The position numbers were made by a program, and so were the translations under genes. Source: Erythrobacter sp. (GTDB lineage Bacteria; Pseudomonadota; Alphaproteobacteria; Sphingomonadales; Sphingomonadaceae). From it: DNA of 64,000 nucleotides. Below are positions 1 to 64,000 of the stretch, in pieces. How positions within the stretch are numbered: the stretch's first letter is position 1; each line of letters starts with the position of its first letter. Location: positions 1-64,000 of the forward strand of contig JAHEAV010000003.1 in the NCBI GenBank assembly GCA_024642565.1. Direction: 5' to 3'. The notes beneath the pieces are model-generated. The model made no database searches, had not been told where the DNA came from, and was given only the letters and a program-made list of their open reading frames with translations.

Positions 1-1016
1 ACTGCGCGCGCCGCGTCCTTGCCCATTTCTTCAAAATAGCGCGCCATTGCATCCGCCGCCTTGTCAGTCAGTGTTATAAATGCCCGGCGCTTATCAGCTT
101 CGTCCTCAACGCGTTTCAGCAGGCCAGCCTTCACCATTTGCGATATCCAACGCAGTGCAGTTGTGGGGGGTGCGCCGCTGGCAATGCACAGCGAAGTGAC
201 CGAAACGCGCGTGTGTTCCGCACGAGCGGCCGTTAAATCCAGCAAAATGTCCCAGGCCGGATCGGCGAATAGATCATCATCGAAATACCGGGCCCGCAAT
301 TGGCGTTGACGGATAATCTGGCGTACCAATCGCGGATCGGGCAGTGGCGGCCGTGCAGCACGCACCAAACGATCCGATGGATTTTCTTCGTCACGCCCAC
401 CAAATTCGGACGACGGGGATTCAAAGCGGAAGGCGCCGCCATCCGCACCTTTGCCGGACGCAACCTCAGCCCCCGAAAGCCGTTCCAGACGCTCGGCAAT
501 CTGGCCGACCTGTTCTGTCAGGCGCAACAGCGTGAGCCGATCTTCCTGGTTAAGTTCGCGAAGCCGCATACCCGGCATTTTGGCGAGTATTAGGCCAAGT
601 GCAATTACGCGTTCGGACCTAGTTGGAGTTATTAAAATCTGAAGGTTAGATTGATCAAGACATGCGAAAACACCATCAAGAGCGTCCAGGGTGGTGGAGA
701 CAATCAAACAGGCTCCGCCTTTTGCCGCGAGCAGGTCGAGGCGGGACAGTGCCGCAAGCACAATACCGCTGGGCACCGGACAATCGACCAACACCACTTC
801 TCCAAGTGGAACCGGATCGCACGCCAGCAAATCGGGAATGGCACCGACCCGCCCCAACCGGAATCCGGCCGAAACAACGTCTTCGCGTAAGGTATCGCGC
901 AGATGCGCCCTGTCGGCATAAATCGAAGCGCTCTGCGCGTTTGCCACAGGACTTTCGGCAACATCACAAACAGCAATCGCAGTGCCATGTAGAAATTCTG
1001 CCTGCGCCACGGCCAT
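1..1016 (-). CDS. Winged-helix (MarR-like) regulator, 3' end cut by window edge
   Basis: An uninterrupted frame of 338 codons runs from an ATG at 1016 off the left edge. A good ribosome site (AAAGGAG) lies 2-3 bases before the start. Residues ~1-150 form an alternating hydrophobic strand/helix pattern (EVVLVD, GGACLIVS, LQILITP) like a receiver or Rossmann-type domain, but I cannot name the family. The last ~100 visible residues look like a MarR-type winged helix: a recognition-helix stretch (PPTTALRWISQMVKAGLL) followed by a basic wing (EDEADKRRAFITLTD). It is probably a cytoplasmic DNA-binding regulator with an N-terminal sensory or pseudo-receiver domain. The gene follows the L,D-transpeptidase by 45 bp but has its own LexA-type promoter. 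The target genes are unknown. Confidence 0.75.
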   Translation of the reverse strand, partial: MAVAQAEFLHGTAIAVCDVAESPVANAQSASIYADRAHLRDTLREDVVSAGFRLGRVGAIPDLLACDPVPLGEVVLVDCPVPSGIVLAALSRLDLLAAKGGACLIVSTTLDALDGVFACLDQSNLQILITPTRSERVIALGLILAKMPGMRLRELNQEDRLTLLRLTEQVGQIAERLERLSGAEVASGKGADGGAFRFESPSSEFGGRDEENPSDRLVRAARPPLPDPRLVRQIIRQRQLRARYFDDDLFADPAWDILLDLTAARAEHTRVSVTSLCIASGAPPTTALRWISQMVKAGLLKRVEDEADKRRAFITLTDKAADAMARYFEEMGKDAARA

Positions 1017-1032
1017 ACTCCTTTGTTTATGC

Positions 1033-1065
1033 GAACATAATTAGAACAAAAGAAGATCAGGTCAA
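1033..1065 (-). promoter_or_regulatory. Promoter with LexA-like box upstream of the winged-helix gene
   Basis: On the minus strand a -35 TTGACC (1065-1060) and a -10 AATTAT (1042-1037) are separated by exactly 17 bases. Overlapping the -10 is GTTCTAATTATGTTC (1047-1033), a perfect GTTC-N7-GTTC direct repeat, the known LexA box of alphaproteobacteria. The start codon is at 1016, giving a short leader. The -35 overlaps the stop codon of the preceding gene. The pattern is directly visible; SOS control is inferred. Confidence 0.7.
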
Positions 1066-1555
1066 GGTCGAATTTCAATCACGACGCCATCGGGCACAGC
1101 ATTCCACACTTCCTCGATCTCGTCATTGGACAGTGCGATGCAGCCATCGGTCCAATCCCCTGGCATGCGCCCAAAGAGCAATCCGTTAGGCTGACCGTGG
1201 ATGAATATCTGCCCGCCCGGCGACCGCCCCCGCGCCTCGGCGAAGGTGCGGTCCTGTGCGTTGGGATAGGAAATGTGCAGACTAAGATGATAGGCGCTAT
1301 CGGGGTTGCCGTAGTCAATCGTATAGCGCCCTTCGGGTGTCCGCTCGTCCCCTTCAAAGCGCTTGTGATGGGTTGGCGCACCACCAAGCTGAATACCGGG
1401 GTAGGTCTTCACAGCCGTCCCCAGATTATAAAGGGTCAGTGTACGGTCCGATTTGTCCACCAACACGAAATCAGCGTGTTCGGGCGCTCTTGCATTCTGC
1501 GCTGGCGGGGCGCTGGCGGCGACAAATAGCGCCCCGAGAGCGACAAGCAGCTTCA

Positions 1556-1556
<1 letters not shown>
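1062..1556 (-). CDS. L,D-transpeptidase family protein (YkuD fold), exported
   Basis: 164 aa with an N-terminal hydrophobic signal peptide (residues ~1-20), then a compact YkuD domain. The catalytic motif is present: His120 in IFIHGQPN and Cys139 in the GDWTDGCIALSN stretch. This family makes 3-3 cross-links in peptidoglycan or attaches proteins to it in the periplasm. The small size and lack of a LysM or peptidoglycan-binding domain make it one of the minimal members, whose exact reaction is uncertain. The ATG overlaps the purA stop as TGATG, so translation is probably coupled to purA; a TTG one codon earlier is possible but less likely. Confidence 0.85.
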
Positions 1557-2845
<1,289 letters not shown>

Positions 2846-3216
2846 GTTTACAGCTCTCCACCCTGCCCGGGAGTGTCCGCGCGGCCCTTCGACAGGACTC
2901 GGCCACGGGACAGACATGAACGGGCCACAAGCCCGCAGTACGCGCCGCGCCCTATCGGCAGTGGGGAAGCCAAGTCAAGCAACCGCGTGCAGGAAATCCC
3001 GACGTCAGCGTCCATGGCCGTTGAAATTATATCCGCGCTCAGGATTTACCCGGGCAAACGAACATAATCGGCGCAGCGAAACAGCGCATTGCAGATCGCA
3101 ATTTTCAATCCACGGATCGTCCGCACTTCCCGGCACCAAAGAAGAAAAAGTCCTGCAACCCTAAGCATTTGCCGAACGCCAGTTGAGCACCTACAGGCAC
3201 CGTAAGGAGATGAATT
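2846..3216. other. Intergenic region, 371 bp, between divergent purA and a YciI-like gene
   Basis: No credible coding frame, RNA gene or strong hairpin was seen. It must hold the promoters of purA (minus) and of the YciI-like gene (plus). The AAGGAG ribosome site of the latter lies at its right end. Confidence 0.5.
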
Positions 3217-3708
3217 ATGATGAAGAATTGCACCTTGGGCCTAGGTTTTGCTCTCGCGATTGCAACGGTCGCGTGGCCGGCCTCTGCAAAGTCGGAAGGG
3301 CAAGGCACGGCATCGACGGCCTATGACGCCAAATTGGCAGCAGAGCTGGGCGCCGACGAATATGGGATGCGATCCTATGTGGTTGTGTTGCTCAAGACCG
3401 GCCCGGCCGAAATCACCGATCCGGATCGGCTGGATGAACTGTTTGCCGGACATTTGGCCAATATCGCCCGGCTTGCCCAGGCTGGAGAACTTGTGTTGGC
3501 CGGTCCGCTCGATGGCGTTGGCGGGAAACGCGGCCTCCTCATACTCAACGCGCCAGATATCGATGCAGCGCGCGAAATGCTGGAGATGGACCCCTCGGTT
3601 GCGGCCGGAATATTCGATCCGGAGTTCAGCCAGTTCTATGCCTCAGCCGGCCTGATGCGCATGAACGATTTGAACAAGGCGCTGCAGCCTCCGAAATCTG
3701 GTGATTAA
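3217..3708 (+). CDS. YciI-like domain protein with signal peptide
   Basis: 163 aa. Residues 1-24 look like a Sec signal peptide ending ASA-K. The rest matches the YciI/YCII-related ferredoxin-like fold: an opening strand YVVVLLKTGP, then a GHLANIARLAQAGELVLAGPL helix-strand segment with the family's conserved His, then RGLLILNAPDIDAAREML and a closing DPSVAAGIFDPEF stretch. YciI proteins are usually small cytoplasmic proteins of unclear enzymatic role, so an exported form is unusual. The ribosome site TAAGGAG sits 10 bases before the first of two tandem ATGs. It stands alone, with no obvious operon partner. Confidence 0.75.
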   Translation: MMKNCTLGLGFALAIATVAWPASAKSEGQGTASTAYDAKLAAELGADEYGMRSYVVVLLKTGPAEITDPDRLDELFAGHLANIARLAQAGELVLAGPLDGVGGKRGLLILNAPDIDAAREMLEMDPSVAAGIFDPEFSQFYASAGLMRMNDLNKALQPPKSGD

Positions 3709-3855
3709 CGCCGGGCCAGCCCGATAGAAAACGGACTTTCTTCGCGATATTTCAACGGCCCATCCTTCACCCGCGACATTCTGTGACATTCCGCGACTGG
3801 ACTTAGCCATTTGGCTGATCCAGCCCGTACACAGTCAGCACTCGGGAGAGAATCG

Positions 3856-4911
3856 ATGCGAGCTGGTTTGATTGCGGGGACACTAGCCATAAGCCTCATC
3901 GCGATTGGCACGCTTCAGGCACAGCAGCAGCGGTTGCCGGTCGAATGCCGAAAGGACGTGATCCAGCTTTGCGGCAATGATCGCAGCAACATGCGTTCAT
4001 GCATTCGCGAAAGGGTGAGCGAGCTTAGCGAGAGCTGCCGGACCGAGCTCAAGCAGCGAATGGAAACGCAGCGCGAAACGGGTGTGATGGCGCAACGTCG
4101 CGGTGGCGAAGATGAGGCTGGTGTTCGGCGCAGCGGGGTGCAGGAACTATCCTATGGCAGCGCGCCATTGCAGAATGCCAATTTCTGGGCTGGCAGGGGA
4201 AATAACGCACCACTTGTTCTGTTCGTCCATGGCGGCGGGTGGAAGCGCGGCGACAAGTCGATGGTCAGCGGGTCGGCCAAGCTGACCCATTGGCAGGATG
4301 CCGGCTATGCGGTCGCTTCGATCAATTACCGGCTGGTACCCGATGCTACGGTAGAACAGCAGGCCAGTGATGTGGCGACATCGGTCGCGTATTTCCGGAC
4401 CAATGCAGTCAAATTTGGGATCGACCCCAAGCGGATCATCCTGATCGGCCACAGTGCGGGGGCGCATCTGGTTGCACTTGTCGGAACGGATCCGCAGTGG
4501 CTGGCCGGAGCGGGCTTGGCACAGAGCGATCTGCAGGGTGTTATTCCCCTGGACGGCGCGGCCTATGATGTCGCGGCGCAGATGGGCGAAAATGCCCGGA
4601 TCCTTGGTGATACATATGAACAGGCCTTCGGCACCGATCCGGTACGCCAGGCGGCGCTTTCACCCACGCGGCATGCCGAAGCACCCAATGCCCCTGCTTT
4701 TCTGATCCTGCATGTCGACCGGGAAGACGGTACCCGGCAAAGCGAGGCGCTGGCCGCCGCACTGCAGGCCGCGGGCACGGATGTGCAAATCGCCAGAATT
4801 CCGGGGCGCGGCCTGAAAGGGCATATGGAGATTAATCGTAAGCTGGGCGAGGCCGATTATCCGGCGACACCGCTGGTCGATAAATTCCTGCGTGACCGCT
4901 TTGGCCGATGA
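3856..4911 (+). CDS. Exported alpha/beta hydrolase with N-terminal Cys-rich (GLG1-like) region
   Basis: 351 aa. Residues 1-22 form a signal peptide ending LQA-Q. Residues 30-65 carry four cysteines (31, 39, 49, 61) in a CxxDVxxLC...C...C spacing resembling the Cys-rich GLG1/FGFR repeat sometimes found in bacterial exported proteins. From ~95 on it is an alpha/beta hydrolase of the HSL/BD-FAE-like type: oxyanion motif HGGGW (125-129), nucleophile elbow GHSAG (Ser200), a late Asp in LHVDRED and His in KGHMEIN. Likely a periplasmic carboxylesterase; the substrate is unknown. The ATG at 3856 was chosen because GGGAGAG precedes it and a signal peptide follows. Confidence 0.8.
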   Translation: MRAGLIAGTLAISLIAIGTLQAQQQRLPVECRKDVIQLCGNDRSNMRSCIRERVSELSESCRTELKQRMETQRETGVMAQRRGGEDEAGVRRSGVQELSYGSAPLQNANFWAGRGNNAPLVLFVHGGGWKRGDKSMVSGSAKLTHWQDAGYAVASINYRLVPDATVEQQASDVATSVAYFRTNAVKFGIDPKRIILIGHSAGAHLVALVGTDPQWLAGAGLAQSDLQGVIPLDGAAYDVAAQMGENARILGDTYEQAFGTDPVRQAALSPTRHAEAPNAPAFLILHVDREDGTRQSEALAAALQAAGTDVQIARIPGRGLKGHMEINRKLGEADYPATPLVDKFLRDRFGR

Positions 4912-4950
4912 GGTTGGACACCGGTTCGGGAGGCTATTTGGCATAATTAC

Positions 4951-4960
4951 GGGTTAACCC
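4951..4960. promoter_or_regulatory. Perfect 10-bp palindrome upstream of DUF1800 gene
   Basis: GGGTTAACCC lies in the 151-bp gap between the hydrolase stop and the DUF1800 start, about 100 bases before the ATG. It could be an operator. A second inverted repeat, CTTCAG-N10-CTGAAG, begins about 30 bases further downstream. Nothing else supports a function. Confidence 0.3.
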
Positions 4961-5062
4961 AATTTGTAATGATGGTGTTGTCGGTGATCCTTCAGAAGTC
5001 CTTGACTGAAGTTGCAGGTTTGCCGGGTCGGATTGGTTTCGGGCGATGGGAGGGGGTAACAG

Positions 5063-6910
5063 ATGGTTCTTGAAACTTTGGCTTTGCAGGATAGCGGAGC
5101 CGTTGAAGCCGAACCGGGCGACATGAGGCAGAATGTTGAACCGCCAACAGCAAAGCAATCGTCCAGGTCAGGACCAGTCTCACCTTCAAATCTTGCTGTC
5201 GCCGCACTTGCATTGACAACGGCGGCTTGCGGCGGCGGTGGCACGTCCAGCGGTACGCCGCCCGGACCGGGTTCCACAGCCCAGGCCCGTAAACCGCAGT
5301 CTGATGCGGAGGCTGCGCAGTTCATTCTTCGGGCAAGCCTGTCTGTCTCCACAGCCGAAATCGCCAACATCAAGTCCGTGGGGTTTGAGCCTTGGCTGGA
5401 TGCGCAAATAGGTGCCCAGATCGGCCAGACCGGTATTGCCTGGCTGGCCTCACGCGGTTTTGACCAGGTTACAGCGGCAAACTATTTCGACAATGAATAT
5501 CCCGGCGATTACATGATCTGGAACCAGTTGATGACCGGTTCCAACGGCGTACGCAAACGGATCGCTCTGGCATTATCAGAGTATTTCGTAGTTTCCCTGA
5601 CGGGGCTTAACTTTGCCTGGCGCAGCCAGGCGATCGCCCATTACTGGGATCAGCTCAATGCGCGGGCATTCGGGAATTTTCGCGAACTGCTTGAAGACAT
5701 CACCCTCAACCCGGCAATGGGTTATTTTCTCAACACGCAGGGTAACCGGAAAGAGGATACCAGGACCGGCCGCCAGCCTGACGAGAATTATGCACGCGAA
5801 GTCATGCAGCTGTTCACCATCGGCCTGTACCAGCTCAATGGTGATGGTACACCCAAAGCGGGTGCAAACGGCCAGCCGACTGAAACCTACACCAATGACG
5901 ATGTTACCAATCTTGCCCGTGTTTTCACGGGTTATGACTGGGACTTCACCGGCAATGTCGATACGCTTGCCGTTGGCAGCACAACCCGGAAGATCCCCGG
6001 TACCGGCTATGTCACCAAGGCGATGACATCGGATTTCACCAAATGGCGATCGCCCCCGTCCAGCAGCCAACATTCCGCGCTGGCGGCAACATTCCTGGGC
6101 ACCAGTGTGCCTGCGAATACCGACGCAACTGCGGCGCTCAAGATTGCGCTGGATGCCCTGTTCAACCACAGCAATGTCGGGCCGTTCTTCGCCCGCCAGA
6201 TGATCCAGCGGCTTGTCACCAGCAACCCGAGCGCGGCCTATGTCACGCGGGTGGCCAATGTCTTCAACAACAACGGCACCGGGCAACGCGGGGATTTGCG
6301 CGCGGTCTTCAAGGCCATCCTGCTCGACGACGAGGCACTTGCCCCAGCCACCAGAACCGATCCACGCTTTGGCAAGATCCGCGAACCGATGGTGCGGCTG
6401 GTTCAGTGGGGCCGGACCTTCGGAGCGCTATCGACAAGTGGAAACTGGAACATCGGAAATGTTTCGGACAGCGCGTCGAGACTTGGTCAAAGCCCGCTGC
6501 GATCGCCGTCCGTCTTCAATTTCTTCCGGCCCGGCTATGTCCCGTCCAACACCATGGCCTCCGCAAACGGGCTGGTCGCACCGGAATTCCAGCTGGTGAA
6601 CGAAACCAGCACTTCAGGCTATGTGAATTACATGACCACGGCCATCGGTTCAGCCAATGGCATCAACAACGACGTAAAGGCGCAATATTCTGCCGAACTT
6701 GCCATTGCACCGGATGCCGCCGCCCTGGTCGACCATGTCAGCTTGTTGATGGCGGCGGCCCAACTCTCGGACTCTACCAAAGCTGTCATTCGTCAGGCTG
6801 TCGAAGATGTGGTGGTGACGGCTTCAAGCCCGGATTCGGAGAAACTCCGACGTGTCTATCTGGCTGTTTTGCTGGTGATGGCCTCCGCTGAATATCTGGT
6901 CCAGAAATAG
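5063..6910 (+). CDS. DUF1800 family protein, probably exported
   Basis: 615 aa. The bulk matches the DUF1800 family: helical repeats, the NEYPGDYMIWNQLMTGSNGVRKRIALALSEYF-type region near residue 150, and the conserved DENYAREVMQLFTIGLYQLNGDG segment near 240. The N-terminus is odd: about 40 polar residues precede a hydrophobic segment ending LTTAAC at Cys56, which could be a lipoprotein signal but is a poor lipobox. GGGAGGGGGT precedes the ATG at 5063. The family has no established biochemical role; it almost always sits next to a DUF1501 gene, as here, 12 bp downstream. Confidence 0.85.
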   Translation: MVLETLALQDSGAVEAEPGDMRQNVEPPTAKQSSRSGPVSPSNLAVAALALTTAACGGGGTSSGTPPGPGSTAQARKPQSDAEAAQFILRASLSVSTAEIANIKSVGFEPWLDAQIGAQIGQTGIAWLASRGFDQVTAANYFDNEYPGDYMIWNQLMTGSNGVRKRIALALSEYFVVSLTGLNFAWRSQAIAHYWDQLNARAFGNFRELLEDITLNPAMGYFLNTQGNRKEDTRTGRQPDENYAREVMQLFTIGLYQLNGDGTPKAGANGQPTETYTNDDVTNLARVFTGYDWDFTGNVDTLAVGSTTRKIPGTGYVTKAMTSDFTKWRSPPSSSQHSALAATFLGTSVPANTDATAALKIALDALFNHSNVGPFFARQMIQRLVTSNPSAAYVTRVANVFNNNGTGQRGDLRAVFKAILLDDEALAPATRTDPRFGKIREPMVRLVQWGRTFGALSTSGNWNIGNVSDSASRLGQSPLRSPSVFNFFRPGYVPSNTMASANGLVAPEFQLVNETSTSGYVNYMTTAIGSANGINNDVKAQYSAELAIAPDAAALVDHVSLLMAAAQLSDSTKAVIRQAVEDVVVTASSPDSEKLRRVYLAVLLVMASAEYLVQK

Positions 6911-6922
6911 AGGTATCGGCAC

Positions 6923-8356
6923 ATGCACATCGGCAAACTCAACGAAATTTCGCGCCGCGCATTTCTGCATCGCAGCAGCCAACTTGCGGCTGCCGGTGCG
7001 GCATCGTCATGGGCGATGGGCCTCGCCGGAATTGGCGAGGCAGCGGCCTTTAGCCCCGGCACCGATTACAAGGCGCTGGTCTGCATCTTTCTCTATGGCG
7101 GGAATGATCACAACAGCATGTTGGTTCCGTTCGATTCCGCAAATTACGATCTCTACAGCGCCATTCGCGGCGGCGGACCGGGCCAAACCGCAGGCGGTAT
7201 CACACCTGCGCGGGCCAGTCTGGCGGCAACTGTGCTGGCGCCGCCACAGGGGCAGGTGCTCACCAACGACATTCAATACGCGCTGGCCCCACAAATGACC
7301 CGGCTGAAGGCGCGATTTGACCAGGGTGCAATGGCACCGATGCTGAATGTCGGACCACTGATCGTCCCGCTTACGCTGGACCAGTACAAGAGCAGTAATC
7401 TGGTGGCGAACCCGCGCCCGGCCAAGCTTTTTTCGCACAATGACCAGCAATCGACCTGGCAATCATCCAAGCCCGAAGGAGCGACGGACGGATGGGGCGG
7501 AAGGATGGGTGACCTGGCGCTGTCCAGTAACAGCAACGCGCTGTTCACATGCATTTCCGCAACCGGCAACGCGGTTATGTTGTCCGGCACGCAGGCACTA
7601 TCCTATCAGGTGTCATCGGGGGGGGCGATTGCCGTAAACGGCATCAAACGGTCCCTCTATGGCTCGAGCAAGGGCAGCGCAGCCCTGAACACCTTGATGA
7701 CCCAGGCACATACCCATGTGCTGGAATCCGACTATAATACGGTCGCGAAACGATCAATCGATGCCGAAGGGGTAGTATCGGCAGCACTTTCGCAAGTCAG
7801 TCTGGCGACCAGCTTCGCGCCCGCGGTGGGCCGCAACCGGTTGGCCGAACAATTATCGATTGTTGCCCAGCTGATCGCCGCACGCCAACCGCTGGGAGTG
7901 CGCCGTCAGGTGTTCATGGTCAGCCTCGGCGGGTTCGATACGCACGACCGGTTACCGCAGGATCACCCCGGACTGATGGACACGCTGGATTTTGCCATGG
8001 ACGCATTTTACCGGGCCACACTGGAACTGGGGGTTGCAGACAAGGTAACCACTTTCACCGCTTCCGATTTTGGCAGGACATTGGCATCGAATGGCGATGG
8101 CTCCGACCATGGATGGGGATCGCATCATCTGGTCATGGGCGGTGCAGTCGCTGGCGGGCGCTATTATGGCACTGCTCCGCAGATCTCGCTCAATTCAAAC
8201 GATCAGGTCGGCCAGGGCCGCTTGTTACCGACCACATCGGTCGATCAATATGCCGCAACCATGGCCACTTGGTTCGGTGTCGCGCCATCAGAACTGCCAA
8301 GCGTGGCCCCCAATATCGGGCGTTTTGCCACCAGCAATCTGGGGTTCCTTGGTTAG
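6923..8356 (+). CDS. DUF1501 family protein with Tat signal
   Basis: 477 aa. The twin-arginine motif SRRAFLHR (from residue 10) followed by an Ala-rich hydrophobic stretch predicts folded export by Tat. The rest matches DUF1501: LVCIFLYGGNDHNSMLVPFD near the start, SLGGFDTHDRLPQDHPGLM and FTASDFGRTLASNGDGSDHGWGSHH near the end. These Asp/His-rich motifs recall alkaline phosphatase/sulfatase folds and suggest metal binding. It forms a two-gene unit with the upstream DUF1800 gene. The function of the pair is not established. Confidence 0.88.
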   Translation: MHIGKLNEISRRAFLHRSSQLAAAGAASSWAMGLAGIGEAAAFSPGTDYKALVCIFLYGGNDHNSMLVPFDSANYDLYSAIRGGGPGQTAGGITPARASLAATVLAPPQGQVLTNDIQYALAPQMTRLKARFDQGAMAPMLNVGPLIVPLTLDQYKSSNLVANPRPAKLFSHNDQQSTWQSSKPEGATDGWGGRMGDLALSSNSNALFTCISATGNAVMLSGTQALSYQVSSGGAIAVNGIKRSLYGSSKGSAALNTLMTQAHTHVLESDYNTVAKRSIDAEGVVSAALSQVSLATSFAPAVGRNRLAEQLSIVAQLIAARQPLGVRRQVFMVSLGGFDTHDRLPQDHPGLMDTLDFAMDAFYRATLELGVADKVTTFTASDFGRTLASNGDGSDHGWGSHHLVMGGAVAGGRYYGTAPQISLNSNDQVGQGRLLPTTSVDQYAATMATWFGVAPSELPSVAPNIGRFATSNLGFLG

Positions 8357-8365
8357 ATAGTGCGA

Positions 8366-9487
8366 CTAGACTGCGCGCGGTTCGCTGCCGACAAGTTCAT
8401 GTGTGCAGCCCAGTTTCGCGGCCCCGTCCTTGTCGGACAAGGCTGCCACGGTCCGCCATCCAATCGCTCGCAGGCGGGCGGCTATCTCGGGATCGTGACC
8501 CAAGGGCAGGAACAGCGCATCACGCGCCGCTTCGTCCGGCTGCGCTTCGACCAGAGCTTCAACATACAGGGAAAATCCGGTCGCGGGTTCATGGGTGCCG
8601 CCAATTAAATAGGTGCCCCCCCGCCCCAGCGCACCCCGAACATTTTCAGCGTATAGCGTAAAGCCGAACCAGCTTTGATATTCAAAACCATGCCGCTCGG
8701 TCGGATCAAGCGTGATTCGGGCGCCATTCGCAACGCGTTCGGCAATTTGCCTCAGGCCTGTAATCCGGCTCGCCAATGCACCGCCGGCATCAATCGCGAA
8801 GATCCGCTCAATTGCCTGTTCGAACGGGCCAGTTGCATAGAGGAGCGGCATATAGGCTGCGCCGCCGGGCACTAACGCAAGACCGCCGGCATCCTTGGTA
8901 TCAAGTTCACGCCGGACCCGCGCAACATCTTGCGGGGCAAGCGGTAAAGCTTTGGCAGACAGGACGTCGACCAGATCGGGTAAGGTGAAATCGACCGAAA
9001 TGCCGGTCGCGCCGGCACTTTCCAGCGCTTCGATTGCCAGCGCCACCATCTCGGCAGCGGCCGCCACTGAATCGCTGCCAATCAGTTCGGCCCCCATTTG
9101 CAAACGCTGGCGCGCCGGATCGAGCTGGTCTGCACGGATCAAAGCGACTTCACCGGCATAGCACAGTCGCAAAGGCCGCGCGGCCTGCGCCAGCCCGGTT
9201 GCAGCAATCCGTCCGACCTGTGGGGTCATATCGGAACGGAGCGCCAAGGTACGCAGCGACACCGGATCAACAAAACGGAACATCCGCCGAGTGCTCAATC
9301 CGTCCATGCGAGCAGCCAGCGATTTTTCGAACTCGATCAACGGCGGGCTGACACGGTCATATCCATGGCTGTCCATGACATCGAGCACATCGCGCATGGC
9401 CCGGCTGACCGCCCTCGCTTCACGCGGAAGCCGGTCCCCAAGGCCTTCTGGCAAGAGATCGTTCTGGTCGGTCATGGACACGGACAT
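8366..9487 (-). CDS. hisZ: ATP phosphoribosyltransferase regulatory subunit
   Basis: 373 aa. HisZ is a catalytically dead histidyl-tRNA synthetase paralogue that partners with short-form HisG in the first step of histidine synthesis. The class II synthetase-like core is visible: LLPEGLGDRLPREA at the N-terminus, YDRVSPPLIEFEKSL, RFVDPVSLRTLALRSDMTPQVGRIAA (motif 2-like) and a GRGGTYLIGG segment near residue 290. No hisG lies in the window. AGGTGA touches the chosen ATG; an ATG four codons later is also possible. It lies 89 bp after serA, probably in the same operon (serC-serA-hisZ). Confidence 0.9.
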   Translation of the reverse strand: MSVSMTDQNDLLPEGLGDRLPREARAVSRAMRDVLDVMDSHGYDRVSPPLIEFEKSLAARMDGLSTRRMFRFVDPVSLRTLALRSDMTPQVGRIAATGLAQAARPLRLCYAGEVALIRADQLDPARQRLQMGAELIGSDSVAAAAEMVALAIEALESAGATGISVDFTLPDLVDVLSAKALPLAPQDVARVRRELDTKDAGGLALVPGGAAYMPLLYATGPFEQAIERIFAIDAGGALASRITGLRQIAERVANGARITLDPTERHGFEYQSWFGFTLYAENVRGALGRGGTYLIGGTHEPATGFSLYVEALVEAQPDEAARDALFLPLGHDPEIAARLRAIGWRTVAALSDKDGAAKLGCTHELVGSEPRAV

Positions 9488-9576
9488 TCACCTAGATTTC
9501 ACTGCTTCCGGAGAAGCTGGACCATCGCTTTCGCGGGGACCACGAAAGATTTCAAGCGAAACTCCGGCCCAGACCG

Positions 9577-11160
9577 TCAAAATACCAGCGCATTCACCGT
9601 CTTCACGCCTTCCAGCCTGCATGCCTGATCAATCACCGTCTGCGGAATCGGCTGATCGACCGAAAGCAACAGCACAGCTTCCCCGCCTGCATCGCGCCGG
9701 CCAAGGTGGAAGGTGCCGATGTTGATCCCGTTTTCGCCCAGCAAGGACCCGATCCTGCCGATGAAACCCGGTGCATCCTGATTGACGATATAAAGCATAT
9801 CGCCCTGCAAATCGGCTTCGATGCCCACGTCGAATATCTCGACCAGGCGGGGCGCATTGGCCCCGAACAAGGTGCCCGCAACAGAACGATCACCCTGACT
9901 GGTTTCAACCGTAACCCGCACAAGCGTGTGATACACGCCTTCCCGATCATGCCGGATCTCGCGCACATCCATGCCGCGTTCCTTGGCAAGGTAGGGGGCG
10001 TTGACCATGTTCACCGTATCGGAAAACCGCCGCATCAAGCCAGCCAGAACAGCGGCCGTAATCGGTTTCTGGTTCAGTTGGGCTGCGGCCCCTTCCACCT
10101 CGATGCTGATCTTGGGAAGGTTGCCGTGGGCCAATTGGCCGACCAGCGAACCAAGCTTTTCCGCCAATTCCATATAGGGGCGCAGCTTGGGCGCTTCTTC
10201 CGCGCTGAGGCTGGGCATGTTGAGCGCGTTGGTAACCCCGCCATTGACCAGATAATCGGACAATTGCTCCGCCACTTGCAGTGCCACATTGACCTGCGCT
10301 TCGTCAGTCGAAGCGCCGAGATGGGGAGTGCAAACAAAGTTGGGCGTTCCGAACAGCGGGCTTTCCTTGGCCGGTTCCTTGGCGAAAACATCCAGAGCAG
10401 CGCCTGCAATATGGCCGCTGTCGAGACCTTCCTTCAGCGCCGCTTCATCAATCAACCCGCCACGCGCACAGTTGATGATCCGCACGCCCTTTTTCGTCTT
10501 GGCCAGATTTTCTGCGGACAAGATGTTGCGCGTCTGATCCGTCAGCGGGGTGTGCATGCTGATAAAATCGGCGCGGCTCAACAAACCGTCGAGATCAACT
10601 TTTTCAATGCCCAATTCGATCGCCCGATCTTCAGTCAGAAAAGGATCATAGGCGATCACCTTCATCTTGAGACCAAGTGCGCGGCTGGCGACAATCGAAC
10701 CGATATTCCCTGCGCCGATCAGGCCCAGGGTCTTTCCGGTGACTTCCACCCCCATGAAGCGGTTCTTTTCCCACTTGCCAGCCTGTGTCGAAGCATCAGC
10801 CTCGGGAATTTGGCGGGCAAGCGCAAAGATCATCGCCACGGCATGTTCCGCGGTGGTGATTGAATTGCCGAAAGGCGTATTCATAACCACAACGCCCTTC
10901 GAGGAGGCGTAGGGAATGTCGACATTGTCGACCCCGATGCCGGCGCGGCCAATCACTTTAAGATTGGTTGCCGCGTCGAGCACTTCTTTGGTCACGGTCG
11001 TGGAAGACCGGATCGCAAGACCATCATACTGGCCGATAATCTTGAGCAATTCCTCCGGCGTCTGGCCGGTGATTACATCAACATCGCAGCCGCGCTCTTG
11101 AAAGATACGCGCCGCGTTCGGGTCCATCTTGTCGGAGATGAGTACTTTGGGTTTGGTCAT
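9577..11160 (-). CDS. serA: D-3-phosphoglycerate dehydrogenase
   Basis: 527 aa, the long form of SerA. It oxidises 3-phosphoglycerate with NAD to start serine synthesis. Visible parts: substrate domain (KVLISDKMDPNAARIF), NAD-binding domain with GLIGAGNIGSIVASRA, catalytic Arg in INCARGGLIDE, Glu in FAKEPA and His in TPHLGAST; then the intervening ASB domain and a C-terminal ACT domain (DAPGFIGRIGSLLGENGINIGTFHLGR), the probable serine-sensing part. The ATG at 11160 was chosen because AGGA lies 9 bases before it; an in-frame ATG at 11184 has no ribosome site and lies in a repeat. It is downstream of serC. Confidence 0.96.
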   Translation of the reverse strand: MTKPKVLISDKMDPNAARIFQERGCDVDVITGQTPEELLKIIGQYDGLAIRSSTTVTKEVLDAATNLKVIGRAGIGVDNVDIPYASSKGVVVMNTPFGNSITTAEHAVAMIFALARQIPEADASTQAGKWEKNRFMGVEVTGKTLGLIGAGNIGSIVASRALGLKMKVIAYDPFLTEDRAIELGIEKVDLDGLLSRADFISMHTPLTDQTRNILSAENLAKTKKGVRIINCARGGLIDEAALKEGLDSGHIAGAALDVFAKEPAKESPLFGTPNFVCTPHLGASTDEAQVNVALQVAEQLSDYLVNGGVTNALNMPSLSAEEAPKLRPYMELAEKLGSLVGQLAHGNLPKISIEVEGAAAQLNQKPITAAVLAGLMRRFSDTVNMVNAPYLAKERGMDVREIRHDREGVYHTLVRVTVETSQGDRSVAGTLFGANAPRLVEIFDVGIEADLQGDMLYIVNQDAPGFIGRIGSLLGENGINIGTFHLGRRDAGGEAVLLLSVDQPIPQTVIDQACRLEGVKTVNALVF

Positions 11161-11178
11161 TTCGTTTGATCCTATAAT

Positions 11179-11270
11179 CGTCATGCTGAATTTGCCTCAG
11201 CATCCACCGACCCGTTGAAAATCACGTTCGATGTCGAGAAACAGACCCTGAAGTCGCCTCAGGGTGACGG
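11179..11270. repeat. REP-like double palindrome (REPIN-type) between serC and serA
   Basis: Two imperfectly related palindromes face each other: ATGCTGA-N7-TCAGCAT (11183-11203) and ACCCTGA-N7-TCAGGGT (11245-11265). Both loops are 7 nt and end in GCC, and the outer flanks are inverted copies of CGTCA (left CGTCATGCTGA, right TCAGGGTGACG). This is the layout of a REP doublet. The left half starts 23 bp upstream of the serA ATG. No second copy was noticed in the window. Confidence 0.6.
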
Positions 11271-11275
11271 TGGTT

Positions 11276-12406
11276 TCAGGAATTCGTCAGGCTTGCATAA
11301 GCCCAGTCGAACCATGGCCCCAACGCTTCCACGTCGGCGGTATCGACAGTGGCGCCGCACCAGATGCGAAGACCCGGCGGGGCATCGCGGTATCCGGCGA
11401 TGTCATAGGCCACGTCCTGATCTTCCAGCAGCTTGGCGAATGCCTTGATCATGGCTTCATCCGCACCGGCCACTGTCAGGCATACGCTGGTGTTTGACCG
11501 GATTGCCGGATCGGGCGCGAGATGGCCCAGCCAGTCGCGGCTCTGAACAATTGCATCGAGCGCCTTGGCGTTGGCATTGGCGCGCGCCTTCATCCCCGCC
11601 AAGCCGCCAACCGACTTGCCCCATTCGAGGGCAAAGATCGCATCTTCGACGGCCAGCATCGACGGGGTGTTGATGGTTTCGCCAGTGAAAATGCCTTCGA
11701 TCAACTTTCCGCCCTTGGTCATGCGGAAAATTTTGGGGAGCGGCCATGCCGGGGTATAGCTTTCCAGCCTGTCCACCGCGCGCGGCCCAAGGATCAGCAC
11801 ACCATGGGCACCTTCCCCGCCGAGCACTTTCTGCCAACTGAAGGTCAGCACATCGACCTTGTCCCAGGCGATGTCCTGCGCAAATACGGCGCTGGTTGCA
11901 TCGGCGATGGACAGGCCTTCGCGGTCTGCTGCGATCCAATCGCCATTCGGCACCCGGGCACCGGATGTCGTGCCATTCCAGGTGAAGATCACATCGCTGC
12001 CCCAATTGACCTGGCTCAGGTCCGGGACAAGGCCGTAATCCGCACGAATAATTGTTGGATCGATCTTGAGCTGTTTAACGGCATCTGTGACCCAGCCATC
12101 CCCGAAACTTTCCCATGCCAGGGCAGTTACCGGGCGCTGACCAAGCATGGTCCACATCGCCATTTCGACCGCGCCGGTATCAGAGCCGGGGACAATTCCG
12201 ATGCGGTGCGTGTCTGGCACTTCCAGGACTTCGCGGATCAGGTCGATACACAGCTTCAGCCGCGCCTTGCCCAGTTTGGACCGGTGCGAACGACCGAGCG
12301 AATCGGTTGCCAGTTTGTCGGGGGACCAGCCCGGCGGCTTCGCGCAGGGACCGGAAGAAAAGTATGGACGCGCTGGTTTGCGCGCCGGAGGCGTAAGGTC
12401 AGTCAA
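11276..12406 (-). CDS. serC: Phosphoserine aminotransferase, TTG start
   Basis: 376 aa. It converts 3-phosphohydroxypyruvate to phosphoserine (PLP enzyme) and also serves vitamin B6 synthesis. Typical segments: YFSSGPCAKPPGW at the N-terminus, GRSHRSKLGKARL, VEMAMWTMLGQRP, and the PLP lysine in DVLTFSWQKVLGGEGAHG near residue 190. The sequence resembles the alphaproteobacterial class rather than E. coli SerC. I chose TTG at 12406: AAGGAG is placed 7 bases before it and similarity starts exactly there; the open frame upstream to 12601 looks non-coding. It is the first gene of serC-serA-hisZ. Confidence 0.93.
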   Translation of the reverse strand: MTDLTPPARKPARPYFSSGPCAKPPGWSPDKLATDSLGRSHRSKLGKARLKLCIDLIREVLEVPDTHRIGIVPGSDTGAVEMAMWTMLGQRPVTALAWESFGDGWVTDAVKQLKIDPTIIRADYGLVPDLSQVNWGSDVIFTWNGTTSGARVPNGDWIAADREGLSIADATSAVFAQDIAWDKVDVLTFSWQKVLGGEGAHGVLILGPRAVDRLESYTPAWPLPKIFRMTKGGKLIEGIFTGETINTPSMLAVEDAIFALEWGKSVGGLAGMKARANANAKALDAIVQSRDWLGHLAPDPAIRSNTSVCLTVAGADEAMIKAFAKLLEDQDVAYDIAGYRDAPPGLRIWCGATVDTADVEALGPWFDWAYASLTNS

Positions 12407-12411
12407 AAATT

Positions 12412-12460
12412 CTCTCCTTGCAGAGAGCTCGCGCGGCGTTGGGACCGCGTGGCCCGTCGG
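12412..12460 (-). ncRNA. Structured serC leader with sequestered ribosome site
   Basis: Two hairpins lie immediately before the serC TTG. Hairpin 1 (12455-12441) pairs GGGCC with GG(U)CCC around an ACGC loop. Hairpin 2 (12427-12412) is CTCTCT-GCAA-GGAGAG, six pairs capped by a GNRA tetraloop, and it contains the Shine-Dalgarno AAGGAG itself. A -35-like TTGACT sits at 12490-12485. A serC RNA motif upstream of serC-serA operons in Alphaproteobacteria is known; this leader fits by position and shape, but I could not run a covariance model. Confidence 0.55.
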
Positions 12461-12600
12461 CGTCAGTAGTGGTGCCCGTGGCCAAGTCAAGCGGTGATGC
12501 GCTGCGAACAGTGGGCTACGGGCCAACCAAGGGCGAAATTGCCAGCCGTGGCGCGCACCCCCTCGCCAATCCGGCTCTTCGCGGGTAAGGGCGCAATTCA

Positions 12601-13734
12601 ATGACGATTTCTGACCTACGCATCGCCCTGTTCAGCGGCAATTACAACATGACCCTGGATGGTGCGAACAAGGCACTAAACCGGCTGGTCGATTATTTGC
12701 TGCGCCAAGGCGCATCCGTGCGCGTTTATTCGCCAACTGTGGCCGAGCCCGCTTTTGAACCGAAGGGCGATCTGGTCAGCGTACCCTCTTTCGCCATTCC
12801 GGGCCGCAGTGAATACCGAATGCCGCTTGGTCTGAGTGCCGAGAACCGGGCCGATCTTGAACAATTCGCACCCAACATTCTGCACATCGCCTCGCCCGAT
12901 TTCAGCGCACGGGCAGCGGTACGCTGGGCAAAACGCAGCAACATACCCGTTGTTGCATCGGTCCACACACGGTTCGAAACCTACCCGCGTTATTACCACA
13001 TGGGCTTTCTCGAAGCGCCCATGATTGCCTGGATCAGGGGCCTGTATCGCCGCTGCGACGCGCTGATAACGCCGTCGCAAAGTATGGTCGACGTTCTGCA
13101 AGAGCAGGATATGAACGACGACATTTCGATCTGGTCGCGCGGAGTTGATCGGGCCATTTTCGATCCGGGCAAGCGCGACCTGGTGTGGCGCCGCGGGCTT
13201 GGCATTGCCGACAGCGATGTGGCGATTGCCTTTCTTGGCCGATTGGTGCTGGAAAAAGGTTTGGATGTCTTTGCCGAAACAATCACCGAACTGCGCCGGC
13301 GCCAGATAGCCCACAAGGTGCTGGTAATCGGTGATGGCCCGGCACGCAAATGGTTCGAACAAGCCATGCCCGATGGGATCTTCGTCGGCTTCCAGACCGG
13401 CCAGGACCTGGGGCGCGCCATCGCCAGTTCCGATCTTTTCTTCAACCCCTCGGTTACCGAAGCCTTTGGCAATGTTACCCTTGAAGCCATGGCGAGCGGC
13501 GTTGCAGTGGTTGCCTCATCCGCGACCGGCAGCAAGAATATCGTTCTGGACGGTATCTCCGGCACACTCGTCCACGACCAGTCGTCTCAGGCCTTTGCCG
13601 ACGCCATCGCGCCTTATCTGGCGGATGACGCCATGCGCCATGCCCACGGCGCGGCTGGCGAACAGGCCAGCCGTAATTACAGCTGGGATGCCATCAACCA
13701 GACAGTGGCGGACACCTATCTCCGGCTGATTTAA
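12601..13734 (+). CDS. Glycosyltransferase family 4 (GT-B), mannosyltransferase-like
   Basis: 377 aa, no signal peptide or clear membrane span. GT-B fold: N-terminal acceptor domain with FSGNYNMTLDGANKALNRL and HIASPDFSARAAVRWAK, then VASVHTRFETYPRYY, and the C-terminal donor domain with FLGRLVLEKGLDVFAE, VIGDGPARKWFEQA and the EX7E-like region NPSVTEAFGNVTLEAMASGVAVV. This resembles GDP-mannose-dependent alpha-mannosyltransferases (MgtA-like) and sulfoquinovosyl transferases used in membrane glycolipid synthesis; the sugar and acceptor cannot be told from sequence. It is divergent from serC, sharing the 194-bp gap. Confidence 0.85.
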   Translation: MTISDLRIALFSGNYNMTLDGANKALNRLVDYLLRQGASVRVYSPTVAEPAFEPKGDLVSVPSFAIPGRSEYRMPLGLSAENRADLEQFAPNILHIASPDFSARAAVRWAKRSNIPVVASVHTRFETYPRYYHMGFLEAPMIAWIRGLYRRCDALITPSQSMVDVLQEQDMNDDISIWSRGVDRAIFDPGKRDLVWRRGLGIADSDVAIAFLGRLVLEKGLDVFAETITELRRRQIAHKVLVIGDGPARKWFEQAMPDGIFVGFQTGQDLGRAIASSDLFFNPSVTEAFGNVTLEAMASGVAVVASSATGSKNIVLDGISGTLVHDQSSQAFADAIAPYLADDAMRHAHGAAGEQASRNYSWDAINQTVADTYLRLI

Positions 13735-13752
13735 GCAAAGGCAAGTGCAGCG

Positions 13753-14178
13753 CTAGCGCAGCACCCCGGCTTTGCGCATTCGTGATGCATAGATCAGCAT
13801 ACCGAATGTGGTGATCCAGATCACTACGGACAGGATCGGGTTATCAAGTTCTGCCGGGATGGAGACATCGGTGCGCTGGAAAATAGTCGTCCCGATCAAC
13901 CCAAGCACCGAAACCAGCAACGCTGGCACCGCGTAACGCGAACGCATCAGGATCAGAATTGACCCGAGAAAAGCCCCCCATACCCCGAACGCCCAAAGCG
14001 CGATGGCCCAGGCCGGCATGGCATTGAAATAGGCGATCTGTTCAGGCGTGATCCCCAGCGCCGCCAACTGGCCCAGCTCGGTCATGAGATAACTAAAAAT
14101 TCCGACTGCATTCCATAGCAGTGTCAGCCCGCCGACTGCCCAAATGTGCCACGGCGCATGATTTGTCGTGTTGTCCAT
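13753..14178 (-). CDS. Small integral membrane protein, four predicted spans
   Basis: 141 aa. Four hydrophobic segments are visible, roughly residues 10-30, 50-70, 80-100 and 110-130, with short charged loops and a basic C-terminus (SRMRKAGVLR). I do not recognise the family beyond similarity to small alphaproteobacterial inner-membrane proteins. The ATG at 14178 follows GGAGGGGG at good spacing. It lies 78 bp downstream of the PadR regulator on the same strand, so it may be part of the PadR-controlled unit, possibly a stress or drug-response membrane protein (inference only). Confidence 0.75.
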   Translation of the reverse strand: MDNTTNHAPWHIWAVGGLTLLWNAVGIFSYLMTELGQLAALGITPEQIAYFNAMPAWAIALWAFGVWGAFLGSILILMRSRYAVPALLVSVLGLIGTTIFQRTDVSIPAELDNPILSVVIWITTFGMLIYASRMRKAGVLR

Positions 14179-14256
14179 GAAGCCCCCTCCACCTTGTTTA
14201 TGGAGGGGGATTACCATGATCGCCCATCCCGCGCAAAACGGGATGCGGGAACACAC

Positions 14257-14856
14257 CTAAAGGCGTTCGATACGCTTGGCCGCCTCGTCAATAATATCGA
14301 CAATCTGGTGGATCGATTTTTCGTCGAATCCGCCGCTGCGGTATTTGTTCTTGAGGACACCTGCGAGATTCCCCATTGCCCTTAACAGTTCGGGTTTACG
14401 GCTGCGTTCTTCATGTTCCGCCATCGCGGACAACCGTTCGATCAGAGCGTCTGCCTCGCTCGCGCGTTCCGCCAGTTCCCCTCGCCCGGCGTCGGTCACG
14501 GCGAAGGCCTTGCGTCCGTTTTCGTCGTCAGCCGGTGCTTCGGCAATTGCGCCTTCGTCCGCCAAAAGCGACAGCGTTGGGTAAACCGCGCCTGGGCTTG
14601 GTTCGTAAGCTCCCCCGGTCAATTCGCCGATTGCCTTGATCAGTTCATAACCATGGCGCGGTTCATCCGAGATCAGCCTCAGCAACAGCAGCCGCAATTC
14701 GCCGCTGGCAAACATCCTGCGGCGGCCCCTTGGTCCATGGCGTTGCGGGCCATCACTGTCCCATTGGAACCGGCTGTCCCAGCCGCGACCTGCCGCCATC
14801 ATTGCCGCAAGCGGGAATCCGCCGCGCCAGCCTCTTCTTCGTCCATGCATGTGCAT
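14257..14856 (-). CDS. PadR family transcriptional regulator
   Basis: 199 aa. After a Gly/Arg-rich, Met-rich leader of ~45 residues comes the PadR winged helix: GELRLLLLRLISDEPRHGYELIKAIGELTGGAYEPSPGAVYPTLSLLADEGAIAEAP, then KAFAVTDAGRGEL, and a C-terminal dimerisation helix. PadR proteins are repressors that respond to small molecules. The ATG at 14856 follows AAGGAA; a second ATG two codons later is possible. Two palindromes just upstream suggest autoregulation. It is divergent from rarA (104 bp) and probably co-transcribed with the small membrane protein. Confidence 0.9.
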   Translation of the reverse strand: MHMHGRRRGWRGGFPLAAMMAAGRGWDSRFQWDSDGPQRHGPRGRRRMFASGELRLLLLRLISDEPRHGYELIKAIGELTGGAYEPSPGAVYPTLSLLADEGAIAEAPADDENGRKAFAVTDAGRGELAERASEADALIERLSAMAEHEERSRKPELLRAMGNLAGVLKNKYRSGGFDEKSIHQIVDIIDEAAKRIERL

Positions 14857-14866
14857 TTGAAATTCC

Positions 14867-14902
14867 TTAGATCTAATCTCGATAGGTCTAAGATATATCT
14901 TA
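14867..14902. promoter_or_regulatory. Paired palindromes, candidate PadR operators
   Basis: TTAGATCTAA (14867-14876) and TAAGATATATCTTA (14889-14902) are perfect palindromes of 10 and 14 bp, centred 24 bp apart, just upstream of the PadR start codon and in the gap shared with rarA. They share the half-site TTAGAT/TAAGAT. AT-rich dyads next to PadR genes are commonly their own operators; here that is inferred from position and symmetry. Confidence 0.55.
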
Positions 14903-14960
14903 ATGTAAATATTGCAACCTCGGTGCTGCAAATGGCCACGGCATCGCCTATTGCCCGGAA

Positions 14961-16283
14961 ATGGCTGACCTGTTTGCTGATGATGTGCCGCCTGGGACCG
15001 GGCCAGTTCCTGAACGCGGCGATGCGCCATTGGCCGATCGCTTGCGCCCGCGCGCCCTGTCAGAGGTGGTTGGGCAGGACCATCTGACCGGTTCCGAAGG
15101 TGCAATCGGGCGCATGGTCGCGGCGGGCAAACTTTCTTCCATGATCCTGTGGGGGCCGCCCGGTACCGGCAAGACCACGATCGCCCGACTTTTGGCGCAT
15201 AGCGTGGGTATGCGTTTTGAAGCGGTCAGCGCCGTTTTTTCCGGTGTCGCAGACTTGAAAAAAGCCTTCGCTGCCGCCGATCAGGCGGCACAAGCCGGGC
15301 AACGCACCGTACTATTCGTCGATGAAATCCATCGCTTTAATCGCGCCCAGCAAGACGGTTTTTTGCCATTCGTCGAACGCGGCACGGTGACGCTGGTTGG
15401 CGCGACGACCGAAAACCCCAGTTTCGCTCTCAATGCTGCATTGCTCAGCCGTGCGCAGGTCTTGATCTTGAACCGCCTGGATACAGCAGCGCTCGGTGAA
15501 CTGTTATCCCGGGCTGAGGCGTTACAGGGTCCGTTGCCTCTGACCAACGATGCCCGGCGCGCGCTGGTGGCCAGCGCAGATGGTGACGGACGCTTCCTGC
15601 TGAATCAGACCGAAACACTATATGCTGCGAACTTGGCGCAGCCCCTCGATCCGGCAAGTCTCGGTAAATTCCTACAACGGCGGGTGGCAGTTTACGACAA
15701 GGACCGTGATGGGCATTACAACCTCATCTCCGCCCTGCACAAAAGTCTGCGCGGTTCCGATCCGCAGGCATCGTTATATTACATGGCGCGGATGCTGACC
15801 GCCGGGGAAGAGCCGCTATATGTGCTGCGCCGTCTGGTGCGATTTGCGTCAGAGGATATCGGCCTGGCGGACCCGCAAGCGCTCGTCCAATGCCTTGCCG
15901 CGCGCGATGCTTACCAATTTCTCGGCAGTCCGGAAGGCGAACTGGCGATCGTGCAAGCCTGCCTCTATTGCGCCACCGCACCCAAATCCAACGCCGCCTA
16001 TTCGGCGCAGAAAGCGGCCTGGAAAAGCGCCCGCGAAACCGGCAGCCTGATGCCGCCTGAAAATATCCTCAACGCCCCGACCAAGCTGATGAAGGACATC
16101 GGCTATGGTAAGAATTACACCTACGATCACCTTGCGGAGGATGGTTTTTCAGGCGCCAATTATTGGCCCGCAGAGATGGAACCGCAGGATTATTACCAGC
16201 CGGTAGAGCGCGGATTCGAACGGCAAGTACGCGAACGCATGGACTGGTGGGAACGCAAGCGACGCGAACTTGGCGGCAAATGA
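14961..16283 (+). CDS. rarA: Replication-associated recombination protein A (AAA+ ATPase)
   Basis: 440 aa, full length. RarA/MgsA acts at stalled replication forks with SSB. Walker A GPPGTGKT (65-72), Walker B LFVDEIHRFN (~115-125), sensor 1 GATTENPSF, then the tetramerisation and MgsA C-terminal domain (LIRGSDP-like ALHKSLRGSDPQASLYYMARML, LVRFASEDIGLADPQAL, YGKNYTYDH). The start is the only reasonable ATG after the divergent PadR promoter region. The next gene overlaps its stop as ATGA, so the two are translated together. Confidence 0.95.
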   Translation: MADLFADDVPPGTGPVPERGDAPLADRLRPRALSEVVGQDHLTGSEGAIGRMVAAGKLSSMILWGPPGTGKTTIARLLAHSVGMRFEAVSAVFSGVADLKKAFAAADQAAQAGQRTVLFVDEIHRFNRAQQDGFLPFVERGTVTLVGATTENPSFALNAALLSRAQVLILNRLDTAALGELLSRAEALQGPLPLTNDARRALVASADGDGRFLLNQTETLYAANLAQPLDPASLGKFLQRRVAVYDKDRDGHYNLISALHKSLRGSDPQASLYYMARMLTAGEEPLYVLRRLVRFASEDIGLADPQALVQCLAARDAYQFLGSPEGELAIVQACLYCATAPKSNAAYSAQKAAWKSARETGSLMPPENILNAPTKLMKDIGYGKNYTYDHLAEDGFSGANYWPAEMEPQDYYQPVERGFERQVRERMDWWERKRRELGGK

Positions 16284-17167
16284 GACCTGACCGGTTCAAG
16301 CATTTCGTTGCGATAGATTGGTCCGGCGCGGTGGGGCCGCGCCAGAAGGGCATAGCCATCGCGGTGGCCGATTCGGCGGGGGGGCCGCCAGTACTGGTCC
16401 GGCGCGGCGGACCATGGTCACGGGCGGAGGTGCTCGAAATTCTTTCAACCCAATTGCCCCGGGATTGCCTTGTCGGAATGGACCTGGGCATCTCCTTGCC
16501 CTTCGCCGACTGCGAATCGTTTTTTCCTGGCTGGGGCGAATCGCCAGCATCCGCGCGCGAATTGTGGCGTCTGGTCGATGAAATCTGCATCGATGACCCG
16601 CATCTTGCGGCAAGCAGTTGTATCAACCACCATTGCCTTGCCCCCTATTTCCGCCGCCAGGGTGAAATCGAAGGCGCACACTTCCGCTGCGACGGGGCAC
16701 AACATGGCCGGGGCCGTTTCCGCGTGACTGAAGCCGCGCAAGCCAAGATGGGCTGCCAACCCTACAGCAATTTCAATCTGGTCGGCGCGGCGCAAGTCGG
16801 TAAATCGAGCCTGACCGGGATGCGGCTGCTTCAACAACTACCGCGCGAAATTGCGGTATGGCCCGTCGATCCGCTGCCGGATCAGGGTTCCGTCATCTGC
16901 GAAATCTACACATCGCTAGCCGCCGTTGAAGCCGGACGAATCGCCGGGCGGACCAAGCTGCGCAGTTTCGCCGAACTTAACGCTGCCCTGGCCCGGCTTG
17001 GTGCGCCCCCAGTTCAGAAAAAGGGTGCTATCGATGACCACAGTTCGGACGCGTTGCTGACAGCCGCATGGCTGCGCAAGGTGGCCCACCAGCCCCATCG
17101 CTGGTCGCCCGAAGCCATGACGGAAAAAATTGCTGCAACGGAAGGCTGGACCTTCGGTGCCTTTTGA
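16280..17167 (+). CDS. Probable RNase H-fold protein (DUF429-like)
   Basis: 295 aa. Three acidic motifs are placed as in RNase H-like nucleases: strand 1 FVAIDWSGA (residues ~8-16), GMDLGISLPF (~70), and a C-terminal DDHSSDALLTAAWL helix. This resembles the DUF429 group of predicted nucleases, but I am not certain of the exact family. No signal peptide. Its ATG overlaps the rarA stop (ATGA), linking it to a fork-repair gene; a DNA or RNA processing role is therefore inferred, not shown. Followed 27 bp later by tRNA-Thr. Confidence 0.65.
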   Translation: MRPDRFKHFVAIDWSGAVGPRQKGIAIAVADSAGGPPVLVRRGGPWSRAEVLEILSTQLPRDCLVGMDLGISLPFADCESFFPGWGESPASARELWRLVDEICIDDPHLAASSCINHHCLAPYFRRQGEIEGAHFRCDGAQHGRGRFRVTEAAQAKMGCQPYSNFNLVGAAQVGKSSLTGMRLLQQLPREIAVWPVDPLPDQGSVICEIYTSLAAVEAGRIAGRTKLRSFAELNAALARLGAPPVQKKGAIDDHSSDALLTAAWLRKVAHQPHRWSPEAMTEKIAATEGWTFGAF

Positions 17168-17194
17168 AGCATGGGGCGCAACGCGCAAGCGCAA

Positions 17195-17270
<76 letters not shown>

Positions 17271-17353
17271 TTTCCTGAATCGGGCGCAGTAAAGTGCGCC
17301 GGATTCCGTGCGGTTTTACCGGAAATTTACCTTTTCTGCAGATCGTGGCGCGT

Positions 17354-17512
17354 ATGTCGAAAAAAATTCTCATTTCGACGCTGGCCATGCTTGGGATCAT
17401 GTATTTTAACGGATATGATTTCGGCCAGACCAAGCGTTTCCTGCTCGGATGGGCAAGTGCGGATGCTTGGGCGCCCGAAAATGCCGGGAGTGACTGGGGA
17501 AGCCCGCCTTAA
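17354..17512 (+). CDS. Possible small membrane-anchored protein
   Basis: 52 aa reading frame from ATG 17354: a basic start (MSKK), a hydrophobic stretch ([14 protein letters not shown]) that could be a membrane anchor or signal, then a polar tail ending in SDWGSPP. No convincing ribosome site and no family recognised. Its stop overlaps the end of convergent queF. It may be real given the amino acid pattern, but chance is not excluded. Confidence 0.35.
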
Positions 17513-17967
17513 CCCCTGCCGCGATAGGCAGCTACGCCTTGGTCGGGGACCCAAAGCCCTTCGGGCGGGGCACCAGTTTGCCAGAACACATCGATGGGGA
17601 TGCCGCCGCGCGGATACCAATACCCGCCGATTCTGAGCCATTGCGGCTCCATTTCTTGGGCGAGTCGCTGCCCGATGCCGACCGTCACATCTTCATGAAA
17701 TCCAGCGTGATTGCGAAAAGATCCGAGAAACAGCTTGAGTGACTTCGATTCGACAATCCTGTCAGCTGGCGCATAGTCGATCACCAAATGTGCAAAATCG
17801 GGTTGGCCGGTAACCGGACATAGCGAGGTAAACTCCGGCGCAGCAAACCGCACGAGATACAGCGCGCCGGGGCGCGGGTTCGGGACATAATCGAGCATTG
17901 CGGCTTCCGGAGAGGCCGGAAGCGGGGTCTGTTGCCCAAGGAAACTGGTGCGGGGTGTGTCACTCAT
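17509..17967 (-). CDS. queF: NADPH-dependent 7-cyano-7-deazaguanine reductase
   Basis: 152 aa, the short unimodular form. It reduces preQ0 to preQ1 in queuosine synthesis for tRNA. Nucleophile Cys50 and Asp57 lie in [15 protein letters not shown]; the NADPH-site motif [15 protein letters not shown] follows, with HEDV just after. Other queuosine genes (queC, D, E, tgt) are not in the window. It is monocistronic here, divergent from the proline-rich membrane protein. The start [17 protein letters not shown] is typical of alphaproteobacterial QueF. Confidence 0.95.
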
Positions 17968-18072
17968 GCCGCGCTGATGCCGCGAACGTGCGCGTACCGC
18001 AAGTCACCTGTGGCAAGTTACAGATTCAGTGCCTATTCAGCGCGGCTTGTGTTGACACCCTGTTGCCGGATC

Positions 18073-19290
18073 ATGAACCTCAAGTTTTCTTTCTCCCTTA
18101 TTGCCTTTGCGATCATGATGCCTGCAGTACCTGCTGCGGCGCAGGTGCAGGATTTCAAACTCCCTCCGGCCCCGACATCGACCCAATCGCCGGCTGTTCA
18201 GGGACCAGTTGACACTGAAGGTCCAGTCCCGATCGCCCCGCGTGTGATTCCGACAGACAGGCCCAGCCCGGCACCCGTAGCAACACCGGCACCACGCCAG
18301 CCAGCCCAGGCCGCGCCGCGGATCGAAGAAACACCAGCGTCGCGGCGGTTTACTCCGGCCACCAGCGCGGCCCCTGGGCAACGGCTGCCATCGCAAGAAG
18401 TGATTTCCGGATCCGGATCGCGCAATGCCCCGATCGAAATCACGCCAGCCACGCCTGACGCCAATGTGCCCCTTCCCCCTTTGGAACGTTCGATAGTGGC
18501 ATTACCGGATGAAGGCACGGGTGCGGGCGCAGACAGTTCGAGCCTTCCTTCGTCACAATCACCGTCAATCGGGTGGGGATTGGGCTATTGGCTGATCCTG
18601 GCGGCGGGCCTTCTTGCCGTTTTAGCCGCCCTGTTTCTTTTCAAATCGCGTCGGTCCGGCAGGAAGAGAGCGGCACCGCCTATTGCTCCACCATCGGCGC
18701 GGCGATCCGCTACGCCGCAGGCAGAAACGGTAGAACCGGATAATGCGGGCCCGGCCGCCTCGAAACCTGTGCCAAGTGGGCCAGTGGCGCGCCCAATCGA
18801 TGCCGCCGCAGAACCGGTCACGATGAATGTAGTGATGACGCCGGAAAAGCTGAGCCGAAGCATGATGAATGTCACGCTTTCCTGCGTCGTGACGCTGGGC
18901 AATTCAACCGAGCAGGAATTGCGCAATGTTGTGCTTTCGGGCGATTTGGTAACGGCGCATGGCAAGGTCCCGATTTCCGAACAATTGGCCGATACCATGA
19001 CGCCATTACCGGATCTGCACGCGATTGCCTCTCTCGGCAAAGCAAGCGAAAACGAGATAGCGGTCACACTAAACCTGCCAATTAACCAGATCCGCCCCAT
19101 CGCACAGGGCCGCACGCAACTCTATGTGCCACTGTTGCGGTTGCGCATTTCAGCAGAAGGCAATGCGCCCATCCTTCGAACCTTCGTGATTGGAATTGTT
19201 CCCTCTGCCGACGCGGGAAAAGTTCAGCCATTTCGTCTGGACGAAATGCCGCAAACCTACACCCGCATCGGCAGCCGGTTGCTGGACTGA
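18073..19290 (+). CDS. Proline-rich single-span membrane protein, unknown
   Basis: 405 aa. Signal peptide at 1-24 (ending AAA-Q), then a ~130-residue Pro/Ala-rich low-complexity periplasmic region, a transmembrane segment near residues 180-200 (WLILAAGLLAVLAALFLF) followed by basic residues KSRRSGRKR, a second Pro/Ala-rich linker, and a C-terminal cytoplasmic domain of ~150 residues (VTMNVVMTPEKLSRSMMNVTLSCVVTLGNS onward) with alternating strands. I do not recognise the family. The sulfurtransferase gene starts 41 bp downstream, perhaps co-transcribed. Confidence 0.75.
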   Translation: MNLKFSFSLIAFAIMMPAVPAAAQVQDFKLPPAPTSTQSPAVQGPVDTEGPVPIAPRVIPTDRPSPAPVATPAPRQPAQAAPRIEETPASRRFTPATSAAPGQRLPSQEVISGSGSRNAPIEITPATPDANVPLPPLERSIVALPDEGTGAGADSSSLPSSQSPSIGWGLGYWLILAAGLLAVLAALFLFKSRRSGRKRAAPPIAPPSARRSATPQAETVEPDNAGPAASKPVPSGPVARPIDAAAEPVTMNVVMTPEKLSRSMMNVTLSCVVTLGNSTEQELRNVVLSGDLVTAHGKVPISEQLADTMTPLPDLHAIASLGKASENEIAVTLNLPINQIRPIAQGRTQLYVPLLRLRISAEGNAPILRTFVIGIVPSADAGKVQPFRLDEMPQTYTRIGSRLLD

Positions 19291-19330
19291 CCCACTCGAC
19301 GTCACGGCCTCCGCCCGCTACCCATGCGGG

Positions 19331-20179
19331 ATGGAGATTCTTGTAAGCACGCAATGGCTGGCGCAATCGCTGAGTGATGGCAACCTGGTGGTGCTCGATG
19401 CGTCGGCCCATTTGCCCGATGCCGGGCGCGATCCGGCGGCCGAATTCGCAGCCAGCCATATCAAGGGCGCTCGGTTCCTGAATTTGCCTTCGCTTAAGGA
19501 CGAGACTTCATCAGTTCCTGCCGCCCTGCCCAGGGCCGACCAGTTCGAAGCACGTATGCGCGCGCTTGGCGTGCGCAATACGGACCGGATCGTGCTTTAT
19601 GACGATAGCAAGCTGCGCAGTTCCGCACGTGCCTATTTTATTTGCCGAATGTTTGGCCTGCACCAAATCGCCATTCTTGATGGCGGCTTTGCAAAATGGC
19701 GGGCCGAAGGTCTTCCAGTTGAAAGCGGCGCTGGGCAGGCCTCGCTCTCGGATTTTACCATCACCGACGATGACCGCAGCCGGGTGCGCACCAAAGCGCA
19801 AATTCTCGGCAATATCGATAGCTGCACAGAACAGTTGGTCGACGCACGCGATGCAGAGCGGTTTTGCGGCACAACCGCAGACACTGTGCACAATTTGGAC
19901 GGTGGGCATATCCCCGGTGCCCGAAACCTTCATTTCCCGCAATTGCTCAACAGTGACAGCACCTTCAAGCGCGGCGAAGACCTGCGTGCTGCCTTCGAGG
20001 GATCGGGCATCGATCTCAACAAACCTGTCACCGGAACTTGCGGCAGCGGCATGACCGCATCGGTGCTGCTGTTCGCGCTGGAGTTGCTCGGCAAGCGGGA
20101 CATCGCACTTTACGACGGCAGTTGGAGCGAATGGGGCGCCGATCCCGATACGCCTAAGGAAACGGGGCCAGTGCACTGA
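19331..20179 (+). CDS. Sulfurtransferase, 3-mercaptopyruvate type
   Basis: 282 aa with two rhodanese domains. The catalytic loop of the second domain is CGSGMTA (Cys237), very close to the CGSGVTA loop of mercaptopyruvate sulfurtransferases and unlike the CRxGxR loop of thiosulfate sulfurtransferase. Domain boundary motifs HIKGARFLNLP and HIPGARNLHFP are both present. It would move sulfur from 3-mercaptopyruvate to thiol acceptors or cyanide in the cytoplasm. Only 2 bp separate it from metC, so it belongs to the sulfur amino-acid unit. Confidence 0.9.
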   Translation: MEILVSTQWLAQSLSDGNLVVLDASAHLPDAGRDPAAEFAASHIKGARFLNLPSLKDETSSVPAALPRADQFEARMRALGVRNTDRIVLYDDSKLRSSARAYFICRMFGLHQIAILDGGFAKWRAEGLPVESGAGQASLSDFTITDDDRSRVRTKAQILGNIDSCTEQLVDARDAERFCGTTADTVHNLDGGHIPGARNLHFPQLLNSDSTFKRGEDLRAAFEGSGIDLNKPVTGTCGSGMTASVLLFALELLGKRDIALYDGSWSEWGADPDTPKETGPVH

Positions 20180-20181
20180 TT

Positions 20182-21405
20182 ATGGCACAGGGCAAGAAAG
20201 GTCAGGGCAACGGCACTCTGTTGGTTACAACCGGGCGAAAACCCGATTGGACAGGGCATCATGGAACATCCACGGTGGTCAATCCGCCGGTCTGGCGTGC
20301 CAGTACGCATCTGTATCCCAATTGCGCTTCGTTAAAAGACGGGACGAATCATAATGAGGATGGCCGCTTTTTTTACGGGCGGCGCGGCGCACCAACCCAA
20401 TGGGCGCTGTCCGATGCATTGACAGCGCTAGAGCCGGGTGCGGCAGGAACTGTACTCTACCCCAGCGGCGTGGCCGCAATTGCCGGGGCGTTAATGTCTG
20501 TTCTGGCGCCGGGCGATGTGCTGTTGGTGACCGACAATGCCTATGAGCCGAGCCGGACCATGGGCCTTGGCATCCTCAAGCATTTCGGGATCGAAACACG
20601 GTTTTTCGATCCCCTGGATGTCGCCAGTTTTTCGCAGCAATTTTGCCAACGAACCAAGGCCGTTCTGCTCGAATCACCGGGAAGCCTGACGATGGAGGTT
20701 CAGGACATACCGGCACTCAGCGCAATCGCGCGGGCCAAGGGTGCCGTAACGTTGATGGACAACACCTGGGCCACATCGCTTGGTTTCCCTCCTCTTGAGC
20801 GGGGCTGCGATATTTCGATTATGGCGCTTACCAAGCACGTCGGCGGCCATTCCGATTTGATAATGGGCAGTGCTTCGGCGCGAGAACCGCTTTACCGCAA
20901 GCTTCGTCAGACCGCTCAGGCACTCGGCCATGTCGTTTCGCCTGACGATGCGGCGCTGGCTCTGCGCGGGCTGAGAACGATGGGCATCCGGCTGGACCGC
21001 ACGAGCGAGACTGCGCTGAAGGTCGCGCACTGGCTTTCCGACCGACCAGAGGTGGCCCATGTGCTTTGCCCGATGCTGCCGGGTGCGCCCGGCCACGAAT
21101 TGTGGCAGCGTGACTTTAACGGAGGCTGCGGCCTGTTCAGTTTTGTCTTGAAAGGACGCGGCCCGGCCGCACGAGAGCGCTTCATAGACGCGCTGGAATT
21201 GTTCGGCATCGGATATAGCTGGGGCGGGTTTGAAAGTCTGGCCATTCCCATCGATCCTGGCCGGAACCGCAGCAGCACAACTTGGCCGCCCGCTGCATGG
21301 GACCCGGCCGACAACCTTGGTATCCGCCTGTCAATTGGCCTTGAAGACTCAGCTGATCTGATCGCGGACCTCGAACACGGCTTTGCCGTGATGGAGCAAA
21401 AATGA
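20182..21405 (+). CDS. metC: Cystathionine beta-lyase
   Basis: 407 aa PLP enzyme of the Cys/Met metabolism class. It splits cystathionine into homocysteine, pyruvate and ammonia in methionine synthesis. The PLP-binding motif SIMALTKHVGGHSD places the lysine at residue 218; YPSGVAAIAGALM, the DNAYEPSR segment and the substrate-end motif YSWGGFESLAIP are typical of MetC. Gene order (sulfurtransferase-metC-mscS) with 2-bp and ATGA junctions indicates an operon. Confidence 0.93.
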   Translation: MAQGKKGQGNGTLLVTTGRKPDWTGHHGTSTVVNPPVWRASTHLYPNCASLKDGTNHNEDGRFFYGRRGAPTQWALSDALTALEPGAAGTVLYPSGVAAIAGALMSVLAPGDVLLVTDNAYEPSRTMGLGILKHFGIETRFFDPLDVASFSQQFCQRTKAVLLESPGSLTMEVQDIPALSAIARAKGAVTLMDNTWATSLGFPPLERGCDISIMALTKHVGGHSDLIMGSASAREPLYRKLRQTAQALGHVVSPDDAALALRGLRTMGIRLDRTSETALKVAHWLSDRPEVAHVLCPMLPGAPGHELWQRDFNGGCGLFSFVLKGRGPAARERFIDALELFGIGYSWGGFESLAIPIDPGRNRSSTTWPPAAWDPADNLGIRLSIGLEDSADLIADLEHGFAVMEQK

Positions 21406-22475
21406 ACGCTGAAGCCATTATTGCGGACACAGGCACACCGCCTGCTACACCCTCACCCCTGCCTGCGCTGGCAACCCCGCCTGCACCGGCGCCCATTACT
21501 TCTGAACCGGTAACGGCAGCGACTGACTTGCAAAGGGTTGTGGCGGACAAGAACGGTACCCTTGGGGATTTCATCGAACGGCTGGACAAGATCGCCATCG
21601 ATGTCGGCAGCATGCATGTTTCAGTGTGGGATGCACTGGTAGTCATCCTGGTCATTACCGCCGTGCTTACCGGCGCGTGGTTTGCCAGCAAGCTGCTGCA
21701 GGGCGTTCTCAAGCGCATGACCAAGCTGGACGTTACCCAGCGCTTGCTCGCGGAAAAGCTGATTACGGTGGCTGTGTGGTCGCTGGCGATTCTTTTCGGC
21801 ATCGACCTGCTAGGAATTGATCTGACCGCGCTGGCGGTGTTTTCTGGCGCATTTGGCCTTGCCATTGGTTTCGGCCTGCAGAAAACCTTTGGTAATCTGA
21901 TTGCCGGGATAATTCTGCTGATGGACCGTTCGATCAAGCCGGGCGATGTTATTGCTGTTTCCGACCAGTCGGGAGCCTCAACATTTGGCCAGATTCGCAA
22001 GATCGGCATTCGCGCTGTCTCCATTACAACGCGGGACCAGAAGGAATATCTGATTCCGAACGAGAACCTGATGATCAATCAGGTTGAAAACTGGTCCTAT
22101 TCATCCAAGAACGTGCGAATCCAGATCCCGGTGGGCGTCTCCTACAATTGTGACATCAAGCAGGCCGAGCAATTGATGCTGGAAGCGGCAGGCGCATGTA
22201 AGCGAGTGTTGAAATCGCCGCCGCCGACATGCTGGCTGGATCAGTATGGTGAAAGCTCGGTCGACTTCGTCATCCAGTGCTGGATCAAGGACCCTGAGGC
22301 CGGAACCGGCAATGTAAGATCGGAAGTTCTCAAGACATTGTGGGATTTGTTCCAGCGTGAGAATGTCGAGATTCCATTCCCGCAACGCGATATTAATTTG
22401 CGCAATAATGCCCAATTTGAGCAGCTTATTGCCGCCATTGGGCAACGGCTGGAAAGCAAGAAAAAGGGCCCTTAG
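21402..22475 (+). CDS. Mechanosensitive ion channel, MscS family
   Basis: 357 aa. A Pro/Ala-rich leader of ~50 residues, two hydrophobic helices (WDALVVILVITAVLTGAWF, and VAVWSLAILFGIDLLGI), then the pore helix TM3 with a Gly/Ala pattern (FSGAFGLAIGFGLQKTFGNLIAGIILLMD), the beta domain (VIAVSDQSGASTFGQIRKIGIRAVSITTRDQKEYLIPNENLM) and the alpha/beta C-terminal domain. It would release solutes on hypo-osmotic shock. Its ATG overlaps the metC stop, although the functions are unrelated. A terminator hairpin follows. Confidence 0.92.
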   Translation: MNAEAIIADTGTPPATPSPLPALATPPAPAPITSEPVTAATDLQRVVADKNGTLGDFIERLDKIAIDVGSMHVSVWDALVVILVITAVLTGAWFASKLLQGVLKRMTKLDVTQRLLAEKLITVAVWSLAILFGIDLLGIDLTALAVFSGAFGLAIGFGLQKTFGNLIAGIILLMDRSIKPGDVIAVSDQSGASTFGQIRKIGIRAVSITTRDQKEYLIPNENLMINQVENWSYSSKNVRIQIPVGVSYNCDIKQAEQLMLEAAGACKRVLKSPPPTCWLDQYGESSVDFVIQCWIKDPEAGTGNVRSEVLKTLWDLFQRENVEIPFPQRDINLRNNAQFEQLIAAIGQRLESKKKGP

Positions 22476-22479
22476 GCTG

Positions 22480-22507
22480 GGTATCAAGGCCGCCTGATAC
22501 GTTTTCT
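22480..22507 (+). terminator. Probable intrinsic terminator after the MscS gene
   Basis: GTATCA(A)GG pairs with CCTGATAC around a short CCG loop (22481-22500), with one bulged A, and is followed by GTTTTCT. It lies 6 bp after the stop codon and separates the metC-mscS unit from the cobA operon. Confidence 0.6.
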
Positions 22508-22566
22508 AGCCAGCCGGAAATCCATTCTCACTGGCAGGATGAAGCACTTCCGCCCATTTTGCGGCG

Positions 22567-23325
22567 ATGGAAAATATCGGCACAGTCTATCTCGTCGGCG
22601 CAGGTCCGGGTGATCCCGACCTTCTGACTCTGCGCGCGGCGCGGCTTATCGGGTCGGCGCGCCTCATCGTGCATGACGGCCTTGTCGACCCCGCAATCCT
22701 GGCTTTGGCGCAGGCTGGCGCGCAACTGATTTCAGTTGCCAAGCAGCGTTCCCGGCACACTTTGCCGCAAGATCGGATCAACGCTTTGCTGGTCAGCGAA
22801 GCGCTCTCGGGCCGCGATGTCGTGCGCCTGAAGGGCGGCGATCCCTTCGTTTTCGGGCGCGGTGGTGAAGAAATGGAAGCCTGCCAGGCAGCAGGCGTTC
22901 GAGTTGAGGTGGTTCCCGGAATCAGTGCCGCCAATGGCGCGGCGGCTGCGGCGCAGATTGCTCTAACCCATCGTGACAGCGCGAGCATCGTCAGTTTTGT
23001 GGCGGGCCAGTGCAAGGGTCTTTCCGAACAGGATTGGGCGGGCCTTGCTGGAAAAGGCCGCACGCTGGTTATCTACATGGGGATCAAGACTGCCCCGCAA
23101 ATCGCCGAAAAGCTGATGGCAGACGGACTGGCGCCAGACATGCCCTTGGCAGTTATAGAAAATGGCACACGGTCGGAAATGCGGGTGTTGCGTGGTCCGC
23201 TAGCGGCATTACCGGAACTGGTGGTTCGCGAGGCAGTTGTCAGCCCGGCGTTGATCATGATCGGCGATGTCACCGCGCGCAGCAATCATGAGATTGTTCG
23301 TACCGCACAGGAGGTTTCGGCATGA
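22567..23325 (+). CDS. cobA: Uroporphyrinogen-III C-methyltransferase (siroheme synthesis)
   Basis: 252 aa. It methylates uroporphyrinogen III at C2 and C7 to precorrin-2, using SAM. Signature motifs: VYLVGAGPGDPDLLTLRAARLI at the N-terminus and VRLKGGDPFVFGRGGEEMEA near residue 90; VVPGISAANGAAAAAQIALTHR follows. There is no CysG-type dehydrogenase/ferrochelatase domain, so those steps are encoded elsewhere. It leads the cobA-DUF2849-cysI-DUF934-cysH operon, so its likely job is siroheme for the sulfite reductase rather than cobalamin. Confidence 0.95.
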   Translation: MENIGTVYLVGAGPGDPDLLTLRAARLIGSARLIVHDGLVDPAILALAQAGAQLISVAKQRSRHTLPQDRINALLVSEALSGRDVVRLKGGDPFVFGRGGEEMEACQAAGVRVEVVPGISAANGAAAAAQIALTHRDSASIVSFVAGQCKGLSEQDWAGLAGKGRTLVIYMGIKTAPQIAEKLMADGLAPDMPLAVIENGTRSEMRVLRGPLAALPELVVREAVVSPALIMIGDVTARSNHEIVRTAQEVSA

Positions 23326-23618
23326 AGATACTGACCGGAAACGATTTGAAAAGCGGTGCAGTTACCTGGTGGACCGGGGTCGACTGGTCTCTCCATGTCG
23401 AAGAGGCTGTGGATGTTGGCGATCAGGCTGGCAGCATTGCAGCACGTGAGGAGTCAGCTCGCCGGGTCAACGCACCCTATGCGATCGATGCGGAACGTGA
23501 TGAGCGCGGCGTGCGCCCGGCCCACATCAAGGACCGCATCCGTGCTCTGGGCCCTACCGTGCGGCCTGATCTGACATTGAAGCCGGCCGATCCCAAGGCC
23601 GGAAGCTGGGTGATCTGA
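23322..23618 (+). CDS. DUF2849 domain protein
   Basis: 98 aa, no membrane segment or signal. MKILTGNDLKSGAVTWWTG is the hallmark start of DUF2849, a small family found almost only between siroheme methyltransferase and sulfite reductase genes in Alphaproteobacteria. No biochemical role is established; a helper function in sulfite reduction is inferred from context. Start overlaps cobA by 4 bp (ATGA); its stop overlaps the cysI start (TGATG). Confidence 0.9.
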   Translation: MKILTGNDLKSGAVTWWTGVDWSLHVEEAVDVGDQAGSIAAREESARRVNAPYAIDAERDERGVRPAHIKDRIRALGPTVRPDLTLKPADPKAGSWVI

Positions 23619-25252
23619 TGTATCTCTATGACCAATATGACCAAGCTATGGTCGATGCGCGCGTCGCAGAATTCCGCGACCAGTGCCAACGCCGGATCGA
23701 TGGCAAGCTGAGCGAAGACCAGTTCAAGCCATTACGGCTGATGAACGGCCTCTATCTGCAACTCCACGCCTATATGCTGCGCGTTGCCATTCCCTATGGC
23801 ACGCTGAACGGCCGCCAGATGCGCGCATTGGGCGACATTGCCGACACGTTTGATCGTAAATACGGCCATTTCACCACGCGCCAGAACATCCAGTACAATT
23901 GGATCAAACTGGAAGAAGCCCCGGATATTCTGGAAGCGCTGGCAAAGGTGGAGATGCACGCGATCCAGACCAGCGGAAATTGCATTCGCAACATCAGTTC
24001 GGACCATTTCGCTGGCGCCGCCGCCGATGAAGTGGCCGACCCCCGGCCCTATGCCGAATTGTTGCGGCAATGGTCCAGTTTTCATCCCGAATTCAGTTAT
24101 TTGCCGCGTAAATTCAAATTCGCAGTCATTGCCAGTGAGACGGATCGCGCAGCCATGCGCCTGCATGATATCGGGATCAATATCGTGCGGGGGGACGCAG
24201 GCGAACTTGGCGCTGCCTTCTATGTAGGCGGTGGCATGGGCCGCACCCCGATGATTGCGCCGTTGATCCGGGACTTTGTGCCGCTGGACCAGCTAATCAC
24301 TTACACAGAGGCGTGTTTACGCGTCTATAACCGCTACGGGCGGCGCGATAACAAATACAAAGCCCGGATAAAGATCCTGGTCCATGAGCTGGGCGCACAA
24401 GAATATACGCGCCAGGTTGAAGAAGAATTCGCGCATCTGCTGACACAAGGAATCGAACCTCCCCGCGCCGAGTTGGAGCGGATCAAATCCTATTTTGTCG
24501 ACCCTGCTTTCGATGCAAACGCGCCGGATGTTATTGACCGGACCGACCCCGATTTTGCCGTCTGGGTCGATCGCAACACCCACCCGCACAAACAGCACAA
24601 TTATGTAAGCGCGGTCATCAGCCTGAAGCCGGTCGGCGGAATTCCGGGAGACGCCACGGCAGATCAGATGCGGCTGATGGCCGAACTGGGGGAGGCCTAT
24701 AGCTTCGATGAATTACGGGTCATCCACACGCAGAACATCGTCTTGCCGCATGTCCGCAAGGCCGATTTGTTTACCCTGTGGCAAAAGCTGGTGGAAGCCG
24801 GGCTTGGCACCCCCAATCTCGATCAGATCGGCGATATCATCGCCTGCCCGGGCCTCGACTATTGCAGCCTCGCCAATGCCCGGTCGATTCCGGTGGCTCA
24901 GAAGATTTCCGAGCGTTTCGCCGCCAGTGGCAAAGGCGAAGCGCTTGGCGAACTCAAGCTGAAAATTTCTGGCTGTATCAATGCCTGCGGGCACCACCAT
25001 GCGGGTCATATCGGTATTCTTGGCGTCGACAAAAAGGGTGTCGAAAATTATCAGCTCCTGCTCGGCGGGAGCGAGGCGGAAGATACCTCGCTCGGTAAGA
25101 TAACCGGCCCCGGTTTTTCCGAAGATGGCATTGTTGATGCGGTCGAAACCGCCGCCGATGTCTATTTGCGCGAACGCCAGAATGGCGAACGCTTCCTCGA
25201 TACATACCGCCGCATCGGCATGGAACCGTTCAAGGAGGCGCTTTATGGTTGA
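23618..25252 (+). CDS. cysI: Sulfite (or nitrite) reductase, siroheme/4Fe-4S
   Basis: 544 aa with the duplicated ferredoxin-like and siroheme domains. The cluster/siroheme cysteines are in IACPGLDYCSLA and ISGCINACGHHHAGHIG, the paired CX5-6C and CX3C motifs that bind the coupled [4Fe-4S]-siroheme centre. FTTRQNIQYNWIKLE matches the siroheme-binding first repeat. Six-electron reduction of sulfite to sulfide is the likely reaction because cysH and siroheme synthesis flank it. No CysJ flavoprotein is present, so the electron donor may be a ferredoxin. Confidence 0.93.
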   Translation: MYLYDQYDQAMVDARVAEFRDQCQRRIDGKLSEDQFKPLRLMNGLYLQLHAYMLRVAIPYGTLNGRQMRALGDIADTFDRKYGHFTTRQNIQYNWIKLEEAPDILEALAKVEMHAIQTSGNCIRNISSDHFAGAAADEVADPRPYAELLRQWSSFHPEFSYLPRKFKFAVIASETDRAAMRLHDIGINIVRGDAGELGAAFYVGGGMGRTPMIAPLIRDFVPLDQLITYTEACLRVYNRYGRRDNKYKARIKILVHELGAQEYTRQVEEEFAHLLTQGIEPPRAELERIKSYFVDPAFDANAPDVIDRTDPDFAVWVDRNTHPHKQHNYVSAVISLKPVGGIPGDATADQMRLMAELGEAYSFDELRVIHTQNIVLPHVRKADLFTLWQKLVEAGLGTPNLDQIGDIIACPGLDYCSLANARSIPVAQKISERFAASGKGEALGELKLKISGCINACGHHHAGHIGILGVDKKGVENYQLLLGGSEAEDTSLGKITGPGFSEDGIVDAVETAADVYLRERQNGERFLDTYRRIGMEPFKEALYG

Positions 25253-25685
25253 TATACTCCGGTTCCGCACCGACGAAGCCGTCGATCATCCGGCCGTGAC
25301 GGTCGACTCCTTTCTCGATCAGTCCAATGCCACGGCCGTGCGCATTGAACCCGGCGATGATGCCCGTGACCTTTTGCCGCATCTGGACCGATTGCGGCTG
25401 ATCGAAATCAACTTCCCAACCTACGGTGACGGGCGCGGCTATTCCGCCGCCAGAGTGCTGCGCGAAGCAGGCTTCGCGGGCGAATTGCGCGCCGTCGGCG
25501 ATGTGCTGGTGGATCAGATCGGGAATATGCGGCGCTGCGGATTCGATGCTTTCGAACCGGACCAACCCCTGGATTCAAGCGACGTAGAGAATGCGTTTAA
25601 CCGTTGGCCGGATGTCTATCAGGCCACGGGCGATGGCCGTGTGCCGATCTGGAACTTGCGGCATCCCGGTTCGGCCGATGGCTGA
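25245..25685 (+). CDS. DUF934 family protein
   Basis: 146 aa. The RLIEINFPTYGDGRGYSAARVLREAGFAGELRAVGDVLVDQIGNMRRCGFDAFE core is the DUF934 signature. The family sits between cysI and cysH in many Proteobacteria, and its precise job is not established; a role in sulfite reductase assembly or sulfate reduction is inferred. It overlaps cysI by 8 bp and cysH by 8 bp, so all three are likely translationally coupled. The frame is open further upstream, but similarity begins at MVDILRF. Confidence 0.9.
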   Translation: MVDILRFRTDEAVDHPAVTVDSFLDQSNATAVRIEPGDDARDLLPHLDRLRLIEINFPTYGDGRGYSAARVLREAGFAGELRAVGDVLVDQIGNMRRCGFDAFEPDQPLDSSDVENAFNRWPDVYQATGDGRVPIWNLRHPGSADG

Positions 25686-26484
25686 GGCAGACCCCGCCCT
25701 GACCTCGCTTCGAAACCGCGACCGGATCGACACCGATCCGCGCTTCACCGATGCTGACGCAATCCGCTTGAACCGGATGTTCCGTGGAAGCGAAACGGTG
25801 GAGATGTTGCGCGCAGTGATCTCAGACGGGCTGGTTGGCGACATTGCAACAGTCTCGAGCTTCGGCGCAGAGAGCGCTGTTTTGCTGCATCTTATTGCGC
25901 AGGTTGATCCGTCGTTACCTGTGCTCTTTCTTGAAACGGGCAAGCATTTCCCCGAAACGCTGGCCTATCGCGATACTTTGGTAAAGCAGCTCGGCATCAC
26001 GGGTCTGCGCAATCTCGCGCCTGATCCAGATGTTCTGAATGTGAAGGACGAAACCGGACTGCGGTGGTCCTATGATCCCGATGGTTGCTGCGACATTCGC
26101 AAAGTGCAGCCACTGGCAAAGGCTCTGGTTTCTTACGACGCGACCTTGACCGGGCGAAAGGCGTTCCAATCCGCCACGCGCACGAACCTACCACGTTTTG
26201 AAATCGACACTTCTGACGCGCTGGGCCGCCTCAAGATCAACCCGCTGATCGACTGGAGCGGTGCGGACATCCAGGCCTATTTTGAAACACATGATTTGCC
26301 GCGGCATCCCCTGATTGCCCAAGGCTATCCGTCGATTGGCTGTTCCCCCTGCACCAGCAAGGTCGCACCGGGTGAAGATCCGCGCTCGGGCCGGTGGAAA
26401 GGCTGGGACAAGACGGAATGCGGGATTCATACCCCGCTTGATGATCAGGGCGAATTGCCCCCCGGTTTCGATCCGGCCTTCTAG
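25678..26484 (+). CDS. cysH: Adenylylsulfate/phosphoadenylylsulfate reductase
   Basis: 268 aa. PP-loop-like motif VSSFGAESAVLLHL, then CCDIRKVQPL (Cys-Cys), TGRKAFQSATR, CSPCTSKV and the C-terminal ECGIH catalytic cysteine. The CC...CxxC set binds a [4Fe-4S] cluster and marks the APS-type reductase, so the substrate is probably APS rather than PAPS. It produces sulfite for the CysI encoded upstream. It ends the operon and overlaps the convergent epimerase gene by 4 bp. Confidence 0.94.
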   Translation: MAEADPALTSLRNRDRIDTDPRFTDADAIRLNRMFRGSETVEMLRAVISDGLVGDIATVSSFGAESAVLLHLIAQVDPSLPVLFLETGKHFPETLAYRDTLVKQLGITGLRNLAPDPDVLNVKDETGLRWSYDPDGCCDIRKVQPLAKALVSYDATLTGRKAFQSATRTNLPRFEIDTSDALGRLKINPLIDWSGADIQAYFETHDLPRHPLIAQGYPSIGCSPCTSKVAPGEDPRSGRWKGWDKTECGIHTPLDDQGELPPGFDPAF

Positions 26485-27401
26485 AGCCAGTTCTTTTCCC
26501 GGTACCAATCCGCCGTCGATTTCAGCCCGTCCTCCGTCGCGATCTGCGGTGCCCAGATTTCCGCAGGTACAGCGCGATCAGAACGGGCCACCCAATTGGG
26601 ATGCACCATATAACCAACCCGGTCCGCAGTAAGCTTGGCTTTGTCTCCACGCACAAGCCGGTCGATTCCCGCGGCACTCTGTAACAGCCATTTCGGCAAA
26701 TGCGGAGCGAACGGCCGGCGCCCCACGGCCCCGCCTATTGCTTGCGCCATTTCCTTATGCGACCAACCGCCTTGGCGCCCATCGTCCGGCTCGAAGATCT
26801 TGCGCCTTATCTTTGGCGAACTTGGCACCATCGCCAGCAGCAGTTTCGCCAGATCATCGACATGGATCATCGAGGATGCTCCGCCCGGCGGCAGCGGTAC
26901 AATGCCCATCCGCGCCGCTCTGAACATGTCGAGATAATCAATATCGCGCGGACCGTAGACGCCCGGCGGGCGGACAATGGTCCAATCGAGTCCGCTGGCG
27001 GCTACCAGTTCTTCGGCCCGGTGCTTCGAGGAACCATATTGCGACAAACCTGGTTCGCGCGCCGAAAGGGACGAAACCAGAATAAATCGATCCACTGCCG
27101 CACGTTTGGCGGCTTCCACCAGATGGAACGTGCCGTCTATGTTGGTGGCCGCGAATTGCGCCGGATCGCTGGTGTTGGTGAGGCCGGCGATGTGCACCAC
27201 CGCCTGTACGCCTACCATCAGTTGGTCGAGTGCCGCTGTGTCGGAAAGGCCGCCGGCGATCCATTCGACCTGTGGCCGGTCGCTGGGCACACGCCGCGCC
27301 AGCGCCCGCATCGACAGATCTTGCTGCTGCGCCTGATCGAGTACGGCCTGACCGACAAAGCCGGTGCCGCCGGTAACCGCAATCTGCCCGCTGGCGGTCA
27401 T
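26481..27401 (-). CDS. NAD(P)-dependent epimerase/dehydratase (extended SDR)
   Basis: 306 aa. Rossmann motif AVTGGTGFVGQAVL (GxxGxxG) at residues 8-20, VVHIAGLTN, and the catalytic Ser/Tyr/Lys in SSLSAREPGLSQYGSSKHRAEE (YxxxK). VRPPGVYGPRD is the usual substrate-side motif. Members include NDUFA9-like and nucleoside-sugar epimerases; the actual substrate cannot be assigned. It starts inside the proB stop codon (ATGA), so it is the last gene of an obgE-proB-epimerase operon. Confidence 0.88.
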   Translation of the reverse strand: MTASGQIAVTGGTGFVGQAVLDQAQQQDLSMRALARRVPSDRPQVEWIAGGLSDTAALDQLMVGVQAVVHIAGLTNTSDPAQFAATNIDGTFHLVEAAKRAAVDRFILVSSLSAREPGLSQYGSSKHRAEELVAASGLDWTIVRPPGVYGPRDIDYLDMFRAARMGIVPLPPGGASSMIHVDDLAKLLLAMVPSSPKIRRKIFEPDDGRQGGWSHKEMAQAIGGAVGRRPFAPHLPKWLLQSAAGIDRLVRGDKAKLTADRVGYMVHPNWVARSDRAVPAEIWAPQIATEDGLKSTADWYREKNWL

Positions 27402-28531
27402 AGCAAGACCAGGTGATCACGGTGAATGACCGCCGGACGCGGCGCATAACCCAGAGGTTCAGCCTGAGCATCGGCCCGTAGCCCTTTGATCACACGGCAT
27501 TCATCGGACGAATATTCGACGAGCCCTTGCGCCAATTGTCGCCCTGCCGGGTCACAAACCGCTATCGCATCGCCCCGGGCAAAATCGCCTTCCACTTTGG
27601 TAATCCCGGCCGCCAGCAGGCTTGATCCTTTGATCAGCGCCGTTTGGCAGCCGCTATCCACTGTAACTGAGCCGCGCAGATCGATCCGCCCGCCAAGCCA
27701 TGCCTTACGGCCAGCATCCTTGCGTTGCGGCAGGAACAGCGTGCCAACACCAGCGTCCACCGCGCTGCGGATCGGATATTCGCGCGTACCGTTGATAATG
27801 GCCAGCGCGATGCCGCCGCGTTCGGCAATTTCAGCAGCCTGCAATTTGGATGTCATCCCGCCTGATCCAAGTCCCGAGGAAGACCCCCCATCGGCCATCG
27901 CGCGAATTGCATCGGTAACGCCGTCAACTACGGGAAGCATCCTTGCTGCGGCATCGGAAGGATTGCGATCATATAATCCGTCAACATCGGATAGCAGCAT
28001 AACCGCATCGGCACCGGCCGCCTGCGCCACCCGCGCGGCCAGCCGATCGTTATCGCCGAACCGAATTTCTTCGGTCGCGACACTGTCATTCTCGTTCACC
28101 ACTGGAACAATGCCCGCTTCCAGCAACCGCCCAAGGGTGGAGGACGCGTTCAAATACCGCCGCCGATCCTCCAGATCACCAAGAGTCACAAGCATCTGCG
28201 CCGCATGAAGCCCATGCTGTTCAAGCAATTGCGACCACAGGCCTGCCAGTGCGATTTGCCCTACAGAGGCTGCCGCCTGTGCATCAGCCAAACTACCGCG
28301 CCCACTTTTGCCCAGCCCCATTCGCGCCGCTCCAAGGGCAATTGCTCCGGAACTGACAACGACAATATGTTGGCCCGCTGCCCGCATTTCTGCAATTTCG
28401 GCGACCAATCCGGTAAGCCACTCATGGCGCGGCTTACCGTCACTGCCAACCAGCAGTGCGGAGCCAACCTTGATCACCAGTCGCTTGGTTACCGCCGGAT
28501 CAGACAGGTTGCGAAGTTCGGTAATTGCCAT
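27398..28531 (-). CDS. proB: Glutamate 5-kinase
   Basis: 377 aa. It phosphorylates glutamate for proline synthesis. The kinase domain shows RLVIKVGSALLVG, VVSSGAIALGAARMGL, VNENDSVATEEIRFGDNDRLAARVA and GTGGMxTK-like LGSGGMTSKLQAAEIA; a C-terminal PUA domain follows from ~residue 280 (SLLAAGITKVEGDFARGDAIAV). Feedback inhibition by proline is a family property. It is 45 bp downstream of obgE, a common pairing. ATG at 28531 chosen; a GTG one codon upstream is possible. proA is not in the window. Confidence 0.95.
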   Translation of the reverse strand: MAITELRNLSDPAVTKRLVIKVGSALLVGSDGKPRHEWLTGLVAEIAEMRAAGQHIVVVSSGAIALGAARMGLGKSGRGSLADAQAAASVGQIALAGLWSQLLEQHGLHAAQMLVTLGDLEDRRRYLNASSTLGRLLEAGIVPVVNENDSVATEEIRFGDNDRLAARVAQAAGADAVMLLSDVDGLYDRNPSDAAARMLPVVDGVTDAIRAMADGGSSSGLGSGGMTSKLQAAEIAERGGIALAIINGTREYPIRSAVDAGVGTLFLPQRKDAGRKAWLGGRIDLRGSVTVDSGCQTALIKGSSLLAAGITKVEGDFARGDAIAVCDPAGRQLAQGLVEYSSDECRVIKGLRADAQAEPLGYAPRPAVIHRDHLVLL

Positions 28532-28576
28532 CACTTGCCGCGTTAGCGCCTCACGCGAGGGAATTGAAGCGCCGGG

Positions 28577-29674
<1,098 letters not shown>

Positions 29675-29679
29675 TTATT

Positions 29680-30243
29680 TCATCCGTCGATCTGCGAGCT
29701 GGGCAACCTGCGTAGCAAAGCGAGTATCTCCTGCTGGTTTGCCAGGATCAATTCATGCTGTTCGCCGCGTAGCCGGTCAAGTTTCTGCTGCATACCAAGA
29801 ATCTCCAACTCGGAACGCAAATTGACCTCATAATCATGCGAGGCAGCGATCCGGTCTTTTTCCGCCTGCCGGTTCTGGCTCATCATGATGATCGGTGCCT
29901 GAATCGCCGCGAGCATGGAAAGGACGAGATTGAGAAAGATGAATGGATAAGGATCAAACTTGTCGGCGACCGCCAAAAGCAAGGAGTTGCTGAATACCCA
30001 GACGAACAGGAACAGGAAAAACCCGCCTATAAAGCCCCAGGATCCACCAATTCGCGCCACAGCGTCGGCCACCCGGTTACCCCGCGTATCGGCTCGGTCT
30101 GCCAAATTACCGGCATCGGTACTAATTGGGTTTCGGGATTCGATATGATCGAGAACGCGCAGTTCCTGCCGGTCGAGCTTTGTCCTGTCCGAACCGAGCA
30201 TGATCTTCGCCAGTTTAGGTGTAACGCGCTCCAGCTTGGTCAT
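29680..30243 (-). CDS. DUF1003 membrane protein
   Basis: 187 aa. Residues ~70-130 contain the DUF1003 core: a first transmembrane helix (SWGFIGGFFLFLFVWVFSNSLLL), the conserved loop FDPYPFIFLNLVLSMLAAIQAPIIMMSQNRQ with a second helix, then a charged coiled-coil-like tail (NRQAEKDRIAASHDYEVNLRSELEIL). Inner membrane; function unknown. GAAGGAGC precedes the ATG at 30243. It lies 47 bp upstream of obgE on the same strand but is probably only loosely linked. Confidence 0.88.
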   Translation of the reverse strand: MTKLERVTPKLAKIMLGSDRTKLDRQELRVLDHIESRNPISTDAGNLADRADTRGNRVADAVARIGGSWGFIGGFFLFLFVWVFSNSLLLAVADKFDPYPFIFLNLVLSMLAAIQAPIIMMSQNRQAEKDRIAASHDYEVNLRSELEILGMQQKLDRLRGEQHELILANQQEILALLRRLPSSQIDG

Positions 30244-30328
30244 TCCCGCGCTCCTTCGTGCTGCTTGTACCTTCTGAGTAGCGCCAAGTGTGGCAATTCT
30301 GCGAAGACCGCGCAATCAAAACAGCGGC

Positions 30329-30404
<76 letters not shown>

Positions 30405-30456
30405 GTCGATATTTCACCGATAAAATCGTAACGGTCGCGCGCCGTTGTCGGCCTTA

Positions 30457-31236
30457 TTATGGGCGCGGTGCCACCAAAGGACCTGAAACGAAGTCCGTCT
30501 TGTCAGCCTGTTCCGATGTGGTGCCCGTACCGTAGGACGCATTGGCGGCAAATGTGGCTGGATTAGCGGATTGGAGCGAGCCATACCTCGCGTCCCATTG
30601 CGCAAGATCGCTTTGATAGCGTTCGTAAGAACGATAGAAGTCTTCAAATACTGCTTCAAAACTCTGCAGGCTACGGACCGAGAATGACTCCAGATCGGCT
30701 GCCGCAACCAAAGGCAGTTCGTCAGCGATGCGGGTTGCTGTCACACAGAATTCGTGCTGCGCCGGAGGCAGGGCAAAGTAATTATAGACCTGCGTCATAT
30801 ATTGGTCCTGCGCTGTACGGCCAGTGGCGCCGTAGCGCGAACGGAATTCGCTGGTGACGTCTTTGTTGGCGGCAGCGAGCCCCTTCTTGTGGCGATCCAG
30901 GAGCAATTTATACCCCGTCAACACGCTGCTATACCGGGAATCGAGGCAGTTCAGGGCTGCAACGTTCAATGCCGAGCGCATGTTCCACACTTTTTGCGCG
31001 GAAGAAATGTTGTGATTGACGGTTCGCCGCAATCCGTCTGTACCCACTGCCGGGATCGTCATGATCGCTACGGCGCCGCTCGGCGGCATTGGCCGCGCAG
31101 GGATGACGACCTGCACGACTTTCGGTGGTGGTGGGGGCGGAGGCGTGGGCGCGGGCGGAGTGGCGCAACCTGCCAAAAAGGCCAACCCGCCGGTGATGGC
31201 GAGAATGCGGATTTTTGCATCAGTGACTGCGAACAT
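30457..31236 (-). CDS. Hypothetical lipoprotein, proline-rich N-terminus
   Basis: 259 aa. Hydrophobic signal followed by lipobox LAGC (Cys ~24), then a run of prolines (TPPPPPPPK) probably crossing the periplasmic surface layer, then a mostly helical soluble domain (residues ~75-230) with conserved-looking Cys in NCLDSRYS and EFCVTATR that could form a disulfide. Family not recognised; such proteins are common in Sphingomonadales. It precedes the tRNA-Ala gene on the same strand. Likely envelope-anchored. Confidence 0.75.
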   Translation of the reverse strand: MFAVTDAKIRILAITGGLAFLAGCATPPAPTPPPPPPPKVVQVVIPARPMPPSGAVAIMTIPAVGTDGLRRTVNHNISSAQKVWNMRSALNVAALNCLDSRYSSVLTGYKLLLDRHKKGLAAANKDVTSEFRSRYGATGRTAQDQYMTQVYNYFALPPAQHEFCVTATRIADELPLVAAADLESFSVRSLQSFEAVFEDFYRSYERYQSDLAQWDARYGSLQSANPATFAANASYGTGTTSEQADKTDFVSGPLVAPRP

Positions 31237-31329
31237 GGACTGAGGCCCTCCCGATGGCCTGACCGAATGATATCTAGGTTAGCCTTTCGGCGGCCTTAAT
31301 CGCTATCCCTAAGACCAAGCTCATACAAA

Positions 31330-31365
31330 GAAAATGCCCAGAGTGCACCTGGCACTCCGGGCATC
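31330..31365 (-). terminator. Intrinsic terminator after the Bax-inhibitor-1 gene
   Basis: A 13-bp stem with one mismatch (31333-31345 pairing with 31351-31363; ATGCCC...GGGCAT ends) closes a 5-nt loop. On the minus strand it is followed by TTTTCTTTG. It lies about 40 bp past the stop codon. Confidence 0.85.
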
Positions 31366-31402
31366 GACAGAACGAGTCAGTTTAACGACGAAGCGTTGTT
31401 CG

Positions 31403-32179
31403 TCAGTCGCGACTACCCATGAAACGGAGCAGGAAAAGGAACATGTTGATGAAGTCGAGATACAACGTCAACGCGCCCATGATCACCTGCTTGCCGATCG
31501 GGTAGGCCTGAACAATCGCCGGATTGGTCATTTTGGCTTGCTGGATCGCAAGATAGTTGCCTTTCAGCTTCTGCGTATCCCACGCCGTGAGACCTGCAAA
31601 AATCAGAACACCGATGAAGCTGATCGCCAGGTCAAACCCTGCCGACTTGAAGAAGAATGCGTTCAGCAGCATGGCGATAATCAAACCAAACACACCCATG
31701 GTCAGGAAAGTGCCCATTGCGGAAAGGTTCTTCTTGGTGGTGTAGCCGAACAGGCTCAATCCGGCGAAGGCACCGGCAGTGGCAAAGAATGTCGCCGCGA
31801 TAGAAGCGCCGGTATATACCAGAAAAATGGTGGACAAGGACAAGCCCATCAGGACCGCAAAGGCCCAGAACATTGCCTGCAAAGTTCCAGTCGAAAGCTT
31901 GTTCTGACCAAAGCTCATCCCAAAAACGATCGCCAGCGGTGAAAGCGCAACGATCCACATCAGCGGACCGCTGGCAAATGTGACCGCCAGACCGGAACGC
32001 GCTGTTAACAAGGCAACAATACCGGTCAACAAAACGCCCGAAGCCATGTAATTGTAAATCGACAGCATGTGCTGCCTCAAGCCTGCATCGAATACTTCGC
32101 TGCTCGCGATTTCACCATTCAGGCTGGGAGACGCACCAAAGCCCGTCTGTGTGGGCCGGGGATCTTTCCAATCTGCCAT
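31403..32179 (-). CDS. Bax inhibitor-1/YccA family membrane protein
   Basis: 258 aa with seven hydrophobic helices. Family features are visible: MLSIYNYMASGVLLTGIVALL as first helix, then FAGLSLFGYTTKKNLSAMGTFL, FIGVLIFAGLTAWDTQKLKG with the conserved Asp, and LTLYLDFINMFLFLLRFMG at the C-terminus. BI-1 proteins are pH- and calcium-linked channels; YccA modulates FtsH proteolysis. Monocistronic, with its own terminator and a heat-shock-like promoter upstream. The ybhL leader RNA motif is described upstream of this family in Alphaproteobacteria. Confidence 0.93.
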   Translation of the reverse strand: MADWKDPRPTQTGFGASPSLNGEIASSEVFDAGLRQHMLSIYNYMASGVLLTGIVALLTARSGLAVTFASGPLMWIVALSPLAIVFGMSFGQNKLSTGTLQAMFWAFAVLMGLSLSTIFLVYTGASIAATFFATAGAFAGLSLFGYTTKKNLSAMGTFLTMGVFGLIIAMLLNAFFFKSAGFDLAISFIGVLIFAGLTAWDTQKLKGNYLAIQQAKMTNPAIVQAYPIGKQVIMGALTLYLDFINMFLFLLRFMGSRD

Positions 32180-32231
32180 TGTGACACCTATTCCTTCTAT
32201 CCAGCGCGAGATAGCACTGGTTCTACATTAC

Positions 32232-32261
32232 AATATCGGGGGCAAACGCGATAAATTCAAG
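32232..32261 (-). promoter_or_regulatory. Heat-shock (RpoH)-like promoter of the Bax-inhibitor-1 gene
   Basis: On the minus strand CTTGAA (32261-32256) is followed after 14 bases by CCCCGATATT (32241-32232), closely matching the sigma-32 pattern CTTGAA-N13/14-CCCCATNT. The start codon lies at 32179, giving a leader of roughly 45 nt. A link to membrane protein quality control would make biological sense, but this is inferred from sequence alone. Confidence 0.55.
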
Positions 32262-32292
32262 GAAAACCGGACAAGGGCCTGTCTCCTGTGAC

Positions 32293-33099
32293 CTACCCTT
32301 GATCGCGCGCGGCCTTTGCCATTTCTGCGCCCCGGTCACGCGTTGCGCGCAAACACTGTTCAAGAATTTCTTCCAGCGCATGATCATGATCGAGTACGTC
32401 CAGCCCTTTCCGGGTCATGCCGCCCGGGCTGGCCACCAAATTTGCCAGATCGCCCGGAGAATGTGTCGAAGCAGCCGCAAGGCAGCTGGCACCTTCCACC
32501 ATCGCCACGGCCAGCCTGTCGGCCTGCGCCCGGTCCAGGCCTAACTGCGCACCCGCTGCGGCCAGTGCATCAATGAAACGATAGACAAATGCCGGGCCCG
32601 ATCCTGCCAAGGCTGTTACCAGATCAAATTGCGTCTCGTCCGCCAGCCATTCTGCGCTGCCCAGCGCCTTGGCCAGAATGCCAATCTCTTCGCGCTGCGC
32701 AGCATCAAGACCCGCCTCGACCAAGGCATTGGGCGATTTGCCCAGTGCGCAGGCCAAATTTGGCATAATTCGTACAATTCCCGCCGCTCGCGGAAAATGA
32801 TTCCCAAGGCTCGCCAGTTCTGCACCAGCCAGTACGGAAATCAACGCGGTATCGGGCCCGACCAAAGGCTCAAGCTCTGACGCGATTGCCGACAGTGCTT
32901 GCGGCTTCACCGCCAGCAGTACGGCATCGAAATCTTCCTGCGGCCAGCGATTGTGCAAGGTCATTCCGTGCGGCGCTTCGGTCAATCGCGGATGATAGAT
33001 CGCAAAACGCGATGCTTCTATTCCGGCAGCAAGCCAGCCTTTGACCATCGCCTGTGCCATAGTGCCGAAACCGACAATCAGGATTTTTTCGAAGACCAT
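32293..33099 (-). CDS. proC: Pyrroline-5-carboxylate reductase
   Basis: 268 aa. It performs the last step of proline synthesis with NAD(P)H. ILIVGFGTMAQAMVKGWL is the Rossmann start, VLLAVKPQ and IVRIMPNLACALGKSPNALV the middle motifs, and the C-terminal signature LVASPGGMTRKGLDVLDHD is close to the ProC consensus (SPGGTT). The proB gene lies about 4 kb away in a different unit. It is 30 bp downstream of the YbjN gene, on the same strand, and likely co-transcribed with it. Confidence 0.94.
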   Translation of the reverse strand: MVFEKILIVGFGTMAQAMVKGWLAAGIEASRFAIYHPRLTEAPHGMTLHNRWPQEDFDAVLLAVKPQALSAIASELEPLVGPDTALISVLAGAELASLGNHFPRAAGIVRIMPNLACALGKSPNALVEAGLDAAQREEIGILAKALGSAEWLADETQFDLVTALAGSGPAFVYRFIDALAAAGAQLGLDRAQADRLAVAMVEGASCLAAASTHSPGDLANLVASPGGMTRKGLDVLDHDHALEEILEQCLRATRDRGAEMAKAARDQG

Positions 33100-33129
33100 T
33101 CTGCCCTGCCCTGCAATCTTGCGTGCAGG

Positions 33130-33636
33130 CTAGGCCTCGCCCGCCGCATCCACAAGCGCGCTATCGAGCGCATCGCGCGGGGACTTGTCACCCCACAGAA
33201 CGAACTGGAACGCAGGATAAAACCGGTCGCATTCGTCAACGGCGGATTCGACCAGCGCCTGCGCCTGATCAAGGCTCAGAAGTCCGTCATCGCCGAGCAA
33301 TGCACCATGCCGGTAGAGCAGCACGCCGCCATTGGACCAGACATCGAAATGGCCAAGCCACATCTGTTCGTTGACCATCGCCACCAGTTCGTAGGCCGCT
33401 GCGCGTTTTTCATCCGAAACGCGAATGTCTGGCAGGCACAACATTTGCAGCACATTATCTTCGCTGCGCCAAATGCAGCGCAGCTGGTACTTCGCCCAGC
33501 TACCTTGAATTTCTACCGAAATTTCATCATCGGATACGGACTGACAGGGCCAGCCGCGTGCCTCGAACAGCGCCGCCAGCATATCCACCGGTGCCGCATC
33601 GTCATTGGCCACGAATTCAGTCTGACCGGCTCTCAT
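33130..33636 (-). CDS. YbjN domain-containing protein
   Basis: 168 aa, cytoplasmic. The alternating strand/helix pattern (DMLAALFEARGWPCQSVSDDEISVEIQGSWAKYQLRCIW ... LPDIRVSDEKRAAAYELVAMVNEQMWLGHFDVWSNGGVLLYRHGALL) matches YbjN, a type III secretion chaperone-like fold linked in E. coli to stress and motility phenotypes. Pairs with proC in many Sphingomonadales, as here (30-bp gap); the reason is unknown. Confidence 0.88.
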   Translation of the reverse strand: MRAGQTEFVANDDAAPVDMLAALFEARGWPCQSVSDDEISVEIQGSWAKYQLRCIWRSEDNVLQMLCLPDIRVSDEKRAAAYELVAMVNEQMWLGHFDVWSNGGVLLYRHGALLGDDGLLSLDQAQALVESAVDECDRFYPAFQFVLWGDKSPRDALDSALVDAAGEA

Positions 33637-33778
33637 TTACGCGTCCCATTTTCGTCCGATTTCCGGCTCCCGATTGGTGTTGGATGCCCCGACTGACCCC
33701 GTTTCGGCAATGTATGGCCGGGGGCCAACTGGGGACAAGATGACTTGCCTGTTCAAACCCTGTGCAAAAGATCGGCTG

Positions 33779-33796
33779 CTATCCGTAAGCGGATAG
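33779..33796 (-). terminator. Weak hairpin after the TPR/SPOR gene
   Basis: CTATCCG-CTTA-CGGATAG on the minus strand, 7 bp with a 4-nt loop, about 14 bp past the stop codon. The following T-run is short and delayed (GATCTTTT), so it is a weak terminator candidate or a 3'-end stabiliser. Confidence 0.4.
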
Positions 33797-33809
33797 ACCG
33801 ACATCAGAC

Positions 33810-35498
33810 CTATGGTAGCGGATCGACGGCCTGACCATCATCGCTGGTAAAGGTAAAACTGTCGAATCCGTCCTTTTTCAACAAAGCGACGGCTTTGTCC
33901 GCTGCCTTCTGGGAATCATAAGGTCCGGCAAGGAGCCGGCTGGTTCTGCCCCAATCGGCTGCGAATGGTTTGACCTTACCCAGCACTGCGGGTGCTTTCT
34001 TGCTCATTCGCCGCCAGTCAAAGGCGAGCGCCTTGCGGTCCCTTCCGGTTGCCAATTGCACCCAGACCCGGCTGGGGTTCTTCGGCGGTTCGGGCTTGGC
34101 TGCCGGTTTGGCAGCCGACTTCGTGCCAGTTTTGGTCTCGGGCGGCTTTGGTGCGGGCGGCTCTGCCTTTTCCCGTGGCGGCTTGATCGCAGTGATATCG
34201 ACCGCCCCAGCAAGATCGGGGCCTTTCGCGGTTTGCGATCTAAATTCGGCAAACGCATCTGCGACGCTGGGTACCGGCTGGCTCTGCTCAGCAACGGCAG
34301 TGCTCTGGATTTGATTGAAGCCGGGGCTCGTATCCGCAACAGGCTGGGCGGTTTCCACCGCTTGCCGTGCTTGTTCGACAACCGGCGTTGCAACGGTGGG
34401 TGCCGGACCGGACGGTTGTTGCCGCTCCACAATCACCGCAAGCGAAGACTGATTGCCAACTGCACTTGCTGTTTGAACCGGTTGCGGTGCTTTGACCGGC
34501 GGTATTTCCCTGACAGACGGCGGGCTGCTGGCGCTGGCCACTACCGGCTGGCGGTCTGGCCGGCGGCGCGAATTTTTGCTGGCCGTGGATGGGCGGGGAC
34601 CAAGCGGTTCGCCCTGCGGTGCCAAAGCTGTGTCAGCCGCCTTGATTGGCGTTGCGGCACGACCTGTCGGCACATAGGCGGCGATCCGGGGGTCGTCTCG
34701 CCCGATTTGCGCGGCGCGTGGGAATATACCCAAATTGGCGGCGGCAGCCTGCTGGGCCTTGGTCAGCCGCTTCATATAGCGCAAGTAAGGCGTCATCCGG
34801 GCTGCGAGATCAGGAGGCATTACGGTCTCGGCAATGGACACTGCTTCCTTCTCGTCCCCCAAAATGGCCAAACCGAACGCCCGGGTCCGATAGGCACCTA
34901 GGTCGCGGCGGACCAACAGGGGGAAAAGAACCTTTTCGAAGCTCGACCGGTCACCGGAAATAGCATGGCTTAGGGCAAGCCGACGAATCAGTTCATCATC
35001 CTGCCGTATCGCCATGGCCTGCACATATTGGGCCTGCGCCGCCGCAGGATCACCGACCAGATCATAGGCAAGCCCTCTATCGGCCGCCAGCATCGCGGTG
35101 GACGTTCCCGCCTGCTCGGCCTCGTCGAATAATCGCAGGGCTTCCAAGGGGCGTTCCGAACGCACAAAGGCACCAGCAAGGCCCAGTTTTACGCGCGGAT
35201 TGCCTGGCGATAGTTCATCGGCGCGGCCAAAGAAACCAATGGCGGCGCCGATATCATGGAGTTTCAGCGAAGCATTGCCCGCTTCGATAAGCGCACCAAG
35301 ATCCCGTGGATCACGGGCAAGTTGGCGGAGCGCGATGTTCAGATCATCCACGCCTGCAGGCGGAAGCGCCTGTACCACAGCCCGTGAATTCGGATCTTCT
35401 GCCGGTTGCGCAGCCAGTGTGACACTGCCTGTGACCAAGGCCGACAAGCCAGCCGCGATGGCTGGCAGCGCCGAAACCTGCATCCGAATAGGGGCCAT
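33810..35498 (-). CDS. TPR and SPOR domain protein, exported
   Basis: 562 aa. Signal peptide at ~1-32, then TPR-like repeats (residues ~50-250: LGALIEAGNASLKLHDIGAAIGFFGRADELSPGNPRVKLGLAGAF), a long Pro/Gln/Thr-rich linker, and a C-terminal SPOR domain (RVWVQLATGRDRKALAFDWRRMSKK...RLLAGPYDSQKAADKAVALLKKDGFDSFTF). SPOR domains bind denuded glycan at the division septum. Position directly after ftsZ (same strand, 113 bp) suggests a periplasmic division or peptidoglycan role. ATG 35498 chosen; a TTG three codons earlier also has a plausible ribosome site. Confidence 0.85.
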   Translation of the reverse strand: MAPIRMQVSALPAIAAGLSALVTGSVTLAAQPAEDPNSRAVVQALPPAGVDDLNIALRQLARDPRDLGALIEAGNASLKLHDIGAAIGFFGRADELSPGNPRVKLGLAGAFVRSERPLEALRLFDEAEQAGTSTAMLAADRGLAYDLVGDPAAAQAQYVQAMAIRQDDELIRRLALSHAISGDRSSFEKVLFPLLVRRDLGAYRTRAFGLAILGDEKEAVSIAETVMPPDLAARMTPYLRYMKRLTKAQQAAAANLGIFPRAAQIGRDDPRIAAYVPTGRAATPIKAADTALAPQGEPLGPRPSTASKNSRRRPDRQPVVASASSPPSVREIPPVKAPQPVQTASAVGNQSSLAVIVERQQPSGPAPTVATPVVEQARQAVETAQPVADTSPGFNQIQSTAVAEQSQPVPSVADAFAEFRSQTAKGPDLAGAVDITAIKPPREKAEPPAPKPPETKTGTKSAAKPAAKPEPPKNPSRVWVQLATGRDRKALAFDWRRMSKKAPAVLGKVKPFAADWGRTSRLLAGPYDSQKAADKAVALLKKDGFDSFTFTSDDGQAVDPLP

Positions 35499-35611
35499 AA
35501 TCAACAAAACGAGAATTCCTTTCAGCCGGGGAGTGCTGGACCTAGCGGCTCACGGCTGAACATGCCCAAAACCGCTGACGCACAATCCACGCCGGCGGTT
35601 CCAAGCCCACT

Positions 35612-37240
35612 CTACTGGTTATTCTGACGCCCGAGGAATCTGGGAATATTGAGTGCGCTTCCGCCCTCTTCAGAATCGTCCTCTTCGTCTTCTTCGTCAT
35701 GCACATCGGCGCCGCGCGATAAATTGGCCATCCGTTCGAACAAAGTGCTTCCTGCTCCGAGCCCGCTCGCAGCAGCCCCGCCTTCGCCGACCACAAGCCC
35801 CCTGCGGCGGCCTGTCTTGGCAACCAGCGGATTGTCTTCAGCGGCAAGCTGATCAGCATTGAGCAGCAATTCGTCCTGTCCCGATGCGGCTTCTTCCAAC
35901 GCATCTCCGGCGGCTGTCTCCAAAACGTCGTCTTCGCCAGCCCCGACGGTCAGATCGAGAGGTTCTTCTTCCCCATCGTCATCCCCATAACCGGTGCCGC
36001 CCTGATCTGAACTCTCAAGTGTGTCGCCGTCGTCGTCATAATCTTCATTGCGGCGCAAACCGGCGAGTGGATCGACGATATCATCCACATCGTCACCATC
36101 TTCGTCATATTCCGCCCCAGTGCTTTCCGCACTGCCGTAATCGGCTATGTCCTCAACGGCCAGCGTGAGTTCATCTTCGCCTTCATCTTCATCCGGCAAT
36201 TCGAGTATCGGGCGCTTGGGAGCGCGTGAACCGGCGAGCGACATCGCACTGCGTTCGCTTCTTGCCATGTCAGCATTCTGTTCAATGCCGGTTGCCACCA
36301 CCGATACGCGGATCTTGCCATCGAGATCGGGGTTGAAAGCCGAACCCCAGATGATGTTGGCATCTTCGTCAACCAGTTCGCGGATGTGGTTCGCCGCTTC
36401 ATCGACTTCGAGCAGCTTCATGTCTTCGCCGCCAATGATGGAGATGATCACGCCCTTGGCCCCCTGCATCGACACACCGTCGAGCAGCGGATTGGCGATG
36501 GCGCGTTCTGCGGCTTCGAGTGCGCGGTTTTCGCCTTCGCCCTCACCCGTTCCCATCATCGCCTTACCCATCTCGCTCATGACCGAACGGACGTCGGCAA
36601 AATCGAGATTGATCAGGCCCGGCATCACCATGAGATCGGTGATTGATCGCACGCCCTGCTGCAGAACCTCGTCTGCCAGGAAGAACGCTTCCTTGAAGGT
36701 CGTCTCTGCCTTGGCAATCAGGAACAGGTTCTGGTTCGGAATGACGATCAGCGTATCGACATGCTTCTGCAGTTCCTCAATTCCGGCTTCTGCGGCGCGC
36801 ATCCGGCGCGTGCCTTCAAACAGGAACGGTTTGGTGACCACGCCTACTGTCAACACGCCCTTGCGCCGGGCTGCTTCGGCAATCACAGGCGCCGCACCGG
36901 TACCGGTACCACCGCCCATGCCTGCCGCAATGAAGCACATATTCACACCTTCGAGCGCGTCCTCGATTTCGGCGACTGTTTCCTCGGCTGCTGCCTTGCC
37001 CACTTCGGGTCGCGCACCTGCGCCCAGCCCGCCAGTAATGTCCGGCCCAAGCTGGATCCGCCGTTCAGCACTCGTATTGCCGAGTGCTTGGGCATCGGTG
37101 TTGGTGACGATAAATTCGACACCTTCAATCTGCGCCGCGATCATGTTGGCGATGGCGTTGCCGCCTGCCCCGCCCACACCAATCACGGTGATACGTGGCC
37201 GCAATTCGTCCGTAGCAGCGGGACCGATATTGATACTCAT
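35612..37240 (-). CDS. ftsZ: Cell division protein FtsZ, long acidic linker
   Basis: 542 aa, well above the ~390 aa of many FtsZ proteins. GTPase core: [18 protein letters not shown], tubulin signature [14 protein letters not shown], and the T7 loop [15 protein letters not shown]. From ~residue 330 a ~200-residue linker follows that is extremely rich in Asp/Glu, then the conserved C-terminal peptide [11 protein letters not shown] that binds FtsA. The ATG at 37240 follows GGAGGG; the frame is open five codons upstream. It is the last gene of the dcw cluster but separated from ftsA by a 133-bp leader. Confidence 0.96.
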
Positions 37241-37283
37241 TGGGCTTCCCTCCAAGGGATGTTACTCAACATAAAATACTGAA

Positions 37284-37307
37284 TGCCAGTTTGGCACAAA
37301 GTGAATC
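37284..37307. promoter_or_regulatory. GANTC site and short inverted repeat in the ftsZ leader
   Basis: GAATC (37303-37307), a CcrM-type methylation site, lies about 65 bp before the ftsZ start. Next to it is TGCCA-GTT-TGGCA (37284-37296), a 5-bp inverted repeat. In Caulobacter, ftsZ transcription is tied to CcrM methylation of GANTC; by analogy this may matter here, but one site can occur by chance. Confidence 0.35.
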
Positions 37308-37373
37308 GGCGGTGCATAGGTAAGCTGGTCTTATCCACAGTGCTTAACGGGCGGGCGCCAACCCACTTATTCA

Positions 37374-38654
37374 TCAGAAATACTCTCGTGCGGCGCGCAA
37401 TACCTGATTGACGATCTTGAGACCGCCGTAGCTGGTTGTGGCCGTGTGACGCAGGCCGACGGAACGGACATCGATTGGATCTTCCGCAGCATACAAACAG
37501 AGGCCCGCCAGCGTGGCAAATCCGGGCGTTGCGTGGGCTTCCGGCAACCCGCGCAGCGCAGGAAGTTTTCCGATCCGCACGGGCCGCCCAAGCGCACTTT
37601 GGGCAAATTCTGCAAACCCGGCCAGTTCCGCACCGCCGCCGGTAAGCACTACCTGATTACCACGCGATCCAGAAAATCCCATTTCTTTCAGCGCCTTGCC
37701 AACCTCGTCAGTTACACGGGAAAGCTGTTCGGTCACCACAGAGACCAGTTCAGCGCGGGGAATGCGGTTCTTGTCATCTGCCCCGCGTGCGATCGGTCCG
37801 CCGCCCTCATCCCCCGGACCATTGACCGGGATCATTTCGCGGTGATCGGTCGGGCTGGCAATGGCGGAACCCGAAACGCATTTAAGCCGCTCCGCCTGGA
37901 ATCGCCGAATACCGAATGCCGATGCAATTGCATCCGTGATGTCCGCCGAACCAAGTGGAATTGCCTTCAGGCCAAGCAGCATACCTTTGGCAAAAACCGC
38001 CACATTGGTCACTTCGCCGCCGATTTCGATCAAGGCAGTGCCCAGTTCGCGTTCTTCCGGGGTTAGGCAGGCATAGCCCGCAGCGACGGGGGCAGCGACA
38101 ACCGATTCGACATCGAGGTGGGCATTTTGCACAGCTTCGATCAAGTTCCGGACCGGAGCGCCGTCTGCCAACATGACATGAATATCGACACCCAGCCGTT
38201 CGGCATGAAGCCCCTTGGGGTTGGCGACCCCATTTGCGCCGTCCAGCGTGTAATGTGCCGGCTGGGCATGAAGCACCATGCGCCCGTCCGGCTGGATCGT
38301 GTCACGCGCGGCGACCAGCAGGTGCTCGATATCCTCTTCCTCGATCCGCCGCCCCCCGATCTCGATTTCGACCGTGGTGATGCGGCTGGCCAGGCCAGCA
38401 CCGGCACAGCCAATCCAGACACTGGATATGCTGGTACCGGCATTCTTTTCGGCCCGTTCGACAGCATCACGGATCGCGTAGGTCGCCGCAGCCATATCGG
38501 TGACATAGCCACGCTTGATCCCCTGGCTTGCCCTATGGCCCGATCCCAGAACCACCATTTCGCCAGTTTCGGACAGACCCATGATCATTGCCGAAATGCG
38601 GAAAGACCCGACATTGACCGCGCCAAAAACCCTACTGATACGAGGTGCAGCCAT
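37374..38654 (-). CDS. ftsA: Cell division protein FtsA
   Basis: 426 aa. Actin-like ATPase that ties FtsZ to the membrane. FGAVNVGSFRISAMI is the phosphate-1 region, GTALIEIGGEVTNVAVF phosphate-2, VVLTGGGAELAGFAEFA the adenosine region, and the 1C SHS2 domain lies between. The C-terminal peptide (GGLKIVNQVLRAAREYF) is the expected amphipathic membrane anchor. The start overlaps the ftsQ stop as TGATG. Confidence 0.95.
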   Translation of the reverse strand: MAAPRISRVFGAVNVGSFRISAMIMGLSETGEMVVLGSGHRASQGIKRGYVTDMAAATYAIRDAVERAEKNAGTSISSVWIGCAGAGLASRITTVEIEIGGRRIEEEDIEHLLVAARDTIQPDGRMVLHAQPAHYTLDGANGVANPKGLHAERLGVDIHVMLADGAPVRNLIEAVQNAHLDVESVVAAPVAAGYACLTPEERELGTALIEIGGEVTNVAVFAKGMLLGLKAIPLGSADITDAIASAFGIRRFQAERLKCVSGSAIASPTDHREMIPVNGPGDEGGGPIARGADDKNRIPRAELVSVVTEQLSRVTDEVGKALKEMGFSGSRGNQVVLTGGGAELAGFAEFAQSALGRPVRIGKLPALRGLPEAHATPGFATLAGLCLYAAEDPIDVRSVGLRHTATTSYGGLKIVNQVLRAAREYF

Positions 38655-39559
38655 CAGTAAGTGCCTTTTGGATCAAGCGTTTGCTGACTTCGGCCGGGAA
38701 TCCGCATATAGATCCGGTCCGGCGCGCGCATATCGAAAGTCGCAACCTGCCCCCCAAGCAGGCGGTTAACCCCATCCAGCCGCGCGAAGGACACCAGTGC
38801 GCTGGCAGATTCCACATCCCCCTGCGGCAGGGCAAGCATCTGGCCGGTGTTGAAGGTAATATCCCAGCGCCGGTTGCCGACCCATTCGGCCCCCGCAACT
38901 TTGGACTTCAGCGCCGGTGCAGCATCAAGCAGCTTGTCGAGCTGTTCGACCTGCAGTTTTGCGCCGGGACCAGAGATTACCAGCATACCTTTAGTATTGG
39001 ATTTGGAAATTGGTTCCAGTTCGGCCCCGGATTTATCGATCAGCACAAATTTGTCCGGTTTGGCCAGCACAGCATGCGGTTGTCGCTCGACGATATCGAC
39101 TACCAGCGTATCAGGAAGCTGGCGGGAAACCCGCGCATCCTGCACCCAGCTGAGTCCCAAAAGCTCGCTGCGAACGGCCGCCAGATCTACCAGCGGCATT
39201 GGCGTGTCCCGCTGGCCAAGCACCCGTTCGTAAACCTTAAGCTCGTTCATCCGTTTAACGCCGCTAACCTTCACTCGGCTCACTTCGAAGCCAGCATCGG
39301 AGGCAACAGCGGCAATCTGCTGCTGCGCCATTGCCGGAACCCCGGCGAGCATGGCCACGAACCAAGCCAGGGCAACGGCCCCACCCAGAATTACGGCAAG
39401 GAAGACCCGATGCAGTTGCTCCTCGGTAAAGGGCAGGACCGACATGGCTGCGTCCATCAAAGAACTGGTTTTGGCTTTCGCCCGGCGCGCTGTCTGCGCG
39501 CGGCTGGTCGACGCTGCCGATCGGCGAACCCCCTGGGCGCCGCGCTTAAGTGTGGCCAT
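38654..39559 (-). CDS. ftsQ: Cell division protein FtsQ
   Basis: 301 aa. Basic cytoplasmic tail (~60 residues), one transmembrane helix (FLAVILGGAVALAWFVAMLAGV), the POTRA domain (FEVSRVKVSGVKRMNELKVYERVLG) and the FtsQ beta domain (WVQDARVSRQLPDTLVVDIVERQPHAVLAK). It bridges early and late division proteins in the periplasm. The ATG at 39559, after GGAGGGACC, overlaps the ddl end by 14 bp. Confidence 0.92.
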   Translation of the reverse strand: MATLKRGAQGVRRSAASTSRAQTARRAKAKTSSLMDAAMSVLPFTEEQLHRVFLAVILGGAVALAWFVAMLAGVPAMAQQQIAAVASDAGFEVSRVKVSGVKRMNELKVYERVLGQRDTPMPLVDLAAVRSELLGLSWVQDARVSRQLPDTLVVDIVERQPHAVLAKPDKFVLIDKSGAELEPISKSNTKGMLVISGPGAKLQVEQLDKLLDAAPALKSKVAGAEWVGNRRWDITFNTGQMLALPQGDVESASALVSFARLDGVNRLLGGQVATFDMRAPDRIYMRIPGRSQQTLDPKGTY

Positions 39560-40532
39560 CGGTCCCTCCATTGCCAGCGCGCCCCGCAAAAACCCGCAGT
39601 GCTTCCGCCACAATCGCCTCTACCAGATCAGCGTAACTCATCCCGCAATACCGCGCCTGTTCTGGGACAAGGCTGAGAGGGGTCATACCGGGCTGTGTAT
39701 TAGTCTCCAGCACGAACAAACCAGCTTCTCCCTGTTCGTCATCCCAGCGAAAATCGGTCCGACTTGTGCCTTTGCAGCCAAGCACGCGGTGCGCATCAAG
39801 CGCATATTTGTGGCACAAGGCCGCGATGTTTTCCGGGATTTCGGCAGGGCAAACATGCTCGGTCATACCATCGGTGTATTTTGCATCGAAATCGTAGAAA
39901 CCCGATTTCGGCTTGAGTTCTGTAACAGCCAAAGCGCGCGGTCCTTCCGCACTATCGATAACGGCTGTGGTGAGTTCCAGCCCGCGGATGAATGGCTCGG
40001 CCAACAAGTGATCGAATGTCTGCCACGGTCCCTCCGCATCCCGGCGGATGGGATTACCGTAATTGCTGCTGTCGGTAACAATTGCCACCCCGACAGAGGA
40101 CCCCTCGTTGACCGGCTTAAGGACATAGGGGCGGGCCAAGGGGTCATTCTTGTAAAGCTCTTCGCTCGTCACGATGCGTCCACCGGGCATGGGAATGCCC
40201 TGCGGCACCAGCGCCCGCTTGGTAAGTTCCTTGTCAATCGCGATTACCGACGTGGCCAGGCCGGAATGGGTATAGGGAATGCCCATCAGATCGAGCATAC
40301 CCTGAACAGTCCCATCCTCTCCCGGGACGCCATGCAATGCGTTGAAAACAACATCGGGCGCAGCCTCGGCAATGCGGGCCGCGACCTGCCTGTCCATGTC
40401 AATCCGAGTGACCCGATGCCCACGCGATTCCAAGGCATCGGCCACGCCGTTACCGCTCATCAAAGACACGGACCGTTCATTGGCCCAGCCGCCCATCAGA
40501 ACGGCGATATGAAGCTTGGGGAGGCCTGTCAT
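39546..40532 (-). CDS. ddl: D-alanine--D-alanine ligase
   Basis: 328 aa, ATP-grasp enzyme that makes the D-Ala-D-Ala end of peptidoglycan stems. VLMGGWANERSVSLMSGNGVADALE at the start, NALHGVPGEDGTVQGML, PYVLKPVNEGSSVGVAIV (ATP lid) and FVLETNTQPGMTPLSLVPEQAR near the C-terminus are family motifs; the active-site Glu in GEDG is present. Start ATG overlaps the murB stop (ATGA) and has GAGGGTGGG upstream. Confidence 0.95.
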   Translation of the reverse strand: MTGLPKLHIAVLMGGWANERSVSLMSGNGVADALESRGHRVTRIDMDRQVAARIAEAAPDVVFNALHGVPGEDGTVQGMLDLMGIPYTHSGLATSVIAIDKELTKRALVPQGIPMPGGRIVTSEELYKNDPLARPYVLKPVNEGSSVGVAIVTDSSNYGNPIRRDAEGPWQTFDHLLAEPFIRGLELTTAVIDSAEGPRALAVTELKPKSGFYDFDAKYTDGMTEHVCPAEIPENIAALCHKYALDAHRVLGCKGTSRTDFRWDDEQGEAGLFVLETNTQPGMTPLSLVPEQARYCGMSYADLVEAIVAEALRVFAGRAGNGGTDGHT

Positions 40533-41494
40533 GGTCTGCCCACCCTCTTGATTTCCCATTCGAGCGCGACGCCGGAATGCGCACGCACCTTGTCGCGCAC
40601 CAATTCGCCCAGCCCTTCGATATCCGCACTGGTGGCGTCACCGGTATTGATCAGAAAATTCGTGTGCTTTTCGCTCACTTGCGCGCCGCCCAGCTTCAAA
40701 CCACGGCAGCCTGCCGCATCAACCAATTGCCAAGCTTTTCCGCCTTCGGGGTTCTTGAAGGTCGAACCACCAGTCTTGCTACGCAATGGTTGTGAATCCT
40801 CCCGCGCTTGCGCGATCCGGTCCATTTCCGCCCCGATTGCGACAGGATCGCCAGCCACCCCTTGAAAACGCGCCGAAATCACGACCGCACCTTCTGGCAA
40901 TACGGAATGGCGATAGCTGTAGCGCAGGTCGATCGCCGGCAATGTGATGCAGTTCCCATCGGGCATGACAACATCGCAATCGATTAGAACATCCGATACT
41001 TCGCGGCCATAAGCACCGCCGTTCATCCGGACAAAACCGCCCACTGTGCCGGGAATACCGCGAAGGAATTCAAGCCCCGCAATGCCGGCGTCACGCGCGG
41101 TGGAAGAGACCAGGATACCACTCGCCCCGCCCCCGCATTCAAGGACATGATCGCCAAGATCGGCAACCTTCGCAAATGCCTTCCCAAGGCGCACAACAAC
41201 ACCCGGTACACCGCCATCGCGAATGATGAGGTTCGAACCAAGGCCCAGCGCCATCACCGGTAACTGGCCATCCAGCTGCTCCAGAAAATTCCGCAAATCG
41301 CCAGAATCGGCCGGTTCGAAAAGCCAATCCGCTGCACCCCCGGATTTGAACCAGACAAGCTTCGCAAGCGGCGCATTTTGTGTAAGTTTCCCTCGAATAC
41401 CAGTGACTGGAAGATGCGCCGCGACGCTCTCCTCCACATCAGAGAACGGTGCGGAACCATCGTCATTCATGGCCCAATCGCCTGGCTGGTTCAT
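40529..41494 (-). CDS. murB: UDP-N-acetylenolpyruvoylglucosamine reductase
   Basis: 321 aa. It reduces UDP-GlcNAc-enolpyruvate to UDP-MurNAc with FAD and NADPH. FAD-site motifs [16 protein letters not shown] and [48 protein letters not shown], and the catalytic-end [24 protein letters not shown] are visible (type IIa-like architecture, no type I insert seen). ATGA overlap with murC. Confidence 0.95.
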
Positions 41495-42912
41495 GCGTTT
41501 CGCTCCCGCGTAATTGCATCAGCCAGTCCGGCTGCCCATTTCGTAATGTCCCCTGCCCCAAGGCAGACAACCATATCGCCATCCTGCAATGTTGCGGCCA
41601 GTTCACGCGCCAATTCATCGGGGCCGGAAATCGTGGTAGCCGCACGGTGGCCGCGCTCCTTCAATCCATTCGCCAATGCCGCAGCGTCGACCCCGTCGAT
41701 CGGATCTTCCCCAGCCGCATAGACCGGCGCGACATAGACAATTTCCGCATCGTTGAAGGCGGATTGGAAATCGCTGAGCAGGTCACGCAGCCGGGTATAC
41801 CGGTGCGGCTGCGCCACGGCGATAACGCGCCCTTTTGCGGATTCGCGTGCGGCTGACAGGACAGCGGTAATTTCGACCGGATGATGCGCGTAATCGTCAA
41901 TGATGGTCGCCTTGCCATCACCAAGCACCACTTCACCGACCTTGGTGAAACGCCGCTTTACCCCGTCAAAGGCTTTGAAACCGCCGCGAATTACCTCAGA
42001 ATCGCAGCCCATTTCGAGCGCCACGGCCACAGCTGCAAGCGCGTTTTGCACATTGTGGCGTCCTGGCATCGGCAGATGAATGTTCTCGAATTTCCTTATG
42101 GTTCCATCCCGCTCGCGCAAAATGGCATCAAAGGTGTTGCCACCTTCTTCCGGACGGATGTTTTCGCCCCGAAGGTCAGCCTGTGCCGAAAATCCATAGG
42201 TCAAGATCCTGCGGTCCCGAACCTTTGCAATCACGGTCTGCACTTCGGGATGGTCAAGACAAAGTACGGCGACACCATAAAAGGGGACGTTCTCGATGAA
42301 CTGGACAAAGGCATCCTTCACCGCATCAAAACTGCCATAATGGTCGAGATGCTCAGGGTCGATGTTGGTGACAACCGCGATGGTGCCATCCAGCCTCAGG
42401 AAGCTGCCGTCGCTTTCGTCGGCTTCAACAACCATCCAGTCACTGTCGCCCAATCTGGCGTTGGAGCCATATTGGTTGATGATCCCGCCATTGATAACGG
42501 TCGGATCAATACCGCCGGCATCGAGTAGCGCCGCGATCATGCTGGTCGTCGTGGTCTTGCCATGCGTGCCCGCCACCGCAACCGTACTTTTCAGACGCAT
42601 CAGTTCGGCCAGCATTTCGGCGCGGCGGACCACGGGAATACGGTTTTCAAGCGCTGCGGCAACTTCGGGATTGGTCCGGCGCACTGCAGTCGACGTTACC
42701 ACAACAGCCGCATTGCCCAGATTTTCTGCCGCATGGCCAATCGCAATCGGCATGCCGCGGCTACGCAAACGTTCCACGCTCGGCCCTTCGGCGATGTCGC
42801 TGCCTTGCACTTTGTAGCCAAGATTATGCATGACTTCGGCAATTCCGGACATGCCGATACCGCCAATCCCGACGAAATGGATCGTCCCGATATCGGTGCC
42901 GACGCCTTTCAC
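41491..42912 (-). CDS. murC: UDP-N-acetylmuramate--L-alanine ligase
   Basis: 473 aa. First amino-acid ligase of the stem peptide, adding L-Ala to UDP-MurNAc. [17 protein letters not shown] at the start, P-loop [14 protein letters not shown] near residue 120, [33 protein letters not shown] and [14 protein letters not shown] are Mur-ligase landmarks. The MurC-specific N-terminal Gly-rich loop sets it apart from MurD/E/F. ATGA overlap with murG. Confidence 0.96.
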
Positions 42913-44105
42913 AGGCCGATCTCCTTTGCGGAACCCTGCGCCGCAGTTTCATTTTGCACCGAAGCGCGCGTTGCGCCTTTGCCGACGCGGATCACATCCA
43001 TCAATTCATTCCCGCCAAAGCTCTCAACCAGATCTGCCAGGTCGATGGCGGCCCTGGGGCGCCCGCAATTCCAGGCTGCATGGGCTGCAGTAGCCAAAGT
43101 TTCAGGACGCTGGGCCATCGCCTGTATCTGTTTGGCAATCTGGGTCGGGGTGAAGTCAGGCTGCCGGATTGCGCGCGCACCACCGGCCTTCACCACTTCG
43201 CGTGCATTGTAAGTCTGGTGATCGTCGGTTGCGATTGGCAGCGGAATCAGGATCGCGGGGCGGCCCACCGCCGTCAATTCGGCAATGGTCGAAGCGCCCG
43301 CCCGCCCAATGAACAGGTGCGCATCGGCAAGCCGCGCGTCCATATCTTCAAAATAGGTCCCAAGTTCGGCAGGAATTCCATGACTGCGGTATAGTTCCCG
43401 CACCGTGTCGAGGTCCTCCGGTCGGCATTGCTGAGTCACCTGAAGACGCTCTCGCAAGGCAGGCTGCAGCATGGAAAGGCCATCGGGCACGACTTCAGAC
43501 AGAATACGCGCACCCTGACTACCGCCAGTCACCAGCACCCGCAGCAGCCCGTCTTCGGAAAAGGCCGGAAACGGTTCATCCCGCAGCGCCAGAACGGAGG
43601 CCCGGACGGGATTGCCGACCAGATGGACCTTGTCGGCATATTTGCCCTTCAGTCGTTGCACGTCGGGGTAGGCTGTGGCGATGGCCTGCACCCGGCCCGC
43701 GAGCAGGCGGTTGACCCGGCCAAGCACCGCATTCTGTTCATGCAGTACACTGGGAATGCCGACAGAAGTCGCGGCCAGTAATGCAGGCAAGGCAGGGTAG
43801 CCGCCGAAACCGACTACCGCAGTCGGTTCGAAAGATTCGAACAGGCGCAGGGCCATTTGCCGCCCTTCCGTAACCGCGCGCACACTTGCGATCCAGCCAA
43901 ACGGGTTCTTACCGAACCGCCCCGCGGGCAAAACATGGGCCGGCAGAAAATCCGGTTTGCCCGGGATATTTGCCCCGCGTTCGTCCGTAATCAACGCCAC
44001 ATGATGGCCACGCTGGGCAAGTTCGCTTGCGAGCGCAAAGGCAGGGATCAGGTGCCCTCCGGTGCCGCCTGCGGCTAACACAAAATGACGGTTGGCATCG
44101 CTCAT
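42909..44105 (-). CDS. murG: Lipid II glycosyltransferase MurG
   Basis: 398 aa. It transfers GlcNAc from UDP-GlcNAc to lipid I at the inner face of the membrane. G-loop 1 [20 protein letters not shown]-loop 2 ([30 protein letters not shown]), G-loop 3 [17 protein letters not shown], and the donor site [30 protein letters not shown] at 44105 follows the ftsW stop as ATGA; an upstream open frame is the ftsW shadow. Confidence 0.95.
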
Positions 44106-45358
44106 GCACGCTTTTCCTGTTTTTGCCGGCCAGGTTTTGAAGGCAGCGAAACGTTGATCAAGGCACGCAATCCGGGTGTTTCCCGCGAAAGGAAAGGATT
44201 GCGCCGCGTGATCGCCAGCAGGAGACCCGCAGCCAGACATACTGCGATGGTCGACGATCCGCCATAGGATACCAGCGGCAAAGTCATGCCCTTTGAAGGA
44301 AATAACTGCAAGTTCACCAGAATATTGATGAAGGCCTGTCCGCCGATCTGCGTCGCAAGGCCCGCCCCTGCCAACACAGTGAACAAATCCTCTTCATCAA
44401 CCAACCGCACCAATACACGGGCGATCAGGGCTAGGTAGAGGATCACCACAATGGCGCAAACAATCAGTCCAAATTCTTCACCGATTACCGAAAAAATATA
44501 GTCCGTATGCGCCTCGGGAAGGTTCATCTTGCGGATGCCCAGCCACAGCCCGCTACCCGTCCAGCCACCGGCAAGCAGTGTTCGTTGGGCCAGGTCCACT
44601 TGATCAAATGCGGTGCCGCCACCGATGAAATCGTCGATCCGGTGCCGCGCATTGTCATACAGGAAATAGGTTGCCGCCATCAGCATGGCGCCCAGCCCCG
44701 CTGCAATCCCGATGCGCTGGACTGACACGCCCGATAGCAGCATCAACACAAACCACACGCCAGCGAACAGCAAGGTATCGCCAAAATTAGGCTGCATCAT
44801 CAGCAACATGCCGACCAGCCCCATCAACCCCGTCACGATCCACATCACCGGAAGATCGGGATCCCGCAAGCGCCATGATAATACCCACGCCAAGGCGATG
44901 GCAAAAGCCGGCTTGAGGAATTCGGAAGGCTGGAAACTCATCCCAAGATTGATCCAGCGTTTTGCGCCATTCACTTCATTGCCGAGCACCGGGACCAACA
45001 TCAGCATGAAAAGCATTCCGGCCGCGAGCACCACACCCAAACGCCGGGCATTCTCACGCGATAGCATCGAGGCACCAAATAAAGTGATCAAACCGAGGAA
45101 TTGCCAACGAAGGTGGGCCCAATAGAAATAGAGATCGGGTAACTGGACCGCGGATGTCGAAAGTCGCCGGGCACTGGCCGGCGATGCTGCCGCAACTGCC
45201 GCAGTGCCGATCGCCATCAATACGAGTATGAGTACGAGCAGCACGCGATCAATTTCGCGCCACCAGATCCGCAGCTCTGCCCGCTTCGAACTACGAAATC
45301 GATCATGGGCGGCTTTGCGGTCGCCAGCCCTGGGAATATAGGGTTGGGTGGCGGTCAT
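44102..45358 (-). CDS. ftsW: Peptidoglycan glycosyltransferase FtsW
   Basis: 418 aa, SEDS protein with ten hydrophobic segments and a basic cytoplasmic N-terminus. NGAKRWINLGMSFQPSEFLKPAFAIALAW is the SEDS core, with the catalytic-Asp loop further on (QRTLLAGGWTGSGLWLGIRKMNLPEAHTDYIFSVIGEEFGL), and GMTLPLVSYGGSSTIAVCLAAGLLL at the end. It polymerises lipid II at the septum with FtsI. ATGA overlap with murD. Confidence 0.96.
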   Translation of the reverse strand: MTATQPYIPRAGDRKAAHDRFRSSKRAELRIWWREIDRVLLVLILVLMAIGTAAVAAASPASARRLSTSAVQLPDLYFYWAHLRWQFLGLITLFGASMLSRENARRLGVVLAAGMLFMLMLVPVLGNEVNGAKRWINLGMSFQPSEFLKPAFAIALAWVLSWRLRDPDLPVMWIVTGLMGLVGMLLMMQPNFGDTLLFAGVWFVLMLLSGVSVQRIGIAAGLGAMLMAATYFLYDNARHRIDDFIGGGTAFDQVDLAQRTLLAGGWTGSGLWLGIRKMNLPEAHTDYIFSVIGEEFGLIVCAIVVILYLALIARVLVRLVDEEDLFTVLAGAGLATQIGGQAFINILVNLQLFPSKGMTLPLVSYGGSSTIAVCLAAGLLLAITRRNPFLSRETPGLRALINVSLPSKPGRQKQEKRA

Positions 45359-46725
45359 GCCATTTCCCTCCCGTCATCAAGTACGCCGGCCGGAGATTTC
45401 CCGCTGGTCAGTGCCGTAACGATGTCACGGAAATGCTCGCCGCGCCTCTCATAGTCGCGAAACTGGTCAAAACTGGCGCAAGCGGGCGATAACAACACCA
45501 CATCGCCTGGCGCAGCATCGACAATCGCTTGCTGCACAGCCGTGCATAGCATTTCGCACCTGTGCACCTTGACCCGGTCTTCAAGCAATTCGGCAAAGCG
45601 CGGGCCAGATTCCCCAATTGTATAGGCGGCGGCTATGTTATCCAGATAGCGGGCACATTCGCCCAATCCATCCTCCTTGGCCAATCCGCCAACAATCCAG
45701 TGAACACGGGGGCGGTGATCGGGCGGGAAGGCTGCGAGCGCCGGTGCTGCGGAAGCCGGGTTTGTCGCCTTACTATCGTTGATGAACAATACGCCGCCGA
45801 ATTCGCCCAAGCGTTCCATGCGGTGCGGTAGGCCGGTGAAACTTTGCAGGGCTGCGCGCCACTGGTCCGGGCCAATTCCCAGCTCTTCCGCAATTGCCAC
45901 TGCGGCGGCCGCATTCTCCAGATTATGCGGCCCCTGCAAGGATGGCCATTCACTCTGCAACGTCTCAATGGCAGCGGGATAGATCGGTACGGCACGGCCT
46001 GCCGCCCGCCGTGACTGTTCGGCCAGCATAACCGCGCGGGTCGGTTCATCACCGCAGCCGAATACGGCGAACTGATCGTCCTGCTGCATCGCGAACAAGC
46101 GGCTCTTGGAGAATGCGTAATGGTCAAAGCTATCATACCGGTCGAGATGATCCGGCGTGATGTTAAGCAGTGCCGCCGCATCACAGGCAAGCGATCCGGT
46201 CAGGTCAATCTGGTAGCTCGATAGCTCCAGCACATAGACGCCAACACCGGCTCCATTGGGCTGCAGCGGTTCCTGATCGAGAATGGGCAGCCCGATATTC
46301 CCGCCCATCAGCGCAGGCAAACCCGCCGATTTGACGATGTGATAGACCAGCGCTGTCGTCGTCGATTTGCCATTGGTGCCGGTAATTCCCACTACCCTGT
46401 GCGGAGGCAGATCGGCGCGGGCCTGCGCGAACAATTCGACATCGCCAATAAGCGGCACGCCATAGCTTTCGGCCCTGCCCGCGATCGGATGCGTATTGAT
46501 CGGCACGCCGGGCGAAACGATGACACCGGCAAATCCCGATAAATCCATTTCCAACGGATCAGCGAGTGTAACACGGCCTTCAAGCTTTTCCCGCGCAACT
46601 TCCTGACGGTCCCACGCGATCACCTCCGCCCCGCTCGCCAAAAGGGCTTCGGCAGCCGCCAACCCTGACCGGGCCAGCCCAAGAACGGCATAGCGCTTTC
46701 CGGTAAAGGCGGGGGATATGATCAT
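45355..46725 (-). CDS. murD: UDP-N-acetylmuramoylalanine--D-glutamate ligase
   Basis: 456 aa. It adds D-Glu to UDP-MurNAc-L-Ala. [30 protein letters not shown] opens the Rossmann-like domain; [18 protein letters not shown] is the P-loop, with [20 protein letters not shown] following and the C-terminal region [20 protein letters not shown]. The ATG at 46725 overlaps the mraY stop (ATGA); an extra 106-residue upstream frame is the mraY shadow and was excluded. Confidence 0.95.
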
Positions 46726-47792
46726 CGCAGCTTGAGCGTTGCCAGACCCATGAGCGCCAGGACAATCGAGACGATCCAGAACCGAATGACCACAGTCGAT
46801 TCTTTCCAGCCCAGTTGCTCGAAATGATGATGGATCGGGGCCATGCGAAATATGCGGCGACCTGTCCGTTTGAACCAGAACACCTGGATTATCACCGAAG
46901 CGGTTTCGGCTACGAATAATCCGCCGACAATGAGCAGGACAATCTCGTGGTGTGAGGCGACCGATATGGCACCCAGAGCCCCGCCCAATGCGAGACTGCC
47001 CGTATCGCCCATAAACACCGCCGCAGGCGGCGCGTTGAACCACAGAAAAGCCAATCCTGCCCCCATGATCGCGGCGCAGAAGATCGCCAGTTCACCCGCG
47101 CCCGGCACATGCGGAATTCCCAGATAGTTGGCGAAATCGACGCGCCCGGCCAAGTAACAGATGATCGAGAAAGCACCTGCGGCGATTACGACCGGCATCG
47201 TTGCAAGCCCGTCCAGACCGTCGGTCAGATTCACCGCATTGCCGAAACCGACAATAACCGTGGCCGCAAATATATAGTAGAACGGCCCCAGCGGTATTGC
47301 CCGATCGGACAGGAAGGGGACGTAGAGATTAGTGCTGATCTGGCTGACGATGATCCATGCAGCCACACCGGCCACGGCGAACTCCATCAGCAGCCTGATT
47401 CTGCCGGACACACCGTGGTGGCTGTTCTTGGTTACCTTGTCATAGTCATCGAGAAACCCGATCACGCCAAAACCGCCCGTTACCGCCAGGCAGGCCCAGA
47501 CAAAGGGGTTGGTCAGATCCATCCAGATCAGCATCGACAAAATAACCGAGATCAGGATCATCAGCCCACCCATCGTCGGCGTGCCAACCTTTGCCTGATG
47601 GCTTTGTGGTCCGTCAGCACGAATCGGCTGGCCCTTGCCCTGTCGTACGCGCAGCATGTTGATGAATTTGGGACCAATCACGAGGCCGATCAGCAACGCG
47701 GTCATCAATGTCGCGCCCGCGCGGAACGTCTGGTAACGAATGAGGTTCGCAACCCCTTCAAAATGCAACCATTCGGCAATCAAATACAGCAT
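46722..47792 (-). CDS. mraY: Phospho-N-acetylmuramoyl-pentapeptide transferase
   Basis: 356 aa with ten hydrophobic helices. It makes lipid I on undecaprenyl phosphate. Conserved cytoplasmic Asp motifs: [16 protein letters not shown], the [13 protein letters not shown] loop (residues ~110-125), [49 protein letters not shown] and [16 protein letters not shown] (HHH). The start lies one base from the murF stop. Confidence 0.96.
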
Positions 47793-49265
47793 TCAGCCTT
47801 CCCGGCCCATCGTTTGGCTGCCCACAAACCGGGCAACAAGTCTGCCGAGCCCGATCGAATTGGAGCCTTTGATCAAGATGGCATCACCAGCTGTGATCCC
47901 AAACTCTTCCAGCGCCGCAATCGCCTCTGCAGGGCCCTCGCAATGCGCGAAGGAAAGACCATTGCCAAGCGCATTGGCCCCGCCTTTCCCCAAGTGCCGT
48001 GCAAGGCTCCGCATTTCTTCACCTACAAGGATTGCGAAATCGACATTGGCTTCGGTTAATGGTTCTGCCAGCTGCTCGTGGAATTTCGGCGCAAAATCAC
48101 CAAGCTCCTTCATCGCGCCAAGCACGGCGATGCGCCGTGTGGCCGGGGTTTGACCCAAGGCGCGCAGGGTAGCGCGCATCGACGCCGGATTGGCATTATA
48201 GCTCTCATCAATCAGCAGCGCCTTGCCGCCCGGCACGGCAATGCGGTGGCGGGCACCGCGACCCTTCAAGCCGCCCATTTCGGCCAATGCCAGACCGGCA
48301 GCGCCCAGATCGCCGCCAGCAGCACGAACCGCCGCCATTACTGCGAGTGAATTGGCGATCCAATGCTCGCCCGGTTCGGCCACGGAATAGCACATGCGGG
48401 TCGTGCCCAAATCGGCCGTGACCAGCGATCCACCGTTGGCCGAAGGAATTGCGTCGAGCAGCCGGACATCGGCGTGCGCCGCTGTCCCGAATGAAATTAC
48501 CTTCGCCCCCAGGCGCAGAGCATGATCCCGCAATCGTTCGAAATAAGAATTGTCGGTCGGAATTACTGCAGTGCCTCCAGGCCGCAATCCTTCAAAGATT
48601 TCGGCCTTGGCGTCGGCTATCGCCTCCATGCTTCCAAGGTTTTCAATATGGGCCGGAGCAAGAGTGGTGATCACTGCTACATCGGGTTGAACCTGGCGGG
48701 TCAAATGCGAGATTTCGCCAGCATGATTCATGCCCATTTCGAAAATGGCAAAGCGGCTGCGCGCAGGCGTACGTGCCAGGCTAAGCGGCACACCGACATG
48801 ATTATTATAACTGCGTACCGACCGGTGGGCCTGGCCACGGCTGCTTCTGTCGAGCGCAGAGAAGATCGCTTCTTTGACCCCGGTTTTCCCGACCGAACCC
48901 GTAACGCCAATACGGATGGCATCGCAGCGATCCCGCGCTGCGGCCGCCAGCGCTTCGAGCGCGCGATTGGTATCGGTCACAAGAATATGCGGAAATTCGA
49001 TTGGCCGGTCGACCACGGCTGCGGCTGCACCATTTGCGAAGGCTTTTTCGAGGTATTCATGCCCGTCGGCAGTTTCGCCCTTAAGCGCAAAGAACAGATC
49101 ACCGCTGCGCACATCACGGGAATCGATCTCGACTCCCGCCACCTGGAACGATCCGCTGGCAATGCCGTGCATGGCTGCGGCGAGCGCCACTGAATCCCAC
49201 AGCGCCAGCGGCAAGGCATCGCGCGTGGTTACTGGCCAATGACGCAAGGCGCGATGCGCGTTCAT
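47793..49265 (-). CDS. murF: UDP-MurNAc-tripeptide--D-alanyl-D-alanine ligase
   Basis: 490 aa. It adds the D-Ala-D-Ala dipeptide to complete the pentapeptide precursor. Domain 1 GVEIDSRDVRSGDLFFALKG, P-loop GVTGSVGKTGVKEAIFSAL (SVGKT rather than TNGKT, as in many MurF), SYNNHVGVPLSLARTP, FEMGMNHAGEISHL, and DESYNANPASMRATLRAL in domain 3. ATGA overlap with murE. Confidence 0.95.
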   Translation of the reverse strand: MNAHRALRHWPVTTRDALPLALWDSVALAAAMHGIASGSFQVAGVEIDSRDVRSGDLFFALKGETADGHEYLEKAFANGAAAAVVDRPIEFPHILVTDTNRALEALAAAARDRCDAIRIGVTGSVGKTGVKEAIFSALDRSSRGQAHRSVRSYNNHVGVPLSLARTPARSRFAIFEMGMNHAGEISHLTRQVQPDVAVITTLAPAHIENLGSMEAIADAKAEIFEGLRPGGTAVIPTDNSYFERLRDHALRLGAKVISFGTAAHADVRLLDAIPSANGGSLVTADLGTTRMCYSVAEPGEHWIANSLAVMAAVRAAGGDLGAAGLALAEMGGLKGRGARHRIAVPGGKALLIDESYNANPASMRATLRALGQTPATRRIAVLGAMKELGDFAPKFHEQLAEPLTEANVDFAILVGEEMRSLARHLGKGGANALGNGLSFAHCEGPAEAIAALEEFGITAGDAILIKGSNSIGLGRLVARFVGSQTMGREG

Positions 49266-50743
49266 GCCCGAAGTCCCTGTGTCGCTGCAGCTTCACGCGC
49301 CACCGTTACATCATCAAACTGCAAGATACGCATATTCTCTCCCGAACCGATGATCTGGCCCTGTTCATGTCCTTTGCCCGCGATCAGAACGATATCGTCC
49401 CGGCCCGCTTCTGTGACCGCAGCAAGAATGGCTTCGCGCCGGTCTCCGATATCACACGCAGCTTGCGCACCACGAAGGACCTCAGCGCGAATGGTGGCGG
49501 GATCCTCTCCGCGTGGATTATCGTCTGTAACAATACTCACATCGGATTGAGCCGCTGCGATCCGGCCCATATCGAAGCGTTTACCCCGGTCGCGGTCTCC
49601 GCCTGCACCAAACACCGTTATCAGGCGTCCCTTCACATGCGGACGCAGTGCGGCAATGGCCGCCTCCAGTGCATCGGGCGTGTGCGCGTAATCGACATAG
49701 ACCGGCGCACCGGCAGGCGTAATAACCGCACGTTCAAGACGTCCGCGAACTGGTTGAAGCCGCGCCAACGCGTCGAAAGTTGTCAGCGGATCTCCGCCGG
49801 TTGCTATCACCAGTCCTGCTGCGACCAATGCGTTGGCGGCCTGATAGGCGCCAATCAGCGGCAGGTTAATCGAGCGTTGGCCGCCGTCAAACTCGACCTC
49901 GAGTGTCTGACCCAACTGGGTGGGCGTGCGGGCAAGAAGCCTGATGCCGGTTTCTCCACCTTCAGTCAGCTCGCCGACAGTAAATACTCTGAGCGCCCGC
50001 GCGCGCGCATGTTCAAGGGCCCGGCCTGTCCATTCTCCTGCGCCAGTCCAGATCACTGCGGTTGCATCATCCGCAACCACTTCGTCGAACAGACGCATCT
50101 TGGCAGCGAAATAATCATCCATGTCTTTATGATAATCGAGATGGTCACGAGTGAAGTTGGTAAAGCCTGCCGCCGCCACGCGCAGGCCTTCGTTGCGGAA
50201 TTGCGAAAGACCATGACTCGACGCTTCATACGCGACATGGGTCACGCCTTCGCGCGCCAAACCCGACATGTTGGAAAGGAAAGTGACAATATCCGGCGTG
50301 GTCAGCCCGGTGGAGATACTCTCATCCGACGTCGTTACGCCGAGCGTGCCGATGGATGCCGCACGGTGCCCGGCCATGCGCCATAGCTGACGTGCCATTT
50401 CGACTGTTGAGGTCTTGCCGTTCGTTCCAGTGACCGCCACGATTGTATCCGGCACTGGCGTGAAAAACTGCGCGGCGAGCCGGGCAAAGGTACGGCGCGG
50501 TTCATCGGACGCAATATGGACAGCGCCTTCAACGCTGGCTTGTGCGCGGGCGACTATGGCAACGGCACCCGCAGCAATGGCCGCCGGGATAAAATCCTCG
50601 CCGTTAAAGGCTGTACCCCGGAATGCTCCGAAGATGGTGCCTGGCGCAACCTTCCGGTGATCAATTGCGAAGCCGGTAACGGCGGCGTCCCGGCCATCGT
50701 TCACCGCTATGCCTGCGCCATCTGCGATAATGCTAAGTTTCAT
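49262..50743 (-). CDS. murE: UDP-MurNAc-L-Ala-D-Glu--meso-diaminopimelate ligase
   Basis: 493 aa. FAIDHRKVAPGTIFGAFRGTAFNGEDF opens domain 1; P-loop AVTGTNGKTSTVEMARQLWR; SSHGLSQFRNEGLRVAAAGFTNFTRDHLDYHKDMDDYFAAKMRLF; and the mDAP-selecting motif DNPRGEDPATI matches the Gram-negative DNPR pattern. It therefore most likely adds meso-DAP, not lysine. ATGA overlap with ftsI. Confidence 0.96.
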   Translation of the reverse strand: MKLSIIADGAGIAVNDGRDAAVTGFAIDHRKVAPGTIFGAFRGTAFNGEDFIPAAIAAGAVAIVARAQASVEGAVHIASDEPRRTFARLAAQFFTPVPDTIVAVTGTNGKTSTVEMARQLWRMAGHRAASIGTLGVTTSDESISTGLTTPDIVTFLSNMSGLAREGVTHVAYEASSHGLSQFRNEGLRVAAAGFTNFTRDHLDYHKDMDDYFAAKMRLFDEVVADDATAVIWTGAGEWTGRALEHARARALRVFTVGELTEGGETGIRLLARTPTQLGQTLEVEFDGGQRSINLPLIGAYQAANALVAAGLVIATGGDPLTTFDALARLQPVRGRLERAVITPAGAPVYVDYAHTPDALEAAIAALRPHVKGRLITVFGAGGDRDRGKRFDMGRIAAAQSDVSIVTDDNPRGEDPATIRAEVLRGAQAACDIGDRREAILAAVTEAGRDDIVLIAGKGHEQGQIIGSGENMRILQFDDVTVAREAAATQGLRA

Positions 50744-52461
50744 TCGGCACCGCCAGCCACAAGCGGTTTGAGGTCGCTCAAATCAACATCGCGCGTGCTG
50801 TCCGGCCGGACACCGAGTATCGGTCCGATACGCGGAACCAGACGCCCCACAATCGGCGCCGCGTTGAACGCTGCGGTCCGCTGGAACGAACTGGCAGTAG
50901 TTCCCTTCGGTTCGTCCAGCATGACCACAACTACATAACGCGGTCGGTCCATCGGGAACGCTGCGGCAAAGGTCGATATGATTGACGTTTTGCGATAGCC
51001 TTTGGCACCTGGTTTCTCCGCGCTGCCGGTCTTGCCGCCGACCCGGAATCCGGGTGCGTCGGCGTTGCGGCCCGTTCCATAGATTGCAATCATCCGCAGC
51101 AATTGCCGCATGCGCGCACTCGTCGATGCCTTGAACACCCGCCGACCACGTGGCGCTTCGCCCGGACGCAATTTCTGGAGAGTGGCGGGGCGCCATACTC
51201 CGCCGTTGACCATCGCAGCATAGGCGCTGGCAAGATGCAGAGGGGTCACCGCGATGCCATGGCCATAGCCAACCGTCATGGCTCGCAAGCGCGGCCATTT
51301 GCCGCTGGCCCAGATCGGAAAACCCTTGGCAGGCAATTCGATATGCGGCCGCTCGTTCATGCCCAGATCTTCCATGACTTTCTTGAGCCGGTCGGGACCA
51401 AGATCGTCCACCACATGCGCGGTCACGACGTTTGACGAATGGATCAACGCTTCGGGTACGTTCAACGAGGGCCCCATCGCATGGAGATCCCCTATGGTGT
51501 AGCCGCTGACCTTGAATGGCTGCGCAGGATAGCGGCGCCCGAAGTCGGTGACGGTCCCGGCGTCAATCGCTGCGGCGACTGTCAACGGCTTGAATGTCGA
51601 ACCCAATTCATAAACCTGATTGCTCACGCGGTTGAACATTAGATTCACGCCGGCTGCGTCGATCCGATTGGGGTCAAATTCGGGTAAGGACGCAAGGGCG
51701 AGGACTTCGCCCGAATCCACGTCGAGAACAATTCCGGCAGCGCCCATGGCATTGGTCGATAACATCCCGCGGCGCAGTTCGTCCTCCAGCGCGCCTTGCG
51801 CGCGCACGTCGATCGAAAGTGCAACGGGCTGCCCGCGCGTAGCCGGATCGCGCAGATGGTCATTAAACACCTGCTCCATCCCAACCTGGCCATTACCGGC
51901 TGAATCAACATACCCCAGAACATGCGCGCCCATCGATCCTTGCGGATAATGGCGATCTGTCTCCGTTGGCAGCTCCAACGCCAGCTCGCCAATTGCCTGA
52001 ACCCGGTTGGCATCTTCGGGCAAAACGCGGCGGCGCAAATATCCGGGCTTGCCAGAAGCCAGCTTGGCAGCAACTTCGGCCTGATCCAGATCCGGGAAAA
52101 TCAGGTGGAGCCGGGCAGCCACCTCCTTTGAAGAATGAACCAGGGGGGCGCCTGATTCGCCCATTGCCTTGGGGTTATACCAGAGCGCAAAGGCCGGAAA
52201 TGCCCGCGCCAAAGGGTCGCCATTGCGGTCCGTGATTTCTCCCCGTGGGGGCAGTAGAGCCTCGGCCAGAGACGTTGTCCGCGTGGCGCGGTCGCTAGTG
52301 CCTAGATAGCCGATCCGGACTATCGCCGCAGAAGCGACCAACACAAAAATCATTGCTACCCACAAGACACGTAGCCGCGCAATTTCGACAGACTGCTGCC
52401 GGATGCTGACTAGCCTGACCCGGCCCGTCGAAATCGCCGTGCTGTATGTCAGCGCGTTCAT
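50740..52461 (-). CDS. ftsI: Division transpeptidase FtsI (PBP3, class B)
   Basis: 573 aa. Short cytoplasmic tail, one membrane anchor (residues ~32-54), pedestal domain with RGEITDRNGDPLARAF, then the transpeptidase domain with active-site STFK (Ser288), SSN (342-344) and KTG (476-478) motifs. All three penicillin-binding motifs are intact. It cross-links septal peptidoglycan with FtsW. Its ATG overlaps the end of murE's partner junction chain: the start is in ATGA with the ftsL-like stop upstream. Confidence 0.96.
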   Translation of the reverse strand: MNALTYSTAISTGRVRLVSIRQQSVEIARLRVLWVAMIFVLVASAAIVRIGYLGTSDRATRTTSLAEALLPPRGEITDRNGDPLARAFPAFALWYNPKAMGESGAPLVHSSKEVAARLHLIFPDLDQAEVAAKLASGKPGYLRRRVLPEDANRVQAIGELALELPTETDRHYPQGSMGAHVLGYVDSAGNGQVGMEQVFNDHLRDPATRGQPVALSIDVRAQGALEDELRRGMLSTNAMGAAGIVLDVDSGEVLALASLPEFDPNRIDAAGVNLMFNRVSNQVYELGSTFKPLTVAAAIDAGTVTDFGRRYPAQPFKVSGYTIGDLHAMGPSLNVPEALIHSSNVVTAHVVDDLGPDRLKKVMEDLGMNERPHIELPAKGFPIWASGKWPRLRAMTVGYGHGIAVTPLHLASAYAAMVNGGVWRPATLQKLRPGEAPRGRRVFKASTSARMRQLLRMIAIYGTGRNADAPGFRVGGKTGSAEKPGAKGYRKTSIISTFAAAFPMDRPRYVVVVMLDEPKGTTASSFQRTAAFNAAPIVGRLVPRIGPILGVRPDSTRDVDLSDLKPLVAGGAE

Positions 52462-52967
52462 TCGGAAGCTTCAGCGATATGGTTCGTCAATGCGGCACTG
52501 CCCGATAGGCGCTCGGCCAAGGATGGCCGGTTGGCCATGCCGTTGCGCAAATGGGCCGGGGCATCATCAGTGATATGCTTGCCCGTCAAGGGGGAGACCA
52601 TGGCAGGGAAGCCAGCTTCGCCAGCCTCTGCCGCGTGGGCAACGCGGATCGGTTCAGGCGCCGATGCATCGCGAGAAAGGCCCAGCTGCGCCAATTGACG
52701 CTCGCTCTCGAGATATTGTTCGGCGCGCGGCGCAGAATAACCGAATTCAACTTTGTTCCAGTTGGCCAACTGCTGCTGGTTCGCACGGGTTTCGAATTCG
52801 GTTTCCAATATCTGCTTATCGCGCTCCAGCGATACAATATGCCGTTCCGCAAGGCGCACCTCGCTCTTTACGGCATTGACCCGGAAGGTGAGCGCCACAA
52901 AGACGATAGTGCAAATGGTTAATGCCACTACCCAACCAATCTGGCGAAGGCGGCTACCCGTTACCAT
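52458..52967 (-). CDS. ftsL: FtsL-like division protein
   Basis: 169 aa. Single membrane helix at ~residues 10-30 (IGWVVALTICTIVFVALTF) followed by a charged helix (KSEVRLAERHIVSLERDKQILETEFETRANQQQLANWN) typical of the FtsL coiled coil, then an Ala/Pro-rich tail of ~80 residues, longer than in E. coli FtsL. Sequence identity in this family is low, so the call rests on position between rsmH and ftsI and on topology. It would join FtsQ and FtsB in the periplasm. Start overlaps the rsmH stop as TGATG; a GTG one codon earlier is also possible. Confidence 0.8.
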   Translation of the reverse strand: MVTGSRLRQIGWVVALTICTIVFVALTFRVNAVKSEVRLAERHIVSLERDKQILETEFETRANQQQLANWNKVEFGYSAPRAEQYLESERQLAQLGLSRDASAPEPIRVAHAAEAGEAGFPAMVSPLTGKHITDDAPAHLRNGMANRPSLAERLSGSAALTNHIAEASE

Positions 52968-53917
52968 CACGCAGCCTCCCTTGCGGGGGCAGCCGTACGA
53001 ACAGCATGCCGCAGTGTGGCAGAGCGCGCGCGCGGATTGTCATTCACCTCGCGGTCCGCAGGGCGAATTGCCTTTGAAACACTTGTGAACGCAGCAGGTG
53101 CGCTTTGCGCCTCTGGCAGGTGACGGGAGCCGCCACCACTGGCTGAAGCTTCGCGCAGGAACCGTTTGACGATGCGGTCTTCCAAACTGTGGAAGCTCAC
53201 CACAGCCAGTCTGCCCCCATCCCGCAGGACATGTTCAGCGGCAGACAGGCCTTGGGTCAGCTCGTCGAGTTCATGGTTCACATGAATGCGGATTGCCTGA
53301 AAACTGCGCGTGGCCGGGTCCTTCGGAGCACCGGGATGATACCCGAGAGCCTTTCGCACCACACGGGCCAGATCGCCAGTGGTGCTGAGCGGCCTTGCGG
53401 CCACTATCGCGCGGGCAACCCTGCGCGACTGACGTTCTTCGCCATAAGTGTAGAGCACATCGGCGATCGCATCGTCGGACGCGGTATTGAGAAAATCGGC
53501 GGCGCTTTCACCATCCTGTGACATGCGCATATCGAGCGGCCCATCGGAAGAGAAAGCAAATCCGCGCTCAGCCTGGTCAAGCTGCATTGAGGACACGCCA
53601 ATGTCCATCACCACGCCGTCGACCTGCTCCACCCCTACTTCCGCCAAGGCATCGGCCATTTCGGAAAAGCGGCGGGCATGCAGCACCAGGCGCGGCGGCA
53701 CTTCGCGGGTTTCGGGCCAGGCGCTTCCAGCACGGATTGCATCAGGATCGCGATCAAACGCATGAACGGTTGCGCCAGCGTCCAGCAATGCGCGAGTGTA
53801 TCCACCTGCGCCGAAAGTGGCATCGACTACCGTATCGCCCGCTGACGGATCCAGCGCGGCTATTGCCTCCTGCATCAGGACTGGGATGTGATGGGGTGCC
53901 TGCTCCGCCCCACTCAT
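52967..53917 (-). CDS. rsmH: 16S rRNA (cytosine-1402-N4)-methyltransferase
   Basis: 316 aa, also called MraW. SAM-dependent; modifies C1402 in the ribosome decoding centre. [16 protein letters not shown] at the start, motif [70 protein letters not shown] and [17 protein letters not shown] are signature segments. ATGA overlap with mraZ upstream. Confidence 0.96.
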
Positions 53918-54414
53918 TTGCCGCGCCCCTTGCTTTGGGATTCATTGACCAGACTTAGGCACGCGGCCTTGGCGCTAGCCCAATCATCATCCATCTTCGC
54001 CAGCTCATCCGGATTCCAGATCGTGAAGAAGCGGCCTGCGCCGTTAAAATATAGCCCGTCGTCAATCATGCCGAGAGCCCGCAGATGTTCGGGCATTACA
54101 AAGCGGCCGCTGTCATCAAAGGGCAGTTCGACGAAGCCGAAAAGCTGGGAAGCGCGAGTGTCTCGGTCGAATGATCGATCCGCACGGAAGGACATTTCTT
54201 CCTCTCGATCGAGTTGGGCATCAAGTTCAAGACGGCGCGAGAGCCCGAAACCGGTCAGGCAATTCCAGCGATTATGCTTGGCAAGACACAGGATACGAGA
54301 GTCGGAAGATTCCTTGACGGCTTTGCGAAACAGAGGCGGCAATACGAAACGGCCCTTATCGCCCGCTGGCGAATAGGCCTGTCCGCTGTACCCTCCAAAA
54401 TCCGCGCCTGACAC
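53914..54414 (-). CDS. mraZ: Transcriptional regulator MraZ, GTG start
   Basis: 166 aa with two SpoVT/AbrB-like halves: [23 protein letters not shown] and [20 protein letters not shown], both with the D-x-x-GRFVLP/M pattern. MraZ binds DNA upstream of its own gene to control the dcw operon. GTG at 54414 was chosen because the alphaproteobacterial start S-G-A/x-F-G-G-Y begins there and GGGGAA precedes it; ATG at 54453 has a ribosome site too close. First gene of the dcw cluster. Confidence 0.9.
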
Positions 54415-54770
54415 TTCCCCAATTCCCCGCCCCAGGGTTCCAACCCAGAACATGCCTTCCCCGCATCCACCTGCGCGCAAGCGCAGGCAGCTCGCCCCAC
54501 GATTGGGGGACGCAGCACGAGACTCCATGTCCGATGAGGTATGGTCTTAACGCGCCAAATTCGGTGATGGAAGGGGAAATTAAGGGATTATGCGGGAAAA
54601 CTCGTTATATCATTGTTTTTACATGCTTTAATTAATTAACGCAGATTGCAAAAAAGGCCCCTGGCAAAAATCAGGCTGGGCAAACCTGTGAATTTTCGGC
54701 GGTTTACGCAAGGGGACTCGAACGGCCAGCGAATCCGGGCGCATCATTCCCGTGATTTCCCCGATTGCCC
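54415..54770. other. Intergenic region, 356 bp, upstream of mraZ
   Basis: It must carry the main dcw promoter. The middle part (about 54590-54655) is markedly AT-rich for this genome and includes the 12-bp palindrome TTAATTAATTAA (54629-54640 region). TGGG repeats occur near the mraZ start but without the regular 10-bp spacing of known MraZ boxes. GANTC sites occur at the far end. No coding frame or RNA gene was seen. Confidence 0.45.
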
Positions 54771-55529
54771 TCAGTCAGCCGGGAAGGCGACTTGCGCAAT
54801 CTGCAGCAGCGCATTGTGGTCCCCGGCGCGCCCTTCATCCAACTCCAGCAAGGCGGCATCGGCGATGATCAGTGCCGTCCCCTTGCCAATCCGGCATTTG
54901 GCTGCACGCCCGCCTGCAATAATGGCACAATGAGAATGCGCGTCTTGCCCGGTCGGTTTGGACCGGAGCGTGCCGGCCAGATCAATCTCAAAGGATACCC
55001 CATCGATAGTTGCGGTGGTTTTGCCTCTGGCCTGGGTATCGTCAAATTGCAGCAGCAGGCCCCACCGGTTCAAGATAGGGGAAAGCAGAATGACTGACTG
55101 CGGACGTCGGCGATCACCAATTGGAAAACGGGATTGACCGGTCAGCATCGGGTCAGCGAACAGCAAAAGATGCCCGCCTCTGCGAACCCATTTGTCGAGC
55201 GTTACATTTTCACTTGGCGACAATGCGCGCGGTTGCGCCAGCATCAGCCTGTCGAGCGCCGATAGACCGCGCGGCAGGTTATTTTCTTCCAACGTGTCCA
55301 ACGGAACCAGAATGTAGCTTTGTTCCAGAGTAGCACGGGCCCAATGCGGCTGCGTTGTGCCTTCTATTACATCGTTCAAACTGCCAGCTTCGCCCCAGTA
55401 AATCGGGATCGTACCCATCAGACCGAGCCGATGCCGCTCTGAAGGCGGGACATGCGTCATCCACGCACCAAGGCCAAGAACCAGTGTCAACAATGACCCG
55501 AGGATCAGGGATTGACGCGAAAATGCCAA
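54771..55529 (-). CDS. GldG/DUF4350-like membrane-anchored protein
   Basis: 252 aa. One N-terminal helix (LILGSLLTLVLGLGAWM), then a periplasmic domain with a PALL/ALDRLMLAQPRALSPSENVTLDKWVRRGGHLLLFADPML segment that matches the fold of the substrate-like domain of GldG-type ABC systems (a glutamine amidotransferase-like Rossmann fold without visible catalytic residues). No ABC ATPase or permease is adjacent, so it is an orphan or acts with the preceding small protein. Last gene of a cysK-TM-GldG-like unit. Confidence 0.6.
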   Translation of the reverse strand: MAFSRQSLILGSLLTLVLGLGAWMTHVPPSERHRLGLMGTIPIYWGEAGSLNDVIEGTTQPHWARATLEQSYILVPLDTLEENNLPRGLSALDRLMLAQPRALSPSENVTLDKWVRRGGHLLLFADPMLTGQSRFPIGDRRRPQSVILLSPILNRWGLLLQFDDTQARGKTTATIDGVSFEIDLAGTLRSKPTGQDAHSHCAIIAGGRAAKCRIGKGTALIIADAALLELDEGRAGDHNALLQIAQVAFPAD

Positions 55530-55530
55530 A

Positions 55531-55902
55531 TTATCGGTTGGGCGATGCCCTGCCCTGTTCCGGCATCACCGCCGGTTCCTGCGCCCGCGACTGGGCGGGT
55601 TCGGAAGGGAGGTCCGGCACCACGCCGGCTTCAGCCAGTGGGTCGTTCTGGACTGTTGGTGTATCGGATGGGGTCACCGTGGCCGCCGCCGCTGGTACGG
55701 CGGCCGCTTCTGACTCCTGCGCCTTGTCAAAAATGACCTGGGCAAGTCCGACCAACAGCAACATCCCGGCAATCCCGGAAAGCCCGATTTGCAGGCGATG
55801 CAACGACTCAGCGCGTGAAGTAACGTGCGGAAGTGGTGGATTCTGGGAGGGCTCTTCAGCCTCGCCTGGTTCCGGCCGGGGAAAGATCGAAATCAACGCC
55901 AT
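55531..55902 (-). CDS. Small single-span protein, unknown
   Basis: 123 aa. A Pro/Glu-rich cytoplasmic start, one hydrophobic helix (LSGIAGMLLLVGLAQVIF, ~residues 42-60) and an Ala/Pro/Thr-rich disordered tail. No domain recognised. Lies 1 bp before the GldG-like gene and 34 bp after cysK on the same strand, so the three are probably one transcript. Possibly an accessory of the GldG-like protein. Confidence 0.65.
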   Translation of the reverse strand: MALISIFPRPEPGEAEEPSQNPPLPHVTSRAESLHRLQIGLSGIAGMLLLVGLAQVIFDKAQESEAAAVPAAAATVTPSDTPTVQNDPLAEAGVVPDLPSEPAQSRAQEPAVMPEQGRASPNR

Positions 55903-55936
55903 GAACGTAAGCTAGTGCCAAACGCCCAACAGTCAA

Positions 55937-56947
55937 TCAATCGGATAGCCACGAAAACGGCTCGAGCCCTTTGCTGCGCATCCAGTTGAAATTGTAAATC
56001 GTCGATAGATAACGAAAACCCGTATCGCACAGGATTGTCGCCACACGCGGATCTTCGCGCCCTTCTGCCACCAATTGGCGGCCAAGCTCCACGGCGCCCG
56101 CAACATTAATGCCCGAAGAAAGTCCGAGACACAGGCCTTCGTCTTTCAGCAATCGCTCGACCCAATGCAGTCCCGCTTCGTCGGCAATACGAAACTGCGT
56201 ATCGATTGGCGCCCCTTCGAGGTTTGCGGTGATCCGGCCTTGGCCGATGCCTTCCGCCACCGAGGTTCCTTCAGACTTTAATTCCCCGTGCGCGTAGTAA
56301 TTGTATAGCGCAGCACCATGCGGGTCAGTCAGCGCAATGCGGACATTCTCATCCTGCGCTTTCAGCCCCATGCCGACCCCGGCAATCGTGCCGCCGGTCC
56401 CAGCCGCACAGGTGAAACCGTCAATCCTACCTTCCAGTTGTTCCCACAATTCGGCTGCGGTGCCTTCGATATGAGCCTTGCGATTAGCCGTATTATCGAA
56501 CTGGTTGGCCCAAACCGCGCCTTCGGTTTCATCAGCAAGTCTGCGTGACGTATGCACAAAATGGCCCGGGTTTGAAAAAGGTGCCGCAGGTACGAGCACC
56601 AGTTCTGCGCCCAGCGCGCGCAGCGTGTCCATCTTTTCCCGGCTCTGCGTTTCAGGCATCACGATAATCGTGCGATACCCAAGAGCATTCGCAACCAGCG
56701 CCAGACCAATGCCGGTGTTTCCCGCCGTTCCTTCAACAATCGTACCGCCGGGTTTAAGGGCCCCGCGCATCTCTGCATCGCGAACGATATAAAGCGCCGC
56801 GCGGTCTTTGACCGAAGCGCCGGGATTGGCAAATTCACATTTGCCCCAAATTTCGCAGCCTGCGGCTTCGCTAGGACCTTGGAGCAGGACCAGCGGGGTA
56901 TTTCCGATAAGATCGAGACTGTCTGATCGCACAAGAGAATTCATCAT
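55937..56947 (-). CDS. cysK: Cysteine synthase (O-acetylserine sulfhydrylase family)
   Basis: 336 aa PLP enzyme. The PLP lysine is in NPGASVKDRAALYI; EGTAGNTGIGLALVANALGYRTIIVMPETQS binds the substrate loop; GTGGTIAGVGMGLK holds the phosphate. It would make cysteine from O-acetylserine and the sulfide produced by CysI. The somewhat longer C-terminus resembles the eukaryotic/alphaproteobacterial branch, and a related cystathionine synthase role cannot be wholly excluded. ATG 56947 chosen; weak ribosome site. Confidence 0.9.
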   Translation of the reverse strand: MMNSLVRSDSLDLIGNTPLVLLQGPSEAAGCEIWGKCEFANPGASVKDRAALYIVRDAEMRGALKPGGTIVEGTAGNTGIGLALVANALGYRTIIVMPETQSREKMDTLRALGAELVLVPAAPFSNPGHFVHTSRRLADETEGAVWANQFDNTANRKAHIEGTAAELWEQLEGRIDGFTCAAGTGGTIAGVGMGLKAQDENVRIALTDPHGAALYNYYAHGELKSEGTSVAEGIGQGRITANLEGAPIDTQFRIADEAGLHWVERLLKDEGLCLGLSSGINVAGAVELGRQLVAEGREDPRVATILCDTGFRYLSTIYNFNWMRSKGLEPFSWLSD

Positions 56948-57009
56948 AGCCCGCACGCTAGGCCGCGCCCTTCAAGCCTTCAATGCAAATCCGCTTTGCA
57001 GCCAAGAAA

Positions 57010-57327
57010 TCAATCTTCGGGGGCAATTGTAACCTTCAGCCCGTCCAGATCGCTGGTGAAGGGGATCTGGCACGACAGACGCGAAGTCTGGCCGCGGTGG
57101 TCTGAACTTTCCAACAGATCATCTTCGTCTTCGGAGATTTTCGGCAATTTGTCGAAAAAGGCGGGATCGACCTGCACATGGCAGGTTGCGCAAGAACAGC
57201 ACCCACCGCAAAGGGCCAGCAATTCATCGAAACCATTATCGCGGATCGCTTCCATCACGGTCAGACCGTCTGCGACATCAATAGTGGATTCTTCCCCGGC
57301 GCGGTTGACGACAATCAGCTTGGGCAT
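57010..57327 (-). CDS. 2Fe-2S ferredoxin, adrenodoxin type
   Basis: 105 aa. The cluster cysteines follow the CX5CX2C...C pattern in [11 protein letters not shown] with the fourth in LSCQIP; two additional cysteines inside the loop are unusual. The [23 protein letters not shown] lead-in and [19 protein letters not shown] helix are typical. It would carry electrons to P450s, oxygenases or possibly sulfite reductase. ATG at 57327 chosen by the conserved MPKLIVV start. Confidence 0.92.
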
Positions 57328-57430
57328 GATGAGCAGTTCCCGTTCATTAAGTTGTGCAGTGGCCAATCAGACCTTCGGGCGCGGCGCTAAGACGTCATCG
57401 GCAGTTTGGCAAGACAGGAGAGTGCAAGCC

Positions 57431-58048
57431 ATGGGATTGACCGCAGAGCAAATCCGGCAGGGTATTGATGCAATAGCCGTGATCGAGCCAGCTTTCGGCA
57501 GGGCGTTGGACGCGGCCGGTTATCCAGAATCGCGTATTCGTCCGACCGGATACCAGACGCTTCTGCGCACGATTGTCGGGCAACAGGTCAGTGTCGCCGC
57601 TGCTGCATCCGTGTGGCGCAAGCTGGAGGCGGAACTGGGCGAGGAAATGCTGCCGCAGGAATTGCTGGACCGCGATTTCGATGCGCTGCGGGCTTGCGGC
57701 CTCTCCCGGCAAAAGCAGGGCTATGCAAGGTCGCTGTGCGAATTGGTGATCAGCAACGAGCTTTCGCTCGACAATCTTCCCTCCGATGATGAGGAAGCAA
57801 TTGCCGATTTGACCCGGATCAAGGGCATCGGGCGCTGGTCAGCGGAAATCTACCTTTTGTTTGCCGAAGGGCGGCCCGATATCTGGCCTGCTGGCGATCT
57901 GGCCGTGATGGCCGGGTTGCAGCGTATACTGGATTTGCCTGAGCGACCGGATGAAAAGCAGACCCGCGCAATTGCCGAAGCATGGCGCCCGCACCGTGGA
58001 GCAATCGCGATCTTCACCTGGCATTGCTACAACAATCCTGCGCTTTAG
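57431..58048 (+). CDS. DNA-3-methyladenine glycosylase, AlkA-like (HhH-GPD)
   Basis: 205 aa, short form without the N-terminal AlkA domain. GYQTLLRTIVGQQVSVAAAASVW, then the helix-hairpin-helix LTRIKGIGRWSAEIYLLFAEGRPDIWPAGDLAV with the catalytic Asp in PAGDLA. It removes alkylated purines in base excision repair. It is divergent from the ferredoxin gene (103 bp). A longer in-frame start was rejected because it lies inside the opposite-strand ferredoxin. Confidence 0.9.
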   Translation: MGLTAEQIRQGIDAIAVIEPAFGRALDAAGYPESRIRPTGYQTLLRTIVGQQVSVAAAASVWRKLEAELGEEMLPQELLDRDFDALRACGLSRQKQGYARSLCELVISNELSLDNLPSDDEEAIADLTRIKGIGRWSAEIYLLFAEGRPDIWPAGDLAVMAGLQRILDLPERPDEKQTRAIAEAWRPHRGAIAIFTWHCYNNPAL

Positions 58049-58252
58049 CCTGTTGGTGTTCGCGGTTGGCAGAAAATTCTCCCTTGGCCGCAGTTATCTG
58101 CTTTAGATACACAATGACGCCTCCTTGTGGGGACATTTCGATAACGCTTCACATGCCTTGCGCGCTTTTTGGGCACTGGCCCTCTCGCCGCGTTGGCCAT
58201 CACCTTCAACAGGTCAGCCCGCGCTGACCATCACTTCGGAACCGATACGCAT

Positions 58253-60214
58253 ATGTCCCAAGCCGCCGTTGCTGCACCCCTGATCCCGCGCGAAAACCTG
58301 TTCGGCAATCCCACCCGCGCCGCAGGTCAATTGAGCCCAGACGGCAAGTGGTTGAGCTGGCTGGCACCAAACAATGAAGTGCTCAATGTATGGCTGGCAC
58401 CAGCCAGCGACCCTTCCGCCGCAAAGGCCATGACCGCAGCAACTGACCGTCCGATCCGCCAGTATTTCTGGGCCCCGGATAGCCAGAGCCTGCTCTATAT
58501 TCAGGACAAAGGCGGTGACGAGAATTTCCTGCTCTACGGGGTGGACGTGAAGACCGGCAAGGAAACCACTCTGACCCCGTTCGAAAGAACGCGGGTCCAG
58601 TTGGTCGGCGGATCGCACAAGTACAAGGATCGCCTGCTGGTCGGCCTTAACAACCGTGATCCAGAACTCCATGATGTCCACCTGCTCGACCTGAATACGG
58701 GTAAGCTGGAGCTGGTACTCCAAAACGAAGGCTATGCCGGGTTCCTGGCCGACGACAATCTGGATCTGCGCATGGCGCTGCGGCCCAATGCAACGGGCGG
58801 GATGGATTATTTCGATATTGTGAACAATGTCGTCAGCGATATTCCGGCAAGCATTTCTGGATTGGAGGATTCGCTCACCACCAGCCCCGCCGGCTACACC
58901 AATGACGGCAAAACATTGTACTGGATCGACAGCCGCAGTCGCAACACAGCGGCGCTGATCGCAATCGACACCGCGACCGGGACAAGAACTGTTCTGGCGG
59001 AAAGCGACAAGGCCGATATCGGTGGCACGTTGCGCAACCCGGCGACCGGCGAAGTGGAAGCTTATTCGGTCAACTACTTACGCACGGAATGGACAGCGAT
59101 TGATCCGGCAATCAAGGCTTCTCTCGATTTCCTGGAAAGCAAACTGGAAGGGGATTTCGACGTCTCCAGTCGCACCGATGCGGACGATAAATGGATTGTT
59201 GCAAATGATCCGCTAGTGTCCCCGGCCAAGACGTATCTCTATGACCGCACCGCGGGCACGCTGACCGAACTTTATACCCCGCGCCCGGAATTGGAAGGCG
59301 CACCGCTTCAACCGATGCAGGCGCTTGAGCTTGTATCGCGCGATGGATTGACGTTGCCGGCGTATCTAACCCTGCCGCCGGGCAGTAATGCCGATATGGA
59401 CGGCATACCGGATGCTCCGGTGCCGATGGTGCTGTTGGTGCATGGCGGCCCTTGGGCACGCGATGTGTACGGCTTCAACCCCTATCATCAGTGGCTGGCC
59501 AACCGCGGCTATGCCGTGATGAGCGTCAACTTTCGCGGGTCAACCGGCTTTGGCAAAGACTTCATCAATGCCGCCAATCTGGAATGGGGCAAGAAGATGC
59601 ATGATGATCTGATCGACGCTGTCGACTGGGCCATCGGCAAAGGCATTGCCAGTGCGGAAAGGATCGCCATCATGGGCGGATCCTATGGCGGATACGCTAC
59701 GCTGGCGGGCCTCACCTTCACGCCGGAAAGGTTTGCCTGCGGGGTTGATATCGTCGGCCCGTCCAACCTCGAAACACTGCTCAAGACCATTCCGCCTTAC
59801 TGGAAACCCATCGTGTCCCAGTTCCACACCCGGATGGGCAACCCGGAAACGCCAGAAGGGCTGGCCATGTTGAAGGAACGTTCGCCGCTTCATAGCGCCA
59901 ACAAGATCGTACGCCCGCTGCTAATCGGCCAGGGGGCAAATGATCCCCGTGTGAATCAGGCGGAAAGCGACCAGATCGTGGCAGCCATGAAGGACAAGGG
60001 TATCCCGGTTACTTACGTGCTCTATCCGGATGAGGGCCACGGCTTTGCCAAACCGGCCAACAACATCGCCTTCAACGCACTTACCGAGAACTTCCTGTAC
60101 GCCTGTCTCGGTGGGCGCGCGGAACCGGTCGGTGATACGCTCAGCCAATCGACGGCCAAAATCATGGAAGGTGCTGTTTATGTGCATGGTTACGAAACCG
60201 TATCCGCCGAATAG
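58253..60214 (+). CDS. S9 family peptidase (prolyl oligopeptidase fold)
   Basis: 653 aa. N-terminal beta-propeller of ~370 residues (repeated strand patterns such as AAGQLSPDGKWLSWLAPNN, FWAPDSQSLLYIQDKGGDENFLLYGVD) and a C-terminal alpha/beta hydrolase. Catalytic triad: Ser477 in GGSYGGYATL, Asp564 in QGANDPRV, His596 in EGHGFAKP; oxyanion region VLLVHGGPWARD. A dipeptidyl/acylaminoacyl-type peptidase. No convincing signal peptide from this ATG; a TTG 28 codons earlier would add a weak hydrophobic leader. Confidence 0.9.
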   Translation: MSQAAVAAPLIPRENLFGNPTRAAGQLSPDGKWLSWLAPNNEVLNVWLAPASDPSAAKAMTAATDRPIRQYFWAPDSQSLLYIQDKGGDENFLLYGVDVKTGKETTLTPFERTRVQLVGGSHKYKDRLLVGLNNRDPELHDVHLLDLNTGKLELVLQNEGYAGFLADDNLDLRMALRPNATGGMDYFDIVNNVVSDIPASISGLEDSLTTSPAGYTNDGKTLYWIDSRSRNTAALIAIDTATGTRTVLAESDKADIGGTLRNPATGEVEAYSVNYLRTEWTAIDPAIKASLDFLESKLEGDFDVSSRTDADDKWIVANDPLVSPAKTYLYDRTAGTLTELYTPRPELEGAPLQPMQALELVSRDGLTLPAYLTLPPGSNADMDGIPDAPVPMVLLVHGGPWARDVYGFNPYHQWLANRGYAVMSVNFRGSTGFGKDFINAANLEWGKKMHDDLIDAVDWAIGKGIASAERIAIMGGSYGGYATLAGLTFTPERFACGVDIVGPSNLETLLKTIPPYWKPIVSQFHTRMGNPETPEGLAMLKERSPLHSANKIVRPLLIGQGANDPRVNQAESDQIVAAMKDKGIPVTYVLYPDEGHGFAKPANNIAFNALTENFLYACLGGRAEPVGDTLSQSTAKIMEGAVYVHGYETVSAE

Positions 60215-60288
60215 CTATCGTGCTTGCTGACAAACGGAACCGGTGGGCCTAGAGAACCCCTCAGTCTGTTGTTTGGGAGAGCGAGAAC

Positions 60289-61095
60289 GTGAGTAACAAG
60301 AAGGCAATCTTCATCACCGGTGGCGGGTCAGGCATCGGGCGGGCAGTCGCGTTATATTTCGCCAATCGCGGCTGGTTCGTCGGCCTTGGCGATGTCGATT
60401 CTGCCGGGATGAAGGAAACTTGCGCGTTAATCGGCAATGGCTTCACCTTCTCCCACAAGTTCGATGTTCGTGACCGTGAAGCGTGGGACGTTGCCCTGGC
60501 AGCTTTCTCCACTGCAGCCGGGGGCCGCATTGATGTGATGTTCAACAATGCCGGAATCCCGCTTGGTGGCGCTTTGATCGACAACACGGTCGAGGAAATT
60601 ACTCGCTGCCTGGACATCAACCTGAAGGGGGTCTTTTTTGGCGCGCAGGCGGCTTATCCCTATCTGCAGAAAACAGCGCCAGACAGCTGCCTGCTAAATA
60701 CTGCGAGCGCCGCAGGGATTGTCGGAACGGCAGGTGCATCCGTTTACAGTGCGACGAAATTTGGCGTGCGCGCCATGACCGAAGCACTGGACGGAGAATG
60801 GGCGGAAGAAGGGATCAAGGTTCGGTCCTTGATGCCCAGCTTCATCGATACCCCATTGCTGCAACATACGCCCAACCAGGGCAGCAACGAACCGATTCGG
60901 GACAGGGTACTTGAGGCGGGTCTGGAACTGACTCCGGTCATCGAAGTGGCGCAGGCAGCATGGGATGCTGTCCACGGAGAAAAACTCCACACCGTTGTTG
61001 GCAAGACCGCCAAACAGCTGGCTTTCGCCGCGCGGTGGATGCCGGGCCGGCTGCGCAAGCGGGTTCGACAGAATGTGGGCGCGTTAGGCCGTTAG
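60289..61095 (+). CDS. Short-chain dehydrogenase/reductase, GTG start
   Basis: 268 aa. [16 protein letters not shown] (TGxxxGxG), [11 protein letters not shown] (NNAG), catalytic Ser in TASAAG and Tyr/Lys in YSATKFGV. Asp near the second strand end (LGDVDSAG) suggests NAD preference. Substrate unknown; the basic C-terminus ([13 protein letters not shown]) hints at membrane association. GTG at 60289 follows GGGAGAG. It ends overlapping the convergent phhB gene by 4 bp. Confidence 0.9.
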
Positions 61096-61382
61096 AGCAA
61101 AGCTTCAATTGCCTTCGCAAGGTCGATATCGCGCTGCGACAATCCGCCTGCATCATGCGTAGTCAGTGCGATATCCACCCGGTTATAAACATTGGACCAT
61201 TCCGGGTGGTGGTCGGCCTTCTCTGCCAGCAATGCAACTTGCGTCATGAAGCCGAAAGCCCCTACGAAATCGGCAAACGTGAACGCCCGCTCGATCGCCA
61301 GACCTTCACGCGCCAGCGCCCAACCGGGCAAATCGGACAGCGCGGTGGCGCATTCTACTTCAGTCAATCGCGTGACAGACAT
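61092..61382 (-). CDS. phhB: 4a-hydroxytetrahydrobiopterin dehydratase
   Basis: 96 aa, the full PCD/DCoH length. [36 protein letters not shown] contains the catalytic HHPEW and downstream His motifs. It regenerates oxidised pterin, normally for phenylalanine hydroxylase. No phhA gene is in the window. The large open frame upstream overlaps ccmA on the other strand and is a shadow. Start ATG at 61382. Confidence 0.93.
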
Positions 61383-61435
61383 GGCACTGTTCCCCAGCTT
61401 GTTCAAACCGGCGCTTTCCCCTATCCCGCGCGACC

Positions 61436-62026
61436 ATGCAAGCCTGCAACCTAACCGCGAGCGCACTCGCCTGCCGCCGCGGTGACCGTGTCCTGTTTCG
61501 GGGGTTGGAAATTTCTCTGACAGCCGGTTCTGCATGTCAGGTTGCCGGACCGAACGGGATCGGCAAGACCAGTCTACTTCGTATGATGGCCGGATTGCTG
61601 CGGCCATTGGCCGGATCAATTGACCGGACTGGCGCCATAGCCCTTCTCGATGAAAGGCCAGCGCTCGACCCGCAGCTGCCGCTGAGCCATGCACTGGGTT
61701 TCTGGGCCGGACTGGACGGGGTAAAATCCGGCATGCACGAAATTTGTACAGGCCGTGCCGGGCTGGATCACTTGCTCGACGTGCCAGTACGCTTTCTTTC
61801 CACAGGTCAGCGCAAGCGGGCAGCGCTGGCCCGAATGCTTGGCCAGCAGGCACCGATCTGGTTGCTGGATGAACCACTCAACGGTCTGGACCGCGACGGC
61901 ATAAATCTGGTCGAAACACTGGTGGCGGAACATTGCGAAGCTGGCGGAATCGCGCTGGTGGCATCGCACCAACCCGTTGCCCTCCCCAATGCGTCGACCA
62001 TCAAGCTGAGCGAGTTCACCGCATGA
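61436..62026 (+). CDS. ccmA: Heme exporter ATP-binding protein CcmA
   Basis: 196 aa, ABC ATPase. Walker [10 protein letters not shown] (38-46), signature [14 protein letters not shown], Walker [13 protein letters not shown] and switch His in ASHQP. Works with CcmB/C/D/E in cytochrome c maturation (Ccm system I), moving heme to CcmE in the periplasm. ATGA overlap with ccmB. The remaining ccm genes are not in the window. Confidence 0.94.
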
Positions 62027-62676
62027 TCGGCAAGCTGCTCATAAGGGATCTGGCCATCTTGCTGCCCGGAGGAAGGCGCGGCGGATCGTTGTTACCCTTG
62101 CTGTTTTTCCTGTCGGTGGCGATGCTCTATCCTTTCGCGGTCGGGCCGGATGCTCAGTTGCTAGGCCGGACTGGAGGCGGGGTAATCTGGGTTGCGGCAC
62201 TGCTCGCGGCGATCCTTCCGCTCGACCGCCTTGTCGCGCCTGATCTGGAACTGGGTGTATTCGACCAATTGGCATTGCGCGGTATTTCAGAAGAATTCGC
62301 AATCGCAGTAAAGATGGTGGCCCATTGGCTCAGCTTCGCTCCGCTGCTGTTGTTGGCGACTTTGCCGGCTGCCGCGCTGCTGGGGCTTGACGGGGCCACA
62401 TTGGAAATTGTGCTTCTGGGTTTGCTTGCAGGTACACCCGGCCTCGCTGCAATCGGAACGTCAATTGCAGCTCTAACCGCAACGTTGCGCGGCGGGGCAG
62501 CTCTGTCCGGCCTTATGCTGATCCCGCTAGCCGTCCCAATTCTGATTTTCGGCGCCGGCAGCCTGTCACGGCCGGACCTGTCCGGCATTGCGTTGACCGC
62601 GGCGATCAGCCTGCTGCTGGTTGCGATTGCACCTTTTGCTGGCGGGGCGGCGATCAGGGCTGCGCGCGAGGGATAG
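62023..62676 (+). CDS. ccmB: Heme exporter membrane protein CcmB
   Basis: 217 aa, six hydrophobic helices. RDLAILLPGGRRGGSLLPLLFFLSVAMLYPFAVGPD opens it; LDRLVAPDLELGVFDQLALRGISEEFAIAVKMVAHWLSFAPLL is the conserved cytoplasmic-loop signature of CcmB. It forms the channel part of the CcmAB transporter. The frame stays open upstream inside ccmA; ATG 62023 is the conserved start and overlaps the ccmA stop. Confidence 0.93.
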   Translation: MIGKLLIRDLAILLPGGRRGGSLLPLLFFLSVAMLYPFAVGPDAQLLGRTGGGVIWVAALLAAILPLDRLVAPDLELGVFDQLALRGISEEFAIAVKMVAHWLSFAPLLLLATLPAAALLGLDGATLEIVLLGLLAGTPGLAAIGTSIAALTATLRGGAALSGLMLIPLAVPILIFGAGSLSRPDLSGIALTAAISLLLVAIAPFAGGAAIRAAREG

Positions 62677-62717
62677 AGGGCAGAGCCATTGCATTCGCTG
62701 GCGGTGAGCCGGCGCGA

Positions 62718-63545
62718 TTACGAATAGGGCGGCTTATCCAAACCGCGTTGGCTCTTGGTGAAGATTTCCACACCCGTTTCGGTCACGCCAAGCGAATGTT
62801 CAAACTGGGCAGACAGGGATTTGTCGCGGCTTACCGCAGTCCAGCCGTCGCTCAAGACTTTTGCCCAGGGCTTCCCCGCATTGATCATCGGTTCAATCGT
62901 GAAGAACATACCCGGTTTCAATTCAGGCCCGGTGCCAGCCTTGGCCGCATGGATAACTTCGGGCGCATCATGGAATAGGCGCCCCAACCCATGCCCGCAG
63001 AATTCGCGCACCGTGGTGTAGCGATGCGCGCGCGCATGCGCTTCGATCACCGCACCGATATCGCCAAGCCGCGCGCCGGGTTTCACCTGCTCTATCCCCA
63101 GCATGAGGCATTCATGGGTCACGTCGACCAGTTTTCGTGCCTTCAGCGGCACATCGCCAACCAGATACATGCGGCTTGTGTCACCGTGCCAGCCGTCCAA
63201 CAACGGGGTTACATCGATATTGACAATATCGCCGTCCTTGAGAATTTTTTCCGAAGGAATCCCATGGCAAATCACATGGTTGATCGAGATACAGCAGCTA
63301 TGGGTATAGCCGCGATAACCCAACGTAGCCGGAACCGCTCCACCAGCCAGCGTCATTTCGCGTACTATGTCATCCAGCTCTGCGGTTGAAACGCCCGGCT
63401 TAACCAGCGGCGCCATCGCATCAAGGATATCGGCGGCCAGTCGCCCGGCGCGGCGCATCCCTTCGAAGGCATCGGGGCCGTGAAGCTTGATGGTGCCATC
63501 ACGCAGGACGGTGTCGGCACTGTCGATTACTTGATATTCGGTCAT
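62718..63545 (-). CDS. map: Methionine aminopeptidase, type I
   Basis: 275 aa. It removes initiator Met from new proteins. Metal ligands: NIDVTPLLDGWHGDTSRMYLVG (two Asp), HGLGRLFH, FTIEPMINAG (Glu), QFEHSLGVTETG (Glu); HSCCISINHVICHGIPS is the pocket loop. About 20 residues precede the usual start, possibly harmless. Start at 63545 chosen by MTEYQVIDS; the frame is open 19 codons further. Confidence 0.95.
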   Translation of the reverse strand: MTEYQVIDSADTVLRDGTIKLHGPDAFEGMRRAGRLAADILDAMAPLVKPGVSTAELDDIVREMTLAGGAVPATLGYRGYTHSCCISINHVICHGIPSEKILKDGDIVNIDVTPLLDGWHGDTSRMYLVGDVPLKARKLVDVTHECLMLGIEQVKPGARLGDIGAVIEAHARAHRYTTVREFCGHGLGRLFHDAPEVIHAAKAGTGPELKPGMFFTIEPMINAGKPWAKVLSDGWTAVSRDKSLSAQFEHSLGVTETGVEIFTKSQRGLDKPPYS

Positions 63546-63585
63546 GACCCACGATGTAGCGACCCCGCAGCGAAATTGCGAGCGG

Positions 63586-64000
63586 TTAGGGCATGGTTCC
63601 AAAGGGCCCCTGGTATTCCGGCTTCACGGCGCCCAAAATCTGCGCATCGACCGGCAGCGTGACCTCGTAACTGCCTTCGGCATAGGGGCCCGCGACATAG
63701 GGCCCGGCATAAAGATCGATCCGATCAAAAGTCTTTCCGTTTGAGGACGCGGGGATCACAGTCAGTTCGCTGACGCCGGGGCAAGTGTCAAAAATATCCG
63801 TCGAAGCCGGGTCAACGGGCATGCCGCGGCGAAATTCACGTTGCCGGTTAAGTTCAGCGCAGAACGGTTTGCCAAGGGCAGCGTCCAGCGATGCCGGTGA
63901 TAAGAACAGGTCAATCCCGGCCAAAGCTTGTGAATGCCGGGTATCCCACACCAGGGACGTTACCCCGTAATTACCGTGTGCGCCGCCCTGGTAGGTTGAA
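63586..64000 (-). CDS. DUF3298/RsiV-like exported domain protein, 5' end outside the window
   Basis: At least 138 residues are open to the right edge. The visible start GGAHGNYGVTSLVWDTRHSQALAGIDLF is the DUF3298 signature (GGAHxNYG...F/D), the family found in PdaC and RsiV periplasmic domains. The rest carries mixed beta strands ending LGAVKPEYQGPF. Probably exported, since the family is extracytoplasmic, but the N-terminus cannot be seen. Role unknown. Confidence 0.7.
   Translation of the reverse strand, partial: STYQGGAHGNYGVTSLVWDTRHSQALAGIDLFLSPASLDAALGKPFCAELNRQREFRRGMPVDPASTDIFDTCPGVSELTVIPASSNGKTFDRIDLYAGPYVAGPYAEGSYEVTLPVDAQILGAVKPEYQGPFGTMP

Follow-up and report, generated by a model that had tools for sequence, protein, structure and literature searches.

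A serC leader RNA upstream of serC–serA in Erythrobacter and the compact core conserved among its relatives

The leader RNA, its genes and its probable promoter

A 64,000-nucleotide stretch of Erythrobacter sp. DNA (the window, positions 1 to 64,000 of contig JAHEAV010000003.1) carries on its minus strand an element that is almost certainly the serC leader RNA, Rfam family RF00517. When 6001 bases were searched, the Rfam model matched from 12459 to 12407 with 41.6 bits (gathering cut-off 35; E 7.7e-7), end to end (model positions 1–52 of 52), and no other match was found across the whole genome. The element lies directly 5′ of serC (11276–12406, minus strand), which encodes a phosphoserine transaminase of 376 amino acids and scores above the cut-offs of two NCBIfam models, NF002841 (623 bits; cut-off 477) and TIGR01365 (591 bits; cut-off 448). 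Next comes serA (9577–11184, minus strand), encoding a phosphoglycerate dehydrogenase of 535 amino acids (TIGR01327, 672 bits; cut-off 454), which gives the gene context characteristic of RF00517. An earlier note, made from the letters alone and without a strand, had proposed a Sphingomonadales example of the serC motif upstream of serC–serA and had named a search with the Rfam serC model as the check; the match above cut-off on the minus strand, together with the identification of SerC and SerA, confirms that proposal. The window's leader is an ordinary copy of an already published family (Corbino 2005).

Two neighboring genes were also seen. A hisZ-like gene (8366–9487) follows serA on the same strand, its best NCBIfam matches falling below their cut-offs, and a glycosyltransferase-like gene (12601–13734; NCBIfam matches below curated cut-offs) is divergent from the serC promoter.

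Read from 12455 on the minus strand, the leader RNA is GGGCCACGCGGUCCCAACGCCGCGCGAGCUCUCUGCAAGGAGAGAAUUUUUGACUGACC. It opens with GGG (12455–12453, motif positions 5–7), probably the first transcribed bases and the 5′ strand of the pseudoknot proposed below. The stem-loop P1 (12449–12432), placed by the RF00517 alignment, pairs CGCGGU (12449–12444) with GCCGCG (12437–12432) in six pairs around the loop CCCAAC (12443–12438), of which CCC (12443–12441) is complementary to the 5′ GGG. The hairpin P2 (12427–12412) consists of CUCUCU (12427–12422), the GNRA loop GCAA (12421–12418) and GGAGAG (12417–12412), so that the Shine–Dalgarno sequence AAGGAG (12419–12414) is made up of its loop and 3′ strand. 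The TTG start codon (12406–12404) lies 7 nt beyond AAGGAG and within 11 nt downstream of P2, as expected of RF00517. Thus, the ribosome site sits inside a GNRA hairpin preceded by a second one, P1, just as the earlier note had described. The far border of the span it had given, 12407–12490, is the first base of a −35 box.

That box, TTGACT (12490–12485), and a poor −10 box, TACTGA (12468–12463), form by sequence and spacing a probable serC–serA promoter (12490–12463, minus strand). From the start of the window's −35 box to G5 the distance is 35 nt, a spacing shared by most relatives, and the promoter is near-consensus despite its −10 box. Across 172 loci, the distance from the −35 start to G5 was 35 or 36 nt in 115 and different in 28 (partly because the script chose the last TTG-like match), and 29 loci, 25 of them with tandem leaders, gave no −35 match. 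In 23 of the 25 tandem loci, exactly 35 nt separate the start of the −35 box from the beginning of the upstream copy. The gap between the best −10 box and G5 was 6 or 7 nt in 106 of the 143 loci with a −35 match, and all loci examined have C or T at position 4 followed by G at position 5. A pyrimidine followed by G is common at bacterial start sites. Because both the promoter spacing and the bases at positions 4 and 5 fit, the serC mRNA should begin at about GGG (~+1). A narrow search of the openly licensed literature found no measured serC start site in alphaproteobacteria. A table in PMC5596092 lists a 132-nt serC sequence of Mesorhizobium huakuii that begins ~77 nt upstream of the 53-nt motif; if this is a transcript, it is at odds with a start at GGG.

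The TTG start codon at 12406, which the earlier note had pointed out, is confirmed. It is an oddity of the window's genome and not of the serC motif: TTG starts occur in 2 of 179 loci with a readable start (the window and the tandem locus L177), and 8 of the 179 have no ATG candidate (TTG in 2, GTG in 6). Five congeners (L126–L130) have ATACATG at the aligned place, compared with ATTTTTG in the window. At 12404–12412, the window differs from these congeners at three adjacent bases (TTT in place of ACA), so that TTTTG stands where they have the ATG start region.

Conservation of the stems and distribution of the family

Both stems covary among relatives. The earlier note would have counted its reading refuted had a model match and such covariation both been lacking, and both are present. 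Over 149 sequences, 892 of the 894 P1 cells hold standard pairs, and five of the six pairs vary on both strands. When P1 was taken together with the three invariant pseudoknot pairs and compared with shuffles, a control that ignores relatedness among the sequences, 99.9% of cells were paired against 83.9% (and at most 67.6% when the strands were slid), and the covariation score was 0.50 against 0.16. The number of pairs with two-sided change, 5 against a shuffle value of 4.3 (168 of 500 shuffles as high), is not above chance; the other four measures are. For P2, we used the anchor CTGNRAGG, present in 145 of 155 distinct sequences, since detection by five perfect pairs itself demands complementarity and the anchored test is less biased. 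The five pairs outside the anchor are formed in 143, 145, 144, 142 and 75 of the 145 sequences, compared with means of 132, 66, 63, 110 and 54 in shuffles that likewise ignore relatedness. Most relatives therefore extend P2 by about four pairs past the anchor, and half add a fifth.

By folding energy, the window RNA does not stand out from its shuffles (z −0.91, with 33 of 200 folding equally well), and its pseudoknot-free minimum-energy fold has no P2; the support for the element consequently comes from comparison and not from energy. At the base of P1, the mismatch between positions 10 and 29 is A–C in 141 of 146 distinct sequences, with G–U in 2, G–C in 2 and A–G in 1. No A–U was found there in the rows seen, the replacements being G–U or G–C. 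This is suggestive, and only suggestive, of a wobble pair A10–C29 that gives way solely to G–U or G–C in the P2-less forms examined.

How widespread is the leader? With a limit of E 0.02, a core model of 28 nt, built from 114 relatives and giving rough E-values, matched 230 of the 246 genomes searched in the order (matches unchecked singly, with about five expected by chance) and 218 of the 223 good ones among them. The Rfam model with strict filters matched at least 111 of the 246; such counts, made over more than 40 genomes, are lower bounds and missed even the window's own genome. Class-wide, the core model matched 128 of 385 genomes and the Rfam model at least 114. In a draw of 299 genomes from the phylum, which includes class members in unstated number, the core model matched 71, all labelled as the window's own family or class. 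Matches within the window's family scored from 39.5 to 47.1 bits, except for one at 54.2, and three genomes of that family had no match in the same search. A score of 41.6 bits is thus normal, and the suggestion that the window's example might be divergent does not hold.

The leader is tied to one gene. Among 150 fetched loci, which come from 147 genomes (three were fetched twice), tblastn places it directly upstream of SerC in 149; the same holds for 13 of 13 further core-model matches, giving 162 of 163 combined. The single exception, L125, scores below the Rfam cut-off. In 162 of the 163 matches tested, the partner is one sequence type of SerC. This near-exclusive association agrees with autogenous regulation by SerC as well as with a metabolite specific to the pathway. 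In Sinorhizobium, Rhizobium, Shinella and Sphingomonas (L233, L234, L236 and L237), serC and its leader stand on records labelled as plasmids; a pattern search detected no leader upstream of plasmid serC genes of Agrobacterium sp. T29, Methylorubrum, Azospirillum and Prescottella.

Leaders without P2, tandem leaders and a proposed 5′ pseudoknot

A canonical P2 is absent from eight relatives that nonetheless retain the core (L123, L124, L226, L228, L229, L230, L251 and L256). Fifteen genomes of the class were matched by the core model and not by the Rfam model, namely the window's own, G244 (which the Rfam model did match in the order-wide search) and 13 that were fetched; among these 13, L226, L228, L229 and L230 have no P2 of five perfect pairs. 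The cores of L251, recognized by eye, and L256 were found among 40 regions upstream of motif-negative serC genes, and no recognizable core was found in the other 38, two regions being truncated. A weak five-pair hairpin is possible in L123, and L122 is ambiguous. Leaders without P2 have an additional P1 pair, between G10 and U29 or C29. These eight relatives indicate that P2 is not essential to the family; the constant part of the serC leader is the core.

In Kordiimonadaceae, we observed tandem serC elements, with a diverged upstream copy at the promoter followed by a normal copy. There are 25 such loci (seven within L032–L041, ten within L131–L142, L156, and L171–L177), and the two copies begin 51–57 nt apart, except in L177, where the distance is 95 nt. 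In L175 and L176, the hairpin after the upstream core persists without a Shine–Dalgarno sequence. Of 19 loci returned when named genomes were scanned with a pattern, 17 have a diverged upstream copy before a normal one (Kordiimonas, Eilatimonas and related metagenome bins); the other two, in Pseudonocardia (L161) and Oscillospiraceae (L164), proved unrelated. Neither tandem leaders nor leaders without P2 are described in the accessible portions of the openly licensed serC-motif literature.

Could the first bases of the RNA fold back onto the loop of P1? The GGG at positions 5–7 and the loop CCC at positions 17–19 are identical in 180 of 180 main copies (rows found with models that favor GGG and CCC), and P1 between them varies. 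Pairing of GGG with CCC would create a small H-type pseudoknot with the six pairs of P1 and loops of ~3, 0 and 3 nt. From the sequence comparison, we consider this pseudoknot probable. As its pairs are invariant in the main copies, there is no covariation there, and variation at the outer pair, 5–19, was found in the tandem copies. Over the 25 loci, this pair is U–A in 7, C–G in 5, G–C in 3, A–U in 1 and C·A in 9, as read from a structural parse because alignment A3 misplaced L134, L135 and L171 (L171 is U–A only in a shifted register). It is thus Watson–Crick in 16 of 25, in four types, against a shuffle mean of 7.7, with 0 of 20000 shuffles as high in a test that ignores relatedness. On a SerC tree of 23 of the 25 tandem loci and 3 loci without a tandem copy, the six pair labels need 11 changes (shuffled mean 15.3), C–G at least two. 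The outer base of most tandem copies, a pyrimidine, falls at ~+1 and may be outside the transcript. Because of that position, and because C·A is common, the variation supports the pseudoknot without proving it. The pseudoknot may already be published: according to a 2020 review, Greenlee 2018 reported additional conserved sequence and structure for serC.

Control of serC and comparison with known systems

The leader is very probably a cis-acting element of translational control at or near the 5′ end of the serC–serA mRNA, and that control probably runs through P2, which would keep the ribosome site closed. How often P2 opens would be set by whatever acts on the core, either a serine-pathway effector or the SerC protein. 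In the portion of Corbino 2005 available to us, the last hairpin was likewise proposed to sequester the ribosome site, and in-line probing in A. tumefaciens supported the two stems. Folding without pseudoknots suggests how the window's genome might couple core and hairpin. The predicted fold pairs the 5′ GGGC with GCUC of the anti-Shine–Dalgarno strand, and forcing GGG and CCC to stay unpaired raises the P2 probability from 0.16 to 0.93. Expression would then be off in the pseudoknotted state, which would favor P2, and on in the opened state, with the ribosome site accessible. This particular rearrangement, which comes from modeled folds, is somewhat doubtful even for the window's genome. As a general switch between GGG and the anti-Shine–Dalgarno strand, it was rejected: over 146 relatives, the mean P2 probability rises from 0.67 to 0.82 when the same bases are unpaired, with a rise above 0.3 in only 37, so that such a switch is at best a local variant.

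What might the leader sense? The earlier note professed no knowledge of a ligand, in agreement with the 2020 review, which, in the part available, still calls serC an orphan riboswitch candidate. A small-molecule riboswitch with an untried ligand (for example, phosphoserine, phosphohydroxypyruvate, 3-phosphoglycerate, glycine or 4-phosphohydroxythreonine) is quite possible, if short of probable. Such a riboswitch agrees with that designation, with the metabolic gene context, with the conserved unpaired core bases (positions 9, 10, 20–22 and 29) and with the tandem copies in Kordiimonadaceae, but only a single gene context has been seen, and the available portion of Corbino 2005 reports that seven serine- or B6-related compounds, including serine, PLP and threonine, had no effect in in-line probing of the A. 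tumefaciens RNA, one species. Serine and PLP were thus two of the three compounds that the earlier note had put forward for probing; the third, phosphoserine, is absent from the list given there. We considered whether the 2005 construct lacked the 5′ strand of the pseudoknot and rejected this, since a construct from −46 probably included GGG, a deduction made by way of the S. meliloti sequence, in which G5 lies 46 nt before the ATG.

The same negative probing with serine, threonine and B6 compounds is what would be expected if the core were a protein site, perhaps for SerC acting autogenously, and no small molecule bound the bare RNA. Corbino 2005 itself, in the part available, suggests a protein, and the small size of the element and its link to serC of one sequence type point the same way. 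However, many alphaproteobacteria have this SerC type without the core, as in the 38 motif-negative upstream regions above, and we regard protein control as a tentative possibility. It is unlikely that nothing is sensed and that a 5′-terminal knot simply stabilizes the mRNA constitutively or fixes a low translation rate; a GGG placed at ~+1 by promoter spacing and held in a hairpin would hide the 5′ end, but a generic stabilizer would need neither conserved bases in the loop nor an almost exclusive tie to serC. The unexceptional folding energy (z −0.91) is what a functionless chance hairpin would give, a reading rendered virtually untenable by the Rfam score, the presence in most genomes of the order and the covariation of both stems.

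Returning to a leader that controls serC through its core, we tentatively propose a sensor of ~25–28 nt in which the first transcribed bases fold into a hairpin loop as a pseudoknot, which occurs with or without the ribosome-site hairpin and which is found in tandem before serC in Kordiimonadaceae. If this is true, few natural regulatory sensors would be smaller than that of serC, and it would be coupled to the start site. Since 2005, the serC motif has counted as an orphan riboswitch candidate, and a 5′ boundary (GGG at ~+1), a minimal core without P2 and natural tandem copies translate into concrete constructs for ligand and protein searches. The moderate interest of these comparisons lies in giving the hunt for the effector a smaller target with clearer bounds.

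The preQ1-I and SAM-II riboswitches are small H-type pseudoknots in which the 3′ tail pairs with a loop. The geometry proposed for the serC leader resembles theirs in being a short H-type pseudoknot close to a ribosome site. In the serC leader, in contrast, the strand that pairs with the loop would be the 5′ end instead of a 3′ tail, the ribosome site lies in a separate hairpin, and the motif is an orphan. The leader also resembles the protein-controlled leaders of the PyrR type, a comparison drawn in the available part of Corbino 2005, as a metabolic operon leader that is possibly read by a protein; in contrast to them, its protein partner is only a candidate, perhaps SerC, and control would be at translation. 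With RF00517 as published (Corbino 2005), the window's leader shares its sequence, the two stems, the GNRA loop over the Shine–Dalgarno sequence, the promoter directly upstream and the order of serC then serA. It differs from that description in the TTG start of the window's genome, and the Rfam consensus structure has no pseudoknot, unlike the structure proposed here.
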